A stretch of 64,000 nt of DNA from Actinomadura rubteroloni. GTDB taxonomy: Bacteria; Actinomycetota; Actinomycetes; Streptosporangiales; Streptosporangiaceae. The stretch spans positions 248,001-312,000 of the forward strand of contig NZ_MTBP01000002.1 in NCBI RefSeq assembly GCF_002911665.1, written 5' to 3'. The notes below the pieces were generated by a model, which ran no database searches, was not told where the DNA came from, and saw only the letters and a program-made list of their open reading frames with translations. The position numbers and the translations under genes were made by a program. Below, in pieces: positions 1 through 64,000 of the stretch (the first letter of the stretch is position 1; each line of letters opens with the position of its first letter).

Positions 1-1161
1 GGCCGCACCTACCTCGACTTCTTCGCCGGGGCCGGCACGCTCAACTACGGCCACAACAACCCGCTGCTGAAAAAGCGCCTGATCGACTACCTCGCGGCGG
101 ACTCGATCGTCCACAGCCTCGACATGTACACGGCCGCCAAACGCACCTTCCTGGAGCGCTTCGAGGAGATCGTCCTCAAGCCGCGCGGGCTGGACTACAA
201 GGTCCAGTTCCCGGGCCCGGCGGGCAACCACTCGGTGGAGGCGGCGCTGAAGCTGGCCCGCAAGTACACCGGGCGCGAGACGGTCGTCAGCTTCACCAAC
301 GCCTTCCACGGCATGACGCTCGGCGCGCTCGCCGTCACGGGCAACTCGATGAAGCGCACCGGCGCGGGCGTCCCGCTCGGCCACGGCGTCGCGATGCCCT
401 ACGACAACTACCTCGACGGCCGCACGCCCGACTTCCTGCTGTTCGAGACGATGCTGGACGACAGCGGCAGCGGCCTGGACAAGCCCGCCGCCGTCATCGT
501 CGAGACCGTCCAGGGCGAGGGCGGCATCAACGCCGCGACCGCCGAGTGGCTGCGCGGGCTCTCCGACCTGTGCCGCCGCCACGACATCCTCCTCATCGTG
601 GACGACGTCCAGATGGGCTGCGGCCGGACGGGCGCGTTCTTCTCGTTCGAGGAGGCCGGGATCGTCCCGGACATCGTGTGCCTGTCCAAGTCCCTGTCCG
701 GCTACGGCCTCCCGTTCGCGATCACGCTGATGCGCCGCGACCTCGACGTCTGGGAGCCCGGCGAGCACAACGGCACGTTCCGCGGCTTCAACCCCGCGTT
801 CGTCACGGCCGTCGGCGCGCTGGAGGAGTACTGGACGGACCAGGACATGGAGAAGCAGACCCTCGCCAAGGGCCAGTTGGTCGAGCGGGGCCTGGACGAG
901 ATCGCGCTCCTCAACGCCGGCGCCGTCGAGACCGTGCGCGGCCGGGGCCTCGCGTGGGGCCTCGTCATGCGGGACCCCGAGCTGGCGCCGCGCGTCTGCG
1001 CCGAGGCGTTCGACCGCGGCCTGCTCATGGAGACCTCCGGGCCCGAGGGCGAGGTCGTGAAGCTGCTGCCGCCGCTGACCACGTCCGAGGCGGACCTGTC
1101 GCGCGGCCTGGAGATCATCGCCGCGTCCGTGAGCGCGGTCCGCGACGCGGTGACCGTCTGA
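1..1161 (+). CDS. ectB: Diaminobutyrate--2-oxoglutarate transaminase EctB (5' partial)
   Basis: Class III PLP-dependent aminotransferase that converts aspartate semialdehyde plus glutamate to L-2,4-diaminobutyrate, the first step of ectoine synthesis. The reading frame is open from base 1 and its start lies outside the window; about 386 codons remain of a family length near 420. Visible marks are the glycine-rich GPAGNHSVE segment (PLP phosphate region), the DDVQMG stretch (aspartate that contacts the PLP ring) and LSKSLSG carrying the Schiff-base lysine at about nucleotide 688. It is followed after 26 bases by ectC and belongs to the same transcript. ectA would be expected just upstream, outside the window. 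A different class III transaminase is unlikely given the ectC and ectD neighbours. Confidence 0.95.
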
Positions 1162-1187
1162 CCCACCCCCGAAAGGAGAACGCCACC

Positions 1188-1583
1188 GTGATCGTCCGTT
1201 CCTTGAAGGACATCATCGGCACCGACCGCGACGTCCAGGCCGAGACCTGGTGCAGCCGCCGCTTCGTCCTCGCCGGCGACCGGGTCGGCTTCTCGCTGCA
1301 CGAGACGATCCTCTACGCGGGCACCCGGACGCGGATGTGGTACGCGAACCACATCGAGGCCGTGTACTGCGTCGAGGGCGAGGGCGAGCTGCTCGACGAG
1401 GAGACCGGCGAGACGCACCGCATCGAGCCGGGCGTCATGTACCTGCTCAACGAGCACGACCACCACGAACTCCACGCCATCACCGATGTCCGCACCGTCT
1501 GCGTGTTCAACCCGCCCGTCACGGGCCGCGAGACGCACGACGAGAACGGGGCCTACCCCCTGCTGACCGAGGAGGACGCGTGA
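1188..1583 (+). CDS. ectC: L-ectoine synthase EctC
   Basis: Cupin-fold enzyme that cyclises N-gamma-acetyl-2,4-diaminobutyrate to ectoine in the cytoplasm. At 131 residues it has the usual family length. It opens with [12 protein letters not shown], and the conserved core is visible: the [12 protein letters not shown] strand with the metal-ligand glutamate, and [10 protein letters not shown] with the tyrosine and histidine that complete the iron site in studied EctC enzymes. The GTG start at 1188 is set by a GAAAGGAG ribosome site 8 bases upstream. Its stop overlaps the start of ectD by four bases (GTGA), so the two are translationally coupled. Confidence 0.96.
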
Positions 1584-2485
1584 GCGTCATCGAGTCCCAT
1601 CCGTCGATCGACGACACCTACCCGACCCGCAAGTCCGGCGAGGCGGCGCTGCTGTACCGGCAGGACCCCGTCGTGTACGGCCGTCCCGAGGACGGCCCGC
1701 TCGACGAGACCACGCTGCGCTCCTACGACGCCAACGGCTACCTGACCGTGGACGAGCTGCTGGCGCCCGACGAGGTCGAGACCTACCGCGCCGAGCTGCG
1801 CCGTCTCGCGTCCGACCCGCGGCTGCTGGCCGACGACCGGACGGTCACCGAGCGCGGCACCCGCGAGGTCCGGTCGATCTTCGAGGTCCACAAGATCAGC
1901 GAGGTGTTCGGCGCACTGGTCCGCGACCCGCGCGTCGTCGGCCGCGCCCGGCAGATCCTCGGCTCGGACGTCTACGTCCACCAGAGCCGCGTGAACTACA
2001 AGCCCGGGTTCACCGGCAAGGACTTCTACTGGCACTCGGACTTCGAGACCTGGCACGCCGAGGACGGCATGCCCCGGATGCGCGCGGTGAGCATCTCCAT
2101 CGCGCTGACGGAGAACTTCGTCCACAACGGCGGCCTGATGATCATGCCGGGCTCGCACCGGACGTTCGTGTCCTGCGTCGGCGCGACCCCCGCGGACCAC
2201 TACAAGGAGTCGCTGGTCGGCCAGGAGATCGGCACGCCCGACCCCAACAGCCTGTCGATCCTCGCCGACAAGCACGGCATCGAGCTGTTCACCGGCCCGG
2301 CGGGCTCGGCGACGATGTTCGACTGCAACTGCATGCACGGGTCCAACGGGAACATCACGCCGTTCCCCCGGTCCAACGTGTTCATCGTGTTCAACAGCGT
2401 GGACAACGCCTGCGCCGAGCCGTTCTCGGCGCCCGGCCCGCGTCCGGAGTTCATCGGCGCCCGCGACTTCACCCCGGTCGTGTAA
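1580..2485 (+). CDS. ectD: Ectoine 5-hydroxylase EctD
   Basis: Fe(II)/2-oxoglutarate-dependent dioxygenase (PhyH family) that converts ectoine to 5-hydroxyectoine. The protein is 301 residues, close to the family norm of about 300. The facial triad is visible: [10 protein letters not shown] gives the His-x-Asp pair near residues 155-157, and NCMHGSNGN gives the distal histidine near residue 254. The conserved substrate and co-substrate stretch around [12 protein letters not shown] is intact. The GTG start overlaps the ectC stop. Its presence means that the host can make hydroxyectoine as well as ectoine, a stress solute common in actinomycetes. Confidence 0.96.
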
Positions 2486-2505
2486 CCCGCGTCCGACCCC
2501 CGACT

Positions 2506-2545
2506 CCGCGCCCGCCGGGACCCCCGCCGCCGACGGCGGGCGCGG
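2506..2545 (+). promoter_or_regulatory. Perfect 11-bp inverted repeat between ectD and ehuB
   Basis: Bases 2506-2516 and 2535-2545 are exact reverse complements (11 bp, all G/C) around an 18-base loop, in the 86-base gap between ectD and ehuB. There is no T-run after it, so it is not a classical terminator. It may be an mRNA-stabilising, processing or attenuating hairpin that separates expression of the biosynthetic and import genes. The structure is seen; the role is inferred. Confidence 0.5.
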
Positions 2546-2571
2546 AACCCACCCCCTCAAGGAGATCGACG

Positions 2572-3465
2572 ATGACGTCCTCACGACGCGATTTTCTGCG
2601 CACCGCCGCGCTGCTCGGCGCGGCCGCGCCCCTCGCCGCGGCGGGCTGCTCGACCACCGACCCCGAGCAGGAGCGGTCCGGCGGCGGCACGCTGGAGCGG
2701 GCCAGGAAGGACGGCGCGATCCGCGTCGGGTTCGCCAACGAGGCCCCCTACGGCTACACCGACACGTCCGGCAAGCTCACCGGCGAGGCTCCCGAACTCG
2801 CCCGGGTGGTCTTCGGGGAACTCGGGATCAAGAAGGTCGAGGGCGTCCAGGTGGACTTCGGCGGCCTCATCGGCGGGCTGAAGGCCAAGCGCTTCGACGC
2901 CATCGCCGCCGGGATGTTCGTCACGCCCGACCGCTGCAAGGAGGTCGCGTTCGCCGACCCCGAGTACGTCGCCAAGAGCGCGTTCCTCGTCCCGAAGGGC
3001 AACCCGAAGGGGCTCCTCCAGGCCACCGACCCTGGGAAGAAGGGCGTGAAGGTCGGCGTGCTGACCGGCGCGGTCGAGGCCGACTACGCCGCCAAGCTCG
3101 GCGTGAAGAAGGGCGACATCAAGACGTTCACCGACCAGGCGAGCGCCTATGAGGGCCTGAAGGCCGGACGGGTCGACTGCGTCTGGCTCACCCGGATCTC
3201 GCTCGCCGACGTCCTGTCCAAGCACAAGGGCGAGCCGTTCGAGGTCACCGCGCCGTTCGGCCCGGTCATCGGCGGCAAGGAGCAGTTCGGGGCGGGCGCG
3301 TTCGCGTTCCGTCCGGCCGACGCCGACCTGGTCAAGGCGTTCAACGGCAAGCTCGCGGAGCTGAAGTCGGCGAACCGGCTGCTGCCGATCCTCCAGCCGT
3401 TCGGGTTCACGCGGGCCGAGATGCCGACGGCCGGCGACACCGCCGCCAAGTTCTGCGCGGGCTGA
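2572..3465 (+). CDS. ehuB: Ectoine/hydroxyectoine ABC transporter substrate-binding lipoprotein EhuB
   Basis: Periplasmic-binding-protein fold (SBP family 3, polar amino-acid type) that captures ectoines outside the cell for the EhuCD permease. The N-terminus carries a twin-arginine-like SRRDFLR motif followed by a hydrophobic stretch and the lipobox AAAGC, giving a lipidated cysteine at residue 26. The mature part (about residues 40-297) starts GAIRVGFANEAPYGYTD, typical of this family. A good AAGGAG site precedes ATG. Specificity for ectoine is inferred mainly from the adjacent ect genes and from resemblance to EhuB; another polar amino acid or compatible solute is possible. Confidence 0.88.
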   Translation: MTSSRRDFLRTAALLGAAAPLAAAGCSTTDPEQERSGGGTLERARKDGAIRVGFANEAPYGYTDTSGKLTGEAPELARVVFGELGIKKVEGVQVDFGGLIGGLKAKRFDAIAAGMFVTPDRCKEVAFADPEYVAKSAFLVPKGNPKGLLQATDPGKKGVKVGVLTGAVEADYAAKLGVKKGDIKTFTDQASAYEGLKAGRVDCVWLTRISLADVLSKHKGEPFEVTAPFGPVIGGKEQFGAGAFAFRPADADLVKAFNGKLAELKSANRLLPILQPFGFTRAEMPTAGDTAAKFCAG

Positions 3466-3471
3466 TCCGCC

Positions 3472-4140
3472 GTGTCCGACGTCCTGGACGCCTATCCGCA
3501 GCTCCTCAAGGGCGCGTGGACCACCGTCCAGCTCACCGTGTACGGGAGCGTCCTCGCGCTTGTCCTCGCGCTGGTCTTCGGGCTGGCGGGCACGGCCCGC
3601 AGCGCGTGGGTCCGCGCGGTGGGCCGCGTGTACGTGGAGTTCTTCCGCGGCATGGCGACGCTCGTGCTCATGTACTGGTTCTTCTACGCGCTGCCGCTGG
3701 TCGGGTTCCGGTTCACGCCGATGGCCGCGGCCGTCCTGTCGCTCGGCCTCAACATCGGCGCGTACGGCGCGGAGGTCGTGCGCGGCGCCGTCCGGGCCGT
3801 CCCGAAGGAACAGTACGAAGCCACGGTCGCGCTCAACTTCACGCCGGCGCAGCGGATGCGGCGGGTGATCCTGCCGCAGGCCGTCGCGCTGATGCTGCCG
3901 CCGTTCGGCAACCTCGTCATCGAGCTGATGAAGGGCTCGGCCGTGGTCTCGCTCATCACGATCGGCGACCTGACCTTCCGCGCCAAGCAGATCCAGAACG
4001 CCACCGGCGAGACGCTGTGGACGTACGTGGCGATCCTGCTGATCTACTTCGTGATCGCGCAGGCGCTCCAGTCGCTCGTCCGGCTCGCCGAGCGGCGCGT
4101 GGACCGGATGCTGGGCCGCCGGGCGGAGGCGACGGGCTGA
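3472..4140 (+). CDS. ehuC: Ectoine ABC transporter permease EhuC
   Basis: Inner-membrane permease of the polar amino-acid (HisMQ-type) family, 222 residues with about five membrane segments. It starts with a GTG six bases after ehuB. The N-terminus LLKGAWTTVQLTVYGS is the conserved family opening, and the EAA loop that docks on the ATPase is visible as EQYEATVALNFTPAQRMRRV near residues 108-127. It pairs with EhuD to form the heterodimeric channel. The EhuC name depends on operon context. Confidence 0.87.
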   Translation: MSDVLDAYPQLLKGAWTTVQLTVYGSVLALVLALVFGLAGTARSAWVRAVGRVYVEFFRGMATLVLMYWFFYALPLVGFRFTPMAAAVLSLGLNIGAYGAEVVRGAVRAVPKEQYEATVALNFTPAQRMRRVILPQAVALMLPPFGNLVIELMKGSAVVSLITIGDLTFRAKQIQNATGETLWTYVAILLIYFVIAQALQSLVRLAERRVDRMLGRRAEATG

Positions 4141-4796
4141 TGGAGTGGGACTGGCACTACACCGGCGACATCCTGCCCGACCTGCTGGACGGGCTGCGCG
4201 TCACCGTCACCGCGACGCTGCTCGGCTACGTCATCGCCGTCCTGCTAGGGCTCGTGTGGACGCTCCTGCGCCGCACGCCGAGCGCGGTCGTCAACCAGAC
4301 CGTCCGGTGGGTCACCGAGTTCATCCGCAGCACGCCGCTGCTCGTGCAGCTCTTCTTCCTCTATTACGTGCTGCCGACCTGGGGCATCACGCTCGGCCCG
4401 CTCACCGCCGGCGTCATCGGGCTCGGCCTGCACTACTCCACCTACACCGCCGAGGTGTACCGGGGCGGGATCGACGACGTCCCGCGCGGGCAGTGGGAGG
4501 CGGCCGTCGCGCTGAACCTCCCCCGGTCGCGCACCTGGCTGGACGTGATCCTGCCGCAGGCGATCCGCCGCGTCCTGCCGACCCTCGGCAACTACCTGAT
4601 CGCGATGTTCAAGGACTCCCCGCTCCTGCTCGGCATCAACGTCGCCGAGCTGCTGAACACCGCGTACACCACCGGGACGCACACGCTGAGGTTCCTGGAG
4701 CCGATCACGCTGGTCGGCGTCCTGTTCGTGCTCGTCAGCGTCGTGTCGTCCGTCCTCGTCCGCCGCCTGGAGAGGCGCAGCCATGCCACCGACTGA
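4140..4796 (+). CDS. ehuD: Ectoine ABC transporter permease EhuD
   Basis: Second HisMQ-type permease, 218 residues. Its ATG shares one base with the ehuC stop codon (TGATG), a strong sign of translational coupling. The opening LLDGLRVTVTATLLGYV and the EAA loop GQWEAAVALNLPRSRTWLDV match the family, with about five membrane spans. Its end overlaps the start of ehuA by 14 bases, so ehuB-C-D-A form one tightly packed operon. Confidence 0.87.
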   Translation: MEWDWHYTGDILPDLLDGLRVTVTATLLGYVIAVLLGLVWTLLRRTPSAVVNQTVRWVTEFIRSTPLLVQLFFLYYVLPTWGITLGPLTAGVIGLGLHYSTYTAEVYRGGIDDVPRGQWEAAVALNLPRSRTWLDVILPQAIRRVLPTLGNYLIAMFKDSPLLLGINVAELLNTAYTTGTHTLRFLEPITLVGVLFVLVSVVSSVLVRRLERRSHATD

Positions 4797-5610
4797 GAAG
4801 ACCGCGCCGGAACCGCCGGAGAAGGCGCTGCCCACCGGGCACGCGCCCGGCCTGAAGTTCGAGAAGGTCGTGAAGCGCTTCGGCGCCAACGCCGTGCTCC
4901 GCGAGCTGGACTTCGCGGTCGCGCCCGGCGAGCGGGTGACGCTCATCGGGCCGTCCGGGTCCGGCAAGACGACGATCCTGCGCCTGCTCATGACGCTGGA
5001 GCGGCCCGACGGCGGCCTCATCTGGATCGGCGACGACACGCTCTGGCACATGGAGCGGGGCGGGAAGCGCGTCGCGGCCAACCAGCGGCATCTGCACGAG
5101 ATGCGCAAGCAGGTCGGGATGGTGTTCCAGCAGTTCAACCTGTTCCCGAACATGAGCGTCCTGCGCAACCTCACCGAGGCGCCGGTGCGGGTGCTCGGCC
5201 TGTCGCGGGACGAGGCCGTCGAGCGGGCGAAGTCGCTGCTGGACCTGGTCGGGCTCGCCGACAAGGCCGACGCGCACCCGACCCGGCTGTCGGGCGGCCA
5301 GCAGCAGCGCGTCGCGATCGCGCGGGCCCTTGCGATGCAGCCGAAGGTGCTGCTGCTGGACGAGGTCACGTCCGCGCTGGACCCCGAGCTGGTCGTCGGC
5401 GTGCAGGACCTCCTGCGCGACATCGCGCGCGAGTCCGACCTGACGCTGCTGTGCGTCACCCACGAGATGCGGTTCGCACGCGACATCTCCGACCGCGTCC
5501 TGATGTTCGACCAGGGGCAGATCGTGGAGCAGGGGCCGCCGGACCAGATCTTCAACGCTCCCACGGAACAGCGGACGCGGGACTTCCTCCAGGCCGTCCT
5601 CGCGACCTGA
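4783..5610 (+). CDS. ehuA: Ectoine ABC transporter ATP-binding protein EhuA
   Basis: ATPase subunit of the importer, 275 residues. Walker A GPSGSGKTT lies near residue 64, the Q-loop is in VGMVFQQFNLF, the ABC signature is LSGGQQQRVAIARAL, Walker B is VLLLDEVTSALD, and the switch histidine is in CVTHEM. The first 24 residues form a Pro/Glu-rich extension before the ABC core. Walker B and the D-loop read LLDEVTSALDPE where many relatives have DEPTSALDPE; the change of proline to valine occurs in this family. It is the last gene of the ect-ehu block. Confidence 0.92.
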   Translation: MPPTEKTAPEPPEKALPTGHAPGLKFEKVVKRFGANAVLRELDFAVAPGERVTLIGPSGSGKTTILRLLMTLERPDGGLIWIGDDTLWHMERGGKRVAANQRHLHEMRKQVGMVFQQFNLFPNMSVLRNLTEAPVRVLGLSRDEAVERAKSLLDLVGLADKADAHPTRLSGGQQQRVAIARALAMQPKVLLLDEVTSALDPELVVGVQDLLRDIARESDLTLLCVTHEMRFARDISDRVLMFDQGQIVEQGPPDQIFNAPTEQRTRDFLQAVLAT

Positions 5611-5679
5611 CGGGCCGCCGGACCTCGGCCGAACTGGATTCGGTACGGTGGCGGCGACCGACGGAAAGGGAGGAAGGTC

Positions 5680-6840
5680 GTGAACGCCGCCATCGCCGGA
5701 CTCGGCATGACCGAGCTGGGCAAAGTCTACGGGCGCAGCCCCCGCCGCCTCGCCGCCGACGCCGTCCGGCTCGCCGCCGCCGACGCCGGGCTGGACCTCG
5801 CCGACCTGGACGGGCTCATCGTCAGCCACGGCCTCGGCGGCTCCCCCGGCATCGAGCTGGCCGAGACGCTCGGGCTGCGCGACCTGCGCCTGCTCACCAA
5901 GATGGACTCCTTCGGCGCGACGGCCGGGGCGATGGTGTCGTATGCGGCGATGTCCGTCCTCAGCGGTGCCGCTACGACGGTCGCCTGCGTGTTCGCGGAC
6001 GCTCCTTTGCAGCCGCAGCAGTCGTCCGGGTCGGCCTACCAGCGCGACGCGCGCGAGTGGTACGGATTCGGCGGGATGACCGCCGCACTCGGGCTGCGCA
6101 GCGTCAACGCCTACTACGCGCTCGCCGCGCAGCGCCACATGGCCCGGTACGGGACGACGAGCGAGCAGCTCGGCGCCATCGCCGTCGGCACCCGGCAGTG
6201 GGCCGCGCGCAACCCGCTCGCCCAGATGCGCGAACCGATCACGCTCGCCGACCACCAGGCGTCGCGGTGGGTCGCCGAGCCGCTGCACCTGCTCGACTGC
6301 TGCCTGGTGTCCAACGGGGCGATCGCCGTCATCGTGACGGGCGCCGACCGGGCCGCCTCGCTCGCGCGTCCGCCCGTCCACCTGTGGGGCTGGGGGCAGG
6401 GGCATCCCGGGCACCCGCGCGAGCGCGGCAGCGGGTTCGGGCTCACCACCGGCGCCGCCGTCTCCGGGCCGATCGCCATGAAGATGGCCGGCGTCACCGT
6501 GGACGACGTGGACGTCTGCCAGTTGTACGACTGCTACACCTACACCGTCCTGGTCTCTCTTGAGGACTACGGGTTCTGCGCGAAGGGCGAGGGCGGGGCG
6601 TTCGCCGCGTCCGGCGCGCTCGCGCCCGGCGGGTCCCTGCCCACCAACACCGGCGGCGGGCAGCTCTCCGGGTACTACATGTGGGGCATGACGCCGCTGT
6701 CGGAGGCCGTGATCCAGGCGCGGGGCGACGGCGGGGAACGGCAGGCGCCCGCGAACGACGTCCTTCTCGTCAGCGGGAACGGCGGCATCCTCGACCACCA
6801 CTCGACGCTGATCCTCAGCCCGCACCCGAAGGGGGCCTGA
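5680..6840 (+). CDS. Thiolase-superfamily lipid-transfer (Ltp/SCP-x-like) protein
   Basis: A 386-residue thiolase-fold protein of the Ltp/SCP-x group, with a GTG start after a GGGAGGAAGG ribosome site. Where true thiolases have the nucleophilic cysteine, this protein reads MDSFGATAGAM (about residue 80), so no cysteine is available at that place. The C-terminal half keeps a glycine-rich SGNGGILDHH end and tyrosine-bearing segments (LYDCYTYTV, SGYYMWG). Ltp proteins without the thiolase cysteine that pair with a DUF35 partner include steroid side-chain aldolases (Ltp2-ChsH2). The next gene is exactly such a DUF35 protein, three bases away. The substrate is unknown: retro-aldol or acyl-CoA chemistry is inferred, and nothing else in the window is a steroid or acyl-CoA gene. 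Confidence 0.8.
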   Translation: MNAAIAGLGMTELGKVYGRSPRRLAADAVRLAAADAGLDLADLDGLIVSHGLGGSPGIELAETLGLRDLRLLTKMDSFGATAGAMVSYAAMSVLSGAATTVACVFADAPLQPQQSSGSAYQRDAREWYGFGGMTAALGLRSVNAYYALAAQRHMARYGTTSEQLGAIAVGTRQWAARNPLAQMREPITLADHQASRWVAEPLHLLDCCLVSNGAIAVIVTGADRAASLARPPVHLWGWGQGHPGHPRERGSGFGLTTGAAVSGPIAMKMAGVTVDDVDVCQLYDCYTYTVLVSLEDYGFCAKGEGGAFAASGALAPGGSLPTNTGGGQLSGYYMWGMTPLSEAVIQARGDGGERQAPANDVLLVSGNGGILDHHSTLILSPHPKGA

Positions 6841-6843
6841 CCG

Positions 6844-7242
6844 ATGCCGCTGGAGATCGGCGTGCTCCGCCGCGACGGCCGCACCGACCCGTTCTTCGAC
6901 GGCGCCGCCGCCGGCCGGCTCGCCGTCCGGCACTGCGCGGCGTGCGACCGCTGGCTCGCGCCGGACGCCGCGTGCTGCCCCGGCTGCGGCATCGAGGAGA
7001 CCGGCTGGGCGGACGCCTCGGGCGCCGGCACGCTCGTGACCTGGACGACCGTCCACGGGCGTCCGGCCGCCGACGGGACCGTCCCGCCGCCCGCGCTGCT
7101 CGCGCTGGTCGAGCTGGCCGAGGGGCCGTGGCTCTACACCCGGCTCACCGGCGTGGACGCGCCGCGCGAGGGGCTGCCGCTCACGGCCGTGTTCGAGCAC
7201 CCCGGCGAGGGCGAGGCCTACCTTCTGTTCCGTCCGGCCTGA
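6844..7242 (+). CDS. Zn-ribbon/OB-fold DUF35 protein, partner of the Ltp-like gene
   Basis: A 132-residue DUF35 protein. The N-terminal zinc ribbon is seen as CAAC (about residues 27-30) and CPGC (about 42-45), followed by an OB-fold beginning GTLVTWTTVHG. DUF35 proteins bind acyl-CoA thiolase-fold partners and are needed for their activity in the ChsH2 and Ltp2 examples. It starts three bases after the Ltp-like gene and surely forms a complex with it. The end of the gene lies only three bases from the convergent SGNH hydrolase. Confidence 0.85.
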   Translation: MPLEIGVLRRDGRTDPFFDGAAAGRLAVRHCAACDRWLAPDAACCPGCGIEETGWADASGAGTLVTWTTVHGRPAADGTVPPPALLALVELAEGPWLYTRLTGVDAPREGLPLTAVFEHPGEGEAYLLFRPA

Positions 7243-7245
7243 CCG

Positions 7246-8295
7246 TCAGCCGTACTGGTGCAGCGCCCGTCCCGGGCCCTTCTTCACCTGGTCGACGAAC
7301 AGGGCGCCGAGCGCCTGCTGCCCGCGGACGGTCGGGTGGAAGCTGCGCGGCTCGGCCTCCAGCGCGGCGAGGTTGACCGCGAGGCCGTTCATGTACGGGT
7401 CGCCGCTGCCCGCCTCGTGGCCCGCGAAGGCGCTGTAGGCGTCCACGTACTCGACGCTGCCCGCGCCGTCCGCCGCGTCGATCCGGTCGTCGGCCTCGGC
7501 GGCGGCCTGCTTGATCAGCGCGTCCAGGTCGTGGGTCTCGGCGTTCAGCCACTGCTGCTCGGACACGCTGATGTTGTCGCCCACCGCGCCGTTGACCTCG
7601 GAGAACGCGCGCGGGTAGCCCATGATCAGGATCCGCGCGCGGGGCGCCCTGCGGGCGATCTGGTCGAGCAGGTCGGGAAGCGTCTGGCGGAGCGTCGCCA
7701 TCCGCTTGGCGATGTCACCGCCCTGGTCGGTGCAGCTCCCGCTCCACGGCAGCTTCACGACGCAGGCCGCGATGATCCTGGAGAAGCCGATGTCGTTGCC
7801 GCCGACGCTCAGCGTGACGAGCGTGGTGTCGGCGTGGACGCGGTCGATCTGCGGGGGCTCGCCGAACCGTCCGTGCAGGACGTCGCGCACCGTCGCGCCC
7901 GAGCAGGCGAAGAACCCGGCGCTCGCGAACCGGAAGGCGCCGGCCACCGCGTGGTAGTAGGCGTTGGACGTCCGGTGGCAGCGGGCCAGCGAGTTCTGGT
8001 CGGCGACGGTCGTCTCCGCGCCGACGCCCGCCGAGTAGGAGTCGCCGAGCGCCGCGTACCCGCCGGACGCCGCCGCGACGGCGGGCGCCAGGGCCTTCTG
8101 GGCGCGCGGCGCGTCGCCGTGGACGCTCGCCAGCGGCGCCCGGCAGCCCGCGCCGAACACGGCGCAGCGCGCGGCGGGGAACACCGCCAGCGGCACGATC
8201 GCCGCGAGGACGAGCGCCAGCAGGACGACGGCGGTCACGGCCCGTTCGCCGAAGCGCTCGCGGGCGCGGTGCGCCCAGTCGCCCGGTCCCGTCAT
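7246..8295 (-). CDS. Membrane-anchored or secreted SGNH/GDSL hydrolase
   Basis: Predicted esterase/lipase of the SGNH superfamily, 349 residues. An N-terminal hydrophobic segment (about residues 16-40) acts as signal or anchor and places the enzyme outside the membrane. Block I is ALGDSYSAGVG with the catalytic serine, the glycine block follows, block III is SVGGNDIGFS, and block V is FHPTVRGQQ with the catalytic histidine. Cysteines around CHRTSNAYYH, CSGATV and CVVKLPWSGSC suggest disulfides as in Streptomyces SGNH lipases. The start at 8295 is chosen because a GGGAGGGA site lies just upstream; a longer in-frame extension to 8394 has no such site. The natural substrate is unknown. Confidence 0.88.
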   Translation of the reverse strand: MTGPGDWAHRARERFGERAVTAVVLLALVLAAIVPLAVFPAARCAVFGAGCRAPLASVHGDAPRAQKALAPAVAAASGGYAALGDSYSAGVGAETTVADQNSLARCHRTSNAYYHAVAGAFRFASAGFFACSGATVRDVLHGRFGEPPQIDRVHADTTLVTLSVGGNDIGFSRIIAACVVKLPWSGSCTDQGGDIAKRMATLRQTLPDLLDQIARRAPRARILIMGYPRAFSEVNGAVGDNISVSEQQWLNAETHDLDALIKQAAAEADDRIDAADGAGSVEYVDAYSAFAGHEAGSGDPYMNGLAVNLAALEAEPRSFHPTVRGQQALGALFVDQVKKGPGRALHQYG

Positions 8296-8501
8296 CGTCC
8301 CTCCCCCGCTCGTGAACGCAGACGTTGTCCGGTTCTGAAAAGTTCCCCGCGTCGCCTCGCAGAATATTGCTCTTTCGCTGGCCACTACGCACAAAGTCTG
8401 GCGAAATGGTTGAATGCGGACTAGCCGGGAATAGCCGCTGAAGGCCGGTAGGTCCCTTCGGCGTCCGACCCGGCCGCTCCCCGCCCCGGAAGGGATCGAC
8501 C

Positions 8502-8717
8502 TTGACGCCCCACGACGCGATCGACGCCACCGCCACCGAGATCTGCTTCGACCCGTCCGGACTCACGTCCGCCCAGCGCGCCGGAAGGGCCTGCGTGGTC
8601 TGCGGCAAGCGCTGGCCCGCGCCGCCCGTCCGGGTCGGCCGCGTGGCCGGCGGCGGCGCGGTCTACGCCTGCACCGACGACGCCCCGGTGATCGAGCGCG
8701 CCCGCGCCTACACCTGA
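8502..8717 (+). CDS. Small hypothetical protein with CxxC motif
   Basis: A 71-residue protein starting at TTG after a GGAAGGGAT site (8488-8496). It contains ACVVCGKRWP in the middle and one further cysteine (YACTDD), so a small metal-binding or redox fold is possible. Codon use is strongly G/C at the third position, which supports coding. It stands alone between the SGNH gene and the two-component pair. I do not recognise a named family, although similar short CVVCGKRWP proteins are common in actinomycetes from memory. No function is assigned. Confidence 0.6.
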   Translation: MTPHDAIDATATEICFDPSGLTSAQRAGRACVVCGKRWPAPPVRVGRVAGGGAVYACTDDAPVIERARAYT

Positions 8718-8975
8718 CCGTCCGCGCCGCCGTCCGCCCACGGGCCCGGCGCACCGCCGACGGACCGCTCCACGGCCGGGCCCGACGGGGAGGCCCGGCC
8801 CCCGAGCGCGAGCACGGCCCGCGACCGACAGTGACCAGCAGTGAGCGCTTTCATGGGCGACGCGGCGGTGCCGGTCGCGCGGGTCGTGCGCCGCATGGCG
8901 ACGGGCGGACGAAGCGGGACCACCGGGATTTCCCGGGTGGCGGCCGGGGCGCGGCGTGGGACAGGATGCGTCGTC

Positions 8976-10202
8976 ATGGGAACGGGCGGAACGCGGCGGG
9001 CCGTGCTGCGGCGGTGGTGGGACGGGCAGGGCGCGCTGCCGACCACGCCCGCCGGGGTCGAGTGGTGCGCGGTCGCCGTGGTCGTGGGCGTCCGGGCGGT
9101 CAACCTGGCGCAGCTCGCCGTCGCGTTCCCGCAGGCACAGGCTCAGGCGACGCGGCCGGGGGTGTTCGCGGCCGTGCTCGGCGGTTATCTCGCCGAGTCG
9201 GCGGTGGTCGCGGTGCTCGTGCTGCGCGCCGGTTCGTACCGCAACCGTCCGCTGGCCTGGGCGGATACCGGCGCGGCCTGCCTGGTGCTACTGGCGCAGC
9301 CCGCGTTCAGCTCGGCCGCCGACCGCACCGGGAGCTGGACCGCGTTCGGGTTCGCCTGCACGCTGAGCACGGCCGTCGGCGCGGCCGTCGCGTTCGGCCG
9401 GCGGCGGGAGACCGCGCTCGTCGTCGCGCTGCTCGCCGGGTGCTATCTGGGCACGTCGCTGGACGTCCCCGCCGCCCATCGCTCGACGGTGCTCGGCAAC
9501 GCCGTCGCGTACGCCGGGTTCGCGGCGCTGGGCCGCCTTCTCACCGGCTACCTGCGGCGGCTCGCCGCCGACGCCGAGCGGGCGCGGGCCGAGGCGGCGC
9601 GGGCCGCCGCCGAGACGGCGCGGCTGCGCGAGCTGGAGCGGCAGCGCGTCCTGCTGCACGACAACGTCGGCGTCCTGCGGCTGCTCGCGGGTGGAACGGT
9701 CCCGGCCGCGCTGGACGGACCGCTGCGCGCCCAGGCCGAGGCGCTCGCCAACCGCGTCCGCGCCTTCCTGGACGAACCCGACCGCGTCCCCGACGGCGCC
9801 ACGCTCGTCGGCGCGGTGCGCGCGGCGGCGGGCGAGTACGCCGACCTGCCGCTGGAGGTCGTCACCGACCTCGCCGACGGCGTCGTCCTGGACCCGGCGA
9901 CGGCGCGGGCCGTCCGGGCAGCCGTGGCGACGCTGCTGGCGAACGTCCGGCTGCACGCGGGCGCGTCGTCGGTGGTCGTCCACGCCGACGCCGACCCCGA
10001 CGAAGGCGAGTGGGAGGTCACCGTCGCCGACGACGGGCGCGGGTTCGACCCCGCCACCGCGCCGCGCGGGTTCGGGCTCGGCGTGGCGGCCGGGTCCGCG
10101 CTCGCCGCGCACGGCGTCACCGTCCACGTCCGCTCGCTGCCGTCCCGGCCTCCCGCGCCCGGCGACGGGACGCGCGTCACGCTGCGCGGGGCCCTGCGGT
10201 GA
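8976..10202 (+). CDS. Two-component sensor histidine kinase (NarL-system type)
   Basis: About 408 residues. The N-terminal half holds several hydrophobic segments (about residues 30-190) that form the membrane sensor. The dimerisation/phosphoacceptor region is reduced to RVLLHDNVGVL, with the histidine in an LHDN context. The ATPase domain shows the N-box LLANVRLHAG, the G1 box DDGRGFD and the G2 box GFGLG. The start is uncertain: ATG 8976 follows an AGGAT -10-like sequence and lacks a clear ribosome site, while the open frame continues to 8841. Its stop overlaps the start of the response regulator by four bases. The signal sensed is unknown. Confidence 0.82.
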   Translation: MGTGGTRRAVLRRWWDGQGALPTTPAGVEWCAVAVVVGVRAVNLAQLAVAFPQAQAQATRPGVFAAVLGGYLAESAVVAVLVLRAGSYRNRPLAWADTGAACLVLLAQPAFSSAADRTGSWTAFGFACTLSTAVGAAVAFGRRRETALVVALLAGCYLGTSLDVPAAHRSTVLGNAVAYAGFAALGRLLTGYLRRLAADAERARAEAARAAAETARLRELERQRVLLHDNVGVLRLLAGGTVPAALDGPLRAQAEALANRVRAFLDEPDRVPDGATLVGAVRAAAGEYADLPLEVVTDLADGVVLDPATARAVRAAVATLLANVRLHAGASSVVVHADADPDEGEWEVTVADDGRGFDPATAPRGFGLGVAAGSALAAHGVTVHVRSLPSRPPAPGDGTRVTLRGALR

Positions 10203-10849
10203 ACGTCCGCGCCGTCGTGATCGACGACGACACGCTGATCCGGGACGGGCTGGCGCGGCTCGTCCCCGGGCTGGACGTGGTTGCCGCGTTCGCCGGCGTC
10301 CCCGGCTTCCTCGCCGCCGCGCCGCCCGCCGACGTCGTGCTCCTCGACCTCGCGCTCGCCGGGACGGGCGCCCGGCCGGGCCCGCGCGGCCCGGACGCCG
10401 TCGCGGCGGTCGCGGGCGCCGGGTTCCGCGTCCTCGTCTACACCGGGGAGCGGCGGCGGGCGGTGCTCGTCGCGTGCCTGCACGCGGGAGCGCGCGGGAT
10501 CGTCCACAAGGCCGAGCCGCTGGACGCGCTCGCGAGTGCCGCCGCCGACGTCGCCGCCGGGCGGATCGTCATCACGCAGGCGCTGACCGGGCTCGCCGAA
10601 CTGGCCGGACGGCGCGGCGCCCTGCCGTCCCTGTCGCCGCGCGAACGGCAGGTCCTCGCCGGGCGGGCGCGCGGCGAGTCGTTCCGGAGCATCGCCGCGC
10701 GGCTGTTCGTCACCGAGAGGACCGCCGCCGGATACATGGACCAGGTGAAGGCGAAGTTCGCCGCCTACCTGCGCGACCACTCCCCCGCCGACCTGGAGCA
10801 CGCCCTCGGGCTGGAACCGCTCGGCCTCACCGACCGTCCCCCCGCCTGA
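10199..10849 (+). CDS. LuxR/NarL-family response regulator
   Basis: A 216-residue regulator, cognate to the upstream kinase by the four-base GTGA overlap. The receiver domain shows the acidic pair IDDD, the phosphoacceptor aspartate in VVLLDLALAG, the threonine in LVYTGE and the lysine in IVHKAEP. The C-terminal helix-turn-helix is LSPRERQVLAGRARG with SIAARLFVTERTAAGYM. The receiver has an inserted Gly/Pro/Arg-rich piece (GARPGPRGPD) directly after the phospho-aspartate strand. Target genes are unknown; the membrane protein next door is a natural candidate. Confidence 0.88.
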   Translation: MNVRAVVIDDDTLIRDGLARLVPGLDVVAAFAGVPGFLAAAPPADVVLLDLALAGTGARPGPRGPDAVAAVAGAGFRVLVYTGERRRAVLVACLHAGARGIVHKAEPLDALASAAADVAAGRIVITQALTGLAELAGRRGALPSLSPRERQVLAGRARGESFRSIAARLFVTERTAAGYMDQVKAKFAAYLRDHSPADLEHALGLEPLGLTDRPPA

Positions 10850-10895
10850 CCCCCGGCCGGCCGCTCCCGCCGCCCGCCCTCACGAAGGAGACCGC

Positions 10896-12179
10896 GTGCC
10901 TCGTTCCGGCATGCCGCGCGTCCTCGCGCTGCTCGCGGGGCTGTTCGTCACGCTGAGCGTGCTCGTCCTGGCCCCGGCCGGGGCGCGCGGCGACGGGCCG
11001 TCCCTGCACGTCTCGCCCGCGCACCCGAACAACCGCGAGCCCGTCACGGTCAGCGGCCGGTTCCCCGGCGCCGGGTCCGGACGGGACGTCCGGCTGGAGC
11101 GGGAGGCCGGCATGTTCGGCGGCGAGTGGGAGGCCGCCGCGAACGTCACGACCGCGCGGGACGGCTCGTTCCGCGTGCTGTTCACCCGGCTCGACTCCGA
11201 CGACGAGTTCCGGGCGGTGCTGCTGTCGTCGCGGGGACGGGTCGTCGCGACGTCCGCCGTGCTGAAGGTGTCGGTCGCCTACCGGTCGGTGGACCACCGG
11301 TGGAAACGCGGCGACGCCGGGGCGAACCGGTCGGCGCTGTTCGACTGCTTCGGGGACAACCCCGACTGCACGAGCAACGACTCCGCCCACATGGGGCCGC
11401 TGTGGCTGATGGTGATCTTCGTGGCGTGCTTCATCGCGGTCGCGGTGCTGCTCGTCTGGATCGGCGTCCAGATCCCGCAGCCCGCCGGGGGGATCGTCGC
11501 CGTCCTGGCGGTCGGTGCCTGGATACCCGTGTTCAACAACCTGGCGTTCGGTTACGCGCTGCCGCGCATCGGGCTGGAGGTGAACGTCATCGGGGCGACG
11601 TTCCTGTATCCGGCGTACCTGCTGGTGCTGCTGCTCGGCGTGGCGGTGATGATCGGGTATCCGCTGGTCGCGGGCGGGCTGATCGTGTCGGGGATGGTGC
11701 CGCCGGGACGCGCCCTGCGGTTCATCGTGTACGCGATCGTCCTCGGCGTGCTGTTCGGGTGGAAGGCGATCTACGACCACTCGGCGGCCATCGCGGCGGG
11801 GCCGTTCTCGATCCGGACGCCGTGGCTGCACGACGCCCTGAACACCTGGGCGCTCCAATGGCCGGTGACCGCGTTGTGGGAGGTGCTGAAGTTCTTCGCG
11901 TCGCCGGACGGGCTCCTGCTGTTCGCCGTGATCGCGGCCGTGTCGGTGGCGCTGCCCGACCCCGGATCGCCCGGCGGGCTGACGGCCGGGTCGCTCGCGC
12001 AGGGCGCGGTCGCGAACGTCGCGGGTCTGATCGTCGGGACGGCCGTGATCACGATCGTGTCGATCATCGTGTTCGCGGTGCTCGTGCTCGCGGCGGTCGC
12101 GCTGATGATGTACGTGTTCTTCTACATCCTCGTGGCGTTCACGACGATCGCGTTCCTGGCGTTCCTGTTCAAACGGTGA
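10896..12179 (+). CDS. Secreted-domain/multi-span membrane protein, unknown function
   Basis: A 427-residue protein starting at GTG after AAGGAG (10885-10890). Residues 1-31 form a signal peptide ending near ARGDG. Residues 33-130 form an extracellular beta-rich domain with an SPAHPNNREPVTVSGRF opening, like surface Ig-type folds. A short DCFGDNPDC segment could form a disulfide. From about residue 167 to the end there are roughly six to seven hydrophobic helices, the last at the very C-terminus. It lies directly downstream of the two-component pair on the same strand. I do not recognise a family and assign no function. Confidence 0.75.
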   Translation: MPRSGMPRVLALLAGLFVTLSVLVLAPAGARGDGPSLHVSPAHPNNREPVTVSGRFPGAGSGRDVRLEREAGMFGGEWEAAANVTTARDGSFRVLFTRLDSDDEFRAVLLSSRGRVVATSAVLKVSVAYRSVDHRWKRGDAGANRSALFDCFGDNPDCTSNDSAHMGPLWLMVIFVACFIAVAVLLVWIGVQIPQPAGGIVAVLAVGAWIPVFNNLAFGYALPRIGLEVNVIGATFLYPAYLLVLLLGVAVMIGYPLVAGGLIVSGMVPPGRALRFIVYAIVLGVLFGWKAIYDHSAAIAAGPFSIRTPWLHDALNTWALQWPVTALWEVLKFFASPDGLLLFAVIAAVSVALPDPGSPGGLTAGSLAQGAVANVAGLIVGTAVITIVSIIVFAVLVLAAVALMMYVFFYILVAFTTIAFLAFLFKR

Positions 12180-12187
12180 CGCGCCGG

Positions 12188-12193
12188 TAGAGT
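12188..12193 (+). promoter_or_regulatory. -10 element TAGAGT, likely leaderless promoter for the methyltransferase
   Basis: TAGAGT ends seven bases before the ATG at 12201, with no ribosome-binding site in between. This places the predicted transcription start at or next to the start codon, as in leaderless actinobacterial mRNAs. No convincing -35 box was seen. Confidence 0.45.
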
Positions 12194-12200
12194 CCGGCGG

Positions 12201-12806
12201 ATGGACGAGCCGTGGAACCACAACGTCCACTACCACCCGCTCGTGGTCGGCTTCGTGCCGGACGGCTGCGGGCGGGCGCTGGACGTCGGCTGCGGAGACG
12301 GAACACTGATCCGCAAGCTCGCCGCCCGCGCGCGGGACGTGACGGGCGTCGACCGCTCACCGGAGATGATCGCGGCGGCGCGGGCGCGGTGCGGCGACCT
12401 CCCGCACGCGCGCTTCGCCGAGACGGACTTCCCCGGGACCGACCCGGACCTCTTCGCACCCGGTTCCTACGACTTCATCAGCGCCGTGGCCGTCCTGCAC
12501 CACCTGGACCTGCCGTCGGCGCTGCGGGCGATGGCCGGACTCCTGGCCCCGGGCGGCCGACTGGCGATCATCGGCCTGGCCCGGACCGCGAGCCCCCTGG
12601 ACTGGGTACTGGGCGCGGCGCAGTTTCCGGCCGTCCGGGTCGTGGACGCCCTGCACGGCGGCGCCCGGACGGCCGCCGCGATGCCCGTCCGCGACCCGCG
12701 CGAGCCCTGGTCGGAGGTGCGCCGGACGTCGCGCCGCGTCCTGCCCGGCAGCCGTTTCCGCCGCCACCTGCTCTGGCGCTACTCCCTGCTCTGGCAGAAG
12801 CCCTGA
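12201..12806 (+). CDS. Class I SAM-dependent methyltransferase
   Basis: A 201-residue Methyltransf_11/25-type enzyme. Motif I is ALDVGCGDGTL (about residues 27-37), the acidic loop is VTGVDRSPEM, and motif post-II/III lies around YDFISAVAVLHHLD and LLAPGGRLAII. The C-terminal cap is short and basic (RRTSRRVLPG). The substrate cannot be read from the sequence. Neighbours are not related by function, and it appears to have its own leaderless promoter. Confidence 0.88.
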   Translation: MDEPWNHNVHYHPLVVGFVPDGCGRALDVGCGDGTLIRKLAARARDVTGVDRSPEMIAAARARCGDLPHARFAETDFPGTDPDLFAPGSYDFISAVAVLHHLDLPSALRAMAGLLAPGGRLAIIGLARTASPLDWVLGAAQFPAVRVVDALHGGARTAAAMPVRDPREPWSEVRRTSRRVLPGSRFRRHLLWRYSLLWQKP

Positions 12807-12819
12807 ACGCGCCCGGCGG

Positions 12820-13773
12820 TCAGAAGGTGGCGATCGGGTTGACCGGGCTGCCGGACGTCCCGGCGAAGCGGACCGGCGCGACCGCGAGCTGGAAGTCCCA
12901 CTGGCCGAGTTCGGCGGCCGTCGCCGCGCACGCCTCCAGGTCGCAGTTGTCCAGCAGCCAGAGGCCCATCGCGACGAGGCCCACCGCGTGGACCGGCATC
13001 AGCACGTCCCGGTACCCCGACGGCTGAACGTCCTGCGGGGTGTCGGCGCCGATCAGCGCGACCTGGCGTTCGTGCAGCCACGGCAGGCAGGACGCATGCC
13101 AGCCGGCCTGCGTGAAGCCGCCGCTCGGGCCGTTCTCGTGCCGGTGGCGGCCGTACCCGGTCCGCAGGAGCACCGCGTCGCCGGGCCCCACCCGCACGCC
13201 CTGGCGGCGCTCGGCCTCCACCAGATCCTCGGGGAACACGCCGTCGCCCGGCTCCAGCCACGGCACACCGCGAACGTTCGCGACGTCCAGCAGGACGCCG
13301 CGCGTGACGATCCCGTCCGCCGCCGCCGTGACGGCCGCCCACCCCGATCCCGTGGCGGGGTCGACCAGCGCGTGCGACCGCCCGTTGTACATCGCGCCGT
13401 CCCAGAAGATGTGGCACGGCGAGTCGACGTGGGTGACGGTATTGCCGTGGAAGGTCATCCCGAGCCGCTCGGACGAGAAGCCCCAGCGCCGGTCGTTGGG
13501 GAACGTGGGCGACGGCATGTGCTCGGCGCCCGGCATGTCGGCGGCGCACGGGCACGCCGTCGTCGACCGCTCCATCTCGGCCGGCACGGCGACGTCCCAG
13601 GCGCACGACACGCTCCGGCCGTGGCGCACCGCCCGCGCCGCCGCCAGCCGGACCTCGTCGGTGATGTGGTTCAGCGTGCCGCGCTCGTCGTCGTCGCCCC
13701 ACCGCCCCCAGTTCGACAACGTGTCGAAGTACCCGAGCACGTCGTCCTGCGTGGGCATCGTTCGCTCTGTCAT
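12820..13773 (-). CDS. Cyclase-family (kynurenine formamidase-like) metal hydrolase
   Basis: A 317-residue member of the cyclase/KynB superfamily. The metal-binding signature appears as NTVTHVDSPCHIFWDG near residues 115-130 (the family pattern is HxxTHxDxxxH), and a DAVLLRTGYGRH segment follows near residue 202. Members hydrolyse amide or lactone bonds; KynB itself is shorter (about 210 residues), so this is the larger branch often found in aromatic or polyketide catabolism. The ATG at 13773 has a GAGGAG site ten bases away. The substrate is unknown. Its 3' end is 13 bases from the convergent methyltransferase. Confidence 0.85.
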   Translation of the reverse strand: MTERTMPTQDDVLGYFDTLSNWGRWGDDDERGTLNHITDEVRLAAARAVRHGRSVSCAWDVAVPAEMERSTTACPCAADMPGAEHMPSPTFPNDRRWGFSSERLGMTFHGNTVTHVDSPCHIFWDGAMYNGRSHALVDPATGSGWAAVTAAADGIVTRGVLLDVANVRGVPWLEPGDGVFPEDLVEAERRQGVRVGPGDAVLLRTGYGRHRHENGPSGGFTQAGWHASCLPWLHERQVALIGADTPQDVQPSGYRDVLMPVHAVGLVAMGLWLLDNCDLEACAATAAELGQWDFQLAVAPVRFAGTSGSPVNPIATF

Positions 13774-13986
13774 CCCAGCCGACTCCTCTGGTCACACGGA
13801 TCGAAATGTCGCGCGCAGCGCGTCCCGACCCTTCCCAGCCTTACCGAGGCCCGCTGAACCGGCGCGGACGGCCGTTGAAAGAACTGCGGAAACTCCGGAC
13901 GGAATGGCGACGCGGCAAGGCCACGGACGGCGCCCATCAGCGACGCCGGTGCGCCGTTTCCGATCGCCGGGCCGGCCGGCGCCGGA

Positions 13987-16104
<2,118 letters not shown>

Positions 16105-16206
16105 GACCACCCTTCCGCGCGGGCCGCGCCGGACGTTCCGGCAACCGGCTCACCACACTCTATGCAAGAGGTACGACAATCCCGATCGGCCGATTATTTC
16201 CGCAGG

Positions 16207-17445
16207 TCAGGACGCCGGAAGCGGCAGCCGGGCGGTGACGGCGTAGCCGCCGCGCGCCCCGGGCCCGGCGGCGAACCGCCCGCCGAGCGCGGTGACCCGC
16301 TCGCGGAGCCCGACCAGGCCGTTCCCGCCGCTCGGCAGGCCGTGCTGGGGCCGGGCGCGCGGCGGCTCGTTGACGATCTCCACCTCGACGGCCTCGGGCA
16401 GGATCCGCAGCGCGACGGACGTGGCGGCGTCCCCGGCGTGCTTGTGGACGTTCGTCAGCGCCTCCTGGACGATGCGGTAGACCGTCCGTCCGACGGCGGG
16501 CGGCATGGGCCGCTCCTCCCCGTGGACGTCCAGCTCCACCCGCAGCCCGGTCGCGGTGGACTGCCCGACCAGGTCGCGGACCTCCGAGACGCCCGGCACG
16601 TCCGACGACATGGCCTCCTCGCCCTGCCGCAGCACCCCGACGACCTGGCGCAGTTCCTGGAGCGCCTGCCGGCCCATCTCGCCGATCACCACGGCCGTCT
16701 CGGCGGCGCGCTCGGGGTCGCGGCCGGCGATGGCGCGCAGCGCCCCGGCGTGGACGACCATGACGCTGACGCGGTTGGCGACGACGTCGTGCATCTCGCG
16801 GGCGATGCGCGTCCGCTCCTCGGCGCGGGCGCGCTCGGCGAGCAGCCCCTGCTCGCGCTCCAGCCGCGCGGCGCGCTCCTGCAGCGAGGCGAGGAGCTGC
16901 TTGCGCGCCCCCATGTAGAGGCCGAGGACGAGCGGCAGCGCGCTGAACGCCAGCCCGAACCCGGCCTGCGCGACGAACGACCCGTCCGCGTCCGTGGGGC
17001 CGGTGAACACCAGCGACACCGCGTAGCCCGCCCCGGTGACGGCCAGGGCGGTCCGCCGCGACGGCGCGTACGCGCCGAGCGAGTACAGGATGACGAGCAC
17101 GGCGAAGCCCGCGCCGCCGGTGGCCGTCCCGAACACCAGGGAGAACAGTGCGAGCGTGACCGGGAACCGGCGCCGGACGACGATCGCCAGCGCCGCGACC
17201 GCGCCGCACGCCGCGACGACCACGGGCGGCAGCCAGAAGTGCCGGTAGGCGAAGTAGAGGAACAGCCCGTCCACGACGGCGAACCCGACGGCGAGCGCGA
17301 TGTCCAGGACCGCCGACCGGACCGTCGGCCAGCGCAGCGCGCGGGCGCACGGGGCGAGGACGGCGAGGATCCGGGCACGGGCAGGCGTGCGCCCCGGCGG
17401 CGACGCTGCCGCCCGGGGCGGTGCGTCGAACCCCCGCCCGTGCAT
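16207..17445 (-). CDS. Sensor histidine kinase (DesK/NarL type), orphan in this window
   Basis: About 412 residues with five to six hydrophobic segments (about residues 45-195). A coiled-coil stretch precedes the H-box RIAREMHDVVANRVSVM. The ATPase domain shows YRIVQEALTNVHKHAG (N-box) and a GNGLVGLRERV G-box region, with a serine-glycine stretch in place of a full G1 DxGxG motif (NEPPRARPQHG), so the nucleotide lid is shortened. The start is taken as ATG 17445, where a TATAGG -10-like box lies nine bases upstream on this strand. No response regulator is adjacent. Confidence 0.82.
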   Translation of the reverse strand: MHGRGFDAPPRAAASPPGRTPARARILAVLAPCARALRWPTVRSAVLDIALAVGFAVVDGLFLYFAYRHFWLPPVVVAACGAVAALAIVVRRRFPVTLALFSLVFGTATGGAGFAVLVILYSLGAYAPSRRTALAVTGAGYAVSLVFTGPTDADGSFVAQAGFGLAFSALPLVLGLYMGARKQLLASLQERAARLEREQGLLAERARAEERTRIAREMHDVVANRVSVMVVHAGALRAIAGRDPERAAETAVVIGEMGRQALQELRQVVGVLRQGEEAMSSDVPGVSEVRDLVGQSTATGLRVELDVHGEERPMPPAVGRTVYRIVQEALTNVHKHAGDAATSVALRILPEAVEVEIVNEPPRARPQHGLPSGGNGLVGLRERVTALGGRFAAGPGARGGYAVTARLPLPAS

Positions 17446-17559
17446 GGTCAGGACCCTATAGCCCCCGGTGGGCCCCCGTGGCAAGGGCCGCCGCCCGTCC
17501 GCGGCCGGTGGCCGGTGTCCCCGGCCGTGGTTACGATGTCCGCGCCGACAAGGACGGGG

Positions 17560-18591
17560 ATGCCGCCAATCATGACCCGATTCGCCGTGTGGCTCGGGAA
17601 GAACGCCGATGCCTTCGTCGCCCTCGTGATCGCCGTGGTCGTCGCGGTGCTGGGGCTCGGGGTGAACATTCCGCACGAGTCCGAGGTGACCAACAGCGCG
17701 GTGCTGGCGGTCGTCGGGCTGATGGCCACGTCCGTCCTGCGGGACCGGGCGCGGCGGGGGCCGGTGGAGGAGGAGGTCCGCGACTCCCTGCGGGACTCGA
17801 CGCGGACGCTCGGCGAGCTGGCCGGGCGGATGGAGCAGATCGAGCGGTTCGAGGGCGTGGTGGACGGGGCGCGCCGCGCGCTGGACGAGACGTCCGTCGT
17901 CCGCGTGGTGAGCCGCGCCCAGGTCGACCAGGTGCTGGCCGACGCGCGGCGCCGCACCGACCGGTGGTTCTACAAGGGCGGCACCGGTTCCTACTTCCGG
18001 GACCGGACGCTCCCCGACTGCGTCGCCGAGGCTCGCCGCGAGCGCCGCACGCTGCTGTTCCGGGTGGAGCTGGTCGATCCGTCCGACGACGTGGTGTGCG
18101 AGACGCTGGCGCGGCACAAGGCGTCGCTGCCCGAGCCGCGTCCGGGCGACGTCGGCGGCCGGTGGACGGGTGAGCGGGTCCGCAAGGAGGTCATGGCGAC
18201 GATCCTCGCGGCGTGCTGGCACAAGCAGCGGTTCGCGATGCTCGACATCGACCTCGGCCTGTCGCGGACGATGACGACGCTGCGCTACGACCTGTCGGCG
18301 TCCCATGTGATCGTCACCCGCGACAACCCGACGAGCGACGTGCTCGTGGTGGACAGCGGCAAGTTCTACTACGGCTGGTGCGCGGCGGAGCTGCAGACGA
18401 GCCTGGACCAGGCGCGGCGGGTGCCGCTGGAGCGGGCGCGGACGGTGCCGCTCGGCGACGAGCCGACGATCGACGAGATCCGCCGCCTGTTCGAGGTGCT
18501 GGACCTGCCGGTGCCGCGTTCGTACACCGATCGCGACGTGGTCGACGTCGTCCGCAAGGCGCTGCGTCCGGGGGCGCCGTCGCCCGCGTGA
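17560..18591 (+). CDS. Two-TM membrane protein with unassigned cytoplasmic domain
   Basis: About 343 residues. The start is chosen at ATG 17560 because AAGGA sits five bases upstream; in-frame ATGs also occur at 17536 and 17572. Two hydrophobic helices lie near residues 15-38 and 47-65, followed by a charged, probably coiled segment (about 68-115) and a cytoplasmic alpha/beta domain. That domain has a striking FYKGGTGSYFRDRTLP motif near residue 140, a LFRVELVDPSDD strand and a YYGWCAAEL motif near residue 270. From memory, similar GGTG-x-Y domains occur in other actinobacterial proteins, but I cannot name the family. It is followed 19 bases later by a cupin gene. No function is assigned; the 2TM-plus-effector layout resembles some bacterial conflict-system effectors. 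Confidence 0.72.
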   Translation: MPPIMTRFAVWLGKNADAFVALVIAVVVAVLGLGVNIPHESEVTNSAVLAVVGLMATSVLRDRARRGPVEEEVRDSLRDSTRTLGELAGRMEQIERFEGVVDGARRALDETSVVRVVSRAQVDQVLADARRRTDRWFYKGGTGSYFRDRTLPDCVAEARRERRTLLFRVELVDPSDDVVCETLARHKASLPEPRPGDVGGRWTGERVRKEVMATILAACWHKQRFAMLDIDLGLSRTMTTLRYDLSASHVIVTRDNPTSDVLVVDSGKFYYGWCAAELQTSLDQARRVPLERARTVPLGDEPTIDEIRRLFEVLDLPVPRSYTDRDVVDVVRKALRPGAPSPA

Positions 18592-18610
18592 CCGGCCCGG
18601 GAGGAGGCGC

Positions 18611-19243
18611 GTGAAACGGGACGAGCTGGCCGCGCACCTGTCCGGGACGCCCGGCCACGGGACGCTGCGTGCGTGGGCGCGCGAGATCCTGGAGCGGGCG
18701 GCGGGTCCGGGCGTCGCGGCCGTCCATCATCCGCTCGGGTTCGTGTGCCTGCCGGTGGAGCGGGACGGCGGCGAGGGCGTGTGCCTCCACCTGTGGACAT
18801 CGGTGCTCCCAGCGGCGACGCCCACGACGTCCGCGATCCACTGCCATAGCTGGGAGCTCGTGAGCTACGTGCTGTTCGGCGCGGTGGGGAACCGGCTGCC
18901 GGAGCTGGCGCCGGACGGGCGTCCGACGCACCGGCTGTTCGAGGTGACCAGCGGCCCGGACGGCGACGAGCTGCGCCCCACCGGCCGGACCGTCCGGCAC
19001 GCGGCGGGCACGGCCGAGCGGTTCGGGACGGGCGCGGTGTACCGGCTGCCCGCGGGGGTGTTCCACGAGAGCGTCGTGGCCGCGGACGCGGCGACGATCG
19101 CGCTCGGCGCCGAGCGGCCCGGCCGGCCGAACCTGTCGCTCGGCCCGCTCGGCGCCGCCGCGCACCGGGTGGCGCGGCGGCCGTGCGAGGGCGCGGCGCT
19201 GCGGGCGGTGGCGCGGGCCGCGCTGGCGGGCCTCAGCGGGTGA
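18611..19243 (+). CDS. Cupin-like protein paired with the 2TM gene
   Basis: A 210-residue protein with GTG start and a GGGAGGAGG ribosome site. It reads like a small-molecule dioxygenase-type cupin: AIHCHSWELVSYVLFG near residue 76 provides a His-x-His pair and a glutamate, and VYRLPAGVFHESV near residue 145 provides a second histidine. This is the 3-His/1-Glu pattern of metal cupins. The substrate is unknown. Its position 19 bases after the 2TM gene suggests joint function. The C-terminus overlaps the convergent glycosidase gene by 11 bases. Confidence 0.72.
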   Translation: MKRDELAAHLSGTPGHGTLRAWAREILERAAGPGVAAVHHPLGFVCLPVERDGGEGVCLHLWTSVLPAATPTTSAIHCHSWELVSYVLFGAVGNRLPELAPDGRPTHRLFEVTSGPDGDELRPTGRTVRHAAGTAERFGTGAVYRLPAGVFHESVVAADAATIALGAERPGRPNLSLGPLGAAAHRVARRPCEGAALRAVARAALAGLSG

Positions 19244-20492
19244 ACACGCCGATGCCGTTGGCGACGGCGCGCTCGGACCCGTCGGACGGGTGGTTGCGGA
19301 CGGTCGTGCCGCGAGCGCCGGGCGCCCGCGCGACGAGCGCGGACGAGCCGCCGCCGTCGAGGTTCACGGCGTCGTCGGCGCCGGTGCGGGCGAGCAGCGC
19401 GGACAGTTCGCCGAGGGTGAGGCCGCCGCTGTCCTCGGACCGTCCGTCCACGACGACGAGGTAGACGCGGCGGCCGTCGCGGCTGACGCCCGCCGCCGTG
19501 CGCGGGGCCGCGCCGCCGGGAACGAGCCCGTCCGACGGCTCCCCGTCGCGCAGGATCGGGAACCCGCCGACGGCGAACCGCAGCTTGTGCGGCCCGCTGA
19601 GCCGGTAGCCGACGCTGACACGGGCGCCGGGGCGCAGCTTGCGCAGCGACCGCGCGGCGCCGTCGCGTCCGACGAGGACGGTGGTGCCCTTCGGGATCGC
19701 GCCGCCGCCGACGCTCGTCTTGACGGTGACGACGCGTCCGCCGCGCACGGCGACCTCGGCGGTGTCGGACGAGCACGGCCCGCCGCGATCGCTGTCGGTG
19801 CCGCAGACCGCGCGCCGCCGCGACGCCGCGCCCCACGCGGACGTGAACGCGCCCGCCCCGCCGACGGGCAGCGCGTACTGGTTGAGGCCGCGCAGCGCGA
19901 CCTTCACGCCGCCGGACCGGACGCTCCCGGTGAGGTGCAGGCGCGTGATGTACGCGCGGCGGTCGGCGCCCACCCCGATGACGTCCTCGGTGGTGGCGGA
20001 CGGCGGCGGCTGCGGCCCGAACCGCTGCCCGTCGGGGACGGCGGCCTTGAGCGGGCGCCCGCCGTCGATCTCGGGCCCGTTGGACGCGCCGGTCGTGGTG
20101 ATGTCGAAGAAGTCGCCGTTGACCCCGGCGACGGCCCGCCCGGACGCGGCCATCGCCGAGACCGTCCGCCGCGCGGCGACCGACGGCGGGTGCAGCAGCC
20201 CGAGGTTCACCCGGCGCGCACGGAGGTTCACCTCGACCAGGACGCCGCGGACCTTCCCCGCGGACCCGGACGTCTCGAACGTCCGCAGCACCGCGCCGGC
20301 CGCGATCCGGGACGCGGACGTGTAGCGCGGCGCGACGACCGCCCGCGCGGACGTGACGGTCCGGCGGGCGTCGGGCCGCTCGCCCGAGCCGGCGCCGTCG
20401 AAGGTCCGGGCGGACGGCGGGCCGCCGGCCGCGGCGGGCGCCGCCCCGCCCACGACGACCACCAGGACACCGGCAGCGAACCTCTTCATCAC
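19233..20492 (-). CDS. Secreted phosphodiester glycosidase (NAGPA domain) protein
   Basis: A 419-residue secreted protein. Residues 1-23 form a signal peptide. The NAGPA domain fills the C-terminal two thirds, with the conserved NGDFFD motif near residue 125 and the hallmark NLDGGGSSAL near residue 382, which ends in NGIGVF. The family includes the mammalian uncovering enzyme and bacterial YoeB/SPBc-type proteins that hydrolyse sugar-phosphodiesters, possibly of cell-wall polymers. The start at GTG 20492 or ATG 20489 cannot be separated. The bacterial substrate is not known; a cell-surface role is inferred. Confidence 0.85.
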   Translation of the reverse strand: MMKRFAAGVLVVVVGGAAPAAAGGPPSARTFDGAGSGERPDARRTVTSARAVVAPRYTSASRIAAGAVLRTFETSGSAGKVRGVLVEVNLRARRVNLGLLHPPSVAARRTVSAMAASGRAVAGVNGDFFDITTTGASNGPEIDGGRPLKAAVPDGQRFGPQPPPSATTEDVIGVGADRRAYITRLHLTGSVRSGGVKVALRGLNQYALPVGGAGAFTSAWGAASRRRAVCGTDSDRGGPCSSDTAEVAVRGGRVVTVKTSVGGGAIPKGTTVLVGRDGAARSLRKLRPGARVSVGYRLSGPHKLRFAVGGFPILRDGEPSDGLVPGGAAPRTAAGVSRDGRRVYLVVVDGRSEDSGGLTLGELSALLARTGADDAVNLDGGGSSALVARAPGARGTTVRNHPSDGSERAVANGIGVFTR

Positions 20493-20590
20493 GGATCAGG
20501 CCTTTCGCAGCGGGAGCACACCGTGCCCGAGCATGACGCATGACCGAGCGGAGAGTAGTGACATCGACACGAATGGTCAGTGAAAAGGTT

Positions 20591-21790
20591 CTAGGTCAGG
20601 AGAAGCGCGGAGGTGGCGGCGGCGGTGCCGAGCACGGCGAGCGCCGTCCCGGCCAGGAGGAACCGGACCATCGGCACCTTGACGTCGAACCGGTGGCACC
20701 ACTCGAACCACAGCAGCGTGGCCAGCGACCCCCACGGCGCAATGACCGGCCCGACGTTCGTCCCGATGAGCAGCGACAGGAGCTGGTCGTGGTTGGCGGC
20801 CGGGACGGCGGCCTCCCCCGCCACGTACGCGGGCAGGTTGTTGAGGACGTTGGACAGCCCCGCTCCGGAGAACGCGGCCCGCAGCGCGCCCGCGGCGCCG
20901 TCGTCGCGGCCGACGAGCGCGGCCATCGCGTCGTCCAGCCCGAACCGCTCCAGCGTCGGGACGACCAGGAACAGGCCCGTCACGAACACGAGGAGCTGCC
21001 AGGGGATCAGCGCGGGCCGCAACGCGCGCCGGTCCCGGACGGCGAACGCGGCCACGGCGATGATCGCGGCGACGGCGGCGGCGATCCCGAGCTGGAACCC
21101 GGTGTGGACGCCCGCGAGGATCGCCCCGACGAACAGCAGGCACGCCAGCGACGTCGCCCCGAACAGGACCCGGTCGCCGACGGGCGCGGGCGGCGGCGGG
21201 TCGTAGCGGTCGGCGCCGCGCGTCCGGCGCCGCCAGAAGACGGCCCACAGCAGCGCCATCGTCACCGCGAGGACGGCGAGCTGCGGCGCCCACATCCGCG
21301 CGGCGAACCGGGGCGTCTCCAGCGCGACGCGGTCGGCGGCGAGCAGGTTCGTCAGGTTGGACACCGGGAGCAGGAGGCTCGCGGTGTTGGCGAGCCACAC
21401 GGTCGTCATGGCGAGCGGCAGCGCGGCGATCCCGGCGCGGGCGGCGAGCGCGAGCATGACGGGCGTGAGCAGCACGGCCGTCGTGTCCAGGTTGAGGAAC
21501 GCGGTGAGGACGGCCGCGAACGCCACGCAGAGCAAAAACAGCGCGGGGTAGCGTCCGCGTCCGGCGCGGGCCAGCGCGCCCGCGATGCGGTCGAAGACCC
21601 CCGCCTCCTTGGTCAGCTCGGCGAGGACGATCACGCCGACCAGGAACAGCAGGATCGGGGCGATGCGGTCCAGGCTGGCGCGGGCGTCGGCGGCGGGCAG
21701 CAGCCCGGTGGCCGCGAAGACCAGGCCGAGCGCGAGGACGCCGACGCGGATCGCGTCGAGCAGGCTCGGCCGGTAGGACACGGCGGCCAT
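20591..21790 (-). CDS. SLC13/ArsB-NhaD ion-transporter-superfamily permease
   Basis: A 399-residue integral membrane protein with about ten to eleven spans. The family features are two hairpin-like repeats: LNLDTTAVLLTPVMLAL in the first half and SNVLNNLPAYVA in the second half (the NNLP/NLDTT substrate loops of the ArsB/NhaD/CitMHS group). Candidate substrates are arsenite, sodium/proton or dicarboxylates; no ars regulator or reductase is nearby, so arsenite resistance is not supported. The start at 21790 fits the first hydrophobic segment. An in-frame ATG at 21850 overlaps the start of the divergent NLR-like gene and is less likely. Confidence 0.82.
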   Translation of the reverse strand: MAAVSYRPSLLDAIRVGVLALGLVFAATGLLPAADARASLDRIAPILLFLVGVIVLAELTKEAGVFDRIAGALARAGRGRYPALFLLCVAFAAVLTAFLNLDTTAVLLTPVMLALAARAGIAALPLAMTTVWLANTASLLLPVSNLTNLLAADRVALETPRFAARMWAPQLAVLAVTMALLWAVFWRRRTRGADRYDPPPPAPVGDRVLFGATSLACLLFVGAILAGVHTGFQLGIAAAVAAIIAVAAFAVRDRRALRPALIPWQLLVFVTGLFLVVPTLERFGLDDAMAALVGRDDGAAGALRAAFSGAGLSNVLNNLPAYVAGEAAVPAANHDQLLSLLIGTNVGPVIAPWGSLATLLWFEWCHRFDVKVPMVRFLLAGTALAVLGTAAATSALLLT

Positions 21791-21836
21791 GATCGCACGT
21801 CGCGCGCGAGCCCCGCACGGCGGCGGCGCGTCACGC

Positions 21837-21842
21837 GATACT
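21837..21842 (+). promoter_or_regulatory. -10 element GATACT, likely leaderless promoter of the NLR-like gene
   Basis: GATACT ends six bases before ATG 21849 and no ribosome-binding site lies between. This is the spacing expected for a leaderless transcript. It sits in the 58-base gap between the divergent permease and NLR-like genes, so both promoters must share this small space. Confidence 0.4.
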
Positions 21843-21848
21843 GAGCGC

Positions 21849-24800
21849 ATGAGCTCCCCCGGCGACGCGCGCGGACAGGACCGTCCGACGGACTTCTTCA
21901 TCAGCTACTCCCCGGCGGACGAGCGCTGGGCGTCGTGGATCGCCTGGCAGCTCGAAACCTCGGGGCACCGCACCATGATGCAGGCGTGGGACTTCGTGCC
22001 GGGCACGAACTTCATCGACTTCATGGACCGGGGGCTGACCGAGGCCAAGGTCGTCATCGCCGTCCTGTCGCGCAACTACCTGCGGTCCCGGTACGGGCGG
22101 TGGGAGTGGATGACCGCGCTGCGCGCCGACCCCGACGACCCGTCGCGCAAGCTCATCACCGTCCGCATCGAGGACTGCCCGATCGACGGCCTGCTGTCCA
22201 CGATCACCTACGTCGACCTCGTCGGCGTGGACGACCCGGCGCGGGCGCGGGCGCTGCTGATGCGGCGGATCGAGGAGGCGCTGGCCGGGCACGCCCGCCC
22301 GTTCGAGGGGCCGGGGTTCCCGGGCGGGCCCGTGCCGCCGGGGCCGCCGCCCGCGCGGGACGCGCCCGCGCCCCGGATCGTCCGGTCCCCGACGGGCCTG
22401 GCGGCGGCCGAGACCGGCCAGCCCGGCACGCGCCGTCCGCCGCTCACCGGGGAGCGCGCGACGCGGCGGATCCCGGTCCGCGCGCCGCACTTCCCGGCCG
22501 CCGAGGAGGACGCCGACGGGCCGCGCGAGACGCTGAGCGTCCTGCACGTGCCGGGGCCGCGCTTCGGCCGGACGCTCGGCGGCCCGGACGACCCGACGAC
22601 CGCGACCGAACTCCAGGACCGCGTGTGGAGCGACGTGACGCGCCTCGCCGACCAGGGCGTCCCGCGTCCTGAGCTGCTGGTCGTGACGGGCAACCTCACG
22701 CATTCGGGCAGCCGCCGGGAGTTCACCGAGGCGCTGTCGTTCCTTACCAGCCTGCGGGCGCTGCTCGGGCTGGAGGCGCACCGGGTGGTGGTCGTCCCGG
22801 GCGAGCACGACGTGACGCGCGCGGCGTCGCAGGCGTACTTCGCGAGCTGCGAGGCCGACGACGTGGAGCCGCAGCCGCCGTACTGGCCGAAGTGGCGGCA
22901 CTTCGCGGGCCTGTTCGCCGAGTTCTACCAGGGCCTGGACGAGCTGATCTTCGACAGCGCCCAGCCGTGGACGCTGTTCCCCGTCCCGGACTTGAAGGTA
23001 GTCGTGGCGGGCTTGAACTCGACGCTCGCGCTGACACACCGCCCCGAGGACCGGTACGGGCTCGTCGGACGGGCGCAGGCGGCGTGGTTCACCGAGCGGC
23101 TGCGCCGGTTCGAGGCCGAGGGGTGGCTGCGGATCGGCGCGGTCGCGCACTCCCCCGCCGCCGGGGAGCCGGACGCGGTGCGCGACGCGGGCGACCTCGA
23201 CGCCGTCCTCGGCCGCCATCTGAACCTGCTGCTCCAGGACGCGCGGGCCGAGTTCGGCGCGGTGCCCGAGCTGGCGTCGGGGGCGCCCGCGGTCCCGTCG
23301 CCGGGCACCGGACGGCACCAGATCGTCGTCGTCGGACGGGACGGGCTCCAGCGCTGGATCCCGTCGGCGGAACGCCCCGGCCCGACCGTCGTCGACCGCG
23401 TGTGGGCCGACGCGGGCGGCACCTTCCCCGCGCCGCGCGCCACCGAGCCGCCCGCGCTGCCGCCGGGCGCCGAGACGCCGCCCGAGCCGGGCCGCGACGT
23501 CCGCGACACGCCGGGCCCGGACCCGACCGCGCGGCTGCTGGACCGGATCGCCGAGGCGTGCGAGACGCGGTTCGAGCGCGCCACGATCCGCCGCGTGGAC
23601 GCCGACCCGCCGCACCTGCTGCTCACGCACCTGGAGTCGGGGTTCGTCCGGCAGTACCGGATCGGCGCGCACGTCGGGCCGCTGACCGAGGGCGACGTGG
23701 ACGCGTTCGTCCGGCACGTCCACGCCGACGGCGCCGACCACGGCTCCGAGCTGGTCTTCCTCGGCCCGCCGCCGCCCCGCTCGATGCGCGACGACGCGTT
23801 GCGGCGCGGGATCAGGCTGCGCAGCTTCACCGAGTTCCAGGGCCTGCTGGACCTGTCGGAGTACGTCGCGGGGCAGACGGCGCGGCTGACGTCGGGCGGC
23901 CTGTACCCGCCGGCGCTGTACGTCCCGCAGCGGTTCCGCGAGCTGGACCGCGTGACGGGCGAGGCCGACCGCGCCGGGGACGACGCCGTCGGCGAGATGC
24001 TGCGGCTGCTGTCGGCCGACCACGGCCGGTTCCTGCTGCTGCTCGGCGACTTCGGGCGCGGCAAGACGTTCGCGCTGCGCGAGCTGGCCCGCCGCATCCC
24101 GGCCGAGCTGCCGCACGTCACGCCGATCCTCATCGAGCTGCGCGCGCTGGACAAGGCGCACTCGGTGGACGCGCTCGTCGCCGCGCACCTGGCGAGCCAG
24201 GGCGAGGAGCTGATCGACCTCAAGGCGTTCCACTACATGCTGCGCCAGGGCCGCATCGCGCTGCTGTTCGACGGGTTCGACGAGCTGGTCACCCGCGTCT
24301 CCTACGACCGCGCCGCCGACCACCTCGACACGCTGCTGCGCGCCGCGACCGACAACGCCAAGATCGTCGTCGCGGGCCGGACGCAGCACTTCAAGTCGCA
24401 GGCGCAGGTGCTCACCGCGCTCGGCGAGCGGGTCGGGGTGCTGCCGCACCGGCGCGTCCTCGGCCTGGAGGACTTCTCGCCCGCGCAGGTCCGGACCTAC
24501 CTCGTCAACCGGTACGGCGACGAGCAGGCCGCCGACGAGCGGCTGCGCCTGCTGCAGGGCATCGAGGAACTGCTCGGGCTGACGGCCAACCCGCGCATGC
24601 TGAGCTTCATCGCCGACCTGCCCGAGGAACGGCTCCGCGCCGTCGCGCAGGCCCGGCACACCGTCAGCCCCGCCGACCTGTACCGCGAGATCCTCACGAC
24701 GTGGCTGCGGTTCGAGGCGGCGCGGGCCCGTCCGGCGGGCGGCGCGCCCGGCCTGGACGTGGACGACATGTGGCGGGCCGTGACGACGCTCGCGCTGCGG

Positions 24801-27686
24801 TCCTGGGAGGGCAACGAGCAGTTCCTGCGGCTCAGCGAGCTGTCGGACGTCGCCGAGACGCTGACCGGGCTGAGCCGCGACCGCATGTCGCCGCAGCAGG
24901 CCGCGCACGCGGTCGGGGCGGGCAGCCTGCTCGTCCGGACCGAGGAGGGGCTGTTCGGGTTCATCCACGCGTCCGTCGCCGAATGGCTCGTCGCGCGGCA
25001 CGTCGCGGCGCGGTTCGACGACGGCGTCCCCGACGAGCTCGCGCGCGGCGCGCTGAGCCAGCTCACCGTGGACTTCCTGTGCGACCTCGCCGACGCCCGC
25101 GCGCTCCAGGAGTGGGCGACGGGCGTCCTCGCCGACACCGGCGCGGGCGACGCCGCCCGCGCCAACGCGATCAAGGTGACGACGCGGCTGCGCACCCCCG
25201 CCCGCGCCGACCTGCGCGGCGCGAACCTCGCGGGCGAGGACCTGTCCTACCGCGACCTCCAGGACGTCGACCTCACCGGCGCCGACCTGACCGACGCGCG
25301 GCTCGTCGGCGCGAACCTGTCCCGCGCGGTGCTGCGCGACGCGACGCTCGCCGGGGCGCGGCTGGACGAGGCCCGCCTGACCGGCGCGGACCTGCGCGGC
25401 GCGGACCTGTCCCGCGCCCGGCTCGCCCGCGCCGACCTGCGCGACGTCGCGGTCGAGGGCGGCCGGTGGACGCGCGCCGCGCTGATCGGCGCGACCCTGC
25501 CCGACCGGATCGCCCGCGCCCCCGAGCTGCACGAGGCGGCGATCGCCCCGGGCAGCCCGATCGAGACGCAGCTCGCCCCGGCGGCGGTCGGCGTCCCGTA
25601 CGGCTTCCACTTCCGGCAGAGCCGCCTGCCGCAGCCGCTCGCCTACAGTCCGGGCGGCGCGGTCGTCGCGATCGGCGCCGAGGACGGCGGCGTGCTCGTC
25701 TGCGACGCCGTCACCGGGGCGCCGCTGCGCACGTTGCAGGGCCACCGGGACCGGACGTACGCGGTCGCGTTCGACGCGGCGGGCGCGCTGCTGGTCACGG
25801 GCTCGGCGGACGGCACCGTCCGCGTCTGGGACCTCGCGACCGGCGCGTGCGCGCACACGCTGACCGTCCATCCCGAGGGCGTGTGGCCGGTGATCGTCGC
25901 CGGGTCCGCCCGCGACGGGTCCGCGCGGATCGCGGCGGGCGCCGCCGACGGCGTCCTGCGGATCTTCGACGCCGGGACGGGCGCGCTGCTGCGCGAGCTG
26001 CCCGGCCACACCGCGCCGGTCTACACCGCCGTGTTCGACCCGACGCTCACGCTGCTGGTCAGCGGCGACGCGGGCGGCACGCTGCGGGTCTGGGACGTCA
26101 GCACGGGCGAGCTGCGCCGCACCCTGACCGGCCACCGGGGCGCGGTGTTCCGCGCGGTGTTCCATCCCGGCGGGGCACTGCTGGCGGCGGGCGACGAGGC
26201 GGGCGTCGTCCGGCTGTGGAACATCGCGTCCGGCGAGATCGCCGACGAACTGCTCGGCCACACCGGGCGCATCTACGCCATCGCGTTCCACCCCGAGGGC
26301 CGCCTGATGGTGACCGGCGACACCGACGGCTCGCTGCGGCTGTGGGAGGACGGCGAGCACCGCCGCACCCTGTCCGGCCACACCGCCGCGATCTACCAGG
26401 CGGCGTTCAGCCCGGACGGGACGCGCCTCGCCACGTCCGACAGCGACGGCTCGGTCCGGCTGTGGGACCCGGCGACCGGCGCGCAGCGGCTCACCCTCGC
26501 CGGGCACCGGGGCGCGGTGTGGCCGTTCGCGTTCCGTCCCGACGGCGCGCAGCTCGCCACGACCAGCAACGACGGCACCGCGCGGCTGTGGGACGCCGGG
26601 ACGGGCGACTGCCGCGTCGTCCTGCGCGGCCACGGCCGGCGCCTCACCGGGGTGTCGTTCAGCCCGGACGGCGGGCTGCTGGCGGCGAGCGGCAACGACG
26701 GCGTCGTCCGGCTCTGGGAGCCCCGGACCGGGCGGATGGTGCGCGAGCTGCACGGCCCCGCCGACAACCTCACGTCGGCGGCGTTCAACCCGGCGGGCGT
26801 GCAGCTCGCCACCGCCACCAACGACGGCGGCGTCCACCTGTGGCAGGCGGCGGCGGGCGTGTTCGAGCGGGAGGTGAACGTCGAGACCGACCACGTGTGG
26901 GCGCAGGCGTTCGGCCCGGCCGGGGACGTCCTCGCGACCGCCAACGACGACGACACCGTCCGCGTCTGGTACTGGACGACGGGCCGGGAGGTCTCCAACC
27001 TCGCCGACCACCGGGGCCGCGTCCGGTCCATCGCGTTCGCGCCCGGCGGCGCGACCCTCGCCACCGGCTGCGACGACGGCGTCGTGCGGATCTGGGACCC
27101 CGAGGAGGGCACGCTGCTGGCCAGCCTCGCGGGGCACTCCGACCGCGTGTACCAGGTCGCCTACGACGCGACCGGGGAACTGCTCGCGACGGCGGGGAAC
27201 GACGGGACCGTCCGGATCTGGGACGTCGCGGCCCGCCGCACGCTCCACGTCCTCACCCGGCACACCGGACGGCTGTGGACGGCCGCGTTCGCCCCGTCCG
27301 GCCCGCTGCTGGCCACCGCAGGGGACGACCTGGTCGTCCGGCTCTGGGACGCGCGCACCGGCCGCCACCTGCGCACCCTGTCCGGCCACACCCGCCGGAT
27401 CTGGTCGGCGGAGTTCTCCCCCGACGGCACGACCCTCGCCACCGCGGGCGACGACGGCGCGGTCATCCTGTGGGACGTCGCCGACCGCGACGCCCCGTTC
27501 CGCCGCACCACCCTGCTCGGCCTGTCCGAGGGCTGGGCCGCGCTCGCGCCCGACGGCCGCTACAAGTCCGAGGGCACCGCCGGCGGCGAGTTCTGGTACG
27601 CGATCGGGATGGTCCGGTTCGAGCCCGGCGAACTCGACCCCTACCTGCCCGAGGTGCGGCGGATCCCGCTGGAGGCGCCGTTCTAG
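21849..27686 (+). CDS. NLR/STAND-like protein: TIR - degenerate metallophosphoesterase - NACHT - pentapeptide - WD40
   Basis: A single 1,945-residue polypeptide. Residues 14-145 form a TIR domain ([14 protein letters not shown] with the probable NADase glutamate at E86). After a Pro-rich linker, residues 228-495 form a calcineurin-like metallophosphoesterase fold whose metal motifs are altered (LHVPGPRFG at 232-240, TGNL at 280, PGEHD at 317). Residues about 563-690 form an alpha/beta linker domain ending LYVPQRF. A NACHT-type NTPase follows with Walker A GDFGRGKT (733-740) and Walker [10 protein letters not shown] (805-813), then a helical region. Pentapeptide repeats occupy 1118-1218, and 15 WD40 repeats 1262-1888, with a conserved tail to 1945. 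The layout (effector, NTPase switch, repeat sensor) is that of bacterial immune STAND proteins. It stands alone between unrelated genes. Defence by NAD depletion is inferred, not shown; developmental signalling is an alternative. Confidence 0.9.
25200..25500 (+). repeat. Pentapeptide-repeat coding region
   Basis: About 20 tandem A(D/N)LxG-type five-residue units (for example [30 protein letters not shown]) encoded without interruption. They should form a right-handed quadrilateral beta-helix joining the NTPase to the WD40 part. Confidence 0.85.
25632..27510 (+). repeat. Fifteen WD40 repeats in the NLR-like gene
   Basis: Fifteen consecutive units of about 40-43 residues, most with the pattern FSPDG-LA-(S/T)-DG-VRLWD-TG-LxGH. 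Fourteen would make two seven-bladed propellers, leaving one spare unit. Units 3, 10 and 11 are the most divergent; units 7, 8, 12, 13 and 14 are most alike. Confidence 0.85.
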
Positions 27687-28294
27687 ACCGAGGTGATCTT
27701 CCCGGCGCGGCGGCGGAGGTCGTCCCACAGGGCGTCCACCGCCGCGTGCAGCGCCGCCAGCGGCCCGGAGTTGTCCAGGACGACGTCAGCGGCGGCGCGG
27801 CGGCGCTCCCGGGTGGCCTGCGCCGCGATCCGCGCCCGCGCGGCCTCCTCGGTCATGCCGCGCCCGCCGGTGAGCCGTGCGAGCTGCGTCTCGACGGGCG
27901 CGTCCACGACCACGACGACGTCGTACAGCGCGCCGAGGTCGTTCTCGACCAGCAGCGGCACGTCGTAGACGACGATCGCGTCCGGCGGCGCCGCGTCCAT
28001 GATCTGCTGCGACCGCTCGGCGACCAGCGGATGGACGATCGCGTTCAGCGCCTTCAGCCGGCCGGCGTCGGCGAACACGATCGACCCGACCTTCTCCCGG
28101 TCCATCCCGCCGTCCGGGAGCAGCACGCCGTCGCCGAACTCGGCGACGACGGCCGCCAGGCCGGGCGTGCCCGGCTCCACGACCTCGCGCGCGATGCGGT
28201 CCGCGTCGACCACCACGGCGCCGTGCGCGGCCAGCCGCGACGACGCCTCGCTCTTGCCCGAACCGATCCCGCCGGTGAGTCCCACAGTCAGCAC
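27683..28294 (-). CDS. coaE: Dephospho-CoA kinase
   Basis: Last enzyme of coenzyme A biosynthesis; phosphorylates the 3'-hydroxyl of dephospho-CoA. The 203-residue protein is full length with P-loop [12 protein letters not shown] at residues 5-16 and the substrate region [21 protein letters not shown] lies mid-protein. Its stop codon and that of the NLR-like gene share the CTAG palindrome, so the two genes end on each other by four bases. In actinomycetes coaE usually lies near rpsA, as here. Some relatives carry a C-terminal UPF0157 extension, absent here. Confidence 0.97.
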
Positions 28295-28307
28295 GGACCC
28301 ACCGTAC

Positions 28308-28799
28308 TCACGGCGTGCGCGGCGCCGCGTCCAGGGGCTTGCGGAGGTGGACGAGCGTGAGGTGGTCGGCGACGCGCTCGCGGTGCGTCTCGGCGTAGCC
28401 CGTGCGGCGGTAGAGGCGCAGGTTCGCGTCGCTGAGATGGCCGGTGAACAGGACGCACGCGTCGGCGCGTCCGGCCACGGCCGCCTCCAGCGCCGCGAGC
28501 AGCGCCCGTCCGGTGCCCCGGCCCTGCGCGTCGGGGGCGACGACGAGCCGCCCGACCAGGCAGGTGCTCCCGGCGACCCGGCCGCGCACCGCGCCGACGA
28601 TCCGGCCGCCGCTGACGGCCTTCAGGACGACCGCGTCCGCGTCGGCGACCGCCCGGCGCATCTGGTCCAGCGACTCCACCAGCGGCGCGATGAACGGGTC
28701 GCCGTAGAGCTGCGCCTCGGTGACGTACGCGGCGCGCTGGACGGTCAGGATCTCCCCCGCGTCCGCCGGGTCCGCGACGGCGATCTCCACGTCGCTCAT
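28308..28799 (-). CDS. GNAT-family N-acetyltransferase
   Basis: A 163-residue acetyltransferase. The acetyl-CoA pyrophosphate loop is [15 protein letters not shown] near residues 92-106, preceded by the beta4 strand VGRLVV and followed by the YRRTGYAET motif. Its ATG overlaps the stop of the upstream EEP gene by four bases (ATGA), so the two are co-translated. The acceptor substrate is unknown. Confidence 0.88.
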
Positions 28800-30865
28800 C
28801 CGGCGACGCGCACCGTGACGGTCACCGGACGGTGGTCGGACGGGCCGCCCGGCGCGACCTTGTAGCCGTCGAACGCCAGGTCGTCGGTGCCGAGGATCCA
28901 GTCGACGCGGGTGCCGTGCGGGCCGGTCGGGGCGCCGTCGCCCGTCCCGGCGCTGCGCAGGCCCGTGTCGGTCGTCAGCCGGATGATCTCGTCGGAGCCC
29001 GGCTCGGCGTTGAGGTCGCCGCCGATGATCGTCCGGGGCGCCCGCGACCAGGCGCGCAGCAGCGACGACGCCTCGCCGAGCCGCTCGTCCGGGCCGCCGA
29101 AGGCCAGGTGCGTGGACCACACGTCCAGCGTCGTGGACCCGACGGCGAGCCGCGCCCACACGTAGCCGCGGATCTGCGACCAGTCGGCGCGCGGCATCCG
29201 CCCGGTGCCCGAGCGGCGGACGGGCAGCGAGGTGAGGATCGCGTTGCCGAACTGCCCGTCGGCGGCCGGGCCCCACAGCAGCTTCATGCCGAGCCGCCGC
29301 GACAGCCACACCGCGACGTCGGCGGTGCCGGACGGCAGCGAGCCGCGTCCGGTCTCCTGGAGCAGCACGACCTGGGGGCGCTGCGCGGCGATGGCCTTGG
29401 CGACCGCGTCGGGGTCGAGGCGGCCCGCGCCGTCCACGGCGTCGTGGATGTTGTAGGTGGTGACCCGGACGCGTCCGCCGCCGGGCGCGGGGGGCGCGTC
29501 GCCGGCCGGGGACGCCGCCGCGTACACGGCCGTCCCGGCGAGCAGCACGACCGCCGAGCCGCCCGCCGTCACCGCGCGCAGCGGCGCCCGCGCGGGCAGC
29601 GGACCGCCGCGCGCCGCCGCGATCGCCGCGAGGCCGCCGAGCAGCATCCCGGCGAGACCGGGCAGGACGTTGTTCGGGACCGGCACCGCCTTCACCGCGC
29701 TGAGCTGGTAGGCGACCAGCACGACCGCGACCAGGAACGCGCCGAGGCCCGCCGTCAGGTCCACCCGCCACACGGCACCGCCCGTCCCGGCGCGGCGCAG
29801 CGGGGCGCGGCACGCGACGGCCAGCAGCCACGCCGCCAGCAGTTGCCCGCCGACGACGACCGGCAGGATCTCGACGCCCGACACCGCGTACGTCCCGGCG
29901 ATGGAGGCCGCGCCGACGCCGAGCAGCGTCCCGCCGAGCACGCACACCCCGCCCGGCACGGCCCGCACGGCCAGCCCGGACGCGAGGAACGCCAGCGCGA
30001 GGCCCTGGCCCGCGACCACGACGACGTGCGCGACGGTCAGCGACTTCCAGCCCGCCGACGCCACGAACGCCGGGCTGGACAGCACGAGGATCTGGAGCGC
30101 GAGGAACGGGCCGAACGCGGCGGCGCCGAGCGCGTCCCGCCACGTCACGCCGGGCGGCGGCACCGGCCCGGACGCGACCTCCCGGTACAGCGCCGCCGCG
30201 CCGAGCCCGGCGAACGCCAGGCAGACGAGCCACGGGCCGGCGCCGCCCTGCCAGATCGGGTCCCAGGTGCCGAACGCCATCCGGACGGCCGTGTCGGCGG
30301 CGAGGCCCGCGACCGTCGCGGTCGCGAACCCGACGCCGGACAGGCCGCGCGCACTCTCGTACAGGGCGGCGACGGCGACCGTCCCGACGACGGCGCCCGC
30401 GACGGCCAGCCACGCCTGCGGCCCGGCGGCCTGCGCGGCGACCCGGACGAGCAGCAGCCCGCCGATCCCGCCCGCGAGCAGCCCGCGCACGCCCGCCGCG
30501 CGGCGCACCAGCGGGGACAGCGCCCCGGCGGCGAGGACGACGAGGACCGCGACCGCGGCGGACCCCGCGCCCGCGCCGTCCCCGTGGTCGAGCTGCGGCA
30601 GGGCGTACCGGACGATCTGCGCGAGGACCGCGACGGTGACCGCGATCAGCGTGAGGCGCGCCGGACCGCGCGGCACGATCGACGGCCCGGACGGCGCGGG
30701 CCCGCCGGGTCGCGGTGCGGGGGCGGTCGGCGGGGTGGCGCCGGTACGGGATTCGGATTCGGTGCTGGCCAATGGAACGAACGCTCCGGGAGGGGGTCGT
30801 GGGGGCGGGAACGGGTCACGGCCGGACGGACGACCCGTCCCGGGTCGGCCTCCGACCGTGTTCAT
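28796..30865 (-). CDS. Multi-span membrane protein with C-terminal endonuclease/exonuclease/phosphatase domain
   Basis: About 689 residues. After a Pro/Gly-rich cytosolic N-terminus (about 70 residues), roughly ten hydrophobic segments run to about residue 470. The C-terminal EEP domain (about 465-689) has TYNIHDAVD with the metal asparagine, VVLLQETG with the metal glutamate, STHLAFGG, GGDLNAEPG, DWIL and SDHRPV, so all catalytic positions appear present. Such fusions could cleave lipid or nucleotide phosphodiesters at the membrane; the substrate is unknown. Start ATG 30865 has GGCAGG just upstream; the frame is open further to 30982 with no such site. Confidence 0.82.
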   Translation of the reverse strand: MNTVGGRPGTGRPSGRDPFPPPRPPPGAFVPLASTESESRTGATPPTAPAPRPGGPAPSGPSIVPRGPARLTLIAVTVAVLAQIVRYALPQLDHGDGAGAGSAAVAVLVVLAAGALSPLVRRAAGVRGLLAGGIGGLLLVRVAAQAAGPQAWLAVAGAVVGTVAVAALYESARGLSGVGFATATVAGLAADTAVRMAFGTWDPIWQGGAGPWLVCLAFAGLGAAALYREVASGPVPPPGVTWRDALGAAAFGPFLALQILVLSSPAFVASAGWKSLTVAHVVVVAGQGLALAFLASGLAVRAVPGGVCVLGGTLLGVGAASIAGTYAVSGVEILPVVVGGQLLAAWLLAVACRAPLRRAGTGGAVWRVDLTAGLGAFLVAVVLVAYQLSAVKAVPVPNNVLPGLAGMLLGGLAAIAAARGGPLPARAPLRAVTAGGSAVVLLAGTAVYAAASPAGDAPPAPGGGRVRVTTYNIHDAVDGAGRLDPDAVAKAIAAQRPQVVLLQETGRGSLPSGTADVAVWLSRRLGMKLLWGPAADGQFGNAILTSLPVRRSGTGRMPRADWSQIRGYVWARLAVGSTTLDVWSTHLAFGGPDERLGEASSLLRAWSRAPRTIIGGDLNAEPGSDEIIRLTTDTGLRSAGTGDGAPTGPHGTRVDWILGTDDLAFDGYKVAPGGPSDHRPVTVTVRVAG

Positions 30866-31031
30866 CCTGCCATCGGACGGCACGCGGCGTCCGCGAACAC
30901 CCCGCCCGACCGGTTCACCCGCGGCGAATCCCCCGCCCGACCACCCGCCGACAGAGCCGGTCGCGGTGCCGCCGGACAGCACGCCGACCCCGGCGCGGAC
31001 GGCCCGGAAAAGCGGACGGCCCGGAAAAGCG

Positions 31032-31058
31032 AAAAGGCGGCCCTCGAACTAGGCCGCC
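31032..31058 (-). terminator. Intrinsic terminator downstream of rpsA
   Basis: On the minus strand GGCGGCC and its complement form a 7-bp stem (31036-31042 with 31052-31058) around a nine-base loop, followed by TTTTCGCTTTTC. This is a standard intrinsic terminator for transcripts arriving from rpsA. Confidence 0.65.
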
Positions 31059-31249
31059 AAAAACAAGCGAACACGCCCCCGCGAGGAGGCCCGCGAACAA
31101 GGCCGCCGACCGGCGGCGAGACGCCCGCCGAAACGCGGGCGAGCCGCCAGGCGAGCCCGCCCGGGGGTTCCAGGGGGTCGCCCCCCTGGGTCGACACTGC
31201 GAGCCCCGGCGAAGCCGCCCGAAGGGCGGCGAGCAGGGTGAGCCGCCCC

Positions 31250-31287
31250 GGGCGGCGAGCAGGGGTGGCACCCCGTGCTCGCCGCCC
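31250..31287 (-). terminator. Strong hairpin immediately after the rpsA stop codon
   Basis: Bases 31250-31261 and 31276-31287 are a perfect 12-bp inverted repeat, with a further inner GGGG/CCCC stem. It starts eight bases beyond the rpsA stop. There is no T-run, so it may be a U-less terminator or an mRNA 3'-end protecting structure. Confidence 0.5.
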
Positions 31288-31295
31288 GTCAGCGA

Positions 31296-32780
31296 CTACT
31301 GTCCGCCGGAGAGCTTCTCGCGCAGGGCGGCGAGGGCCTCGTCGGTCGCGAGCGCGCCGCCGGTCTGCTCCTCGTCGGCACCGCCCGAGTAGGAGGTCTC
31401 GGCGCCGCTGCTCGTCGGAGCACCGCCGGTCTCCGCCTCGGCCTCGGCCTTGCGGGCCTCTTCGATCTGACGCCGGTGGGCGTCGAAGCGACCGCGGGCC
31501 TCGGCGTACTGCCGCTCCCAGGTCTCGCGCTGCTCGTCGAAGCCTTCCAGCCACTCGCCGGTGTCGGAGTCGAAGCCCTCGGGGTACTTGTAGTTCCCCT
31601 GGTCGTCGTACTCGGCGGGCATGCCGTACAGCGTGGGGTCGAAGTCCTCTTCATCCACGCCGGCCGCGCTCTCGTTGGCCTGCTTGAGCGACAGGCTGAT
31701 CCGGCGCCGGTCGAGGTCGATGTCGATGATCTTCACGAAGATCTCGTCGCCGACCTGGACGACCTGCTCGGGGATCTCGACGTGGCGCTCGGCCAGCTCG
31801 GAGATGTGGACCAGGCCCTCGATGCCCTCCTCGACCCGGACGAACGCGCCGAACGGCACCAGCTTGGTGACGCGGCCCGGCACGACCTGGCCGATCTGGT
31901 GGGTGCGGGCGAACTGCTGCCACGGGTCTTCCTGGGTCGCCTTGAGCGACAGGGAGACGCGCTCGCGCTCCATGTCGACGTCCAGGACCTCGACCGTGAC
32001 CTCCTGGCCGACCTCCACGACCTCGGACGGGTGGTCGATGTGCTTCCAGGACAGCTCGGACACGTGGACGAGACCGTCCACGCCGCCGAGGTCCACGAAG
32101 GCGCCGAAGTTGACGATGGAGGAGACGACGCCCTTGCGGACCTGACCCTTCTGCAGGGTGTTGAGGAAGGTCTGGCGGACCTCGCTCTGCGTCTGCTCCA
32201 GCCACGCCCGGCGCGACAGGACCACGTTGTTGCGGTTCTTGTCCAGCTCGATGATCTTGGCTTCGAGTTCGCGGCCCACGTAGGGCTGCAGGTCACGCAC
32301 GCGCCGCATCTCGACCAGGGACGCCGGCAGGAAGCCGCGCAGCCCGATGTCGAGGATGAGGCCGCCCTTGACGACCTCGATGACGGTGCCGGTGACGATG
32401 CCGTCCTCGTCCTTGATCTTCTCGATCGTGCCCCAGGCGCGCTCGTACTGGGCGCGCTTCTTGGACAGGATCAGCCGGCCCTCCTTGTCCTCCTTCTGGA
32501 GGACAAGGGCCTCGACGTGGTCTCCGACGGTGACGACCTCGTTGGGGTCGACATCGTGCTTGATGGAGAGCTCACGGGAGGGGATGACACCTTCCGTCTT
32601 GTAGCCGATGTCGAGGAGGACCTCGTCTCGATCGACCTTGACGACGGTGCCTTCGACGATGTCGCCGTCATTGAAGTACTTGATGGTCTCATCGATGGCG
32701 GCGAGGAAAGCTTCCTCGGACCCGATGTCGTTGACCGCTACCTGCGGGGTGGTCGAGGTGGCCTCGGTGCTGCTCGTCAT
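31296..32780 (-). CDS. rpsA: 30S ribosomal protein S1
   Basis: Ribosomal protein S1 helps mRNA bind the 30S subunit. The protein is 494 residues with four S1 (OB-fold) domains at about residues 33-105, 118-190, 205-277 and 290-362; the last two carry the most canonical RNA-binding faces (NFGAFVDLGG, PFGAFVRVEE). The C-terminal 130 residues are acidic and Gly/Ala/Glu-rich, as in other actinobacterial S1. The start at ATG 32780 gives the conserved MTSSTEA beginning; an in-frame ATG lies nine codons upstream at 32807. Two hairpins follow the stop codon. Confidence 0.97.
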   Translation of the reverse strand: MTSSTEATSTTPQVAVNDIGSEEAFLAAIDETIKYFNDGDIVEGTVVKVDRDEVLLDIGYKTEGVIPSRELSIKHDVDPNEVVTVGDHVEALVLQKEDKEGRLILSKKRAQYERAWGTIEKIKDEDGIVTGTVIEVVKGGLILDIGLRGFLPASLVEMRRVRDLQPYVGRELEAKIIELDKNRNNVVLSRRAWLEQTQSEVRQTFLNTLQKGQVRKGVVSSIVNFGAFVDLGGVDGLVHVSELSWKHIDHPSEVVEVGQEVTVEVLDVDMERERVSLSLKATQEDPWQQFARTHQIGQVVPGRVTKLVPFGAFVRVEEGIEGLVHISELAERHVEIPEQVVQVGDEIFVKIIDIDLDRRRISLSLKQANESAAGVDEEDFDPTLYGMPAEYDDQGNYKYPEGFDSDTGEWLEGFDEQRETWERQYAEARGRFDAHRRQIEEARKAEAEAETGGAPTSSGAETSYSGGADEEQTGGALATDEALAALREKLSGGQ

Positions 32781-33026
32781 GTGTCGGCTGGCTCCGGATA
32801 CGGACATAGTCGGTGTCTTCCGCGCGCGGAGGGCCTTTTTCCGCCCTGCCGAGGACCGGATAGGGACGCGGGTTCTACCGCGTCGAAGAACCGAACCGAT
32901 GTCGACGACCTGACCGAGCGCGAGCCTGCTCCGTCCGAAGCACGCGCAAGCCCACAGCGCAGCGCTCAGCATATGACAGCGACCGCACCCGGTCAATCTC
33001 GGGGCCGAACCGCCGGGACGAAGCGG

Positions 33027-34157
33027 TCAGTACCGGCGCCCGTAGGGACGGAACGCCGGGGCGAGCCGCTTCTCCTCGGCCGCCGGGAACGTCACCGTCG
33101 CGGGATTCCCGTCCGATGTATAGCGCTCCATCGGGTGTTTGTCCAGGTAGTCCAACCACGCCGTCGAGCAGAACCGGCGGCAGTCGTTCTCCTTGATCTT
33201 CCCCTCGGACCGGACGCGGTCGATGGCCCACCGGTCGAAGCCGGTGTTGAACGGCGACACCGACGGCTTCCAGCCCGCGAGGAAAACGCCTCGGAACCCG
33301 TACCGGCCGCCGTCGCCGCGCGCCCACTCGCTCTTGCGCGGGACGGCGCCGAACGGATACGCGAACGTGGTGGTGTGCGCGCCGGTCAGGGCGACGATCT
33401 GGTCCTCCATGCCGCCGATCTCGGCCCGGACGCCCTGCTTGGACAGCCGCGACAGATCCGCGTGGGTGACGGTGTGGTTGCCGATCTCGTAGCCGTGTGA
33501 GATGAGCCACTTCAACCCGTCGGCGGCACGATCGCCGAGCCCGAAGATGTCCTTGTTGAGGTAGAAGGTCGCGGTCGCCCGGAACCCGGGATGGGTGCGG
33601 GCGACCTCCTGCAGGATCGCGACGGCCGTGTCGGGCGCGGGGTTGCCCGCCGCGTCCAGCCCGAAGTGCCCCGGCGTGCTGTCGTCGAACGTGAGCACGA
33701 CCGGATGGCGGCCCGCCGGGACGTCGATCCGGCCCGCGACGAACTCGGCGGCGGTGATCGGCGCGTAGCCCTCGTCCGCGAGCCGGTTCACCTCGTCGCG
33801 GAACTCCTGCACCGACCGGTCGAGCGACAGCTCGGGCTTCTTCATGATCCGGTGGTACATGAGCACCGGGACCATGCCCAGCTCGTCCGCCCGGACGCGC
33901 GCGGCCTCGGCGCCGGCGGGCGGGATCGGCGCGGTCGCGGCGGCCGACGGGGGCGGCGACGCGCCCGGCGTCCCGCCCGTCCGGGGACCGCCCGGCGTCG
34001 CGGACGGCGCCGCCGTGCGCCCCGCCGCGGCCTTCTCCCCGGCGGCGGCCCGGACGGCGGTCGCGGCCTCGCGGGCGTCCCGGTCCCCGGGCAGCGTCAG
34101 CCCGAGGACGACGGCCACGACGACGAGGACCGCGGCGAGCTTGTGGAGGAGCGGCAC
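33027..34157 (-). CDS. Secreted polysaccharide deacetylase (CE4 family)
   Basis: A 376-residue exported enzyme. Residues 1-23 form a signal/anchor segment and residues 25-90 an Ala/Pro/Gly-rich linker. The NodB-like domain has the catalytic base in VVLTFDDS near residue 157 and the metal histidines in GNHTVTHADL near residue 230; FAYPFG follows near residue 267. It probably removes N-acetyl groups from peptidoglycan or another surface glycan. The GTG start at 34157 has GGGAGG seven bases before it. Confidence 0.88.
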   Translation of the reverse strand: MPLLHKLAAVLVVVAVVLGLTLPGDRDAREAATAVRAAAGEKAAAGRTAAPSATPGGPRTGGTPGASPPPSAAATAPIPPAGAEAARVRADELGMVPVLMYHRIMKKPELSLDRSVQEFRDEVNRLADEGYAPITAAEFVAGRIDVPAGRHPVVLTFDDSTPGHFGLDAAGNPAPDTAVAILQEVARTHPGFRATATFYLNKDIFGLGDRAADGLKWLISHGYEIGNHTVTHADLSRLSKQGVRAEIGGMEDQIVALTGAHTTTFAYPFGAVPRKSEWARGDGGRYGFRGVFLAGWKPSVSPFNTGFDRWAIDRVRSEGKIKENDCRRFCSTAWLDYLDKHPMERYTSDGNPATVTFPAAEEKRLAPAFRPYGRRY

Positions 34158-34305
34158 GGGCCTCCCGTCATCGGAACACCGTCATGATCGAAAGACAGCG
34201 TACGACCCGGCGGCCCGCCACGACAGGGATCCGACACACCCGAACCCGGCCCGCTCCGGCAAACCCTCTCCCAACCCCGCGCGCGGACGCCGCGGGGAGG
34301 GCCGT

Positions 34306-36996
34306 CTAATGCGCGGCGGCCTGCCAGGTGCCGCCCGTGCCCATGGAGACTTCGAGCGGGGCCTTGAGGGCGTAGGCGTTGGACATCTGCTCGCGGACGA
34401 GATCCCGCAGGGCGTCGGCCTCGCCGGGCGCGACCTCCAGCACCAGTTCGTCGTGGACCTGCAGCAGCATCCGGGAGCGGAGCCCGCCGGCGCGCAGCGC
34501 GCGGTCGACGTTCAGGCTCGCGACCTTGACGATGTCGGCCGCCGAGCCCTGGATCGGGGCGTTCAGCGCCATCCGCTCGGCCATCTCGCGGCGCTGCCGG
34601 TTGTCCGACGTCAGGTCGGGCAGGTAGCGGCGGCGGCCGAGGATCGTCTCGGTGTAGCCGTCGCGGCGGGCCTGCGCGACGACGCCCTCCAGGTAGTCGC
34701 GGACGCCGCCGAACTGCTGGAAGTACTCCTCCATCAGCCCGCGCGCCTCGTCCGGCGGGATGCGGAGCTGCTGGGACAGCCCGTACGCCGACAGCCCGTA
34801 CGCCAGCCCGTAGTTCATCGCCTTGATCCGGGCGCGCAGCTCGGAGTCGATCTGCTCGGGCGGCAGCCCGAACACCCGCGACGCGGTGATCGTGTGGAAG
34901 TCCGCGCCGGACCCGAACGCCTCCAGCAGCGCGTCGTCGCCGGACAGGTGCGCCATGATCCGCAGCTCGATCTGGCTGTAGTCGGCGGTGAGCAGCGACT
35001 CGTAGCCGTCGCCGACGACGAACGCCTCGCGGATCTGACGCCCCTCGGCGGTGCGGATCGGGATGTTCTGCAGGTTCGGGTCGGTGGACGACAGCCGTCC
35101 CGTCGCCGCGATCATCTGGTTGAACGTGGTGTGGATGCGGCCCGCGTCGTCGGCCATCGGGATCAGCGAGTCCACGATGCTCTTGAGCTTGGCGACCTCC
35201 CGCCAGCGCAGGATGTGCGCGAGCACCGGGTGCTCGCTCTTGGCCAGCAGGCCCGTCAGCGCCTCGGAGTCGGTGGTGTACCCGGTCTTGGTGCGCTTGG
35301 TCTTCGGCAGGCCCAGCTCGTCGAACAGGACCTGCTGTACCTGCTTGGGCGAGCCGAGGTTGAACTCGTGGTCGACGGCGGCGTGCGCGTCCTGCTCCTC
35401 CTGCTTGACCTGCCCGCCGAGCGACGCCGACAGGCCCGCCAGATGGTCGGCGTCGACCGCGATCCCCGCGCGCTCCATCCCGGCGAGGACGCGCACCAGC
35501 GGCAGCTCCACCTCGCGCAGCAGCCGGGTCGCGCCGCGCCGCTCCAGGTCGCGGTCCAGGACGTCGGCCAGCTCCCCGACGGCGCGGGCGCGGACGGCGA
35601 GGTCGCGCGCGGCCTCCTCCTCGCCCGACCCGTCCAGCGTGAGCTGCCCGGAGTCCTCGGTCTCGCCGCGCAACTCCCGGTGCAGGTAGCGCAGGACGAG
35701 GTCGCCGAGGTCGAACGTCCGCTGCCCGGGCAGCGCCAGGTACGCCGCGAGCGCGGTGTCGCTGGTGAGGCCCTCCAGCTCCATGCCGCGCGCGTACAGC
35801 GCGAGCATCGGCCCCTTCGCCTCGTGCATCGCCTTCGGCCGGGACGGGTCGGCGAGCCAGGCCGCCAGCGCCCGCTCGTCGTCGGCGATCAGCTCGACCG
35901 GGTCCAGCCGGACGGCCGCGCCGGACGCCGCCGCGAGCGCGATCCCGGTCACCTCCCCGGTGCCGCGTCCCCAGGTGCCGGTGAGCGCGACGCCGGTGCG
36001 GCCGTCCGCGGTGTTCTCCGCCAGCCACGCGGCGAGCGCGCCGGGCTCCAGCTCGTCCAGCCGGATCTCGAAGCCCTCCTCGGCCTCGGGCTCGACGGCC
36101 GACAGCGACGCGTACAGCCGCTCGCGCAGGACGCGGAACTGGAGCGAGTCGAACAGGGTGTGGATCTCGTCGCGGTCCCACTGGCCGATCTTCAGCTCCG
36201 GGGGCGCGGCGTCCAGCTCGACGTCGCAGTCCAGCTTGTTGATCTGCTGGTTGCGCAGGACGTCGCCGAGGTGCTCGCGCAGGCTCTCGCCCGCCTTGCC
36301 CTTGATCTCGTCCACCTTGGCGACGAGCGTGTCCAGGTCGCCGTACTTCACCAGCCACTTGGCGGCGGTCTTCGGGCCGACGCCGGGCACGCCGGGCAGG
36401 TTGTCGCTGCTCTCCCCGACCAGCGCCGCCAGCTCCCGGTACCGCTCGGGCGGCACGCCGTACTTCTCCTCCACGGCGGCCGGGTCCATCCGCTTCAGCT
36501 CCGACACCCCGCGCACCGGGTACAGGACGGTGACGTTCCCGTCGACGAGCTGGAACGCGTCGCGGTCGCCGGAGACGACCAGCGTGTCCATCCCCGCCGC
36601 CGTGGCCCGCACCGACAGCGTGGCGATGATGTCGTCGGCCTCGAACCCCGCGACCGACAGCCGCGGGATGCGCAGCGCGTCCAGCACCTCGAAGATCAGG
36701 CTGACCTGGCTGCGGAACTCGTCGGGCGTCTTCTGCCGGCCCGCCTTGTACTCGACGTACGCCTCGTGCCGGAACGTCGGCTCGGACCGGTCGAACGCCA
36801 CCGCGATGTGCGTCGGCTGCTCGTCGCGCAGGACGTTGATCAACATCGAGGTGAACCCGTAGACCGCGTTGGTCGGCTGCCCGTCGGTCGTGGAGAAGTT
36901 CTCCACCGGCAGCGCGAAGAACGCCCGGTAGGCGAGCGAATGCCCGTCCAGCAGCAGGAGCCGGGGCTTGTCAGGGGTCGGTACTGTCGTGGCCAC
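34306..36996 (-). CDS. polA: DNA polymerase I
   Basis: Repair and Okazaki-fragment polymerase, 896 residues. Residues 1-290 form the 5'-3' exonuclease (LLLLDGHSLAYRAF, VAGFEADDIIATL, GVGPKTAAKWL). Residues about 320-500 have the 3'-5' exonuclease fold, but the DxE catalytic motif is missing (the region reads VTGIALAAASG), as is usual in actinobacterial PolI. The polymerase domain shows motif A DYSQIELRIMAH, motif B RIKAMNYGLAYG and motif C QVHDELVLE. A GTG start follows a TAGAGT box by six bases, indicating leaderless expression. Confidence 0.98.
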   Translation of the reverse strand: MATTVPTPDKPRLLLLDGHSLAYRAFFALPVENFSTTDGQPTNAVYGFTSMLINVLRDEQPTHIAVAFDRSEPTFRHEAYVEYKAGRQKTPDEFRSQVSLIFEVLDALRIPRLSVAGFEADDIIATLSVRATAAGMDTLVVSGDRDAFQLVDGNVTVLYPVRGVSELKRMDPAAVEEKYGVPPERYRELAALVGESSDNLPGVPGVGPKTAAKWLVKYGDLDTLVAKVDEIKGKAGESLREHLGDVLRNQQINKLDCDVELDAAPPELKIGQWDRDEIHTLFDSLQFRVLRERLYASLSAVEPEAEEGFEIRLDELEPGALAAWLAENTADGRTGVALTGTWGRGTGEVTGIALAAASGAAVRLDPVELIADDERALAAWLADPSRPKAMHEAKGPMLALYARGMELEGLTSDTALAAYLALPGQRTFDLGDLVLRYLHRELRGETEDSGQLTLDGSGEEEAARDLAVRARAVGELADVLDRDLERRGATRLLREVELPLVRVLAGMERAGIAVDADHLAGLSASLGGQVKQEEQDAHAAVDHEFNLGSPKQVQQVLFDELGLPKTKRTKTGYTTDSEALTGLLAKSEHPVLAHILRWREVAKLKSIVDSLIPMADDAGRIHTTFNQMIAATGRLSSTDPNLQNIPIRTAEGRQIREAFVVGDGYESLLTADYSQIELRIMAHLSGDDALLEAFGSGADFHTITASRVFGLPPEQIDSELRARIKAMNYGLAYGLSAYGLSQQLRIPPDEARGLMEEYFQQFGGVRDYLEGVVAQARRDGYTETILGRRRYLPDLTSDNRQRREMAERMALNAPIQGSAADIVKVASLNVDRALRAGGLRSRMLLQVHDELVLEVAPGEADALRDLVREQMSNAYALKAPLEVSMGTGGTWQAAAH

Positions 36997-37002
36997 GCCT
37001 TG

Positions 37003-37008
37003 ACTCTA
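37003..37008 (-). promoter_or_regulatory. polA: -10 element TAGAGT of polA (leaderless)
   Basis: On the minus strand TAGAGT lies six bases before the GTG start of polA, with no ribosome-binding site. The divergent thioesterase gene starts 32 bases away on the other strand and does have a GAGGAGG site, so the two genes use different initiation modes from a very short shared region. Confidence 0.5.
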
Positions 37009-37039
37009 GTCTGCGCGTACGACAGTTCGAGGAGGCTTG

Positions 37040-37453
37040 ATGGCAGAGGACCTGCGCGAACTCACCGCGCTGCTCAACGGGGCCAAGGGCAATCTCCCGC
37101 AGGCCATGGGGATCGAGTTCGTGGAGGCGTCCGCCGAGCGCGTCACGGCCCGGATGCCCGTCGCGGGCAACACCCAGCCGTACGGGCTCCTGCACGGCGG
37201 CGCGTCCTGCGTCCTCGCCGAGACGCTCGGCTCGGTCGGCGCGGCGATCCACGCAGGGGCCGGGCGCATCGCCGTCGGCATCGAGATCAACGCCACCCAC
37301 CACCGGTCGGCGACCGAGGGGACCGTCACGGGCGTCGCCACCCGCGTCCACGGCGGACGCAGCCTCGCCACCTACGAGATCGTCATCACCGACGACGCGG
37401 ACCGGCGGATCTGCACCGCTCGCCTCACCTGCATGCTGCGCGACGCTCCGTGA
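37040..37453 (+). CDS. PaaI/YdiI-type hotdog-fold thioesterase
   Basis: A 137-residue acyl-CoA thioesterase of the hotdog fold. The signature is YGLLHGGASCVLAETLGS near residues 50-67, where the glutamate after the HGG motif is the catalytic base in the YdiI/EntH branch. The C-terminal half has the expected GTVTGVATRVHGGR strand. It starts at ATG 37040 after GAGGAGG and runs divergently from polA. Substrates may be aryl- or fatty-acyl-CoA; this position next to polA is common in actinomycetes. Confidence 0.9.
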   Translation: MAEDLRELTALLNGAKGNLPQAMGIEFVEASAERVTARMPVAGNTQPYGLLHGGASCVLAETLGSVGAAIHAGAGRIAVGIEINATHHRSATEGTVTGVATRVHGGRSLATYEIVITDDADRRICTARLTCMLRDAP

Positions 37454-37494
37454 TCTGAGCCGCCCCCTTTGCGGTGGACCGTCCCCTCTCGCTA

Positions 37495-37581
37495 CCGTTG
37501 ATGAGAACGGCCCGGGATCGCCGAGTAGACAACGTACGCGTCCGGAGACGGCGCGTACGGCCCCAAAGGCGATCCCGGGCC
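37495..37581 (+). ncRNA. Candidate structured RNA element upstream of a lipoprotein gene
   Basis: A 14-bp perfect outer stem (37509-37522 with 37568-37581) encloses an asymmetric internal loop (10 and 8 bases) and an inner 8-bp perfect stem (37534-37541 with 37552-37559) that is topped by CCG-GAGA-CGG, a GNRA tetraloop. A competing small hairpin (CCGTT/AACGG, 37497-37510) overlaps the 5' arm. The element lies 71 bases before the lipoprotein start. It could be a riboswitch-like leader, a small RNA or a robust terminator of the thioesterase gene; there is no T-run. I do not recognise the class. Confidence 0.45.
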
Positions 37582-37651
37582 CGGCATCTTTCCGGGCACG
37601 GTTCGGTCGCGGCCGTTCCCCGCGCGCGGGGAACGCGCCTACCGTTCGGGG

Positions 37652-38182
37652 ATGCGCCCCCGCGTCCTGCCCGCCGTGACCGGGCTCGTGCTCGTCCTCG
37701 GCGGCTGTTCGGGACACGACCGGCCCGCCGTCTACGACCTGCCCGCCCGCACCGTCCGGCCGGACGAGACGGCCGTCCACGCGCCGCCGACGGCCAGCGG
37801 CGAACTCACCTTCCAGGTCATCGGCTTCACGACCGGCATGACCGGGCTCGCCGGAAGCCACGCCGACCGTGCCCCGCGCGGCCGCTACACCCGCGTCCGG
37901 ATCGTCGTGGTCAACACCAGCCGCACCGACCAGACCTACGACGCGCGCAACCAGAAGCTCGTCGCGGCGGACGGCGCCCAGTACACCCGCGACCTCGAAG
38001 CCAGTCTCATCAAGCGGCAGCCCGCCGAGGACCTGGAGATCGGCGCGGGCATGCGCGTCGAGATGGACCTCTGGTACGACATCCCGGCGACGGCGCGGCC
38101 CACCGCGCTCCGCGTCGTCGGGACGGCGCCGCTCGGGTCCGTCACCCCGACCGCGCCGCCCGCCGACGTCCGGCTCCCCTGA
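37652..38182 (+). CDS. Putative lipoprotein with DUF4352-like domain
   Basis: A 176-residue exported lipoprotein. The hydrophobic signal ends in the lipobox LGGC with cysteine at residue 19. The mature part (about residues 45-165) is a beta-rich domain with RIVVVNTSRTDQTYD and a basic-acidic pair around residues 100-140, similar in layout to DUF4352 immunoglobulin-like proteins. The function is unknown. Its 3' end is nine bases from the convergent livF. Confidence 0.78.
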   Translation: MRPRVLPAVTGLVLVLGGCSGHDRPAVYDLPARTVRPDETAVHAPPTASGELTFQVIGFTTGMTGLAGSHADRAPRGRYTRVRIVVVNTSRTDQTYDARNQKLVAADGAQYTRDLEASLIKRQPAEDLEIGAGMRVEMDLWYDIPATARPTALRVVGTAPLGSVTPTAPPADVRLP

Positions 38183-38191
38183 CGGGCCCGC

Positions 38192-38932
38192 TCACGCCTC
38201 CCCGGGCCGCTCGGTCTCGGTCACGTCCGTCCCGCCGCCGAGGTAGGCCGCCCGCACCTGCGGGTCGTCCAGCAGGTCCGCCGCCGGGGCCGACTTCACG
38301 ATCCGCCCGGTCTCCAGCACGTACGCCCGGTGCGCGATCTGCAGCGCCTGCGCCGCGTTCTGCTCCACCAGCAGGACGGTCGTGCCGCGCCGGTTGATCT
38401 CCTCGATGATCGAGAAGATCTGCTGCACCAGCATCGGCGCCAGGCCCATCGACGGCTCGTCCAGCAGCAGCACCTTCGGACGCGCCATCAGCGCCCGCCC
38501 GATCGCGAGCATCTGCTGCTCGCCGCCCGACATCGTCCCGCCCATCTGGCCCTTGCGCTCGGCCAGCCGGGGGAACAGCTCGTAGACCTCCGCCAGCTCC
38601 TTGGAGCCGTCGCCGCGCCGCGCGTACGCGCCCATCGCGAGGTTGTCGGCGACCGTCATGCCCGGGAACACGCCCCGGCCCTCCGGCGACTGACCGATGC
38701 CCGCGAGGACGCGCTTGTGCCCCGGCATCCGGCTGATGTCGCGGCCGTCGAACCGGATCCGCCCCCGCGACAGCGGGCGCAGCCCCGAGATCGTCTTCAG
38801 CGTCGTCGTCTTGCCCGCGCCGTTCGCGCCGATCAGCGTGACGATCTCGCCCGCGCCGACCTCGATCGACAGGCCCCGGATCGCCGCGATCTTTCCGTAG
38901 TGGACGTGGACGTCCTCAACCTCAAGAAGCAT
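38192..38932 (-). CDS. livF: Branched-chain amino-acid ABC transporter ATPase LivF
   Basis: A 246-residue ATP-binding subunit. Walker A is GANGAGKTTT (about residues 36-45), the signature is MSGGEQQMLAIGRAL and Walker B is VLLLDEPSMGLAP, which is the LivF form. It is the last of five co-directional genes and overlaps livG by 11 bases. It energises uptake of branched-chain amino acids or related amides. Confidence 0.92.
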   Translation of the reverse strand: MLLEVEDVHVHYGKIAAIRGLSIEVGAGEIVTLIGANGAGKTTTLKTISGLRPLSRGRIRFDGRDISRMPGHKRVLAGIGQSPEGRGVFPGMTVADNLAMGAYARRGDGSKELAEVYELFPRLAERKGQMGGTMSGGEQQMLAIGRALMARPKVLLLDEPSMGLAPMLVQQIFSIIEEINRRGTTVLLVEQNAAQALQIAHRAYVLETGRIVKSAPAADLLDDPQVRAAYLGGGTDVTETERPGEA

Positions 38933-39707
38933 CGGCGGGAGCCCCCAAGTACGCCTCGATGACCCGAGGGTCGTTCTGAATCTCCGCCGGCAGGCCCTCG
39001 GCGATCTTCTGCCCGAAGTCCAGCACGGCGATCCGGTCGCTGATGCCCATGATCAGGCTCATGTCGTGCTCGATCAGCAGAACCGTCCGGCCCGAGTCGC
39101 GGATGCGGCGGATCAGGTCCTGCAGCTCGATCTTCTCCGCCGGGTTCATGCCCGCGGCCGGCTCGTCCAGCAGCAGCAGCTTCGGCTCGGTCGCGAGCGC
39201 CCGCGCGATCTCCAGCCGCCGCTGGTCGCCGTAGGGCAGGTTCTTGGCGTTCTCGTCCAGCCGGTGCGCGACGCCGACGAACTCCAGCAGCTCCCGCGCC
39301 TTCTCCCGGCCCTCGCGCTCCTCCCGGCGGTGCCACGGCAGGCCGAGGGACGCGCCCGCCAGGCCCGTCCGGTGATGGGCGTCCGCGCCCACCATCACGT
39401 TCTCCAGCGCGGTCATGTTGTGGAACAGACGGACGTTCTGGAACGTCCGGGCCACGCCGCGCTTGGTCACCGCGAAGCGCTTGCGGCCGTCGATGCGGTC
39501 GCCGTCGAACACGACCCGGCCCTCCGTCGGCCGGTAGACGCCGGTGATCACGTTGAACACCGTCGTCTTGCCCGCGCCGTTCGGGCCGATCAGCGCGAAG
39601 ATCTCGCCCGTGCGCACCGCGAGGTCCAGCCCGTTGATCGCCACGACGCCGCCGAACCGCATCGTGATCTGCCGCAGTTCCAGCAGGCCCCCGGTCTCCT
39701 CGCTCAT
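38922..39707 (-). CDS. livG: Branched-chain amino-acid ABC transporter ATPase LivG
   Basis: A 261-residue ATP-binding subunit with Walker A GPNGAGKTTV, TFQNVRLFHNMT (LivG-type Q-loop region), a variant signature LPYGDQRRLEIARAL and Walker B LLLLDEPAAGMNP. The start at 39707 overlaps the livM stop by four bases (ATGA). The residues after Walker B (AAGMNPAE) are typical of LivG rather than LivF. Confidence 0.92.
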   Translation of the reverse strand: MSEETGGLLELRQITMRFGGVVAINGLDLAVRTGEIFALIGPNGAGKTTVFNVITGVYRPTEGRVVFDGDRIDGRKRFAVTKRGVARTFQNVRLFHNMTALENVMVGADAHHRTGLAGASLGLPWHRREEREGREKARELLEFVGVAHRLDENAKNLPYGDQRRLEIARALATEPKLLLLDEPAAGMNPAEKIELQDLIRRIRDSGRTVLLIEHDMSLIMGISDRIAVLDFGQKIAEGLPAEIQNDPRVIEAYLGAPADAS

Positions 39708-40870
39708 CCGGTCACCTCCGCCTTGGCCTCGTGCGGATCGCCGTCCGGTCCCGCGACTCCGGCGCCGAGACCGCCCATGCCGCCCGTTCCCTCCTGCAGT
39801 TCCGCCTTCCGCCGCCGCGACGGCAGCAGGCCCTCCGGACGCAGCGCCATCATCACCACGAGCGCCAGCCCGAAGAAAAGGACCCGGTAATCGTTCAGTG
39901 CCCGGAAACGCTCCGGCAGCCACGCCACCAGGAAAGCGCCCAGGATCACGCCCGGCAGGTTCCCCGAACCGCCGAGGACGACGGCCGCGAGGATCAGCGC
40001 CGACACCATGAACTCGAAGTTCTTCGGAATGATCGACGTCGCCTGCGAACCGTAGATCACGCCCGTCAGGCCGCCGATCGCCGCGCCGATCGCGAACGCC
40101 GCCAGCTTGAACTTGAACGTCGGCACGCCCATCAGTTCGGCCGCGTCCTCGTCCTCCCGGATCGCCGCCCACGCGCGCCCCACCCGGCTCCGATTCAGCC
40201 GGACGACGAACACGATCACCACGATGATCGCCAGCAGCATCAGGTAGTAGTAAGGACGCGAATCCAGCGCCCCGTACGTGAACGGCTGCAGACCGCCGAG
40301 GCCGAGGCCCGTGAACGGCTGCACGTCCGGCACCGCCCACTCCGTCAGCGTCGGCGGATGCGGAATCCCGGAAATGCCGTTCGGGCCGCCGATCGAGTCG
40401 GTGTTCTGCGCCACGATCCGGATGATCTCCCCGAACCCCAGCGTCACGATCGCCAGATAGTCGCCGCGCAGCCGCAGCGTCGGCGCGCCCAGGATCACGC
40501 CCGACGCCGCCGCGATGACGATGCCGACCGGCACGATCGCCCAGAAGTCCCAACCGTGCAGTTTCCCGAGCACCGCCATCGAATACGCGCCGATCGCGAA
40601 GAACGCCACGTACCCGAGGTCCAGCAGGCCCGCCTGCCCCACCACCACGTTCAACCCGATCGCCAGCAGGATGTACCCGCCGATCGGGAAGAACAACAGG
40701 TCCGACCAGTTACTGGACGGCGACATGAAACTCCCGATCGAATCCGCCGGAAGAATCAGCGCGCCGAGCACCAGCAACACATAGACCGGCCACCGCGCCC
40801 GTCCCGGCGCCGACGCCCAGCCGTCGCGCACCCGCGCGACCGTGCCGGTGACCATCCGGAGCGACGCCAT
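39704..40870 (-). CDS. livM: Branched-chain amino-acid ABC transporter permease LivM
   Basis: A permease of about 388 residues with eight to ten membrane spans. Family marks are YILLAIGLNVVVGQAGLLDLGYVAF, LRGDYLAIVTLGFGEI and RVGRAWAAIREDEDAAELMG, the last being the loop that contacts the ATPases. The start is placed at ATG 40870, which has a GGAGGGGG site with good spacing; an in-frame ATG at 40903 overlaps the livH stop and would add 11 residues. The C-terminal 40 residues are a charged cytosolic tail. Confidence 0.9.
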   Translation of the reverse strand: MASLRMVTGTVARVRDGWASAPGRARWPVYVLLVLGALILPADSIGSFMSPSSNWSDLLFFPIGGYILLAIGLNVVVGQAGLLDLGYVAFFAIGAYSMAVLGKLHGWDFWAIVPVGIVIAAASGVILGAPTLRLRGDYLAIVTLGFGEIIRIVAQNTDSIGGPNGISGIPHPPTLTEWAVPDVQPFTGLGLGGLQPFTYGALDSRPYYYLMLLAIIVVIVFVVRLNRSRVGRAWAAIREDEDAAELMGVPTFKFKLAAFAIGAAIGGLTGVIYGSQATSIIPKNFEFMVSALILAAVVLGGSGNLPGVILGAFLVAWLPERFRALNDYRVLFFGLALVVMMALRPEGLLPSRRRKAELQEGTGGMGGLGAGVAGPDGDPHEAKAEVTG

Positions 40871-40899
40871 CGGTCCCCCTCCGCTCGTCTTCGCGCCGC

Positions 40900-41868
40900 T
40901 CATGCGCGCGCCCGCTGCAACGACTCGCCCAGAATTCCCGTCGGGCGGAACATCAGCACCAGAACCAGGACGCTGAACGCCACGACGTCCCGCCATTCCG
41001 CGCCGAAGATCGACGACCCGTACATCTCCAGCAGCCCCAGCGCCATCCCGCCGATCAGCGCGCCGCGCAGATTGCCGATCCCGCCGAGCACCGCCGCCGT
41101 GAACGCCTTGATGCCGAGCAGGAACCCGACCGTGTAGACCGTCTCCTCGAAACGCATCATGTACAGCGCCGCCGCCACACCCGCCATCGCGCCGCCGAGC
41201 GCGAACGTCGCCATCACGATCCGGTCGATGTTCACGCCCATCAGCACGGCCGTCTCGGGATCCTGCGCCGTCGCGCGGATGCCCCGGCCGAGCCGCGTCC
41301 GGCCCACGAACTGGTCCAGCGCCACCATCATCAGGATCGCGCCGACGAAGATGATGACCTTGTCGCTGCGGAAATCCACCGACCCGATCGAGAACAGGTT
41401 CACCGGATCGGTGAAATCGTTCGACTGCACCGGCAGGTGCCCGCCCGCCAGCGGCCGGTCGAAGAACCGCGGGATCACCACGATCGCGAACAACTGCTGC
41501 AGGAACAGCGACGCGCCGATCGCCGAGATCAGCGCCGCCAGCCGCGACCCGCCCGACCGCCGCAGCGGCCGGTAGGCCACCAGTTCCATCAGCACCGCCG
41601 AACCGCCCGCCGCGACCGCCGCCACGACCGCCAGGAGGACGACCAGGCCGATCAGCGCGAGCGTCCCCACCGGGGATCGGATGCCGAGCGCCTCCACCGC
41701 GCCGACCACCGCGAACGTGCCGATCATGAAGATCTCGGAATGCGCGAAATTGATCAGCCGCAGCACGCCGTAGACCATCGTGTAGCCGAGCGCGACCAGC
41801 GCGTAGATGGCGCCGAGCGAAAGGCCGTCGACCGTGGACGGCCAAAACTGATCCAGGAAGTTCTGCAC
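40900..41868 (-). CDS. livH: Branched-chain amino-acid ABC transporter permease LivH
   Basis: A 322-residue permease with about eight spans. The N-terminus DGLSLGAIYALVALGYTMVYG and the motif INFAHSEIFMIG are the LivH hallmarks, and the ATPase-contact loop is RLGRGIRATAQDPETAVLMG. It is separated from livK by 92 bases that contain a hairpin, so the binding-protein gene may be expressed at a higher level than the permease genes. Confidence 0.92.
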   Translation of the reverse strand: MQNFLDQFWPSTVDGLSLGAIYALVALGYTMVYGVLRLINFAHSEIFMIGTFAVVGAVEALGIRSPVGTLALIGLVVLLAVVAAVAAGGSAVLMELVAYRPLRRSGGSRLAALISAIGASLFLQQLFAIVVIPRFFDRPLAGGHLPVQSNDFTDPVNLFSIGSVDFRSDKVIIFVGAILMMVALDQFVGRTRLGRGIRATAQDPETAVLMGVNIDRIVMATFALGGAMAGVAAALYMMRFEETVYTVGFLLGIKAFTAAVLGGIGNLRGALIGGMALGLLEMYGSSIFGAEWRDVVAFSVLVLVLMFRPTGILGESLQRARA

Positions 41869-41887
41869 GATGAGCCGCCTTCGTCAG

Positions 41888-41919
41888 AAGGGGCGGGAAC
41901 GCGACCGCGCCCCCGCCCC
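41888..41919 (-). promoter_or_regulatory. Hairpin between livK and livH
   Basis: Bases 41888-41896 and 41911-41919 form a perfect 9-bp G/C stem with a 14-base loop in the intercistronic gap. On the minus strand it is followed by TTCTG, not a true U-run. A partial terminator or mRNA-protecting stem after the binding-protein gene is a common arrangement in ABC operons. Confidence 0.5.
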
Positions 41920-41960
41920 TGCGCGTCGACGGGAAGTGCCCGCCGCGGCGGGCCGTCCCG

Positions 41961-43133
41961 CTAGTTCAGCTTCGACGTCTTCGCGTCGCCGATCAGCGGA
42001 AGCGTCGCGCCCTTGATCTGGTAGACGTAGATCGCGCTGCTCGCCGGGTCGCCCTGCGGCGTGAACTTGATCTGCTTGGAGACGCCGGGGACGTCCACCG
42101 TCGAGAGGAACTTGTTGATGTCCTCCGCCTTGGTGTTGCCCGCCTTGATCGCCGCGATGAAGGCCGTCGCCGCGTCATAGCCCTCGGCCGAGTAGATGGC
42201 CGTTTCGGTCTTGTACTTGGCCTTGTACGCCTCGGAGAACTTCTTCGACGCCGGGCTCGCCTTGCCGGTCGGGTCGATCAGGCAGGGGCAGCCGATGACC
42301 GAGCCGTCCGCGACCGTCCCGCCCGCGCCCTTCGCCAGACCCGGGTCCAGCGAGCCGTCGCCGGACAGGAACCGCGCCTTCACGCCCGCCTGCCGGAGCT
42401 GCTTCACGAGCTTGCCGGCCTGCGCGTAGTACCCGCCGAAGAACACCGCGTCCGGCGCGAACGCCTTCACCTGGTTCACCGTCGCCGAGTAGTCCGACGC
42501 GTTCGGGTCGATGACGCCGACCTGCGTCGTCGCGCCGGCCGCCTTCACCGTGCGCTCCACCGTCGTGCCGAGCGGCTTGCCGTACTCGGAGTTGTCGTGG
42601 ACGACGAACACCTTCTTGGCGCCGAGGCCGCTCGTGATGAACGTCCCGACGCCCGTGCCCTGCACGTCGTCGTTGCCGACGATCCGGTGGAAGAACTTCC
42701 AGCCGTTCTTCGACAGCGCCGCGTTCGTCGCCGACGCCGAGATCGACGGGATCTTCCCCTCCTCCAGGACGGGGTCGACCTGCTGCGACTCACCGGAGAA
42801 CGCCGGGCCGATCAGACCGACGATCTTGTCCTTGGTGATCGCCGACTTCGCCAGCGGGACGGCCTGCTCGCCCTTGCCCTGGCTGTCGTAGGTCTTGAAC
42901 TTGATCTTGACCTTCGGGTTCGTCGCGTTGTACTCCTCGATCGCCAGCAACGCGCCCTGCTTGGGCGGAATGACGATTCCCGCGCTCTCACCGGTGAGGT
43001 CGCCCATGAAGCCGATGGTGACCGAGTCGCCGTCGCCCGAACCACCCGAGTCACCGCCGCAGGCGGAGGCACTGACCGCGAGCACCGCGCTGAGGGCCAC
43101 CGCGCCCGTGGCCCGCATGATGTTGCGCCGCAA
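41961..43133 (-). CDS. livK: Branched-chain amino-acid ABC transporter substrate-binding lipoprotein
   Basis: A type I periplasmic-binding protein (Leu/Ile/Val-binding fold), about 390 residues. It is exported and lipidated at cysteine 25 (SASAC). The mature protein begins with Gly/Ser spacer residues and then VTIGFMGDLTGES, the conserved first strand, and contains VVHDNSEYG. The TTG start at 43133 has an AAAGGTGA site; an ATG five codons downstream (43118) is the alternative. It heads the five-gene liv operon. Binding of leucine/isoleucine/valine is the family default, and short amides or urea are alternatives. Confidence 0.9.
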   Translation of the reverse strand: MRRNIMRATGAVALSAVLAVSASACGGDSGGSGDGDSVTIGFMGDLTGESAGIVIPPKQGALLAIEEYNATNPKVKIKFKTYDSQGKGEQAVPLAKSAITKDKIVGLIGPAFSGESQQVDPVLEEGKIPSISASATNAALSKNGWKFFHRIVGNDDVQGTGVGTFITSGLGAKKVFVVHDNSEYGKPLGTTVERTVKAAGATTQVGVIDPNASDYSATVNQVKAFAPDAVFFGGYYAQAGKLVKQLRQAGVKARFLSGDGSLDPGLAKGAGGTVADGSVIGCPCLIDPTGKASPASKKFSEAYKAKYKTETAIYSAEGYDAATAFIAAIKAGNTKAEDINKFLSTVDVPGVSKQIKFTPQGDPASSAIYVYQIKGATLPLIGDAKTSKLN

Positions 43134-43490
43134 GGTGTCACCTTTCCATCCGGATCCGGGGGGATCAGGTACGAGTCCGAGCCCGGTGCACGCCTTCTGA
43201 AGAAAACGGTCACTCCGGGACCAGGTATGTCGTACACCTCCCGGCCGAGAGGTAACAGGACCCGGCACACGAAGGGTTACTGACTCGTTATCCCCCCGTG
43301 CCCATTCGCGCAGGGCCCCGGCCAGCGACGATCACGGAAAGTGAAGCCGGTTCCGCCCCGGTCGCCGGGCCTCCGGGCCGGTTCCGGACGGATTCCCCGG
43401 CCTTTTTGTCAACGCCGTTTCACCGCCATGACAGCCGTGTTACGGGCCGTGTGGCCGGTTACGGCCCGTCCGAAACCCCGGGATCCGGCC
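43134..43490. other. 357-base gap between livK and pdtaR: livK promoter region and a hairpin
   Basis: No coding frame is supported. The livK promoter must lie in the low-coordinate part; no clear -35/-10 pair was seen. An 8-bp perfect inverted repeat (43442-43449 with 43462-43469) lies 22 bases beyond the pdtaR stop and may end that transcript, although no T-run follows. Confidence 0.5.
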
Positions 43491-44111
43491 TCAGTCCGCC
43501 GCCGGACCGGATCCGCCGTCCTGGCCCGACCCCTTCGACGCGCCCGCCACCACGGCCTCCGCGACCGCCCGCATCGTCAGCCGGCGGTCCATCGACGTCT
43601 TCTGGATCCACCGGAACGCCTCCGGCTCCGTCCAGCCGTGCGCCTCCTGCAGGAGCCCCTTGGCACGGTCGACGACCTTGCGCGTCTCCAGCCGGTCCGA
43701 AAGCCCCGCGACCTCCGCCTCCAGCGCCCGCAGCTCGGTGTAGCGGCTCACCGCCACCTCGATCGCCGGCGTCAGGTCCGTCTTGCTGAACGGCTTGACG
43801 AGATAGGCCATCGCGCCCGCGTCCGTCGCCCGCTGCACCAGCTCCCGCTGCGAGAACGCCGTGAGGATGACGACGGGGGCGATCCGGTCCGCGGAGATGC
43901 GCTCGGCGGCGGAGATGCCGTCCAGAACGGGCATCTTGACGTCGAGGATCACCAGGTCGGGGCGGTGCTCGGCGGCCAGCCGGACGGCCGTCTCACCGTC
44001 CCCCGCCTCGCCCACGACCTCGTACCCGTCCTCCTGGAGCATCTCCTTGAGGTCCAGCCGGATGAGGGCCTCGTCTTCTGCGATCACAACTCGCCGAGCG
44101 GTCTCCGTCAC
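43491..44111 (-). CDS. pdtaR: ANTAR-domain response regulator PdtaR
   Basis: RNA-binding antiterminator response regulator, 206 residues, matching Mycobacterium PdtaR (Rv1626) in size. The receiver domain has AEDEALIRLDL, phosphoacceptor VILDVKMPVLDG, ILTAFS and the lysine of YLVKPFSK. The C-terminal ANTAR domain (about residues 130-190) contains RKVVDRAKGLLQ and EAFRWIQKTSM. Its partner kinase PdtaS is not in the window. The GTG start at 44111 gives the conserved TETARRVVIAEDEAL beginning. In mycobacteria PdtaS/PdtaR respond to nutrients and nitric oxide. Confidence 0.93.
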   Translation of the reverse strand: MTETARRVVIAEDEALIRLDLKEMLQEDGYEVVGEAGDGETAVRLAAEHRPDLVILDVKMPVLDGISAAERISADRIAPVVILTAFSQRELVQRATDAGAMAYLVKPFSKTDLTPAIEVAVSRYTELRALEAEVAGLSDRLETRKVVDRAKGLLQEAHGWTEPEAFRWIQKTSMDRRLTMRAVAEAVVAGASKGSGQDGGSGPAAD

Positions 44112-44210
44112 GCACCCGAGACTACCGGGACCCGCTAGCATGGTCGGAGCCAGGTGGGACATGCCGAGTGAGAGCCGCCGGGCCAAGATGTCCGAAAAAA
44201 TTGGATAAAT

Positions 44211-44285
44211 GCCCCGATAGCCCAATAGGCAGCAGGCGATGGTCTCAAAAGCCATAAAGTGTGGGTTCGAGTCCCACTCGGGGCA
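44211..44285 (+). tRNA. tRNA with anticodon CAA (Leu codon UUG) but class-I short variable loop
   Basis: A full cloverleaf can be folded by hand: 7-bp acceptor (GCCCCGA with TCGGGGC), D-arm closed by GCC/GGC, anticodon stem ATGGT/GCCAT with loop CTCAAAA (anticodon CAA at 44246-44248), five-base variable region AAAGT, T-arm GTGGG-TTCGAGT-CCCAC, discriminator A at 44285. No CCA is encoded. Leucine tRNAs normally have a long variable arm; this one does not. The D-loop AATAGGCAG and A73 do look leucine-like. It may be a true but unusual tRNA-Leu or an altered copy. Confidence 0.8.
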
Positions 44286-44291
44286 CATTTC

Positions 44292-44328
44292 GACAAAACC
44301 TCCACCATTCCAGTGGGCGGTTTTTGTC
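44292..44328 (+). terminator. Intrinsic terminator after the tRNA gene
   Basis: GACAAAACC and GGTTTTTGTC, plus CCAC/GTGG, form a long hairpin around a short loop, with TTTTT in the 3' arm. It lies seven bases after the tRNA and 26 bases before the HTH-LAGLIDADG start. The A-rich 5' arm means that it could also act on the opposite strand. Confidence 0.7.
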
Positions 44329-44353
44329 ATACCCGACTGCGACGATCGCGGGC

Positions 44354-45112
44354 ATGTACGATCCGCGACAACGCCCCCTCGCCCTCCGGCTGCTCCGTGA
44401 GGGCTTCTCCCTCGCAGAGATCAATCACCAAACCGGCATTTCACGGCAGACGCTCTACAACTGGAAGAAAGATCCAGAGAAGGCCGCCGCACGCGTGGTG
44501 CCCGCCTGCCCCAGATGCCACGAGCGGGCGCTCGATCGACCCGCCTACTCCTACCTGCTCGGGCTGTACCTCGGGGACGGCCACATCGCCAACGCGCCCA
44601 AGCCGGGGATCTACCGCATGGAGATCGCGTGCGCGAACAGTTGGCCCGGCCTGAGCGAGGAGGCCGCGCACGCGCTCGCCGTCGTCATGCCCGGCCAGAA
44701 GATCGGCCGCAGGGCGAGCATCGGCTGCACCAACATCGGCGCCTACTCCAAGCACTGGCCGTGCATCTTCCCTCAGCATGGACCGGGCATGAAGCACACG
44801 CGCAAAATAACGCTCTCCGAATGGCAGCAGGAGATCGTGGACGAGTGCACCGGAAAGTTCGTTCGGGGTCTGATCCATTCGGACGGCTGTCGCGCGATGA
44901 ACCGCATCAAGCATGTCCGGAATGGCGAGACGGTCTGGTACGAGTATCCCCGGTACTTCTTCACGAACGCGTCCGACGACATCCGCACGCTGTACACCGA
45001 CGCGCTTGACCGGCTCGGGATCGCCTGGAAACAGAGCAACGCCCGGAACATCTCGGTCGCACGAAGGGACGCGGTGGCTCGGCTGGACGCGTTCGTCGGG
45101 CCGAAGTACTGA
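44354..45112 (+). CDS. HTH plus LAGLIDADG-type endonuclease-like protein next to the tRNA
   Basis: A 252-residue protein. Residues 12-37 form a resolvase/transposase-like helix-turn-helix (EGFSLAEINHQTGISRQTLY). A CPRC motif follows at 52-55. Two LAGLIDADG-like motifs are visible: YLLGLYLGDGH (67-77) and FVRGLIHSDGC (169-179), each ending in an acidic residue as needed for metal-dependent cleavage. Family resemblance is to free-standing homing endonucleases that are frequent in actinobacteria from memory, often described only as HTH proteins. It starts 68 bases after the tRNA. Codon use includes more A/T third bases than neighbours (for example AAA, ATA, AAT), suggesting transfer. Endonuclease activity and target site are inferred. 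Confidence 0.75.
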   Translation: MYDPRQRPLALRLLREGFSLAEINHQTGISRQTLYNWKKDPEKAAARVVPACPRCHERALDRPAYSYLLGLYLGDGHIANAPKPGIYRMEIACANSWPGLSEEAAHALAVVMPGQKIGRRASIGCTNIGAYSKHWPCIFPQHGPGMKHTRKITLSEWQQEIVDECTGKFVRGLIHSDGCRAMNRIKHVRNGETVWYEYPRYFFTNASDDIRTLYTDALDRLGIAWKQSNARNISVARRDAVARLDAFVGPKY

Positions 45113-45150
45113 CCGGCGGCCGGGCGGCCGGGGCCGCCCGGGCCGCGGCG

Positions 45151-46584
45151 TCAGTCCAGGGCGATGGCGTCGCCGATTCGGTGGACGCGCAGGGCGTTGG
45201 TGGAGCCGGGGGTCCCGGGCGGGGAGCCCGCGACGACGACCACGCGGTCGCCCTTCTGGTAGCGGCCGATCTCCAACAGCGCCTGCTCGACCTGGCGCAC
45301 CATCTCGTCGGTGTGGTTGACCTCCGGGACGATGAAGGTCTCGACGCCCCAGACGTGCGCGAGGCGGCCCCGGATCGCCGGGACGGACGTGAACGCCAGC
45401 AGCGGGATCGGCGAGCGGTAGCGGGAGAGGCGGCGGGCCGTCTCGCCGGACATCGTGAACGCGACGAGGGCCTGCGCGCCGACGGTGGCGCCGACCTCGG
45501 CCGCCGCGCGGGCGATGGCGCCGCCGACGGTCTCGGGGATGCGGTTGAGGGTGTGGGTGGCGTGGAGGGTGGATTCCTCGGCGGTGCAGACGATGCGGCT
45601 CATGGTCTCGACGGCGAGGATCGGGTACTGGCCGACGCTGGTCTCGCCGGAGAGCATGACGGCGTCGGCGCCCTCGAAGACGGCGTTGGCGACGTCGGAG
45701 GTCTCGGCGCGGGTGGGCCGGGGCGAGGAGATCATGGATTCGAGCATCTGGGTCGCGACGATGACCGGACGGGCCTTCTCGCGGCAGAGTTCGATCGCGC
45801 GCTTCTGGACGATCGGGACCTGTTCGAGGGGCAGTTCGACGCCGAGGTCGCCCCGGGCGACCATGATCCCGTCGAAGGCGGCGACGATCTCGGGGAGGGC
45901 GTCGACGGCCTGCGGCTTCTCGATCTTGCCGATGAGGGGGACGCGGAGGCCCTCCTCTTCCATGATCTGGTAGCAGATGTCGGCGTCGCCGGGCGTCCGG
46001 ACGAACGAGAGCGCGACGAGGTCGACGCCGAGGCGCAGCGCCCAGCGCAGGTCCTCCTCGTCCTTCTCGGTGAGGGCGGGGACGCTGACGGGGACGCCGG
46101 GGAGGTTGAGGCCCTTGTTGTCGGAGACCATGCCGCCGACGGTGACGGTGGTGTGGACGCGGGGGCCGTCGACGTCGGTCACCTCGAGGGCGACGCGGCC
46201 GTCGTCGATGAGGACGGTGTCGCCGGGGCCGACGTCGCCGGGGAGGCCGGTGTAGGTGGTGGAGACCTGCTTGCGGGTGCCGGGGACGTCCTCGGTGGTG
46301 ATGGTGAACGCGTCGCCGAGGGTGAGGCGCACGGGGCCGTCGGGGAACCGGCCGATGCGGATCTTGGGGCCCTGGAGGTCGGCCAGGATGCCGACGCCGC
46401 GCCCGGCGGCGGCCGAGGCGGCGCGGAGGCGGTGGTAGACCTCTTCGTGCGCGGCGTGGTCGCCGTGGCTCATGTTGAGGCGGGCGACGTCGACGCCCGC
46501 GTCGACGAGGGCGCGGATCTGCTCGGCGCTGGAGCAGGCGGGGCCGATGGTGCTGACGATCTTCGCTCGACGGGTCACGGACAC
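45151..46584 (-). CDS. pyk: Pyruvate kinase
   Basis: Glycolytic enzyme that converts phosphoenolpyruvate and ADP to pyruvate and ATP. The 477-residue protein is full length: TRRAKIVSTIGPA at the N-terminus, VARLNMSHG, the signature VPLIGKIEKPQA with the catalytic lysine, MVARGDLGVELP, and MLSGETSVGQYP. The C-terminal allosteric domain ends in GSTNALRVHRIG. GTG 46584 is used; an in-frame GTG at 46578 is equally good. The upstream 120 bases (46585-46707) are relatively A/T-rich and hold the promoter. Confidence 0.98.
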   Translation of the reverse strand: MSVTRRAKIVSTIGPACSSAEQIRALVDAGVDVARLNMSHGDHAAHEEVYHRLRAASAAAGRGVGILADLQGPKIRIGRFPDGPVRLTLGDAFTITTEDVPGTRKQVSTTYTGLPGDVGPGDTVLIDDGRVALEVTDVDGPRVHTTVTVGGMVSDNKGLNLPGVPVSVPALTEKDEEDLRWALRLGVDLVALSFVRTPGDADICYQIMEEEGLRVPLIGKIEKPQAVDALPEIVAAFDGIMVARGDLGVELPLEQVPIVQKRAIELCREKARPVIVATQMLESMISSPRPTRAETSDVANAVFEGADAVMLSGETSVGQYPILAVETMSRIVCTAEESTLHATHTLNRIPETVGGAIARAAAEVGATVGAQALVAFTMSGETARRLSRYRSPIPLLAFTSVPAIRGRLAHVWGVETFIVPEVNHTDEMVRQVEQALLEIGRYQKGDRVVVVAGSPPGTPGSTNALRVHRIGDAIALD

Positions 46585-46707
46585 AAAACTACTTAGTTAC
46601 TTGCTGGTATGGATATTCGTGCAGGATGTGGCCATCCACGATTCACGCAGTGGTCCAGCCCAAAGGTCTAGACCACCACGGAATCGGTGGATTCAGGACG
46701 AGATCGG

Positions 46708-47262
46708 TCAGGCGGCGAAGACGTCGACGGCCGTCTTGACGAACGCGGGGAGGTCGGCGGGTTTACGGCTGGTGACGAGCGTGTTCGGTCCCGCCTCGCA
46801 GACTTGGACCTCCTCGTCCCGCCAGAGCGCGCCGGCGTTGCCGAGGTCGGTGCGCAGGCTCGGCCAGGACGTCAGGGTGCGTCCGCGGACGACGTCGGCC
46901 TCGGCGAGGAGCCAGGGCGCGTGGCAGATCGCGGCGACGGGCTTGCCGGTGTCGAAGAAGGCGCGGACGAACGCGACGGCCTCCGGCACGGTGCGCAGGA
47001 AGTCGGGGTTGGCGACGCCGCCGGGGAGCACGAGCGCGTCGAACGCGTCGGGCACCGAGTGGCCGAGCGGGGCGTCCACGGGGAACGTGTCGCCCTTGTC
47101 GAGCCCGTCGTACATCTGGATCTCGGTGCCGGCGGTGGAGATCAGCCGGACGTCGGCGCCCGCCCGGCGCAGCCCGTCCCAGGGCTCGGTGACCTCCACC
47201 TGCTCGGCGCCCGCCGGAGCGGCGAGGAAGGCGATCGTCCTGCCCTTCAGGTCGTGTGCCAT
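46708..47262 (-). CDS. DJ-1/PfpI-family protein (class I glutamine amidotransferase-like)
   Basis: A 184-residue DJ-1/PfpI superfamily protein. The nucleophile elbow is AAICHAPWLL near residue 112, the conserved glutamate is in the N-terminal strand region, and DALVLPGGVANPDFL precedes it. The TSWPSLRTDLGNAGA stretch is typical of the YhbO/PfpI branch, which acts in stress resistance as deglycase, chaperone or protease (the literature is divided). It is convergent with pyk at a 123-base distance and divergent from the AraC-like regulator. Confidence 0.9.
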   Translation of the reverse strand: MAHDLKGRTIAFLAAPAGAEQVEVTEPWDGLRRAGADVRLISTAGTEIQMYDGLDKGDTFPVDAPLGHSVPDAFDALVLPGGVANPDFLRTVPEAVAFVRAFFDTGKPVAAICHAPWLLAEADVVRGRTLTSWPSLRTDLGNAGALWRDEEVQVCEAGPNTLVTSRKPADLPAFVKTAVDVFAA

Positions 47263-47317
47263 CGGTGGCCTCCTAGATGGTCGGGTAGCGCGGCCCCTTC
47301 CCGCCGATTCGGGTGGT

Positions 47318-48028
47318 ATGCAGGGACGCGTGAATCCGACCGGGTACCGGGAGCGGCCCGCGCCGCGCGGCGCGGGCCTGGCGTGCGTGTGGACGTCCGC
47401 GCTCCCCCGCGCGGCGGCGGAGCCGTTCGTGCAGCGGGTCGTGCCGGACGGGTGCGTGGACGTCTACTGGTCGGAGCGCGACGGACGTGTCTTCGTCGCG
47501 GGTCCGGACACGGGTCCGATGCCCGCGCTGCTGCTGCCGGGCGACCGGTTCGTGGGCGTGCGGTTCCGTCCGGGGACGGCGGGACGGGTGCTGACCGTCC
47601 CGCCTGCGGCCGTACGGGACGCGAGGGTCCCGCTGTCCGACCTGTGGGGCGCGGACGCCGAGCGCCTGGAGCACTCCGGCGACCCGGGACGGGCGCTGAT
47701 GGCGGCGCTCGTGGCACGGGCGGCCTCCGCTCCCCCACCGGACCCGCTGGTCGCCGGCCTGATCCCCGCGCTCGCGACGGGCTCGGTGGCGAGGGCGGCG
47801 GACGATCTGGGGTTCAGCGAGCGGCAGATACGACGCCGCACGATGGACGCCTTCGGATACGGCCCGAAGACCCTGCAACGGGTGCTGCGCTTCCAGAAGG
47901 CGCTGCGCCTGGCGAGGACGGGCACGCCGTTCGCGGACGTCACGCAGGCGGCGGGCTACGCCGATCAGACGCATCTGGCGCACGAGGTGCGGGAGCTGGG
48001 CGGCGCGCCGCTCGGGACGTTCCGGTGA
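47318..48028 (+). CDS. AraC-family transcriptional regulator
   Basis: A 236-residue regulator. The N-terminal half is the small sensor type with VVPDGCVDVYWS and a VGVRFRPGTAG strand. The C-terminal double helix-turn-helix contains SVARAADDLGFSERQIRRR and FADVTQAAGYADQTHLAHE, with the conserved glycine turn. It lies divergently from the PfpI-like gene, 55 bases away, and may control it. The start is unsure: ATG 47318 or GTG 47330 (with an AGGGA just before). Confidence 0.86.
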   Translation: MQGRVNPTGYRERPAPRGAGLACVWTSALPRAAAEPFVQRVVPDGCVDVYWSERDGRVFVAGPDTGPMPALLLPGDRFVGVRFRPGTAGRVLTVPPAAVRDARVPLSDLWGADAERLEHSGDPGRALMAALVARAASAPPPDPLVAGLIPALATGSVARAADDLGFSERQIRRRTMDAFGYGPKTLQRVLRFQKALRLARTGTPFADVTQAAGYADQTHLAHEVRELGGAPLGTFR

Positions 48029-48095
48029 GACGCCGGATTTGTGGCGGGTGTTCCCAGTAGCCTCATCGTCCGGCCAAACGGGAACAGGGGTCATC

Positions 48096-48767
48096 GTGAT
48101 CATCGGGTGGATGCGGGCGTTCGTGGACCGTCCGGCGGAGCGGCGGGCGGAGGCCGTGCGGTTCTGGGCGGCGGTGACGGGCGCGGAGCCGTCCGGCGGC
48201 CTGCTGGTCCCGGCGAAGGGCGACGCGCACGTGGAGGTGCGGTCCGGCGCGGGCCTGGCCCTGGAGGTGGCGGACGTGGACGCGGCGCTGACGGTGGCGC
48301 ACGCGCTCGGCGCGGACGCGGTGGAGGCGGGCGAGACCGAGGCGGTCGTCCGGAGCCCTGGCGGAACCGTGTTCCGTTTGGAGCAGTGGTCGGGCGCGGC
48401 GGTGCGGTCGCCGGCGGCGGGCGACGCGGACGTGGACCAGGTGTGCCTGGACGTCCCTGCGGCGGCGTTCGACGCGGAGGTGGCGTTCTGGTCCCGGTGG
48501 ACGGGCTGGCCCGTCCGGAAGGCGGCCAGACCCGAGTTCACGGCCGTCCAGCCCCCGGACGCGATGCCGCTCCGCCTGCTGATCCAGCGGCTGGAGGACG
48601 GCACTCCCGGCGCCCACCTGGACCTGCGCTGCTCCGACCTCGCCGCGACGCGCGCCAAGCACGAGGAACTGGGTGCGCGGACGCTGCGGGAACTGCCGTG
48701 GTGGACGGTCATGGAGGACCCGGCGGGCGGGGCCTACTGCCTGATCGCCGCGCGGACGGCGGAGTGA
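48096..48767 (+). CDS. VOC-superfamily (glyoxalase-like) protein
   Basis: A 223-residue protein with two glyoxalase/bleomycin-resistance-fold modules (about residues 10-110 and 118-220). RPAERRAEAVRFWAAVTG and AAFDAEVAFWSRWTG are the helices that open each module, and the second ends TVMEDPAGGAYCLI. Metal ligands are incomplete in the first module. The GTG start has a CAGGGG site. The substrate is unknown. It follows the AraC-like gene by 67 bases and runs convergently with gltD. Confidence 0.82.
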   Translation: MIIGWMRAFVDRPAERRAEAVRFWAAVTGAEPSGGLLVPAKGDAHVEVRSGAGLALEVADVDAALTVAHALGADAVEAGETEAVVRSPGGTVFRLEQWSGAAVRSPAAGDADVDQVCLDVPAAAFDAEVAFWSRWTGWPVRKAARPEFTAVQPPDAMPLRLLIQRLEDGTPGAHLDLRCSDLAATRAKHEELGARTLRELPWWTVMEDPAGGAYCLIAARTAE

Positions 48768-48810
48768 CCGTCCGCCGCGCCCCGGGACGTCCCGGGGCGC
48801 GGCGGACGGG

Positions 48811-50280
48811 TCAGGCGATCGGCCGCGCCGTCGGCGGGATCGGGTAGGGCAGCGCGGTGTGCCCGGTGCCGGAGAGGTAGGCGTCCACCCCGTGCGCGGC
48901 GGCGCGTCCCTCGGCGATGGCCCAGACGATGAGCGACTGGCCGCGTCCCATGTCCCCGGCGGCGAACACGCCCGGGACGGTGGTGTGGTAGTCGCGGTCG
49001 CGGACGACGTTCCCGCGCTGGTCCAGCTCGACGCCGAGCTGCTCCAGCAGCCCCTGCTTCTGCGGCCCGAGGAACCCCATCGCGAGCGTGACGAGCTGCG
49101 CGGGCAGCTCCCGCTCGGTGCCGGGGACGGGCGTGAACCCGGTCTCGGGCCCGCCCACCTCGACGATCTTCAGCGCGCGGACGTTGCCGTCCCCGTCGCC
49201 GGCGAACTCGACGGTGTTGACGGCGTAGACCCGCTCGCCGTCCTGCGCCGCCAGTTCCTCGTGGGCGCTCTCCACCTTGAACAGCATCGGATACGTCGGC
49301 CACGGCTGGCTGCCCGGACGGGCCTCCGGCGGACGCGGCATGATCTCCAGCTGCGTGACGGACGCGGCGCCCTGCCGGATCGCGGTGCCGATGCAGTCGG
49401 CGCCGGTGTCGCCGCCGCCGATGACGACGACGTGCTTGCCCTCGGCCGTGATCTCCGGGACGTCGGCGTCGCCCTCCTGCACCTTGTTGGCGAGCGGCAG
49501 GTACTCCATCGCCTGGTGGACGCCGTTCAGCTCGCGTCCGGGGACGGGCAGGTCGCGCCAGACGGTGGCGCCGCCCGCGAGGACGACCGCGTCGTACTGT
49601 TCGCGCAGGTCGGCGGCCGTGACGTCCTCGCCGACGTTCACCGAGGTCTTGAACTCGGTGCCCTCGGCGCGCATCTGGGCGATGCGGCGGTCGAGGTGGC
49701 GCTTCTCCATCTTGAACTCGGGGATGCCGTAGCGCAGCAGCCCGCCGACGCGGTCGGCGCGCTCGTACACGCGGACGTCGTGCCCGGCGCGGGTGAGCTG
49801 CTGGGCGGCGGCGAGCCCGGCGGGCCCGGAGCCGACGACCGCGACCCGCTTGCCCGTCTTGACGACGGGCGGCTGCGGGTGGACCCAGCCCTCGGACCAG
49901 GCCCGGTCGATGATCTCGGCCTCGACGCGCTTGATCGCGACCGGGTCCTGGTTGATGCCGAGGACGCAGGCGCTCTCGCACGGCGCGGGGCACAGCTTCC
50001 CGGTGAACTCGGGGAAGTTGTTGGTGGCGTGGAGCCGTTCGATGGCTTCGCGCCAGTCGCGCCGGTAGACGAGGTCGTTCCACTCGGGGATGAGGTTGCC
50101 GAGCGGGCAGCCCTGGTGGCAGAACGGGATGCCGCAGTCCATGCAGCGGCTGGCCTGCTTCTCCAGGCGGTCGGAGCCGAAGGTCTCGTAGACCTCGGTC
50201 CAGCTCTTGATGCGGACGTCCACCGGGCGGCGGCGGGGAAGCTCGCGCCCGACGGTCAGGAATCCCTTGGGGTCGGCCAT
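48811..50280 (-). CDS. gltD: Glutamate synthase small subunit GltD
   Basis: NADPH-dependent beta subunit of glutamate synthase, 489 residues. N-terminal cysteine motifs that hold two [4Fe-4S] clusters are CMDCGIPFCHQGCP (about residue 47) and CPAPCESACV (about 97). The FAD-binding motif is GSGPAGLAAAQ (about 153) and the NADPH-binding motif GGGDTGADC (about 296). The C-terminal GDMGRGQSLIVWAI contacts FAD. It starts 18 bases after gltB and is co-transcribed with it. Confidence 0.97.
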   Translation of the reverse strand: MADPKGFLTVGRELPRRRPVDVRIKSWTEVYETFGSDRLEKQASRCMDCGIPFCHQGCPLGNLIPEWNDLVYRRDWREAIERLHATNNFPEFTGKLCPAPCESACVLGINQDPVAIKRVEAEIIDRAWSEGWVHPQPPVVKTGKRVAVVGSGPAGLAAAQQLTRAGHDVRVYERADRVGGLLRYGIPEFKMEKRHLDRRIAQMRAEGTEFKTSVNVGEDVTAADLREQYDAVVLAGGATVWRDLPVPGRELNGVHQAMEYLPLANKVQEGDADVPEITAEGKHVVVIGGGDTGADCIGTAIRQGAASVTQLEIMPRPPEARPGSQPWPTYPMLFKVESAHEELAAQDGERVYAVNTVEFAGDGDGNVRALKIVEVGGPETGFTPVPGTERELPAQLVTLAMGFLGPQKQGLLEQLGVELDQRGNVVRDRDYHTTVPGVFAAGDMGRGQSLIVWAIAEGRAAAHGVDAYLSGTGHTALPYPIPPTARPIA

Positions 50281-50297
50281 GGCAGGTGGTCCCCCTC

Positions 50298-54854
<4,557 letters not shown>

Positions 54855-55199
54855 CAACCCTCCCGTCGTCGTCGTGTCACTGCTTCGAGGTCAGTGCAGT
54901 CCCGGGACGACGTTGGCCCTGCTGCGGTGTGAAAACCTTACAACACTGCCGGGAACATGCCCGACTCAACCTGATCGCGAAACTTCGTGGACATCCCAGA
55001 GCCACGGACGCGACCAGTGGTATAGACCAGCATACATACGCCTAAAGCGGCGCTAACGGGCTGACCTGCGTGATCATCATCACCGGGTCCGGATGTTTAA
55101 CGCGCGTCCATCGCAACACTGCCGCAAAAAAGCCGGTCTGCCGGGGGCGGGTGGACGGACGGGCCGTCGTCGCGCGCCCGCCGCCCCGGAAGCGGCCGG
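54855..55199. other. 345-base gap upstream of gltB: gltB promoter region, no gene
   Basis: No supported coding frame. The part at 54920-55080 is more A/T-rich than its surroundings and should carry the gltBD promoter and any nitrogen-control site; I could not point to a GlnR box with confidence. A terminator for the gene at 55200 lies at 55126-55147. Confidence 0.5.
55126..55147 (-). terminator. Weak intrinsic terminator downstream of the 55200 gene
   Basis: On the minus strand CCGG-CAGA-CCGG followed by CTTTTTT makes a short stem with a clear U-run, 53 bases after the stop of the membrane-protein gene. Confidence 0.55.
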
Positions 55200-56129
55200 T
55201 CAGCCGGCCTTCGCCGCGCGGCCGAGAGCGGCCGGGGCCTTGCCGCCCTCGATGAGCAGGGCCAGCAGGGTCGTGTCGGACGCGTCGCCCGAGCCGTCCA
55301 GGCGCTCGGCCCACGCGACCACCGCGTAGTGCCCGACCGCGAGGCCGCGCGCCATGCCGAACCCGCCGCCGAACGCCGCGCCGTCCACCGGGAGCGGGCG
55401 GACGAACCCGGCGGCCCGGCCCGCGTCCAGCCCCCGGACGAGCCGGTCGGCGTCGGCCGCGCCCGCCAGGTTGAGGACCGTCACCGACAGCGCGTACCCG
55501 GGCTTCGGGTCGTTCGCGGTGTAGAGCGTCCGGACGGCCTGCGTGCAGCCCGACCGGGCCAGGTCCGCCGCGAGGCCGCCGCCCCAGACCGCCGCCCGGC
55601 AGCCGTCCAGCCGCTTGGCGCGCAGGGTCAGCCGCGTGCCGCCGTCGGTGCGGAGCTCGCGGGCGTAGGACGGGAACGCCTCCCCGGCCGTCAGCGGCGC
55701 CGCGTCCTTCGACCGCTGCGCGATGGCCGCGAACGCCGGGGTGTTGGCGGTGCTGGAGTAGGACGCGGGCGACGGGCCGTCCTCGGGAACGTTCCCGGCG
55801 GCCGGGTCGGGTGCCGCCGCGCGGCGCGGGGCGTCTCCCCCGGACGCGACGACCGCGATCAGCAGGACGACCACTACCAGCAGCGCCGCCGCTGCGGCGA
55901 AGTACAGGCGGTGGTCCAGGTTCGCGAGGGTCGTGTTGCGCCGGGGCGGCCGGACGGCCTTCCGGGGCTCGGGCGCCGGGGCGCGTTCGGGCGCCTTGCG
56001 CGGCGGTGCCGGGCGGCCGGCGGCGCGCCGCGTCCGCGCGGACCGGGCGGGGGCCGCGCGCCGCACCGGACGGGCCGGACGGGTCGCGCGCGGGCGGGCC
56101 GTGCCGCGTCCCCGGTCGTCGTCGTCCAC
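55200..56129 (-). CDS. Single-pass membrane protein, paralogue of the upstream gene
   Basis: A 309-residue protein. Residues 1-70 form a very Arg/Pro/Ala-rich cytosolic tail, one membrane helix lies near residues 75-96, and the rest is an extracellular domain. That domain contains two cysteines (GCRAAVWGGGL and SGCTQAVRTLY) and a C-terminal GHYAVVAWAERLDGSG strand. The same layout and motifs occur in the next gene (56162-56953), so they are tandem duplicates that have diverged. GTG start at 56129. I do not recognise a named family and assign no function. Confidence 0.75.
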   Translation of the reverse strand: MDDDDRGRGTARPRATRPARPVRRAAPARSARTRRAAGRPAPPRKAPERAPAPEPRKAVRPPRRNTTLANLDHRLYFAAAAALLVVVVLLIAVVASGGDAPRRAAAPDPAAGNVPEDGPSPASYSSTANTPAFAAIAQRSKDAAPLTAGEAFPSYARELRTDGGTRLTLRAKRLDGCRAAVWGGGLAADLARSGCTQAVRTLYTANDPKPGYALSVTVLNLAGAADADRLVRGLDAGRAAGFVRPLPVDGAAFGGGFGMARGLAVGHYAVVAWAERLDGSGDASDTTLLALLIEGGKAPAALGRAAKAG

Positions 56130-56161
56130 GGGGCCGCGCTACCGCCGGGCGGCGCGGGCCG

Positions 56162-56953
56162 TCACTTGCCCGCCCCGTCGGCCATCTGCACCCGCGCCCA
56201 CACGAAGAACGCGGGCTTCTCCACCGGCAGGCTCGCGCTGACCGCCTGGTCCAGCGACTTCGGCAGCCCGCCGCCGGACTTCTGCACCCAGCAGACCACC
56301 GCGTAGTGCCCGTACGCCTGGGCGTAGGCGGCGCTGAACCCCTTGGTGAACGCCGGGGCGCCCGGCGCGGCCAGCGGCAGGACGAACCCCGACCCGGTCG
56401 CCGGGTCCAGCATCCGCAGCACCTGCCGGACGCCGTCGGAGTCGGCCAAGTCCAGCACGGCGAACTGCCCGACGAACCCCTGCGCCTTGCTGACGTACGC
56501 GCCGCGCACCACCGCACGGCACCCGGACGTCGCGAGCTGCGCCTGGAGCGCCGCGCCCCACGTCGCCGCCTTGCAGTCGGTCTTCAGGTCCGTCCCGGCC
56601 AGCGTGTAGGTGAAGCCGTTGGACGCGACGGTCTTGACGTCGTCGCCGAACACCTCGGCGAGCGTGACCGGACGCGGGTCGGCCGAGCGCCGCGCGATCG
56701 CGGACGTGCCCTCGCCGTCGTACTCGGGCGTGTAGGCGGTCGGGCTGAGACGCGGGACGGGCTCGTCGCCGCCCCGGGTCAGGAAGAACGCACCCGCCCC
56801 GGCCAGCACCAGCAGGACCGCCAGGGCCGCCCCGCCATAGAGGAACAGGGGCTTGCGGCTTTTGCCGGGAGCCTGGTCCTCGGCGGGCCAGAAGTCCTTT
56901 CCGCCGCGTCCGGACGTCGTCCCGGACGCACCTGAGTCACGCGCCTCGATCAC
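56162..56953 (-). CDS. Single-pass membrane protein, paralogue of the downstream gene
   Basis: A 263-residue protein with a short cytosolic part, one membrane helix near residues 36-58, and an extracellular domain with the cysteine pair DCKAATWGAAL and SGCRAVVRGAY and a GHYAVVCWVQKSGGG strand. The spacing of motifs equals that in the 55200-56129 gene, 32 bases downstream. The two are probably translated from one mRNA. A role in the cell envelope is inferred from topology only. Confidence 0.78.
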   Translation of the reverse strand: MIEARDSGASGTTSGRGGKDFWPAEDQAPGKSRKPLFLYGGAALAVLLVLAGAGAFFLTRGGDEPVPRLSPTAYTPEYDGEGTSAIARRSADPRPVTLAEVFGDDVKTVASNGFTYTLAGTDLKTDCKAATWGAALQAQLATSGCRAVVRGAYVSKAQGFVGQFAVLDLADSDGVRQVLRMLDPATGSGFVLPLAAPGAPAFTKGFSAAYAQAYGHYAVVCWVQKSGGGLPKSLDQAVSASLPVEKPAFFVWARVQMADGAGK

Positions 56954-57026
56954 ACCGGGAGCCTAGCGTCAGCGGCGGGGCGCTCGCTCCCAAAAGGCGG
57001 TTTCGTCCAGGTATCAGATCGGGTGC

Positions 57027-58316
57027 TCAGGGGGCGTCCTTCACAGGCTCCGGACGCGTCTCGCCCGCCTCGGCGCGCTTGTCGCCGCGCTCCTCCTCCG
57101 CGGACGCCGGCTCGTCGGCCACCGTGGCAGGCTCGGCGTCCTTCGGCGGTGCGGGCTCATCCGGCGCCGTGGCAGGCTCCGTGCCCTCGACCGGCGCAGG
57201 CTGGTCCACCGCCGTAGCGGGCTCGGCGTCCTTCTCCGACGCGGGCTCGTCGGCGGCCGTGGCGGGCTCGGCCTCCTCGGCGGGCGTCGGCTCGTCGGCC
57301 GGCGCAGGCTCGGCGTCCTTGACCGGCGCCGGCTCGTCCACCGCCGTAGGGGGCCCGGCGTCCGTCTCGGGCGCGGGCCCATCGGCCTTCGTGGGGAGTT
57401 CGGCGTCCTTCTCCACCGCGGTCTCGTCGGCCTTCGTGGCGTCCTCGGACGCGTCGGGCGTCGTGGCGGGCTCGGCGGCGGGGCCGTCCCCGTCGGGCAC
57501 GGCGCCGATGCGCTCGGGGCCCGACCGGTTCCGCGCGAAGTACAGGTACGCGACGGCCAGCAGGAAGATCACGATGGACGTCCAGTCGTTGAGCCGCAGG
57601 CCGAGGACGTGGTGCGCCTCGTCCACCCGCAGCGCCTCGACCCAGCCGCGTCCCGCCGTGTAGGCGGCGACGTAGAGCGCGAACGTCCGCCCGTGCGTCA
57701 GGTTCCAGCGGCGGCCCGCCCACACGACGAGCACCGCGACGCCCACGCACCAGATCGACTCGTACAGGAACGTCGGGTGGTAGGTCGCGACGTCGGCGTA
57801 CTTCGCCTCGCGGTGCTCGGGGTCGATCTCCAGCGCCCAGAACGTGTGCAGCGGACGGCCGTACAGCTCCTGGTTCCAGTAGTTGCCCCACCGTCCGACG
57901 GCCTGCGCGAGCGCGACGCCGGGCGCCGCCGCGTCGGCCAGCGCGAGCGCCGAGATCCCCCGGCGGCGGCAGCCGAGCGCCGCGCCGAGAGCGCCGAGGA
58001 TGATCGCGCCCCAGATCCCGAGGCCGCCCTCCCAGATCATCAGCGACCGCAGCGGGTCGCCGCCCGATCCGAAGTAGCGCTGCCAGTCGGTGATGACGTG
58101 GTAGAGCCGTCCGCCGACGAGCCCGAACGGCACCGCCCACACCGCGACGTCCACGACCACGCCGGGCTCGCCGCCGCGCGCCGTCCAGCGCCGCTCGGTC
58201 ACCCACACCGCGATGACGATGCCGATGATGATCATGAAGGCATAAGCCCGGAGCGGGAACGGCCCGAGGTGCCAGACACCCTGTGAGGGGCTCGGGATGA
58301 ACGCGAGCGGCTGCAT
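57027..58316 (-). CDS. lgt: Prolipoprotein diacylglyceryl transferase Lgt with long acidic C-terminal tail
   Basis: Inner-membrane enzyme that transfers diacylglycerol from phosphatidylglycerol to the lipobox cysteine of prolipoproteins. The seven-span core (about residues 1-265) has the motifs GGRLYHVITDW, GLGIWGA, the Lgt signature VGRWGNYWNQELYG and YHPTFLYESIW. Start ATG 58316 gives the conserved first residues. The total of 429 residues is long because of a tail of about 165 residues rich in Glu, Ala, Pro, Asp and Thr, built of loose repeats. Similar but variable tails occur in some actinobacterial Lgt proteins. Lipoprotein substrates in this window include EhuB, LivK and the 37652 protein. 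Confidence 0.95.
   Translation of the reverse strand: MQPLAFIPSPSQGVWHLGPFPLRAYAFMIIIGIVIAVWVTERRWTARGGEPGVVVDVAVWAVPFGLVGGRLYHVITDWQRYFGSGGDPLRSLMIWEGGLGIWGAIILGALGAALGCRRRGISALALADAAAPGVALAQAVGRWGNYWNQELYGRPLHTFWALEIDPEHREAKYADVATYHPTFLYESIWCVGVAVLVVWAGRRWNLTHGRTFALYVAAYTAGRGWVEALRVDEAHHVLGLRLNDWTSIVIFLLAVAYLYFARNRSGPERIGAVPDGDGPAAEPATTPDASEDATKADETAVEKDAELPTKADGPAPETDAGPPTAVDEPAPVKDAEPAPADEPTPAEEAEPATAADEPASEKDAEPATAVDQPAPVEGTEPATAPDEPAPPKDAEPATVADEPASAEEERGDKRAEAGETRPEPVKDAP
57030..57480 (-). repeat. Imperfect tandem repeats coding the Lgt tail
   Basis: About ten imperfect units of some 13-15 codons of the type EPATAADEPASEKDA repeat in tandem. The DNA is a repeated GGCTCGTCGG/GCGGGCTCGGC pattern on the + strand. 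Such regions often vary in copy number between strains. Confidence 0.75.
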
Positions 58317-58423
58317 GAGCGATGACGTTACCGCTTTCCGGCGACCCGCACGGTCCGCCCCGGCGCCGCGCCCCGGACGTCTCCCGACCTGGTCCGCCCA
58401 TGCCCGCCTGCGCCGATCGGTCG

Positions 58424-58663
58424 ATGACCGGGCACGTCGACCGCACCGGACCCCTGCACGGCCACGCAAGCACGGTTCTCCGGGTCGGCACCGTGGATTC
58501 GCCAACGACCACGACCCTCCGCCGCAGCGGACAGTACTGCTGTCAGAACAATTTCAACACCCCGGGACCAATGCTGTTGCCGATTCCGGATATGGACATC
58601 CGGCCGGTGGTGTTCCGCGCAGGACTTGCCCTGAACACCCGGCCGCGAGGCGGCTACGTCTGA
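58424..58663 (+). CDS. Possible small protein with CysCys motif (uncertain)
   Basis: A 79-residue frame on the strand opposite its neighbours. It ends in a segment with unusually balanced amino acids for this genome (QYCCQNNFNTPG, then LLPIPDMDIRPVVF), which reads like real protein rather than a GC-driven artefact. No good ribosome-binding site precedes ATG 58424, and the frame is open up to 58322. No family is recognised. It could be a short secreted or precursor peptide, or chance. Confidence 0.3.
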   Translation: MTGHVDRTGPLHGHASTVLRVGTVDSPTTTTLRRSGQYCCQNNFNTPGPMLLPIPDMDIRPVVFRAGLALNTRPRGGYV

Positions 58664-58680
58664 GCCTTTCCCGCACTCCC

Positions 58681-58728
58681 GAGAAAAGACCGAGCCCCCG
58701 GCGGTGCGGATGCGCCGCCGGGGGCTCG
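58681..58728 (-). terminator. Intrinsic terminator of the DsbA-like gene
   Basis: A perfect 14-bp stem (58691-58704 with 58715-58728) with a ten-base loop is followed on the minus strand by GTCTTTTCTC. It lies 38 bases beyond the stop of the DsbA-like gene and separates it from lgt. Confidence 0.8.
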
Positions 58729-58765
58729 CGTCGAGGTCGCCCGGGTGCGAGGACGCTCGCCGCTG

Positions 58766-59524
58766 CTACTTGGCGCCGGCGATGGCGCTCGTGAGGTCCG
58801 ACATCTGCTGAGAAGTGAGCTTCTTACCGTCGAGGACCAGCGTGGGCGTCGAATCGACCTTGCGCGTCAAGGCGGTGTACGAGGTCATCTCGCCGACTTG
58901 CTTGTCCTTCTCCTGCTTGGTCACGCACGTCGAGAATTTCGGGTCCGTCACCCCGACGTCCTTGCCCCAGGCGACGAGATCCTTGATGGAGAATCCACCG
59001 GTGCCCTCGGCGGGCTGGTACTTGAAAAGCGCGTCGTGGTAGGAGAGCCACTGAGCGGCCGGAACGCAGAGCGCCGCCGCGGCGGCGCGCTGGGAGTTCC
59101 CCCGAGACGGGTCGGGCTGCTGGCTGAACAGGTTGAACGGCCGGTAGACGACCTTCACCTTGCCCTCGGCCGCGAGGCTCTTGACGGTCTTCCCCTCGGT
59201 CTTCTCGAACTCGGCGCAGTGCGGGCACTGGAAGTCCTCGAAGATCTCCAGGACCGGCTTGGTGACGCCCGCCTTGGCCATCACGATCGACCCGTCGGCC
59301 TGGCGGCTGAGCGGCGCCTGCGGCCCCGTGTAGCGCTCGGCGACCTGGTTGCGCTTGCTCTTCTGGTCGGCGACGACGACCACGATCGCGACGACGGCGG
59401 CGACCGCGACCACGACGCCGACGACGAGCGCGAGCAGCCGGATCTGCTTCTGGCGCGCCGCCTGACGGGCGCGCTCGGCGGCCAGCCGGTCGCGCGCCGA
59501 CCGCTCACGTGCGGCCTTGCTCAT
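58766..59524 (-). CDS. DsbA-family membrane-anchored thiol-disulfide oxidoreductase
   Basis: A 252-residue thioredoxin-fold protein. A charged cytosolic N-terminus of about 28 residues precedes one membrane helix (about 29-53). The extracellular domain has the active site FQCPHCAEFE near residue 99 and the cis-proline loop DSTPTLVLDG near residue 228. It probably forms disulfide bonds in secreted proteins and is re-oxidised by the VKOR-like protein encoded just upstream; the two genes overlap by four bases. Confidence 0.92.
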   Translation of the reverse strand: MSKAARERSARDRLAAERARQAARQKQIRLLALVVGVVVAVAAVVAIVVVVADQKSKRNQVAERYTGPQAPLSRQADGSIVMAKAGVTKPVLEIFEDFQCPHCAEFEKTEGKTVKSLAAEGKVKVVYRPFNLFSQQPDPSRGNSQRAAAAALCVPAAQWLSYHDALFKYQPAEGTGGFSIKDLVAWGKDVGVTDPKFSTCVTKQEKDKQVGEMTSYTALTRKVDSTPTLVLDGKKLTSQQMSDLTSAIAGAK

Positions 59525-60036
59525 GGAGTTCTCCTCGGGGGTTCCTCGATCTGGCCGATCCGCCGGAACTCATCGGAAAGGACAAGGACGAAAAGCAGGA
59601 TAGTGACGATGTGGACCCCGGTGCACCACTGGCAGAGGTGCCGGAGGATCACCTCGGCGGTGATCAGGTAGACCACGAACAGGACGCCGACCGACACCGC
59701 CGCGAGCCTGCTCCAGCGCAGCAGCGGCTGCGGGGACCGCAGCAGCGGCGGCGTGATCAGCACGGCGAACCCGACGAAGAACGCGAGCCCGAGCAGCGGC
59801 ATCGGGATCCCGAGCAGCTCGGAGTACTTGCTCGTCGTGACGGCGCTGCAGTCGATCACGCCGCTCGCCGAGCACACCAGCGTCCGCGGGCGGTAGTGCG
59901 CGATGGTGAGGTAGATCGAGATGCCGAGCCCGACGAGCGTCAGCGCCCACGCCGGGAAGACGAACCACCGGGCGACCGGGGGCGGCCCCGGCCGGTCGGA
60001 CGTCTCGTCCGGGCCGGCCTCCACGCGCTGCGCCAT
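59521..60036 (-). CDS. Vitamin K epoxide reductase (VKOR) family protein
   Basis: A 171-residue membrane protein with four to five spans that re-oxidises DsbA-type proteins using quinones, the actinobacterial counterpart of DsbB. The loop cysteines are in TLVCSASGVIDCSAVTTS and the active-site CxxC is HLCQWCTGVH. Start ATG 60036 has an AGGGGAACAGG site. Its stop overlaps the DsbA-like gene (ATGA), so the redox pair is made together. It lies 109 bases downstream of trpA. Confidence 0.93.
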   Translation of the reverse strand: MAQRVEAGPDETSDRPGPPPVARWFVFPAWALTLVGLGISIYLTIAHYRPRTLVCSASGVIDCSAVTTSKYSELLGIPMPLLGLAFFVGFAVLITPPLLRSPQPLLRWSRLAAVSVGVLFVVYLITAEVILRHLCQWCTGVHIVTILLFVLVLSDEFRRIGQIEEPPRRTP

Positions 60037-60145
60037 CCTGTTCCCCTCCGCGACCGCGACGACCTGTCCGGGCCGCGGCGCTCCGCGACCCGGACACACC
60101 CTAGAGGACCCCGGATAAGGTCCGCGTACGACGACGCGCGGACGG

Positions 60146-60961
60146 TCAGCCGCGCCCGGCCCGGACCCCGGCCGCCAGGTCGGCGGCGAGGGCGCGGACG
60201 GCCGCGACGCCGGACGCGGTGTCGGGCGCGTCCAGCAGCCGCCGGATGAACGCCGATCCGACGATGACGCCGTCGGCGAATCCCGCGACCTCGGCGGCCT
60301 GCGCGCCGTCGCTCACGCCGAGCCCGAGCCCGACCGGCAGGTCCCGGCCGTTCTTGTCCAGGACGGCCCGCGTGCGCTCGACGAGCCGGGGCGCCCCGGT
60401 GTCGATGGCCGTGCGGGCGCCGGTGACGCCCATCAGCGACGCCGCGTACACGAAGCCCCGGGACACGCTGGTGATCTTGTCGAGGCGCTCGTCGGTGGAG
60501 CTGAGCGCGACGAGGAACACCCGGTCCAGGCCGTGCGCGTCGGACGCCTCCAGCCAGGGACCGGCCTCTTCGGGCGTGAGGTCCGGCGTGATCAGCCCGG
60601 TGCCGCCGGCCGAGGCGAGGTCGCGGGCGAACGTGTCCACGCCGTAGTGGTCGACGGGGTTCCAGTACGTCATGACGAGCGTCTCGGCGCCGGTGGCGGC
60701 GACGGCCTCGACGGTCCGGAACACGTCGGCGAGGTGCACCCCGCCGACCAGGGCGCGGTGGACGGCGTCCTGGATCGTGGGGCCGTCCATCATCGGGTCG
60801 GTGTAGGGCAGGCCGATCTCGATGACGTCGCAGCCGGCCTCCACCATCGCCGTCGCGGCCTCGATCGCGCCGTCGACCGACGGGAACCCGGCGGGCAGGT
60901 ACCCGACGAGCGCGGCGCGGTTCTCGGCGCGGGCCCTGTCGTAGGCGGCCTTGACGCTCAC
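60146..60961 (-). CDS. trpA: Tryptophan synthase alpha chain
   Basis: Releases indole from indole-3-glycerol phosphate; 271 residues. Conserved pieces are [28 protein letters not shown] with the catalytic glutamate and aspartate region, and [13 protein letters not shown] with the phosphate-binding loop. Its GTG start overlaps the trpB stop by four bases, coupling synthesis of both subunits. Confidence 0.97.
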
Positions 60962-62199
60962 TTGGCGTCCCCCTCCGGCATCAGGCCGAAGTACGCGGCG
61001 GCCGTGTGCATGTCCTTGTCGCCCCGTCCCGACAGGCAGACGAGCAGCGTCGCGTCCGGGCCCAGTTCGCGGCCGACCTGGAGCGCGCCCGCGAGGGCGT
61101 GCGCCGACTCGATCGCCGGGATGATGCCCTCGGTGCGGCACAGCAGCGCGAACGCCTCCATCGCCTGGGCGTCGGTGACGGGACGGTACTCGGCGCGGCC
61201 GGTGTCGTGCAGCCAGGAGTGCTCGGGCCCGACGCCGGGGTAGTCGAGCCCGGCGGAGATCGAGTGCGACTCGATCGTCTGGCCCTCCTCGTCCTGGAGG
61301 AGGTAGGTGCGCATGCCGTGGATGACGCCGACGGACCCGCCGGTCACGGTCGCGGCGTGCCGTCCGGTCTCGACGCCGTCGCCCGCGGCCTCGAACCCGA
61401 TGAGGCGCACGGACGTGTCGGGAATGAACGCGTGGAAGGCGCCGATGGCGTTGGACCCGCCGCCGACGCAGGCGAGGACGGCGTCGGGCAGCTTTCCGGT
61501 CAGCTCCATGACCTGCGCGCGGGCCTCGACGCCGATGACGCGGTGGAACTCGCGGACCATCAGCGGGAACGGGTGCGGCCCCATCGTGGACCCGACGCAG
61601 TAGTGCGTGTTCTCCACCGTCGCGACCCAGTCGCGGAACGCCTCGTTCACGGCGTCCTTGAGGGTGCGGCTGCCCGCCTTGACCGGGACGACCTCGGCGC
61701 CGAGCATCCGCATCCGGGCGACGTTGAGCGCCTGGCGCTCGGTGTCGACCTCGCCCATGAACACGGTGCATTCGAGGCCGAGGAGGGCGGCGGCGGTCGC
61801 GGTGGCGACGCCGTGCTGGCCCGCGCCGGTCTCGGCGATCAGCCGGGTCTTGCCCGTGCGGCGGGCGAGCAGCGCCTGCCCCAGCACGTTGTTGATCTTG
61901 TGGGAGCCGGTGTGGTTGAGGTCCTCGCGCTTGAGGAGGACCCGCGCGCCGCCCGCTTCGGCGCCGAACCGTCGGGCCTCGGTGATCAGGCTCGGCCGGC
62001 CGGCGTAGGTGGTGAGCAGTTCGGTCAGCTCGGCGGTGAAGACGGGGTCGCGGCGGGCTGCCTCGAACTCGGCGGTCAGCTCGTCCAGCGCGGCCATCAG
62101 GGCCTCGGGGGCGAAGCGCCCGCCGTAGACGCCGAAGCGTCCGGCCGCGTCGGGGACGGGTGCGGGCACGGCGGAGCCGCGCTCGGAATGGATGGTCAT
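60958..62199 (-). CDS. trpB: Tryptophan synthase beta chain
   Basis: PLP enzyme that joins indole and serine to tryptophan; 413 residues. The PLP lysine is in [11 protein letters not shown] near residue 100, the substrate loop is AETGAGQHG, and the phosphate-binding serine/glycine loop is [10 protein letters not shown]. It begins at ATG 62199 with only a distant AGGA. The N-terminal 20 residues before [13 protein letters not shown] form the usual flexible leader. Confidence 0.98.
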
Positions 62200-62238
62200 C
62201 GAAGAGTGCGTCCTGTCAGGCGATGGAAGGCGGTCCGG

Positions 62239-62292
62239 TCAGTGCGACGTCGGGACGGCCCGCCATCGCTCGCGCAGCGGCTCCATCAGCAT
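62239..62292 (-). CDS. Possible 17-residue peptide ORF between trpC and trpB
   Basis: A short frame (ATG 62292 to TGA) encodes 17 residues with one tryptophan. In Streptomyces a small gene, trpM, lies between trpC and trpB, but that product is about 60 residues and differs. A GGGTACGGGC stretch precedes the ATG. It may only be a spacer, or a tiny coupling peptide for trpB translation. Confidence 0.25.
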   Translation of the reverse strand: MLMEPLRERWRAVPTSH

Positions 62293-62315
62293 GCCCGTAC
62301 CCTACCGGTTCCCCG

Positions 62316-63122
62316 TCAGCTGCCCTGCCGCAGCGCCGGGTGCGCGCCCGCCGCGACGAGGTCGGCGACGGCGGCGCGCGGGTCCCGGCCGCGGACCAGG
62401 CTCTCCCCGACCAGGACGGCGTCGGCCCCGGCGGAGGCGTAGGCGAGCAGGTCGTGCGGGCCGCGCACCCCGGACTCGGCGATCCGCACGACGTCCTTCG
62501 GGACGAGCGGCGCGAGCCGGGCGAACACCTCGCGGTCCACGCGGAGGGTCTTCAGGTCGCGGGCGTTGATCCCGATGACCTTGGCGCCCGCGTCGACCGC
62601 GCGGGCCACCTCCTCCTCGGTGTGCGCCTCGACGAGCGGCAGCAGCCCGATCGACTCGGCCCGCTCGACGAGCGACACCAGGGCGTCCTGGTCGAGCGCG
62701 GCGACGATCAGCAGGGCGACGTCGGCGCCGTGGGCCCGCGCCTCCCAGAGCTGGTAGGACGTGACGATGAAGTCCTTGCGCAGGACCGCGATGTCCACGC
62801 TGGCGCGGACGTCGGCGAGGTCGGCGAGGCTGCCGCCGAACTTGCGGCCCTCGGTGAGCACGCTGATGATCTTGGCGCCGCCCGCCTCGTAGTCGCGGGC
62901 GAGCGCGGCCGGGTCGGCGATGGCGGCGAGCGCGCCCTTGGACGGGCTGCTGCGCTTGACCTCGGCGATCACCCCGACGCCCTGCCCGCGCAGCGCCGCG
63001 AGGGCGTCCCGGGGGGCGGGGGCCTGCTCGGCGCGGGCCTTGAGGTCGTCCAGCGACGTCTCCCGCTGCCTTTCGGCGAGATCGGCACGCACGCCTTCGA
63101 TGATCTCGTCGAGCACGCTCAC
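62316..63122 (-). CDS. trpC: Indole-3-glycerol-phosphate synthase
   Basis: TIM-barrel enzyme of tryptophan synthesis, 268 residues. Catalytic and binding motifs are [12 protein letters not shown] (catalytic lysine and phosphate site), VLRKDFI (second lysine), [11 protein letters not shown] and [10 protein letters not shown], followed by [10 protein letters not shown] at the phosphate loop. GTG start at 63122. The gap to trpB is 116 bases. The gene is first of the trpC-B-A block seen here. Confidence 0.98.
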
Positions 63123-63219
63123 GGTAGGCCCCCAGACTCGGTCGATCGGTGGCCCCGATCGTATCCGCAGGGTCCGACGCTCCCGAACGTCGGGGCGCCG
63201 CCGGACCGCCCGGATTCAC

Positions 63220-63645
63220 TCAGGGCGCCAGGACGTGTGCGAACGGCAGATTGCGGACGATCCAGTACACGAGCGCGATGCCGAAGGCCGTCCAGCCGGC
63301 GGCGGGGGTGAACAGCGCGGAGCGCATCCGCTCGCCGTGCGCCGCGAGCCACGTCCAGCGTCCCCACAGGTAGAGCGCGGCGGGCAGCAGCAGGAACGCG
63401 AGGGGGTTCGAGCCGAACGCGGTGCCCACGTGCCCGTGGACGAGCGAGTTCACCATCCGCAGCCCCCCGCACCCCGGGCAGTAGTAGCCCGAGACGGCCA
63501 GGAACGGGCAGGACGGGTAGTGGCCGTGCTCGTGCGGATCGACCAGCCCGACGAGAGCCACCGCGCCCGCCGTCACCGCCGCGACCACCGCGGGCCCGGC
63601 CAGGGCGCGCTGGACGGGGCGGCGCGCGGTCGGCGTTCGGCTCAC
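63220..63645 (-). CDS. DUF2752 membrane protein
   Basis: A 141-residue membrane protein with three to four spans. The DUF2752 signature is seen as CPFLAVSGYYCPGCGGLR (about residues 46-63) followed by GSNPLAFLLLP. Conserved cysteines suggest metal or disulfide binding. The function of the family is unknown. In actinomycetes it often lies upstream of trpC, as here (97-base gap). Confidence 0.9.
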   Translation of the reverse strand: MSRTPTARRPVQRALAGPAVVAAVTAGAVALVGLVDPHEHGHYPSCPFLAVSGYYCPGCGGLRMVNSLVHGHVGTAFGSNPLAFLLLPAALYLWGRWTWLAAHGERMRSALFTPAAGWTAFGIALVYWIVRNLPFAHVLAP

Positions 63646-63654
63646 CGCTCCAGC

Positions 63655-64000
63655 CTAGGCGTCCAGGACGTACCCGACGCCGCGCACCGTCCGGATCGAG
63701 CCGCCGTCGCCGAGCTTGGCGCGGAGCTGCGCGATGTGGACGTCAACCGTCCGGCTGCCCGACGACGACGCCGGCCCCCACGCCCCGGCGAGGAGCTGCT
63801 CGCGGGTGAAGACGCGGCCGGGGCTGCCCGCGAGGAACCGCAGCAGGTCGAACTCGGTGGCGGTGAGGGCCACCGGGCGTTCGCCGATCCCGGCCGTCCG
63901 GGCGGCGGGGTCGAGAACGAGCGCGCCCGCCCGCAGGGGCGCGGTGCCGTCGTCCCGGCGCAGCGCGGCGAGGACGGCGGCGACGAGCGTCCGCGGCCCG
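63655..64000 (-). CDS. OmpR/PhoB-family response regulator, C-terminal part only
   Basis: The frame runs off the end of the window. What remains is the winged-helix DNA-binding domain: LTATEFDLLRFLAGSPGRVFTREQLL, RTVDVHIAQLRAKLG and the wing IRTVRGVGYVLD. The receiver domain lies outside. It ends nine bases from the DUF2752 gene on the same strand. Confidence 0.9.
   Translation of the reverse strand, partial: GPRTLVAAVLAALRRDDGTAPLRAGALVLDPAARTAGIGERPVALTATEFDLLRFLAGSPGRVFTREQLLAGAWGPASSSGSRTVDVHIAQLRAKLGDGGSIRTVRGVGYVLDA

Follow-up and report, generated by a model that had tools for sequence, protein, structure and literature searches.

How does it come about that one leucine tRNA gene, belonging to a kind of gene that ranks among the most conserved, differs by about a quarter of its bases within a genus, and that these differences track a nuclease family encoded next to it? 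The question arises from a locus of Actinomadura rubteroloni, in which a gene for a protein with a helix-turn-helix (HTH) and a double LAGLIDADG motif, here called HL, follows a tRNA-Leu(CAA) gene. All positions given without a locus or genome prefix refer to the window, i.e., the whole stretch of DNA analysed (64,000 nt). Our preferred reading, which we hold with a probability of roughly two in three, is that HL acts as a LAGLIDADG homing endonuclease of the free-standing (intronless) type, with the neighbouring tRNA-Leu gene as its target and its own divergent tRNA allele as its shield. No description of an HL-tRNA-Leu system was found in the open literature, the scope of the search being papers accessible without subscription.

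The locus in Actinomadura rubteroloni

The tRNA-Leu(CAA) gene lies on the + strand at 44211-44286 according to ARAGORN, or at 44211-44285 according to Rfam RF00005 (60.8 bits), and is of type I, i.e., it has a short variable loop. The start codon of HL (44354..45112, + strand, 252 aa by ORF call) follows after a gap of 67-68 nt, depending on which of the two tRNA ends is taken, in agreement with the 68 bases given in an earlier note on this DNA. On the 3' side of the tRNA, both the sequence and the alignment with A. rayongensis (L001/L003) display a hairpin, GACAAAACCtCCAC...GTGGgCGGTTTTTGTC (44292..44328, + strand), which is probably the terminator of tRNA-Leu(CAA); its right half falls within the stretch that is common to A. 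rayongensis after the tRNA swap described below. A YTGTCR box (TTGTCA, 44324..44329, + strand), recognised by motif comparison upstream of relatives, is situated 30 nt 5' of the HL start. Such a box is found upstream of HL in 21 of 65 relatives, 26-32 nt before the start codon, compared to 0.6% in shuffled upstream sequence, and may represent an operator or a promoter element of a leaderless transcript.

Two conserved genes flank the element and lie outside it, a pdtaR-like ANTAR response regulator on the left (43491..44111, - strand) and pyk, coding for pyruvate kinase, on the right (45151..46584, - strand). The GC3 of HL is 0.857 versus 0.92-0.98 in five neighbour genes, and the codon use of HL is therefore indeed less GC-biased than that of its neighbours, as had been claimed. 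The HL ORF is complete, running from its own start codon to its own stop codon, and the adjacent tRNA is likewise complete, so that the gene is located outside any intron or intein. A reading of HL as an intron-encoded nuclease is ruled out, as an Rfam scan of the 64-kb window revealed no intron or other RNA element.

According to the genome-wide tRNA list, the tRNA-Leu(CAA) of this locus is apparently the sole CAA tRNA of the genome. Type II leucine tRNAs cover UAG, CAG and GAG only, and the list contains no long-arm tRNA for UUA or UUG. Both tRNA-Leu(UAA) and one extra tRNA-Leu(CAG) of this genome also possess short variable loops (G000:C1:2161391-2161466, C2:1394152-1394224 and C2:1005811-1005884; L089, L093 and L091). 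Elsewhere in the genome, a tight array of four tRNAs (Trp, Ala, Arg, Met; G000:C1:664191-664536, L088) is odd in comparison with the genome's other copies, and perhaps derives from a phage or mobile element.

Structure and conservation of the HL protein

The N-terminal HTH and the two LAGLIDADG motifs that had been described for this gene are both recovered. The HTH (residues 6-40, 44369..44473, + strand) is matched by Pfam HTH_23 and HTH_29 and forms helices in the AlphaFold2 model; the HTH_23 match (E 1e-4) lies under the family cut-off, and we regard the domain as real, though its Pfam signal is weak. The linker between HTH and nuclease contains a CxxC pair, C52-C55 (44507..44518, + strand), of which C52 is present in 106 and C55 in 100 of 113 relatives. 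LAGLIDADG motif 1 (LLGLYLGDG, helix 62-75, 44537..44581, + strand) bears an Asp at the catalytic position (D75, 44576-44578), and motif 2 (FVRGLIHSDG, 44849..44887, + strand) bears the Asp D177 (44882-44884). Between the repeats runs the signature PQHGPGxKH (residues 140-148, 44771..44797, + strand), which extends to PQHGPGxKHxR in the family alignment. The window HL matches LAGLIDADG_3 with 19.7 bits against a cut-off of 22.5, and 15 of 17 relatives match this family. Conservation of the acidic residues, on which the earlier note had made its interpretation depend, is complete: D75 and D177 are both kept in all 113 intact relatives of the family alignment.

The AlphaFold2 model (pLDDT 88.5) displays the two-copy alpha-beta-beta-alpha-beta-beta-alpha fold, which together with the two acidic motifs and the PDB matches places HL in the LAGLIDADG superfamily. 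In the PDB the model matches I-Tsp061I, I-AniI, I-DmoI and I-SceI with E-values of 1e-7 to 1e-5, and likewise the bI3 maturase; the match to WhiA (8dy9) is weaker (Foldseek E 9e-6). As NG86 dN/dS values computed for close HL pairs are about 0.1-0.3, we consider HL to be under purifying selection. The retained active residues and the modelled fold lead us to interpret HL as a predicted nuclease. A comparison of protein P0001 with phage and plasmid records yielded no match.

The HTH domain and the purifying selection, along with the linkage to tRNA-Leu, would also fit a domesticated protein that regulates or processes tRNA-Leu and whose co-adaptation with the tRNA is the reason for their joint transfer. 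WhiA provides a precedent, being a LAGLIDADG-derived regulator of similar fold. The invariance of the active-site Asp argues against this possibility, to which we return below.

Distribution of HL beside leucine tRNA genes

Adjacency was counted in 81 loci fetched through HL itself, 80 of which have a tRNA in the fetched stretch, while the single locus without tRNA is a contig end. In 79 of these 80 loci the nearest tRNA to HL is a tRNA-Leu (CAA 69, UAG 6, UAA 3, the latter on phage contigs, and CAG 1). The co-occurrence that the earlier note proposed to check is thus persistent, and the gene is not found mostly away from such tRNAs. In the remaining case, an HL relative outside the class (L422:1336-2202) directly follows a tRNA-Trp(CCA).

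Three arrangements of HL and tRNA are observed: the tRNA followed by HL on the same strand, a divergent orientation, and HL followed by the tRNA. In Streptosporangiales-like, Streptomyces and Nocardioides-like genomes (f1, f18 and f26), the order of genes is mostly pdtaR, tRNA, HL, pyk. HL of Micromonosporaceae-like genomes (f19) is divergent and lies on the pdtaR side, and in mycobacteria-like genomes (f4) it adjoins tRNA-Leu(UAG) at a different locus. Because several anticodons, arrangements, genomic places and also phages are involved, the pairing of HL and tRNA-Leu is not an accident of vertical linkage at one place. The family-level HL tree tracks the hosts (8 changes, with a minimum of 7), which implies that long-range spread is rare and that exchange happens mostly within families.

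Three viral contigs from IMG/VR (L424:2221-3059, L425:216-1068 and L426:2723-3561) carry an HL relative a few bases 3' of a phage tRNA-Leu(UAA), in two of the three within a phage tRNA cluster. Two diverged HL genes stand in tandem after one tRNA-Leu(CAA) at L031 (G189:C7:148260-149908) and L024 (G171:C1:600544-602189), as if a second element had landed next to the first.

The tRNA might alternatively be an attachment site, with its variants left behind by integrating phages or ICEs, and Cluster J mycobacteriophages do integrate into a mycobacterial tRNA-Leu gene (PMC3706429). However, no integrase, att repeat or cargo was noticed at the pdtaR-pyk loci examined, and the tRNAs compared here differ over their entire body, while integration replaces the 3' part. 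We give this explanation hardly any credence.

Resident tRNA, gain and decay of HL

Inspection of relatives without HL, which the earlier note had recommended, demonstrates that tRNA-Leu(CAA) still resides between pdtaR and pyk and is consequently no cargo of HL. The presence of the tRNA at the same place rules out that HL carries an additional tRNA. From the earlier idea of a selfish module with its own tRNA, the persistent pairing and the selfish-like behaviour can be retained, but not the extra tRNA; what travels with HL is an allele. The CAA tRNA is listed once per genome in six Streptomyces (PMC4932002). All of the 106 Streptomyces loci possess the tRNA; 66 of them have an intact HL, 23 a broken one and 17 none. 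In simple loci, no gene other than HL was seen between tRNA and pyk. At distant empty sites the intergenic DNA is too diverged for the exact HL insertion junction to be placed.

In Streptomyces, the type of the tRNA shows no association with the presence of HL. This, together with the occurrence of type I tRNAs in HL-free families, rules out that HL causes the type I tRNA.

The state of HL in Streptomyces also bears on the domesticated regulator that the earlier note had offered as its second option. A gene that is broken or absent at 40 of 106 loci, intact in only 66, while the tRNA stays, hardly behaves like a partner of that tRNA; furthermore, tRNA type has been swapped without a change of HL (L001/L003), and HL alleles reassort against the flanking genes. 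We therefore judge a regulatory or processing role improbable and continue with the reading of HL as a homing endonuclease.

Variability of the adjacent tRNA

The mean pairwise difference of tRNA-Leu(CAA) in Streptomyces is 0.259 where HL is intact and 0.237 where it has been lost. Similar values are obtained for f1 (0.242), for the f19 genus with HL (0.231) and for f26 with HL (0.206). Without HL, the difference amounts to 0.020 in f17 (22 genomes) and 0.051 in f19 genera (13 genomes). In Streptomyces, tRNA-Leu(GAG) is represented by one sequence (0.003 including trimming noise), and tRNA-Leu(CAG) differs by 0.022. The mycobacteria have their HL site at tRNA-Leu(UAG), which differs by 0.108 among the 30 best matches, the lowest identity with the query overall being 74%; these loci were fetched by tRNA similarity, so that their diversity is underestimated and their HL frequency describes a non-random sample. 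Mycobacterial tRNA-Leu(CAA), where no HL is present, is not variable (0.027). In the HL-free f17, a tRNA-Leu(UAG) query matched CAG, Arg or merely short T-arm pieces.

Changes in tRNA-Leu(CAA) are mostly located in the D arm and the anticodon arm and are visibly paired, and the TCAAA core of the anticodon loop is kept. We interpret this as an indication that the variant tRNAs are still functional. Our guess is that the variable stretch of D and anticodon arm corresponds to the recognition site of HL.

The concentration of variation in these two arms, with its compensatory pairs, would also be compatible with HL acting on the RNA of tRNA-Leu, as a tRNase or toxin to which the adjacent divergent tRNA is the resistant version. 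tRNAs that evade nucleases in this way are known from conflicts between phages and their hosts (PMC13096335). On the other hand, no PADLOC defence model matches HL, and it is replacement of alleles at the DNA level that is seen. LAGLIDADG nucleases are known to act as DNases or RNA-splicing maturases and are not known as tRNases, which likewise counts against this explanation, and we consider it very improbable.

Relaxed constraint combined with ordinary recombination provides another explanation of the variability. In this case the tRNAs for the rare leucine codons UUG and CUA would drift fast in GC-rich genomes, the pdtaR-pyk gap would be a recombination hotspot, and HL would be a harmless passenger. 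In Streptomyces, tRNA-Leu(UAG) varies (0.189, 11 of 12 sequences being distinct) and has no HL in its vicinity of 1.5 kb (L379-L388, L398, L400), while the commoner-codon tRNAs (GAG, CAG) are invariant or nearly so. The former observation contradicts 'HL only where the tRNA varies' as an absolute rule; this tRNA may be a past or trans target of HL, or rare-codon tRNAs may drift. However, tRNA-Leu(CAA) is nearly invariant in the HL-free f17 and f19 genera despite a Streptomyces-like G+C content of the fetched stretches (0.68, 0.69, 0.68), and drift by point mutation cannot convert a type II body into type I between conserved edges. It also leaves unexplained why HL adjoins tRNA-Leu genes at further loci, in different arrangements and also in phages, and why the active-site residues are invariant. 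We regard relaxed constraint as unlikely, and homing by HL as the better account of the pattern.

Exchange of tRNA and HL alleles as one island

Streptomyces HLs split into clade A (34) and clade B (32), and this division is scattered over the phylogeny of the flanking genes: the clade labels require 18 changes on the pyk tree (17.5 if shuffled) and 22 on the pdtaR tree (22.2 if shuffled). Mantel correlations in Streptomyces are 0.53 between pyk and pdtaR, 0.03 between pyk and HL, and 0.34 (p 0.001) between tRNA and HL. Type II tRNAs accompany 24 of the 34 clade-A HLs, ten adjoining type I tRNAs, and none of the 32 clade-B HLs (Fisher 2e-10, relatedness ignored). With relatedness removed by means of the pyk tree, 6.8 of 9 independent pairs agree with a tRNA type that follows the HL clade and 0 show the reverse (median p 0.016).

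Comparison of close species (pairs L014/L027, L223/L224, L237/L239 and L182/L184) reveals the extent of the exchanged segment. Identity is about 95-100% until about 100 nt before the tRNA, falls to 40-65% over the tRNA and the initial two thirds of HL, and is again about 95-100% in pyk. These patterns show that tRNA and HL alleles travel together in Streptomyces, independent of the outer flanks.

In Actinomadura the tRNA alone was swapped. HL and pyk of A. rayongensis (L003) are 93% and 99% identical to those of the window (L001), yet the tRNA is type II versus type I, with breakpoints at the 5' end of the tRNA and inside the terminator hairpin. Since HLs of 93% identity stand beside different tRNA types, immunity cannot hang on one particular tRNA body.

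Proposed mechanism and implications

Intronless homing with co-conversion is, in our view, the mechanism best supported by these genome comparisons. HL DNA would enter a cell by horizontal transfer, and HL would cut the tRNA-Leu locus of the recipient, a target and an activity that we infer. The break would be repaired from the incoming DNA via the conserved pdtaR and pyk flanks, which would account for the exchange recorded in the comparisons, and the recipient tRNA, with or without any HL, would be replaced by donor tRNA plus HL. The donor tRNA, diverged in sequence and having the same anticodon and cloverleaf pairing, would restore UUG decoding, and would presumably be spared by its own HL. 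HL may then decay or be lost while the tRNA stays, as seen among the Streptomyces loci, and repeated rounds may have rendered this tRNA hypervariable.

The data suggest that a selfish nuclease is behind the unusually rapid change of a gene whose kind is normally very stable. We see an even chance that this constitutes a natural home-and-rescue drive in bacterial chromosomes, in which a LAGLIDADG nuclease destroys the only gene whose tRNA reads a given leucine codon and provides a divergent, resistant tRNA with the same anticodon, a core tRNA gene being re-invented many times in the process, even with switches between a short and a long variable arm. Should HL cut tRNA-Leu genes, it would be a chromosomal and natural counterpart of engineered rescue drives, would explain why actinobacteria have a mosaic of leucine tRNAs with short and with long arms, and would offer HTH-LAGLIDADG nucleases of new specificity. 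The system also makes testable how an apparently single-copy tRNA gene can be replaced without losing decoding.

Comparison with known systems

The closest known case is SegB of phages T4/T6, a free-standing GIY-YIG homing endonuclease in a tRNA gene cluster, which cuts within tRNA genes (PMC2988022, PMC13096335). HL resembles SegB in being free-standing and located beside tRNA genes. By its cutting, SegB favours the inheritance of its own tRNA region at the expense of the corresponding region of a related phage, and HL may do likewise at its own locus. However, SegB belongs to the GIY-YIG family and acts in a phage genome on a dispensable tRNA cluster, whereas HL combines an HTH with LAGLIDADG, is chromosomal, and adjoins what is apparently the single tRNA for a codon. 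Diversification of alleles across a class of bacteria is not described for SegB in PMC2988022 and PMC13096335.

Intronless homing by SegF and SegG of T4 and by mobE parallels the mechanism proposed for HL, as a free-standing endonuclease lies beside its target gene, the nearby target allele is exchanged, and resistance results from divergence of the target. Their targets are phage protein genes, though, and the nucleases are of other families. With I-Tsp061I, I-AniI and I-DmoI, HL shares the two-repeat alpha-beta-beta-alpha-beta-beta-alpha fold and one acidic residue per motif. Those enzymes are intron-encoded, while HL is free-standing and possesses the N-terminal HTH, the CxxC linker and PQHGPGxKH.

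WhiA, an actinobacterial regulator, resembles HL in joining a LAGLIDADG domain to an HTH. WhiA has a C-terminal HTH and has lost the nuclease residues; HL, by contrast, has its HTH at the N-terminus and both Asp invariant.

Synthetic 'home-and-rescue' and 'cleave-and-rescue' drives, engineered in eukaryotes, couple a nuclease with a recoded version of its essential target gene that resists cleavage. The HL locus differs from these drives in that it occurs naturally and the role of rescue gene would fall to a tRNA.
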